Assembly: GCA_001873285.1 (NCBI GenBank)
Contig: MNYV01000153.1
Coordinates: 1 to 10,187, forward strand
Direction of reading: 5' to 3'
DNA length: 10,187 nt
Source: Nitrospirae bacterium CG2_30_53_67
GTDB lineage: Bacteria; CG2-30-53-67
The notes under the pieces were generated by a model. The model was not told the DNA's origin and searched no databases. It saw only the letters and a program-made list of their open reading frames with translations. A program made the translations under genes and the position numbers. Positions 1 to 10,187 of the stretch are shown piece after piece (the stretch's first letter is position 1; the number at the start of each line of letters is the position of its first letter).

Positions 1-5
1 CATGA

Positions 6-32
6 TCAGAAGATTTGTCAACCTTCTTCTGA
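6..32. repeat. 8-bp perfect inverted repeat
   Basis: TCAGAAGA (6-13) is matched exactly by TCTTCTGA (25-32) across an 11-nt loop. No T-run follows, so it is not a convincing intrinsic terminator. It lies 3 bases before the CRP-type palindrome and could be part of the same control region or the tail of an upstream transcript. Confidence 0.4.
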
Positions 33-34
33 AA

Positions 35-54
35 TATGTGACATGCATCACATA
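35..54. promoter_or_regulatory. CRP/FNR-family operator-like palindrome
   Basis: The arms TATGTGA (35-41) and TCACATA (48-54) are exact reverse complements around a 6-base spacer. The core TGTGA-N6-TCACA (37-52) is the classic half-site arrangement of CRP/FNR-family regulators. In Desulfobacterota, relatives such as HcpR use similar sites (recalled, not checked). It sits about 59 bases upstream of the CBS-domain gene and upstream of a -10-like TACAAT, a plausible activator position. The centre is about 34 bases before the -10, a little farther than a textbook class II site. Confidence 0.6.
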
Positions 55-78
55 CGCCTGCAATCCTTTTGAATAGGA

Positions 79-101
79 TACAATAAAAAAGTGTAAAGGG
101 G
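79..101 (+). promoter_or_regulatory. -10-like element and ribosome binding site of the CBS gene
   Basis: TACAAT (79-84) resembles a sigma70 -10 box. No good -35 box lies 16-18 bases upstream, which fits a promoter that depends on the activator-type palindrome at 35-54. AAAGGGG (95-101) is a purine-rich Shine-Dalgarno candidate 11 bases before the ATG at 113. Confidence 0.35.
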
Positions 102-112
102 TTTCCCGGCAG

Positions 113-721
113 ATGGTAATTCCTGATGAGGAAAAGATGACCGATCCCGAAATTCTGGATGAAGATTTCAGGGCCGCTTTAAAAGAGATGCCCGGCTTTG
201 TGGACATCACCGAGAAAGATCTGGTCGAACTCTACCGGCTGGCGCGCAAGCATGCGGGCAACCGCCGTACAGGTCATCTCTTGGTCGAGCAGGTGATGAC
301 GCGGGATGTGGTATCCGTGAAACTGGGCGCCGACCCTCACGACGCCGAGGCCTTGCTCTTCGAACATCGGATCAGCGGGCTTCCGGTGGTCGATGAAGGG
401 AATCATGTGTTGGGCGTCGTGAGCGAGCAGGATTTCCTTCATTGCATGGAGGACCAGGAATTTTTGTCCTTCACGGACCGGGTCAGACACGTTCTTCACA
501 GAAAGGAGTACACCAAAAAGACTCGATGCGAAAAGGTGGAGGACCTGATGACGACGCCTCCGATCACGGTCCAGAAGGGGATGTCGGTGAACCGGGTGGC
601 CACGATTCTGGTGGAAAAGAAGATCAACCGGGTTCCTGTGGTGGATGAAGAGGGGAGGCTGGCAGGTATTGTTTCCCGTGCTGACCTCATCAAGGTGCTC
701 CACGATTTACATAATAAGTAG
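113..721 (+). CDS. Tandem CBS-domain protein
   Basis: A cytoplasmic protein of 202 aa built from a charged helical N-terminus (about 1-55) and two CBS domains (about 58-113 and 141-197). Each CBS domain shows the usual pattern: a V/D-x-x-M-T strand start (VEQVMTRDVVSV, VEDLMTTPPITV), then an R/N-x-x-G/V-L/V-P-V-V-D core and a G-V/I-V-S-x-x-D-L/F end. A CBS pair normally binds adenosine nucleotides or SAM and acts as an energy or ligand sensor for a partner. No catalytic domain is attached. The next gene is an HPP membrane protein; many bacteria fuse HPP and CBS domains in one chain, so this may be its split regulatory half, although about 450 bases separate them. An in-frame ATG at 137 (residue 9) has a better-placed GAGG and is an alternative start. 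The specific role is unknown. Confidence 0.85.
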   Translation: MVIPDEEKMTDPEILDEDFRAALKEMPGFVDITEKDLVELYRLARKHAGNRRTGHLLVEQVMTRDVVSVKLGADPHDAEALLFEHRISGLPVVDEGNHVLGVVSEQDFLHCMEDQEFLSFTDRVRHVLHRKEYTKKTRCEKVEDLMTTPPITVQKGMSVNRVATILVEKKINRVPVVDEEGRLAGIVSRADLIKVLHDLHNK

Positions 722-722
722 A

Positions 723-1021
723 GGATCATCTCTAAAAGAGTGGGTGAAAATATAAGGGGTCAAGGGGTCGAGTGAAATGCTCAAAACATAAGGGGTCAAG
801 GGTCATAGGGATAAAGGGTCCCAGGGGTCCAGTGTTTTTCTCTAGTGTCGTGTCAACCTTGTAGTGTCTTTTGGTGTTACCCCCTCATCCTAACCTTCTC
901 CCCATAGGGGAGAAGGGATGTTTAAACTTCCTCTCCCCTTGGGGAGAGGATTGAGGTGAGGGGGTAAATAGATCTTGCTTGTGTTTCAGTATTCCACTTG
1001 ACCCCTTGAATCCTTGACCCC
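723..1021. repeat. Dispersed GGGGTCAA-rich repeat, copy 1 (interrupted)
   Basis: Starting two bases after the CBS stop codon, this stretch matches 9995-10187 in the same orientation. The shared left part includes TCATCTC(T/C)AAAAGAGTGGG and a degenerate 8-base period of AGGGGTCA (755-762, 763-770), ending in GTGTTTTTCTCT(A/G)G (832-845). The right part (970-992) matches 10165-10187 at 19 of 23 positions and runs into the inverted arm at 994-1021, which reads CACTTGACCCC and CCTTGACCCC. The unit therefore has GGGGTCAAGG-type sequence inverted at its two ends. Copy 1 is split by about 124 extra bases (846-969). Confidence 0.75.
846..969. mobile_element. MITE-like palindromic insert inside the repeat
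   Basis: This segment is present in copy 1 of the repeat but absent from copy 2. Its core, 877-967, has exact 11-bp terminal inverted repeats, TTACCCCCTCA (877-887) and TGAGGGGGTAA (957-967). Inside are two perfect hairpins: CCTTCTCCCC/GGGGAGAAGG (894-903 with 907-916) and CCTCTCCCC/GGGGAGAGG (930-938 with 941-949). There is no coding capacity. Similar CCCTCACCC...GGGTGAGGG palindromic elements are common small non-autonomous repeats in proteobacteria (recalled family resemblance, not a search). The exact target duplication cannot be fixed; TAG occurs at both edges (843-845, 969-971). Confidence 0.65.
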
Positions 1022-1040
1022 AAGATACCTAAATGTAGTG

Positions 1041-1055
1041 GCCGTCGCAGACGGC
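1041..1055. repeat. Short hairpin GCCGTC-GCA-GACGGC
   Basis: A perfect 6-bp stem with a 3-base loop lies in the non-coding stretch before the HPP gene. No T-run follows. The stretch 1022-1175 holds this hairpin, a second imperfect one and a possible weak promoter; nothing else is recognisable. Confidence 0.35.
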
Positions 1056-1071
1056 AAAGATAGAGATAAGC

Positions 1072-1092
1072 GGGGCACGCGAAGCGTAACCC
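1072..1092. repeat. Imperfect hairpin in leader of the HPP gene
   Basis: GGGGCACGC pairs with GCGTAACCC around a GAA loop, with two internal mismatches. It resembles a remnant of a small palindromic repeat more than a terminator, because no T-run follows. Confidence 0.3.
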
Positions 1093-1095
1093 TTC

Positions 1096-1124
1096 TTAAA
1101 CTAACTGCGAGAAGAACCTAAATA
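1096..1124 (+). promoter_or_regulatory. Possible weak promoter of the HPP gene
   Basis: TTAAAC (1096-1101) and TAAATA (1119-1124) are separated by 17 bases, about 50 bases ahead of the ATG at 1176. Both boxes are poor matches, so this is only the best candidate in the spacer. Confidence 0.2.
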
Positions 1125-1175
1125 TAGAGAACAAAGAGCGGCCTGCTGAAAAATCCGGAAAAGAAAAGAGAAGGG

Positions 1176-1712
1176 ATGAAGAATTTCTTTCATAAAATGC
1201 GGGGCGGAGGAGAGTGCCCGAAACGGGTTCGGCTTTCCGAAATAGTCTGGTCGTGGATCGGAAGCTTTGCCGGGATTCTTGCCGTGGCTTATCTGTCCAG
1301 CCGATTCATGGAACCTCGCGACCTGACCCTGGTCATCGGTTCTTTCGGTGCGTCTGCGGTTCTGATTTATGCGGCGAGCCGGAGTCCCTTGGCCCAGCCC
1401 TGGAACCTTCTCGGCGGGCATTTCTTCTCTGCATTGGTGGGAGTCGCCTGCTTTAAGTTGTTTCAACCGCAGTGGCTGGCCGCGGCCATGGGCGTTTCTC
1501 TTGCCATAGTCCTTATGCATACCCTCAAGTGTCTTCATCCGCCGGGAGGGGCGACAGCGTTGATCGCCGTGATCGGCGGGCCCAAGATCCATTCACTCGG
1601 TTACCTCTATGCCATCGTTCCGGCGTGTCTGGGCGCTGCAATGATGCTCGTGATCGCGCTGGTCATCAACAATTTGGCCAAGGAACGCTCCTATCCCGAG
1701 TACTGGTTCTGA
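1176..1712 (+). CDS. HPP-family integral membrane protein
   Basis: A 178-aa membrane protein of the HPP family, named for its HisProPro signature, here LHPPGGATALIAVIGG with HPP at residues 121-123. Other family marks are the N-terminal KMRGGG, the GSFGASAVLIYA...SPLAQPWNLLGGH block (56-82) and the C-terminal RSYPEYWF. Hydrophobic segments lie near 24-43, 51-68, 81-96, 100-118 and 142-167, giving four or five membrane spans, the usual size for a stand-alone HPP protein. Plant and cyanobacterial members have been tied to nitrite transport; the substrate here is unknown. The start at 1176 is chosen because it includes KMRGGG, although the AAGGG just before it is too close for an ideal ribosome site. 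The neighbouring CBS-pair protein may be a separate regulatory subunit of what is often a fused HPP-CBS protein. Confidence 0.88.
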   Translation: MKNFFHKMRGGGECPKRVRLSEIVWSWIGSFAGILAVAYLSSRFMEPRDLTLVIGSFGASAVLIYAASRSPLAQPWNLLGGHFFSALVGVACFKLFQPQWLAAAMGVSLAIVLMHTLKCLHPPGGATALIAVIGGPKIHSLGYLYAIVPACLGAAMMLVIALVINNLAKERSYPEYWF

Positions 1713-1762
1713 ACGGCGGACCGGCCGGCTTCTCGAAACTCAAACATCGTTTTATTCAGGCA

Positions 1763-1780
1763 GGATTTTTCAAAAAATCC
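1763..1780. promoter_or_regulatory. 18-bp palindrome beside promoter P1
   Basis: GGATTTTT (1763-1770) and AAAAATCC (1773-1780) are exact reverse complements around a 2-base centre. The loop is too short for a good RNA hairpin. It ends one base before the -35 box of P1, so an operator is more likely than a terminator for the HPP gene. Confidence 0.4.
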
Positions 1781-1781
1781 C

Positions 1782-1811
1782 TTGACATTAGCCTTTTAAA
1801 TCTATTATATT
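1782..1811 (+). promoter_or_regulatory. Promoter P1 of the RsbRD-dsrMKJOP operon
   Basis: A consensus -35, TTGACA (1782-1787), is followed after 18 bases by TATATT (1806-1811), in an AT-rich stretch unlike the surrounding coding DNA. Predicted transcription starts near 1818, leaving a leader of about 285 bases before the ATG at 2105. The following spacer contains a 7-bp inverted repeat CCGATAT/ATATCGG (1818-1824 with 1880-1886). Confidence 0.65.
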
Positions 1812-1817
1812 AGCAAC

Positions 1818-1886
1818 CCGATATATCCTGTAAAGCTAAATAACACGTCATTTAAAGTGCTATCGCGCGGAATAATGAAATATCGG
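1818..1886. repeat. Inverted repeat between promoters P1 and P2
   Basis: CCGATAT (1818-1824) is the exact reverse complement of ATATCGG (1880-1886), with 55 bases between. It starts near the predicted P1 start site and ends 22 bases before the P2 -35 box, so it could be a paired operator or a stem in the P1 transcript. Seven bases can also arise by chance. Confidence 0.25.
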
Positions 1887-1908
1887 TTTATTCATACTAA
1901 AAAAATTC

Positions 1909-1937
1909 TTGACAAACCTTTTAGAGGTCTTTATATT
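1909..1937 (+). promoter_or_regulatory. Promoter P2 of the RsbRD-dsrMKJOP operon
   Basis: TTGACA (1909-1914) and TATATT (1932-1937) are separated by the optimal 17 bases. P2 repeats the P1 sequence closely, including CTTGACA, the spacer CCTTTTA and TTATATTA, exactly 127 bases downstream from -35 to -35. Predicted start is near 1944, giving a leader of about 160 bases. It is the strongest promoter-like sequence in the window and fits a highly expressed respiratory operon. Confidence 0.72.
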
Positions 1938-2042
1938 AACAAAACATTATATGCTTATATTTTTAAGTTTCGGGTGATCCTGTGGTTTGCCTTCTGATAT
2001 TTACTGGAAACTGAAAGGTTTAGGGTGGGCGGGACCATATAA

Positions 2043-2081
2043 ATGAAAACAGACCCGGTTTTTTATGATACGGATAGTTGA
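2043..2081 (+). CDS. Possible 12-codon leader peptide
   Basis: A short open frame, MKTDPVFYDTDS, lies in the 5' leader and stops 23 bases before the RsbRD-N gene. GGGCGGG upstream is a poor Shine-Dalgarno match. Its codons show no run of one amino acid as seen in classic attenuators. It may be chance, and is listed only because it sits in a long leader between a strong promoter and the first gene. Confidence 0.15.
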   Translation: MKTDPVFYDTDS

Positions 2082-2104
2082 AGACCGGAGGAGCACGCTG
2101 ATCC

Positions 2105-2620
2105 ATGAAGCTTGAGACCTTCTTATCACAAAAAAAGTCCGCCATCCTTGAAAAATGGCTTAACCTGCTGCTTGATTCATATCCTTCTGAAAGTTCAGCG
2201 TTATTCAAGAAAAACAAAGATCCATTTTCCAATCCCATGGGGCACACGTTCTCTCAAGAGATGGCGTCCATCTATGACGCACTCTTGAAAGGGACTGATT
2301 TTAGTCAGGATCCGTCTTCCGCCGAGATGTTGATCAAGATCCGGGCGGTTCAGGATTTTTCAGCATCTGAGGCCGTCTCCTTTGTCTTCTCACTCAAAAA
2401 GGTGATCCGGGAGGAACTGGGAGAGATGATCGGCGAGGATGGGGTGCAGGCGGAGTTGCAGGCCTTGGACTCCCGCATAGACGATCTTGCCCTGGTCTGT
2501 TTCGACCACTATATGAAATCCAGGGAGATGATCTATGAACTCAAGGCAAATGAAATAAAGGAAAGGGCATACACGCTCCTGAAAAGAGCGAACATGATGT
2601 GTGAGACCACCGGCTCGTAA
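2105..2620 (+). CDS. RsbRD N-terminal-domain protein, first gene of the dsr operon
   Basis: A soluble, mostly helical protein of 171 aa resembling the RsbRD_N domain (N-terminal domain of RsbR-type stressosome co-antagonists), recognised from the opening FLSQKKSAILEKWLNLLLDSYP, the central F...H.F..E...IYDALL and RAVQDFSASEAVSFVF segments, and the C-terminal FDHYMKSREMIYELKANEIKER. The STAS domain that follows in true RsbR proteins is absent. GGAGGAG (2087-2093) lies 11 bases before the ATG. The gene is 52 bases upstream of dsrM and behind the only strong promoters, so it is probably co-transcribed with dsrMKJOP. From memory, similar genes precede dsrM in other sulfate reducers. By analogy it could sense or bind a partner, but no function is established; a regulatory or assembly role is inference. 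Confidence 0.72.
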   Translation: MKLETFLSQKKSAILEKWLNLLLDSYPSESSALFKKNKDPFSNPMGHTFSQEMASIYDALLKGTDFSQDPSSAEMLIKIRAVQDFSASEAVSFVFSLKKVIREELGEMIGEDGVQAELQALDSRIDDLALVCFDHYMKSREMIYELKANEIKERAYTLLKRANMMCETTGS

Positions 2621-2630
2621 AGAGCCCGGT
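2609..2630 (+). promoter_or_regulatory. Hairpin between the RsbRD gene and dsrM
   Basis: ACCGGCTC (2609-2616) pairs with GAGCCCGGT (2622-2630) around a GTAAA loop, with one bulged C. The stem spans the RsbRD stop codon. No T-run follows, so it is more likely an RNA-processing or stability element, or a weak attenuator, than a full terminator. Confidence 0.35.
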
Positions 2631-2672
2631 CCATTCCAATCATTTGTTTAACATAAAGCGAGGTAAAAATTC

Positions 2673-3668
2673 ATGGGAGTTCTATCCGCCCTCATCTCAG
2701 TGATGGTACTCGTTTTATTGGCCTACGTGGGAGTGAACCGGGGAGGCTTGAATTACCTCTTCGGGGTGACCATCCCTTATGCGGCCGTTCTCATATTCTT
2801 TCTCGGGTTCATCTACCGCATGGTCCAGTGGGCGCGCTCCCCGGTTCCTTTCCGGATCCCAACCACGTGCGGCCAGCAGAAAACCCTCCCCTGGATCAAG
2901 CAAGACAAACTCGAAAGCCCGTCCGACACCATCAGCGTGCTCGCAAGGATGTTCCTTGAGGTCTTTTTCTTCCGTTCCCTTTTCAGAAACACTCGGGCTG
3001 AACTAAGAGAAGGTAAAAGGCTTGTCTATGGCTCTTCCAAATGGCTCTGGATGGCCGGGATGGCCTTTCATTGGTGTTTCCTCATCATTTTCATCAGGCA
3101 CTTGAGATTCTTCACCATGCCGATCCCCGCTCCCCTGCACATGATCGAGGGGATGGACGGCCTCCTTCAGATCGGCGTGCCGAGGCTCTATATGACCGAC
3201 CTCATCTTTCTGGCGGCGGTCGCCTTCCTTTTCTTAAGAAGGGTGGTCATCCCGCAGGTGCGTTACATTTCCCTTCCCGCGGACTACTTCCCCCTCTTCC
3301 TGATTCTGGCTATCGGAACGAGCGGGGTCCTGATGAGATACTTCACCAAGGTGGATATTGCGGCCGTCAAGGATCTCACCGTGGGTCTTGCAACCCTGCA
3401 TCCCCATATCCCGGGGGTGCAGATCGGAAGCATCTTCTACATTCATCTCTTTCTTGTGAGCGCGCTCTTCATCTATTTTCCGTTCAGTAAACTCATGCAT
3501 CTGGGGGGCGTTTTCTTGAGTCCCACGAGAAATCTGGCGAACAACAACCGCATGGTCAGGCACGTCAACCCCTGGAATTATCCGGTCAAGGTCCATACCT
3601 ACGAAGAGTATGAAGATGAATTCAGGGCAAAGATGATTAAAGCCCACATTCCCGTAGAGAAGGAATAA
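2673..3668 (+). CDS. dsrM: DsrM, cytochrome b subunit of DsrMKJOP
   Basis: An inner-membrane diheme cytochrome b (NarI-like) of 331 aa that exchanges electrons with menaquinone and passes them to or from DsrK. Hydrophobic spans lie near 3-20, 31-50, 124-146, 174-190, 204-222 and 251-271. Candidate heme-ligand histidines are H133 and H143 (FHWCFLIIFIRHLRFF) and H258 and H276 (IHLFLVSALFIYFPFSKLMH). The N-terminal region with two spans and the VPFRIPTTCGQQKTLPWIK linker matches the long, sulfate-reducer-type DsrM; sulfur-oxidiser DsrM proteins are, as I recall, shorter. A CGAGG (2659-2663) lies 9 bases before the ATG. Only 3 bases separate its stop from dsrK, which supports translational coupling within the complex. 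Confidence 0.95.
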   Translation: MGVLSALISVMVLVLLAYVGVNRGGLNYLFGVTIPYAAVLIFFLGFIYRMVQWARSPVPFRIPTTCGQQKTLPWIKQDKLESPSDTISVLARMFLEVFFFRSLFRNTRAELREGKRLVYGSSKWLWMAGMAFHWCFLIIFIRHLRFFTMPIPAPLHMIEGMDGLLQIGVPRLYMTDLIFLAAVAFLFLRRVVIPQVRYISLPADYFPLFLILAIGTSGVLMRYFTKVDIAAVKDLTVGLATLHPHIPGVQIGSIFYIHLFLVSALFIYFPFSKLMHLGGVFLSPTRNLANNNRMVRHVNPWNYPVKVHTYEEYEDEFRAKMIKAHIPVEKE

Positions 3669-3671
3669 GCG

Positions 3672-5291
3672 ATGGCAGATAAACTTCCGACACCGGCAGA
3701 AATGAAGATAGACCACACGCCTCCAAAGACCGGGTGGATGGACACGCCCTTTGAATTCAGAAAGGGGACTTGGTGTTACAGCGCGAAGCCCAAGAGTATT
3801 GAGTATCTCGGGTTCCCCAATCCCCGGGAATGGTCCCCGCCGGATGAGGACTGGAAACTTCCGGAGAACTGGGAGGAGATCATCCACAAAGGGTTCAAGG
3901 AACGGCTCGGCAAGTTCCGTTCCTTCAAACTCTTCATGGATGTCTGTGTCCGGTGCGGCGCCTGCGCCGACAAGTGCCATTTTTTCCTTGGAAGCGGTGA
4001 TCCCAAGAATATGCCGGTCCTCAGGGCCGAACTGCTCCGGTCGGTGTACCGCAAAGATTTCACCGCGGCCGGAAAGCTGCTCGGGAAAGCGGCCGGGGCG
4101 AGAAAGCTCACCGTGCAGGTGCTGAAAGAGTGGTTCTACTATTTCTACCAGTGCTCAGAGTGCCGCCGCTGTTCGGTCTTCTGCCCCTACGGCATTGATA
4201 CGGCCGAGATTACCATGATGGCAAGGGAACTCATGCATCTCGTGGGTGTGAACATCAACTGGATCCTCGATCCTGCGGCCAGCTGTTTCAGGACGGGGAA
4301 CCATCTCGGTCTGGAGCCTCACTCCTTCAAAGACAGCATCGAATCCCTGCTGGACGACGTGGAGGAGATTACAGGCATCCGGGTAGCCCCGTCCTTCAAC
4401 CGCAAGGGGGCCGAGATCCTCTTCATCACCCCTTCCGCGGACGTCTTCGCCGATCCGGGAATCTATACCTTTATGGGATATCTCCTCCTCTTCCATCATA
4501 TCGGGCTCGACTACACCATCAGCACCTACGCCTCCGAAGGGGGGAACTTCGGCCTGTTCACCTCAAACGAGATGATGAAACGGCTCAACGCCAAGATGTA
4601 CGCGGAAGCCAAGCGGCTGGGTGTGAAGTGGATCCTGGGCGGGGAGTGCGGTCATATGTGGCGGGTCGTCCATCAGTACATGGATACCATGAACGGGCCC
4701 GCGGATTTTCTGGAGGAGCCGGTCTCCCCGATCACCGGGACGAAATTCGAGAATGCGAAATCCACCAAGATGGTGCACATCACCGAGTTCACCGCGGATC
4801 TGATCAAAAACGGCAAACTTAAACTCGATCCGAGCCGCAACGACCACCGGAAGGTGACGTTCCACGATTCCTGCAATCCTGCAAGGGCCATGGGTATCTT
4901 TGAAGAGCCCCGCTACGTCCTGAAGAGCGTGTGCAATCATTTCCATGAGATGCCGGAGAATACCATCCGGGAGCAGACCTTCTGCTGCGGGGCCGGTTCC
5001 GGGCTGAATACCGAGGAGTTCATGGAGATGAGGCTCCGGGGCGGGCTCCCCAGGGCGAATGCCGTGAAGTACGTGGCGGAAAAACACGGCGTGAACCTGC
5101 TTACCTGTATCTGTGCGATCGACCGGGCCGTGCTTCCTCCCCTGATGAGATACTGGGTTCCCGGAGTCGAGGTCAGCGGCGTGCACGAACTGGTGGGGAA
5201 TGCCCTGATCATGGATGGCGAAAAGAAGAGGACGACCGGTTTGCGTGAAGAGCCTCTTGAAGGCGTAGAGGAGGACGAAGCCGATGTATGA
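3672..5291 (+). CDS. dsrK: DsrK, HdrD-like iron-sulfur catalytic subunit
   Basis: A cytoplasm-facing subunit of 539 aa related to heterodisulfide reductase HdrD, thought to oxidise or reduce the C-terminal cysteines of DsrC. Two classic [4Fe-4S] motifs are present: C92-x2-C95-x2-C98-x3-C102 (CVRCGACADKC) and C161-x2-C164-x2-C167-x3-C171 (CSECRRCSVFC). The C-terminal half carries the CCG-type catalytic cluster region: C401 (HDSCNPAR), C438-C439-G (CCGAGSG), then C479 and C481 (LLTCICAID). C326 in GGECGHMW is another conserved-looking cysteine. The last pair is C-x-C rather than the C-x-x-C described for HdrD, and may be the DsrK form. The gene overlaps dsrJ by 8 bases. Length and motifs are normal for DsrK, and no frame break is seen. 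Confidence 0.96.
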   Translation: MADKLPTPAEMKIDHTPPKTGWMDTPFEFRKGTWCYSAKPKSIEYLGFPNPREWSPPDEDWKLPENWEEIIHKGFKERLGKFRSFKLFMDVCVRCGACADKCHFFLGSGDPKNMPVLRAELLRSVYRKDFTAAGKLLGKAAGARKLTVQVLKEWFYYFYQCSECRRCSVFCPYGIDTAEITMMARELMHLVGVNINWILDPAASCFRTGNHLGLEPHSFKDSIESLLDDVEEITGIRVAPSFNRKGAEILFITPSADVFADPGIYTFMGYLLLFHHIGLDYTISTYASEGGNFGLFTSNEMMKRLNAKMYAEAKRLGVKWILGGECGHMWRVVHQYMDTMNGPADFLEEPVSPITGTKFENAKSTKMVHITEFTADLIKNGKLKLDPSRNDHRKVTFHDSCNPARAMGIFEEPRYVLKSVCNHFHEMPENTIREQTFCCGAGSGLNTEEFMEMRLRGGLPRANAVKYVAEKHGVNLLTCICAIDRAVLPPLMRYWVPGVEVSGVHELVGNALIMDGEKKRTTGLREEPLEGVEEDEADV

Positions 5292-5700
5292 TGCCGGGAA
5301 AATTATCGCCGGGTTGCTGATCTTTATCGGTGTGATGACGTTTCCTCTCTGGTACAACATGGGGAAGGCCTCGCCGGCGCCGGAGCCGGAACTCTCGCAA
5401 AAGGCCAAGCAGGAAAAGGAGTGCGTGGAACCCAAGTCATTCATGAAGACCAAGCATATGCAGTTGCTGAACCAATGGCGTGATTCGGCCGTGCGGGAAG
5501 ACATGCGGGTCTATGTAGGATCCAACGGGAAGTCTCACGATATCAGCCTCCAGAACACCTGTCTTAACTGTCATTCCAACAAAGACAAATTCTGCGACAA
5601 GTGCCACGATTTTGTGGGGGTTACACAACTCTACTGCTGGGATTGCCATCTTGAGCCGAAGGAGAAGGAGTTATGGGCTGCAAAAGACGTGAATTTTTAA
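5284..5700 (+). CDS. dsrJ: DsrJ, periplasmic triheme cytochrome c
   Basis: A membrane-anchored periplasmic cytochrome c of 138 aa. Residues 6-23 form an uncleaved-looking signal anchor. Three CxxCH heme sites are clear: C93-C96-H97 (CLNCH), C104-C107-H108 (CDKCH) and C118-C121-H122 (CWDCH). C47 (KECVEPKSFM) corresponds in position to the cysteine that gives one DsrJ heme its unusual His/Cys ligation in Allochromatium; H58 and the WRDSAVRE segment are other family marks. Its role in the complex is still debated; electron exchange or sulfur chemistry on the periplasmic side is proposed for the family. GAGGAGG (5268-5274) lies 9 bases before the ATG. It overlaps dsrK by 8 bases and dsrO by 28 bases. 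Confidence 0.96.
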   Translation: MYDAGKIIAGLLIFIGVMTFPLWYNMGKASPAPEPELSQKAKQEKECVEPKSFMKTKHMQLLNQWRDSAVREDMRVYVGSNGKSHDISLQNTCLNCHSNKDKFCDKCHDFVGVTQLYCWDCHLEPKEKELWAAKDVNF

Positions 5701-6464
5701 AGATCGCCGGACTCTCTACCCTGGCGGGCCTTGCGGGCAAATCGGCCTATGAACTGCTTGCTCCGGGTCAGCTTGAGGCCTCAGAGTTCATGTCGGGCGG
5801 GCAGGCCCTGAAGGCCGAACGCTGGGCCATGGTGATTAATATGAAAAAGTGTTCCGAACAGGAAGAGTGCCGGGACTGCGTTGACGTCTGCCGGCATGTC
5901 CACAACATCCCGGATTTCAAGAACCCCAAAGATGAGATCAAGTGGATCTGGAAGGCCCCGTTCCAGCATGCCTTTCCCGAGCAGGAGAGTGAGTTTGTCG
6001 AGGAAAAACTCAAGGAACTCCCTTTCATCGTTCTCTGCAACCACTGTAAGAATCCGCCGTGCGTCCGGGTCTGTCCCACACAGGCGACCTTCAAGAGGAA
6101 AAAGGACGGGGTGGTCATGATGGATTACCACCGCTGTATCGGGTGCCGCTTCTGCATGGCGGCCTGCCCCTATGGTTCAAGAAGCTTCAACTGGAGAGAT
6201 CCCCGGCCTTTTGTCAACAAGGATGAAGGAAATCCGGAATACCCCACGAGGACCAAGGGCGTTGTGGAGAAATGCACCTTCTGCGACGAAAGGCTTGCCG
6301 TAGGCAAGATCCCGGCCTGTGTAGAGGCCTGTAAGGAGAAGGCGCTGGTCTTTGGTGATCTGGAAGATCCGAATTCAGAGGTCCGGGAACTTCTCAGGGC
6401 CAACTACAGCATCCGGCGAAAACCGGAGCTGGGCACGGAACCTTCCGTTTTCTATATTGTATGA
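5673..6464 (+). CDS. dsrO: DsrO, Tat-exported ferredoxin subunit
   Basis: A periplasmic iron-sulfur protein of 263 aa that carries electrons between DsrJ and the membrane protein DsrP. A Tat signal lies at the start: KRREFLK (residues 4-10) followed by a hydrophobic stretch to about 22. Sixteen cysteines in four groups predict four [4Fe-4S] clusters: C60/C66/C69/C73, C122/C125/C130/C134, C155/C158/C161/C165 and C201/C204/C216/C220. The order and spacing resemble HybA/NrfC/TtrB-type ferredoxins. The start at 5673 is supported by AAGGAG upstream and by the Tat motif; it lies inside dsrJ in another frame, so the last nine codons of dsrJ also encode the start of the Tat signal. Confidence 0.95.
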   Translation: MGCKRREFLKIAGLSTLAGLAGKSAYELLAPGQLEASEFMSGGQALKAERWAMVINMKKCSEQEECRDCVDVCRHVHNIPDFKNPKDEIKWIWKAPFQHAFPEQESEFVEEKLKELPFIVLCNHCKNPPCVRVCPTQATFKRKKDGVVMMDYHRCIGCRFCMAACPYGSRSFNWRDPRPFVNKDEGNPEYPTRTKGVVEKCTFCDERLAVGKIPACVEACKEKALVFGDLEDPNSEVRELLRANYSIRRKPELGTEPSVFYIV

Positions 6465-6471
6465 GGTGACT

Positions 6472-7629
6472 ATGCTGGAAAAGGCATTGACCGGAAGTCG
6501 AAGATACTGGGCATGGATATTTTTCCTGCTTGCGATCATCGGGGTAGGGTTTATTTTCTACCTGCGGCAGCTAAGTTACGGTTTGGGGATCACCGGTATG
6601 AGCCGGGACGTGACTTGGGGGTTCTACATCGCCCAGTTTACCTATCTGGTGGGGGTGGCGGCCTCGGCGGTGATGCTGGTCATTCCTTATTATCTCCATA
6701 ATTACAAGAAATTCGGGAGGATCACGGTTCTCGGAGAGTTCCTGGCCGTCTCCGCCGTGATCATGTGCATCCTGTTCATCTTCGTCGACCTCGGCCAGCC
6801 CTTCCGGGTCATGAATGTGGTCCTGCATCCCACCCCAAACTCGGTCATGTTCTGGGACATGATCGTCCTCTTGGGGTATTTCATGCTGAATATCGTGATC
6901 GCATGGGCTACCCTGGGCGCTGAGCGCAAGTCCGCGCCTCCGCCTTCATGGATCAAACCGCTGATCTACCTTTCGATTCCATGGGCGGTCAGTATCCATA
7001 CGGTGACCGCGTTCCTGTATGCCGGTCTTCCCGGAAGACATATGTGGCTCTCCGCCATCATGGCGGCCCGGTTCCTGGCCTCGGCATTTGCATCAGGCCC
7101 CGCTCTTCTGATTATCCTTTGCCTGATCGTGAGAAGTCAGACCCGTTTCGACCCGGGCAAGGAGGCCATCCAGACCCTGGCCAAGATCGTGACTTACGCC
7201 ATGATCACCAATGTATTTTTTCTGCTCCTTGAATTCTTCACCGCCTTTTACAGCGGGATACCGGGACATATGAATTCCCTCAAATATCTCTTTTTCGGGC
7301 TGGAAGGGCATGGGGCGCTTGTTCCCTTCATGTGGACATTTGTGGTTTTGGCCGTTATAGGAATCGGTATGCTGGTCCCGCCGCCTCTGCGCTCAAACGA
7401 GAATCTTCTGGCCGTTGCCGCGATATTGATCATCGTTTCGACATGGATCGACAAAGGGTTGGGGCTGGTGGTGGGCGGTTTCATCCCTAACCCGTTTGAA
7501 GAAGTGGTGGAATATGCGCCGACCCTGCCCGAACTCTCGATTGCCCTCGGTGTCTGGGCCATCGGGTTTCTGATATTGACCATTCTGTTTAAAGTGGCGA
7601 CGGCCGTTAAGGAAGAGGCCGCTCAGTGA
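6472..7629 (+). CDS. dsrP: DsrP, NrfD-family membrane quinone-interacting subunit
   Basis: An integral membrane protein of 385 aa in the NrfD/PsrC family, proposed to exchange electrons between menaquinone and DsrO. Ten hydrophobic spans can be drawn: about 13-31, 50-75, 86-105, 128-149, 164-184, 196-221, 236-260, 281-303, 311-333 and 353-377. Family marks include GMSRDVTWGFYIAQFTYLVG, VDLGQPFR (105-112) and the IDKGLGLVVGGFIPNPF region (326-342). The open frame extends upstream into dsrO, but the ATG at 6472 fits best: GAGGTG is 4-5 bases before it, it lies 7 bases after the dsrO stop, and the protein then starts just before the first span. It closes the MKJOP set. Confidence 0.95.
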   Translation: MLEKALTGSRRYWAWIFFLLAIIGVGFIFYLRQLSYGLGITGMSRDVTWGFYIAQFTYLVGVAASAVMLVIPYYLHNYKKFGRITVLGEFLAVSAVIMCILFIFVDLGQPFRVMNVVLHPTPNSVMFWDMIVLLGYFMLNIVIAWATLGAERKSAPPPSWIKPLIYLSIPWAVSIHTVTAFLYAGLPGRHMWLSAIMAARFLASAFASGPALLIILCLIVRSQTRFDPGKEAIQTLAKIVTYAMITNVFFLLLEFFTAFYSGIPGHMNSLKYLFFGLEGHGALVPFMWTFVVLAVIGIGMLVPPPLRSNENLLAVAAILIIVSTWIDKGLGLVVGGFIPNPFEEVVEYAPTLPELSIALGVWAIGFLILTILFKVATAVKEEAAQ

Positions 7630-7636
7630 AGGGGTG

Positions 7637-7699
7637 ATCCGGGCCGCGAAGGCCGGATGGTAAAATATTAAGGTGTTTTCGGGAGGTTTGTAACCTTAA
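7637..7699 (+). promoter_or_regulatory. Hairpin and inverted repeat between dsrP and dsrC
   Basis: ATCCGGGCC (7637-7645) pairs with GGCCGGAT (7651-7658) around a GCGAA loop with one bulged G. A second inverted repeat, TTAAGGT (7668-7674) with ACCTTAA (7693-7699), follows. Neither is followed by a T-run. dsrC transcripts are usually far more abundant than those of the membrane complex, so a processing stem, partial attenuator or dsrC-specific operator is plausible. No convincing -35/-10 pair is visible in this 98-base spacer. Confidence 0.4.
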
Positions 7700-7727
7700 A
7701 TTAATAACAACATTGGAGGAAGACGTA

Positions 7728-8063
7728 ATGAGCAGCATTGAAGTCGGCGGCAAGAAAATTGAATTGGATGAGGATGGCTTTCTTAAAAATATGGATGACT
7801 GGAGCAAGGACGTGGCCTTGGCGCTTGCAAAGACCGAAAGCGTCGATATGACGGAAGCGCATTGGGAGGTGGTGAACTTTCTCAGGGATTATTACCAGGA
7901 ATACAAGATCGCCCCGATGATCCGGATCCTGACCAAGGCCATCGGGAAGGCCCTCGGCAAGGAGAAGGGGAATACCAAGTATCTCTATGAACTTTATCCC
8001 GCCGGGCCGGCCAAACAGGCTTGTAAGATTTCCGGTTTGCCCAAGCCCACGGGCTGCGTATAA
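7728..8063 (+). CDS. dsrC: DsrC, sulfur-carrier protein with both redox cysteines
   Basis: A small cytoplasmic protein of 111 aa that carries sulfur on its flexible C-terminal arm. It is the co-substrate of dissimilatory sulfite reductase, forming a trisulfide that DsrMKJOP is thought to reduce. The arm GPAKQACKISGLPKPTGCV holds both conserved cysteines, C99 and the penultimate C110, ten residues apart, which marks true DsrC rather than TusE or one-cysteine relatives. The GKEKGNTKYLYELYP segment (77-91) corresponds to the insertion that separates DsrC from TusE. The start at 7728 is chosen because TGGAGGAAG lies at the right distance and gives the usual MSSIEV N-terminus; an in-frame ATG at 7713 lacks a ribosome site. 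It is separated from dsrP by 98 bases and from dsrE by 185. Confidence 0.96.
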   Translation: MSSIEVGGKKIELDEDGFLKNMDDWSKDVALALAKTESVDMTEAHWEVVNFLRDYYQEYKIAPMIRILTKAIGKALGKEKGNTKYLYELYPAGPAKQACKISGLPKPTGCV

Positions 8064-8066
8064 GCG

Positions 8067-8101
8067 GTCCATTTAAAGGGATGGACAGGGGAGCTTCCCC
8101 T
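8067..8101 (+). terminator. Two adjacent hairpins just after dsrC
   Basis: GTCCAT (8067-8072) pairs with ATGGAC (8081-8086), and AGGGGA (8087-8092) pairs with TCCCCT (8096-8101). Both stems are perfect and directly adjacent, starting 4 bases after the dsrC stop. No U-rich tail follows, so this is a weak terminator or, more likely, a 3' stabilising structure for the dsrC message with read-through into dsrEFH. Confidence 0.4.
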
Positions 8102-8103
8102 TG

Positions 8104-8218
8104 AAGCGCTGACTCCGGTTGTAGAATCCCTGCGCTTATGGGGAGAAAGGTCTGGAAGAAAAAAACGATGCGGGTCGTACATCCGGACTGCCTTTCAAGA
8201 GGCGGATAACCCGTGCAT
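8104..8218 (+). promoter_or_regulatory. Structured leader upstream of dsrE
   Basis: AAGCGC (8104-8109) pairs with GCGCTT (8132-8137). A nested structure follows: CGGGT/ACCCG (8171-8175 with 8209-8213), ATCC/GGAT (8181-8184 with 8204-8207) and GCCT/AGGC (8190-8193 with 8200-8203) with a 5-base bulge. Together with the two hairpins after dsrC, most of the 185-base spacer can fold. No known riboswitch class was recognised. TTGAAG (8101-8106) and TAGAAT (8122-8127) give only a poor promoter match with a 15-base spacer. Confidence 0.35.
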
Positions 8219-8248
8219 GAAGATTCACATTTATGTGATGGAGGTACA

Positions 8249-8605
8249 ATGAAATTCGGAATACTGGTTCAGGAAGGCCCCTATAATCACGAGGCGTCGG
8301 ACAGCGCCTACAATTTCATCCAGGCATCACTGGCCAGGGGACATGAAATCACCGGCGTTTTTTTCTACAACGACGGGGTCATCAATGCAACGAAGCTGAT
8401 GGATATCCCTGCCGATGACCGTCACATCAGCAAAAGATGGTCGGAGTTAGGGTCCAAGGGTGTCCAATTGATCGTTTGTGTCGCGGCGGCCAAGCGGCGC
8501 GGCATCAATCAGAATGTTCTCATCGAAAACGCGAGGATCGACGGGCTCGGGCAGTTGAGCGAACTCTGTATCGAGTCCGACCGGCTGGTGACCTTCGGCG
8601 ATTAA
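8249..8605 (+). CDS. dsrE: DsrE, TusD-like sulfurtransferase subunit
   Basis: A cytoplasmic DsrE/TusD protein of 118 aa, the sulfur-binding subunit of the DsrE2F2H2 hexamer, which in sulfur oxidisers hands persulfide sulfur to DsrC. C77 in LIVCVAAAKRRGI sits where the active cysteine of TusD and DsrE (Cys78) lies. The KFGILVQEGPYNHEASDSAYNFIQASLARGHEI start and the GLGQLSEL...SDRLVTFGD end fit the family. The start at 8249 follows GATGGAGG with correct spacing; the open frame extends to 8213 but that extension has no ribosome site and no family match. It begins a tight dsrE-F-H group (21 and 30 bases between genes). Confidence 0.94.
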   Translation: MKFGILVQEGPYNHEASDSAYNFIQASLARGHEITGVFFYNDGVINATKLMDIPADDRHISKRWSELGSKGVQLIVCVAAAKRRGINQNVLIENARIDGLGQLSELCIESDRLVTFGD

Positions 8606-8626
8606 ACGAAAGGAGTTGATGAGCCA

Positions 8627-8998
8627 ATGGAAGAGAGTAAAACGAGAAAGATTATGTTTGTGAACCGGAAGGCGCCTCACGGTTCCATTTACGCCTACGA
8701 GGGGTTGGAAGTGATCCTCATCTTCGGGGCGTACGATCAGGAAATCAGCGCCGTCTTCCTGGACGATGCCGTTCTCTCCCTGAAAAAAGGGCAGGATACC
8801 AGTGAGCTTGGGACCAAGGGGTTTGCCGCGACGTTCAAGGTAATGGAATCCTATGGGGTGGAGAACCGATATGTGGACAGGGAGTCGTTGGAACAGAGGG
8901 GCCTCACCAAGGACGATCTGCTGGTTGACGTCGAGGTCATGGACGGGGCGGCGCTCCGCAAGGTTATGGGAGAGCAGGACGTGCTTTTGCCTTTTTAA
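8627..8998 (+). CDS. dsrF: DsrF, TusC-like sulfurtransferase subunit
   Basis: The TusC-like subunit of DsrEFH, 123 aa and cytoplasmic. It keeps the DsrE-fold pattern: KIMFVNRKAPHGSIYAYEGLEVILIFGAYDQEISAVFLDDAVL, then a GTKGFAATFKVMESYGVENRYVDRESLEQRGL segment typical of TusC/DsrF. It contains no cysteine, as expected for a structural partner rather than a sulfur carrier. AGGAG (8611-8615) lies 11 bases before the ATG; an out-of-frame ATG at 8619 leads nowhere family-like. It sits between dsrE and dsrH, so the heterohexamer genes are in canonical order. Confidence 0.93.
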   Translation: MEESKTRKIMFVNRKAPHGSIYAYEGLEVILIFGAYDQEISAVFLDDAVLSLKKGQDTSELGTKGFAATFKVMESYGVENRYVDRESLEQRGLTKDDLLVDVEVMDGAALRKVMGEQDVLLPF

Positions 8999-9028
8999 TG
9001 GTTCGAGTATTCGCAAGGAGGAGAAACA

Positions 9029-9322
9029 TTGCTTCATATCGTGAACAAATCACCTTTTAAATTCCGGAACCTGGACAGTTGTATCCGGATCGCCAAGGAT
9101 GATGATCCCATCATGCTGATCGAGGACGGTGTCTACGCCGCGCTGACCGGGACCGCCCTTGAGAAAATGATGAAGGGAGCCTTGAAGACCCATCCCGTGT
9201 TCGCCATCCAGGCGGATCTCAAGGCTCGGGGTGTGGACAGGATCATCGAGGGGATACAGGTTTGCGACTATTCCTGTTTCGTAACGCTCGTCGAAAAGCA
9301 CGTACCCTATTCCTGGCTGTAA
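9029..9322 (+). CDS. dsrH: DsrH, TusB-like sulfurtransferase subunit (TTG start)
   Basis: The smallest DsrEFH subunit, 97 aa. LHIVNKSP at the start, the LDSCIRIA segment with C18 (near the conserved Cys20 of Allochromatium DsrH) and DDPIMLIEDGVYAAL (25-39) identify it. DsrH contacts DsrC in the studied sulfur oxidiser. The likely start is TTG at 9029, since AAGGAGG (9015-9021) is ideally placed and the family N-terminus MLHIVNKSP is recovered; the in-frame GTG at 9041 is too far from it. The next gene starts 9 bases after its stop. Confidence 0.92.
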   Translation: MLHIVNKSPFKFRNLDSCIRIAKDDDPIMLIEDGVYAALTGTALEKMMKGALKTHPVFAIQADLKARGVDRIIEGIQVCDYSCFVTLVEKHVPYSWL

Positions 9323-9331
9323 TGAAAATTG

Positions 9332-9994
9332 ATGGGTGATCCCAAAGAGGCTGTAAAGGAATTCTTAAGAGATAAAAAATACCAGGAGATCCTGAACCTG
9401 GCGGGTGAAAATCGAAAAATGGTCAGGCTCCTTCGGTCCATCCTATACGATGAGGAGCCGATCATCAGGTGGCGGGCGGTGACCCTGTTAGGCAGGCTCG
9501 CCGTGGAAAAACCCGGCTGGATCAAAAACGAGGTCAGCCGGCTGCTCTGGACGCTGAACGACGAATCAGGCTCGATAGGAAGGGCCGCTCCGGAGACTAT
9601 CGGGGAGATCGCAAGGAACAACATCCGCCTTGCAGAAGATGCCGTCAAGGTGGTCATACAATATCTCAAGGATCCGGAGACCTGCCGGTCTCCGAACCGG
9701 AATATAGACATCCTGACCGGGGTGCTCTGGGCCATAGGGAGAGTGGGGAACAGGCGCCCATCTCTGGTCACGAAAGTCATCCCGGTGATTGAATCTTTTC
9801 TCGTAGATCCTGAGCCCTCGGTCAGAGGCCATGCCGCCTGGTGCCTGGGTCAGATCGGCGTGAAAAGCGCCAAGGAGGGGCTTGAGCGGCTGATCCATGA
9901 TGAAGCAAGGTTCCTGCTGTATGAAGATGACGAATTGCAGGAGCAAGCGGTCGGCATGATTTCCGGAAGGGCGCTGCGCCTGATTGGGAATTAA
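9332..9994 (+). CDS. HEAT-repeat protein, last gene of the dsr cluster
   Basis: An all-helical, soluble protein of 220 aa with HEAT/PBS-lyase-like repeats. Paired helices can be seen at about 30-57 (LLRSILYDEEPIIRWRAVTLLGRLA), 66-95 (VSRLLWTLNDESGSIGRAAPETIGEIA), 100-140 (VIQYLKDPE...ILTGVLWAIGRVG) and 146-178 (VIPVIESFLVDPEPSVRGHAAWCLGQIG). The D-x-x-x-x-R-x-x-A pattern of HEAT units recurs. Such proteins are scaffolds or partners for other proteins; no catalytic motif is visible. ATG at 9332 is preceded directly by an in-frame TTG at 9329, and no strong ribosome site exists, so coupling to dsrH (stop at 9320-9322) is likely. The position suggests an accessory role for DsrEFH or DsrC, but that is inference. 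A repeat begins directly after its stop codon. Confidence 0.85.
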   Translation: MGDPKEAVKEFLRDKKYQEILNLAGENRKMVRLLRSILYDEEPIIRWRAVTLLGRLAVEKPGWIKNEVSRLLWTLNDESGSIGRAAPETIGEIARNNIRLAEDAVKVVIQYLKDPETCRSPNRNIDILTGVLWAIGRVGNRRPSLVTKVIPVIESFLVDPEPSVRGHAAWCLGQIGVKSAKEGLERLIHDEARFLLYEDDELQEQAVGMISGRALRLIGN

Positions 9995-10187
9995 GGTTCA
10001 TCTCCAAAAGAGTGGGTGAAAACATCAGGGGTCAAGGGGTCAAGGATTCCAGGGGTCAAGTGAAGTGCTTTTCAAGACTTGAGGGTCCGAGGGGCCAAGG
10101 ATTCAAGGGGTCGAGTGAAGTGCTAAAAACATCAGGGTTCAAGGGTTACTGTGTTTTTCTCTGGAGATTTTGCTTGCATTTAAGTAT
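9995..10187. repeat. Dispersed GGGGTCAA-rich repeat, copy 2 (runs off the window)
   Basis: This stretch begins immediately after the HEAT stop and matches 723-845 plus 970-992 in the same orientation, without the 124-base insert of copy 1. It contains tandem octamers AGGGGTCA (10027-10034, 10035-10042, 10051-10058) and AGGATTCC (10043-10050), and a second octamer block near 10081-10117. The GTGTTTTTCTCTGG at 10151-10164 joins directly to the segment that in copy 1 lies beyond the insert. It continues past the window end. No gene or terminator is seen in it. Confidence 0.75.

Follow-up and report, generated by a model that had tools for sequence, protein, structure and literature searches.

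A reductive-type dsr cluster with type I dsrEFH in Nitrospirae bacterium CG2_30_53_67 and its probable place in a two-way sulfur respiration

Gene content of the cluster

The window analysed here is the whole of contig C153 of Nitrospirae bacterium CG2_30_53_67 (MNYV01000153.1; 10,187 nucleotides), on which dsrT, M, K, J, O, P, C, E, F and H follow one another unbroken on the + strand from 2105 to 9322. Directly upstream of dsrM lies a dsrT-type gene (2105..2620) encoding an RsbRD N-terminal domain (Pfam PF14361, E 4e-20), and a homologous ORF stands 5' of dsrM or dsrK in most of 80 named dsrK loci. It is followed by dsrM of the reductive type (2673..3668; NF038037, 551 bits), dsrK, also reductive (3672..5291; NF045796, 756 bits), dsrJ (5284..5700; NF038038, 181 bits), dsrO (5673..6464; NF045797, 315 bits) and dsrP (about 6472..7629, with a start picked from homology; NF045798, 499 bits). 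Next come a long-form dsrC (7728..8063; TIGR03342, 165 bits), dsrE of DsrEFH type I with Cys77 (8249..8605; TIGR03012, 121 bits), dsrF (8627..8998; TIGR03010, 125 bits) and dsrH with Cys18 (9029..9322; TIGR03011, 90 bits). Each of the genes from dsrM to dsrH scores at least 1.3 times its own curated cut-off, and the profile matches bear out, in frame and on the + strand, every gene named in the initial annotation, which had overlooked the dsrT-type gene. A + strand gene for a HEAT-repeat protein of the DVU0298 family (9329..9994; NF045662, 148 bits) follows dsrH, as it does in all six members of the family. The last 299 bases of the window (9889..10187, no strand assigned) are identical, as an exact suffix/prefix overlap, to the first 299 of contig C147 (locus L132).

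The membrane complex is of the reductive kind. All five DsrMKJOP subunits exceed equivalog cut-offs, DsrM is 52-70% identical to its counterparts in named reducers versus 35% to the oxidative-cluster DsrM of a sister family, and in the DsrK tree the window's protein is placed inside the reducers and apart from that sister family (f2).

Affiliation of DsrEFH and DsrC

Judged by its sequence, the window's DsrEFH is of the Dsr kind and not a TusBCD. The adjacent DsrE, DsrF and DsrH each pass the curated cut-off of the type I profiles and score higher to the Allochromatium vinosum complex (2hy5) than to their Tus counterparts: 126 bits to chain A versus 79 to TusD for DsrE, 113 to chain B versus 57 to TusC for DsrF, and 76 to chain C versus 40 to TusB for DsrH. 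A concatenated tree, built with few references, groups them with the A. vinosum subunits, apart from E. coli TusBCD (support 88/95). Both cysteines that had been reported as intact, DsrE Cys77 and DsrH Cys18, align to cysteines of the A. vinosum proteins; DsrF has no cysteine. The DsrE cysteine is kept in six of six family genomes, and dN/dS for dsrE, dsrF and dsrH lies at 0.01-0.10 across three genome pairs.

DsrC retains both C-terminal cysteines (Cys99 and Cys110 of 111 residues) and carries the GKxxGNTKYLY loop of the long form common to sulfur oxidisers and Nitrospirota; its nearest relative in the PDB is A. vinosum DsrC (166 bits, versus 96 for that of D. vulgaris). The initial annotation had grouped dsrC with the reductive genes; because the protein is of this long form, we locate the seam between the reductive and oxidative parts of the cluster before dsrC. 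DsrC, DsrK and DsrE (the last two over their cut-offs) are each present as a single copy in the genome, although an assembly that is 95% complete and split into 183 contigs leaves room for an overlooked second DsrC or DsrMK.

The adjoining contig and the second dsrAB

The absence of dsrL, dsrAB and dsrD noted earlier holds for the window, which lacks them because the contig ends there; dsrAB and dsrL are present elsewhere in the genome. Contig C147 opens with dsrA1 and dsrB1, continues with a winged-helix gene where dsrD would lie, and then carries dsrL-2, a rubrerythrin-like gene and the pair nfnA and nfnB. In the DsrA tree its DsrA falls in the reductive group, alongside Acidobacteria/Zixibacteria sequences and others of the reductive kind. 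The combined order of the window and C147 lies on one contig in five of five other genomes of the family, one of which (G003) lacks dsrJOP from the cluster. The small protein encoded after dsrAB, where dsrD would be expected, is a predicted winged helix (pLDDT 84; profile-profile probability 70%), for which an unspecific Foldseek search returned only generic winged helices; it does not itself match the DsrD profile, and PF08679 matched in none of nine genomes while finding 25 of 50 named genomes that served as a positive control.

A second, oxidative-type dsrAB-dsrL set lies on contig C37. Its DsrA branches with phage-borne SUP05 rDsrA and with that of the sister family (support 100/99) in a tree whose oxidative references are phage sequences only, a plasmid search for further references having yielded nothing useful. 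Such a copy, apart from the reductive cluster, occurs in five of the six family genomes, the window's own included; none was found in G004, which is 89% complete. In G001 both dsrAB sets share one 37.9 kb contig, which, together with the C153/C147 overlap, makes a binning artefact unlikely. The two genome pairs with both copies give a dN/dS of 0.09-0.10 for dsrA2; values for dsrA2/dsrB2 in G002-G004 and for dsrB2/dsrL2 in G003-G005 were left out as comparisons of non-orthologues, since G004 has no second copy and the G005 locus is partial. The two DsrL proteins fall into separate groups, and both have the DsrL domain layout and the YRR motif that marks the NADP(H)-using DsrL-2 (PMC7596348). 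Contig C120 adds sat-aprBA-qmoABC, in which sat, aprB, aprA and qmoC exceed their cut-offs and qmoA and qmoB are named from HdrA-like matches and gene order. Of the sulfur genes that the initial annotation had proposed to look for, dsrA, dsrB, dsrL, sat and aprAB-qmo are present on C147, C37 and C120, and a winged-helix gene occupies the position of dsrD; trees were computed for DsrA, DsrK and DsrEFH.

Comparison with known gene sets

The gene order of the window is not routine in sulfate reducers. Among 50 named genomes chosen from the closest DsrK relatives, canonical DsrE passes its cut-off in four, all from the window's own family, and in the other 76 named loci no dsrEFH was found close to dsrMK within the reach of the contigs. 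The dsrC-E-F-H genes of all six family genomes lie between reductive dsrTMKJOP and reductive dsrAB, not beside oxidative dsrAB.

The gene set of Nitrospirae bacterium CG2_30_53_67 has been published (PMC7596348, in 2020; PMC10591310; PMC11406059), and it is PMC7596348 that has dsrTMKJOPCEFH, reductive dsrABD-L-2 and, apart from it, oxidative rdsrAB-L-2 together in a single genome. That paper puts dsrTMKJOPCEFH elsewhere in the genome than dsrABDL-2, whereas in this family they form one contiguous block that continues into nfnAB; according to PMC10591310, genomes that hold both types always encode DsrEFH together with oxidative DsrAB, whereas here it adjoins the reductive copy. What is added is therefore the contiguity of dsrEFH with reductive and not oxidative dsrAB in six genomes, and the position of nfnAB next to dsrL-2. 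Ca. Acidulodesulfobacterales likewise have reductive dsrAB, dsrD, dsrL and dsrEFH in one operon, for which a two-way metabolism was proposed, but a second, oxidative dsrAB is not described in the passages of PMC6776010 consulted. The f13 genomes, with the gene order A-B-D-L-C-M-K-E-F-H and a DsrC without the second cysteine, belong, at a guess, to Ca. Acidulodesulfobacterales. The type II DsrEFH that cable bacteria and sulfate reducers possess (PMC13293266) is similarly a sulfur transferase alongside reductive DsrAB; the window's DsrEFH is probably distinct from it, since it fits the type I profiles and the A. vinosum complex and its contig is free of tusA. The DsrEFH-DsrC relay of A. vinosum itself is matched in subunits, cysteine positions and long DsrC, but the relay described here is part of an operon of reductive type that includes dsrT and reductive MKJOP, and its genome also encodes sat-aprBA-qmoABC.

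Direction of sulfur flow

Several roles can be imagined for DsrEFH in this setting. It might work in the reductive direction, passing zero-valent sulfur (elemental sulfur, polysulfide or the sulfane of thiosulfate) from TusA to DsrC, whose persulfide DsrMKJOP would reduce to sulfide in a side branch of sulfur respiration bypassing DsrAB. The genome's six TusA homologues over cut-off, the enclosure of dsrC-E-F-H by reductive genes in all six genomes (dsrJOP missing in G003) and a purifying selection equal to that on the reductive neighbours are consistent with such a role, which we nevertheless think unlikely: the titles and abstracts of the papers found show no biochemical precedent, and the same genome has an oxidative DsrAB as a user for DsrEFH. 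The fuller version, in which this oxidation marker serves a sulfur-respiring route while NfnAB supplies or drains NADPH for DsrL-2, is quite unlikely. The reductive-type DsrAB could instead run backwards, in the way put forward for Desulfurivibrio and the cable bacteria, and receive its sulfur from DsrEFH. D. alkaliphilus and cable bacteria are reported to oxidise sulfide with a reductive gene set, and DsrEFH, DsrC and reductive dsrAB here form one contiguous same-strand block. The second DsrAB would then be dispensable, yet it is retained in five of six genomes with dsrA2 under constraint in both pairs that have it, and a gene in the DsrD position adjoins the reductive copy, so that we hold this to be decidedly unlikely.

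Two further readings fare worse. This phylum has been termed transitionary (PMC11406059), and the cluster could be a relic of a passage from reduction to oxidation in which DsrEFH has no present role; the low dN/dS of dsrE, dsrF and dsrH and the invariant DsrE cysteine contradict this, leaving it very improbable. DsrEFH and TusBCD are homologous and have profile names in common, and the genes could in principle encode a TusBCD-TusE relay for tRNA thiolation. Bit scores, concatenated tree and cysteines lead us to reject that idea, whose chance we regard as negligible: DsrE does not group with housekeeping TusD, DsrH Cys18 is present, no TusA lies on the contig, and DsrC differs from the TusE-like protein of G339 in keeping both cysteines.

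The reading we consider likely is that one hub of DsrC, DsrEFH and DsrMKJOP serves two direction-specific DsrABL modules. The cluster, ending in dsrC-EFH and the HEAT-repeat gene, continues across the contig overlap into the genes for reductive DsrAB, a winged-helix protein that resembles DsrD but is divergent, DsrL-2 and NfnAB. When reducing, the cell would form sulfite through Sat, AprAB and QmoABC; reductive DsrAB would load this onto DsrC, giving a trisulfide that DsrMKJOP would reduce to sulfide. When oxidising, it may pass sulfane sulfur, donated by TusA or a rhodanese, through DsrEFH to the same DsrC, from which the oxidative-type second DsrAB, paired with a DsrL-2 of its own, would oxidise the sulfur to sulfite with NADP+; the single DsrC, DsrEFH and DsrMKJOP would be common to both modes, and a switch between them is presumed. 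The reversible pathway suggested initially is the best-supported reading, for a reason that lies outside the window, in the oxidative dsrAB-dsrL of C37 besides the reductive dsrAB; the suggested disproportionation found no specific support. As a counterpoint, the position of DsrEFH beside reductive dsrAB is not one that a purely oxidative role requires. In favour of the two-way reading, transcripts of CG2-30-53-67 rdsrAB are reported to rise in sulfide-amended sediment (PMC12345210), although other members of the phylum may be the source of these Bohai transcripts.

Implications

This uncultured bacterium, whose nearest relatives lie in candidate phylum CG2-30-53-67, can probably run its sulfur respiration in either direction. 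DsrEFH, DsrD and DsrL are in use as genomic markers for the direction of sulfur metabolism; with dsrEFH in a reductive operon and oxidative dsrAB elsewhere, neither the presence of dsrEFH nor its neighbourhood tells direction. In this family, as in several other lineages, the gene in the dsrD position escapes the Pfam DsrD profile, which would lead to their misclassification. The conserved link from dsrL-2 to nfnAB offers a testable idea of how NADP(H) may be coupled to the pathway.

Gene order and its continuation past the contig end

The genome examined here (2.36 Mb in 183 contigs, 95% complete) carries, on its complete contig of 10,187 bases (C153), a single same-strand run (2105-9994) that consists of a dsrT-type RsbRD_N gene, dsrM, K, J, O, P, C, E, F and H, and a HEAT-repeat gene of the DVU0298 family. 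The initial annotation had listed dsrM to dsrH correctly while overlooking the dsrT-type gene, and the residues it named are borne out by alignment, in which DsrE Cys77 and DsrH Cys18 stand opposite the cysteines of A. vinosum DsrE and DsrH; DsrC ends in ACKISGLPKPTGCV, with both cysteines retained. The HEAT-repeat gene (9329-9994) is kept 3' of dsrH in all six genomes of the family and also in G070, and possibly encodes an unrecognised dsr-associated protein. Some Acidobacteria and Nitrospirota have weaker homologues, located 5' of dsrC.

The reported absence of dsrAB and dsrL is true of the window, but these genes follow on a second contig (C147), the first 299 bases of which are identical to the window's final 299 bases and include ~100 bases of the HEAT gene; dsrAB thus looked absent because the window contig stops. 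Beyond the overlap, C147 encodes dsrA, dsrB, an 83-residue winged-helix protein, dsrL, a rubrerythrin-like gene, nfnA and nfnB, and the same order is unbroken in the five other family genomes. Intergenic repeats of the AGGGGTCAAG type, found at 750-1020 and 10026-10187 and recurring on several contigs of the genome, are the probable cause of the assembly break at the end of the window. One relative, G003, lacks dsrJOP between dsrK and dsrC with no sequence gap or N run (locus L260, on contig C19, ~5965-6073), and its dsrT/M/K diverge from those of the sister genome G005 far more than do dsrC/E/F/H; exchange, deletion and assembly error are the alternatives for this junction. G003 and G005 each have, downstream of nfnB, a second DsrF-like gene that is encoded on the opposite strand (L143, ~1252, and L147:17242-17607).

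The Pfam DsrD profile, which detects DsrD in 25 of 50 named genomes, has no match to the small gene 3' of dsrB. Proteins of the same family occupy this position in Acidobacteria, Zixibacteria and bacterium DX4.bin27. Structure prediction gives the protein a winged helix, the fold search was not specific, and a profile-profile comparison matched almost its entire length to DsrD with 70% probability. The gene, named dsrD for CG2_30_53_67 in PMC7596348, is probably a divergent dsrD.

Two sulfite reductases and a proposed single hub

A second dsrAB, followed by another dsrL, is located on contig C37. In a 47-row tree, the first DsrA falls among reductive DsrA, with Acidobacteria and Zixibacteria as its closest neighbours. 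The second forms a group (support 100/99) with the sister family's DsrA and with phage-borne SUP05 rDsrA; since the labelled oxidative references in this tree are two phage copies only, the "oxidative" label relies on these and on how PMC7596348 and PMC10591310 typed the related CG2_30_53_67 genome. The second dsrAB was found in five of the six family genomes, G004 (89% complete) being the one in which none was found, and dsrL lies 3' of it in the three with a long enough stretch (G000, the window's own, G001 and G003). The YRR motif is present in both DsrL proteins, which belong to different groups; the second groups with that of G261, whose genome has an oxidative-type cluster. In G001, a gene for the mercury-methylation corrinoid protein HgcA lies just upstream of the oxidative dsrA2B2L2 (L137:15383-16489, minus strand).

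Contig C120 holds sat, qmoC, aprA and aprB, together with two HdrA-like genes that occupy the positions of qmoB and qmoA; sulfate activation and reduction are therefore encoded. The genome has one DsrC, one DsrK over the cut-off, one DsrE over the cut-off, and six TusA homologues over the cut-off, none of them on the window contig. Elsewhere in the family, open frames of ~371 and ~387 aa (G004:C10:53071-54087 and G002:C214:16116-17129) apparently fuse a TusA domain with a siroheme-reductase-like part, and in G002 (L141, contig C146) TusA, DsrE-like and lipoate-binding-like ORFs adjoin HdrB/GlcD-like ORFs with an sHdr-type look, the names coming from reading the sequences only.

Where the mixed character begins, and how rare it is

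DsrK is 72-79% identical to that of named reducers, as against 44% to that of the sister family. DsrC is of the long form, has a GKxxGNTKYLY loop, shares 74-77% identity with DsrC from the oxidative clusters in G006, G007 and G261, and has A. vinosum DsrC as its nearest PDB relative; every row from Desulfobacterota, Acidobacteriota and Zixibacteria shows the short form. DsrEFH groups with A. vinosum DsrEFH and apart from TusBCD, and a TusBCD identity is rejected. Taken together, these affinities place the start of the mixed character at dsrC rather than at dsrE, and the earlier placement of dsrC on the reductive side is not upheld. The long form is in itself no proof of an oxidative role, because Nitrospirota with reductive DsrAB share it.

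When 50 named genomes were drawn from the nearest relatives by DsrK, DsrE exceeded the cut-off in four, all of the window's family, and in the other 76 named loci no dsrEFH turned up close to dsrMK within the extent of the contigs. In a wide sample of Bacteria, DsrE was over the cut-off in 18 of 386 genomes, eight of the 18 from the window's class. Three genomes of a separate family (f13) have dsrABDL-C-MK-EFH in one run, to which published operons of Ca. Acidulodesulfobacterales are comparable. In G216, G018 and G355 (L255, L256 and L257) the DsrC adjoining dsrEFH is without the second conserved cysteine (GPAKQLAKI.GLPKPTGCV), despite the presence of dsrMK and dsrABDL.

Proposed working and relation to published systems

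We propose that a single hub of DsrC, DsrEFH and DsrMKJOP would be common to the reductive DsrAB with its DsrL-2 and to the oxidative DsrAB with its own DsrL-2. There are probably two direction-specific DsrAB modules on this hub, and we infer the direction of flow, the sulfur donor and the switching. That DsrEFH is maintained follows from the dN/dS of dsrE, F and H (0.01-0.10). The nfnAB genes lie 3' of dsrL-2 in all six family genomes, and the NfnAB product interconverts NADPH with NADH and ferredoxin. NADP(H) use has been reported for DsrL-2 (PMC7596348); each paper returned by our literature search on DsrL and NfnAB covered one or the other. When Bohai Sea sediment was incubated with sulfide, rdsrAB transcripts of candidate phylum CG2-30-53-67 increased (PMC12345210). 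This supports genuine oxidation by members of the phylum, among which this family need not be included. The placement of the window's genome with the phylum relies on its nearest named relatives, two of the related loci bearing isolate names that contain CG2-30-53-67.

For Nitrospirae bacterium CG2_30_53_67, the 2020 DsrL paper (PMC7596348) listed dsrABD-L-2, rdsrAB-L-2 and dsrTMKJOPCEFH and suggested one dsr set per direction; a 2023 review (PMC10591310) and, in 2024, a paper in ISME J (PMC11406059) concur. The review holds that, where a genome has both DsrAB types, DsrEFH goes with the oxidative one, whereas in this family dsrEFH is contiguous with reductive dsrAB in six genomes. This contiguity is new here, as are the long-form DsrC in the cluster, nfnAB as a neighbour, and a sister family (f2) in which both DsrA copies found per genome are of the oxidative type. 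The system fits the arrangement already published, of which the present analysis is a useful refinement.
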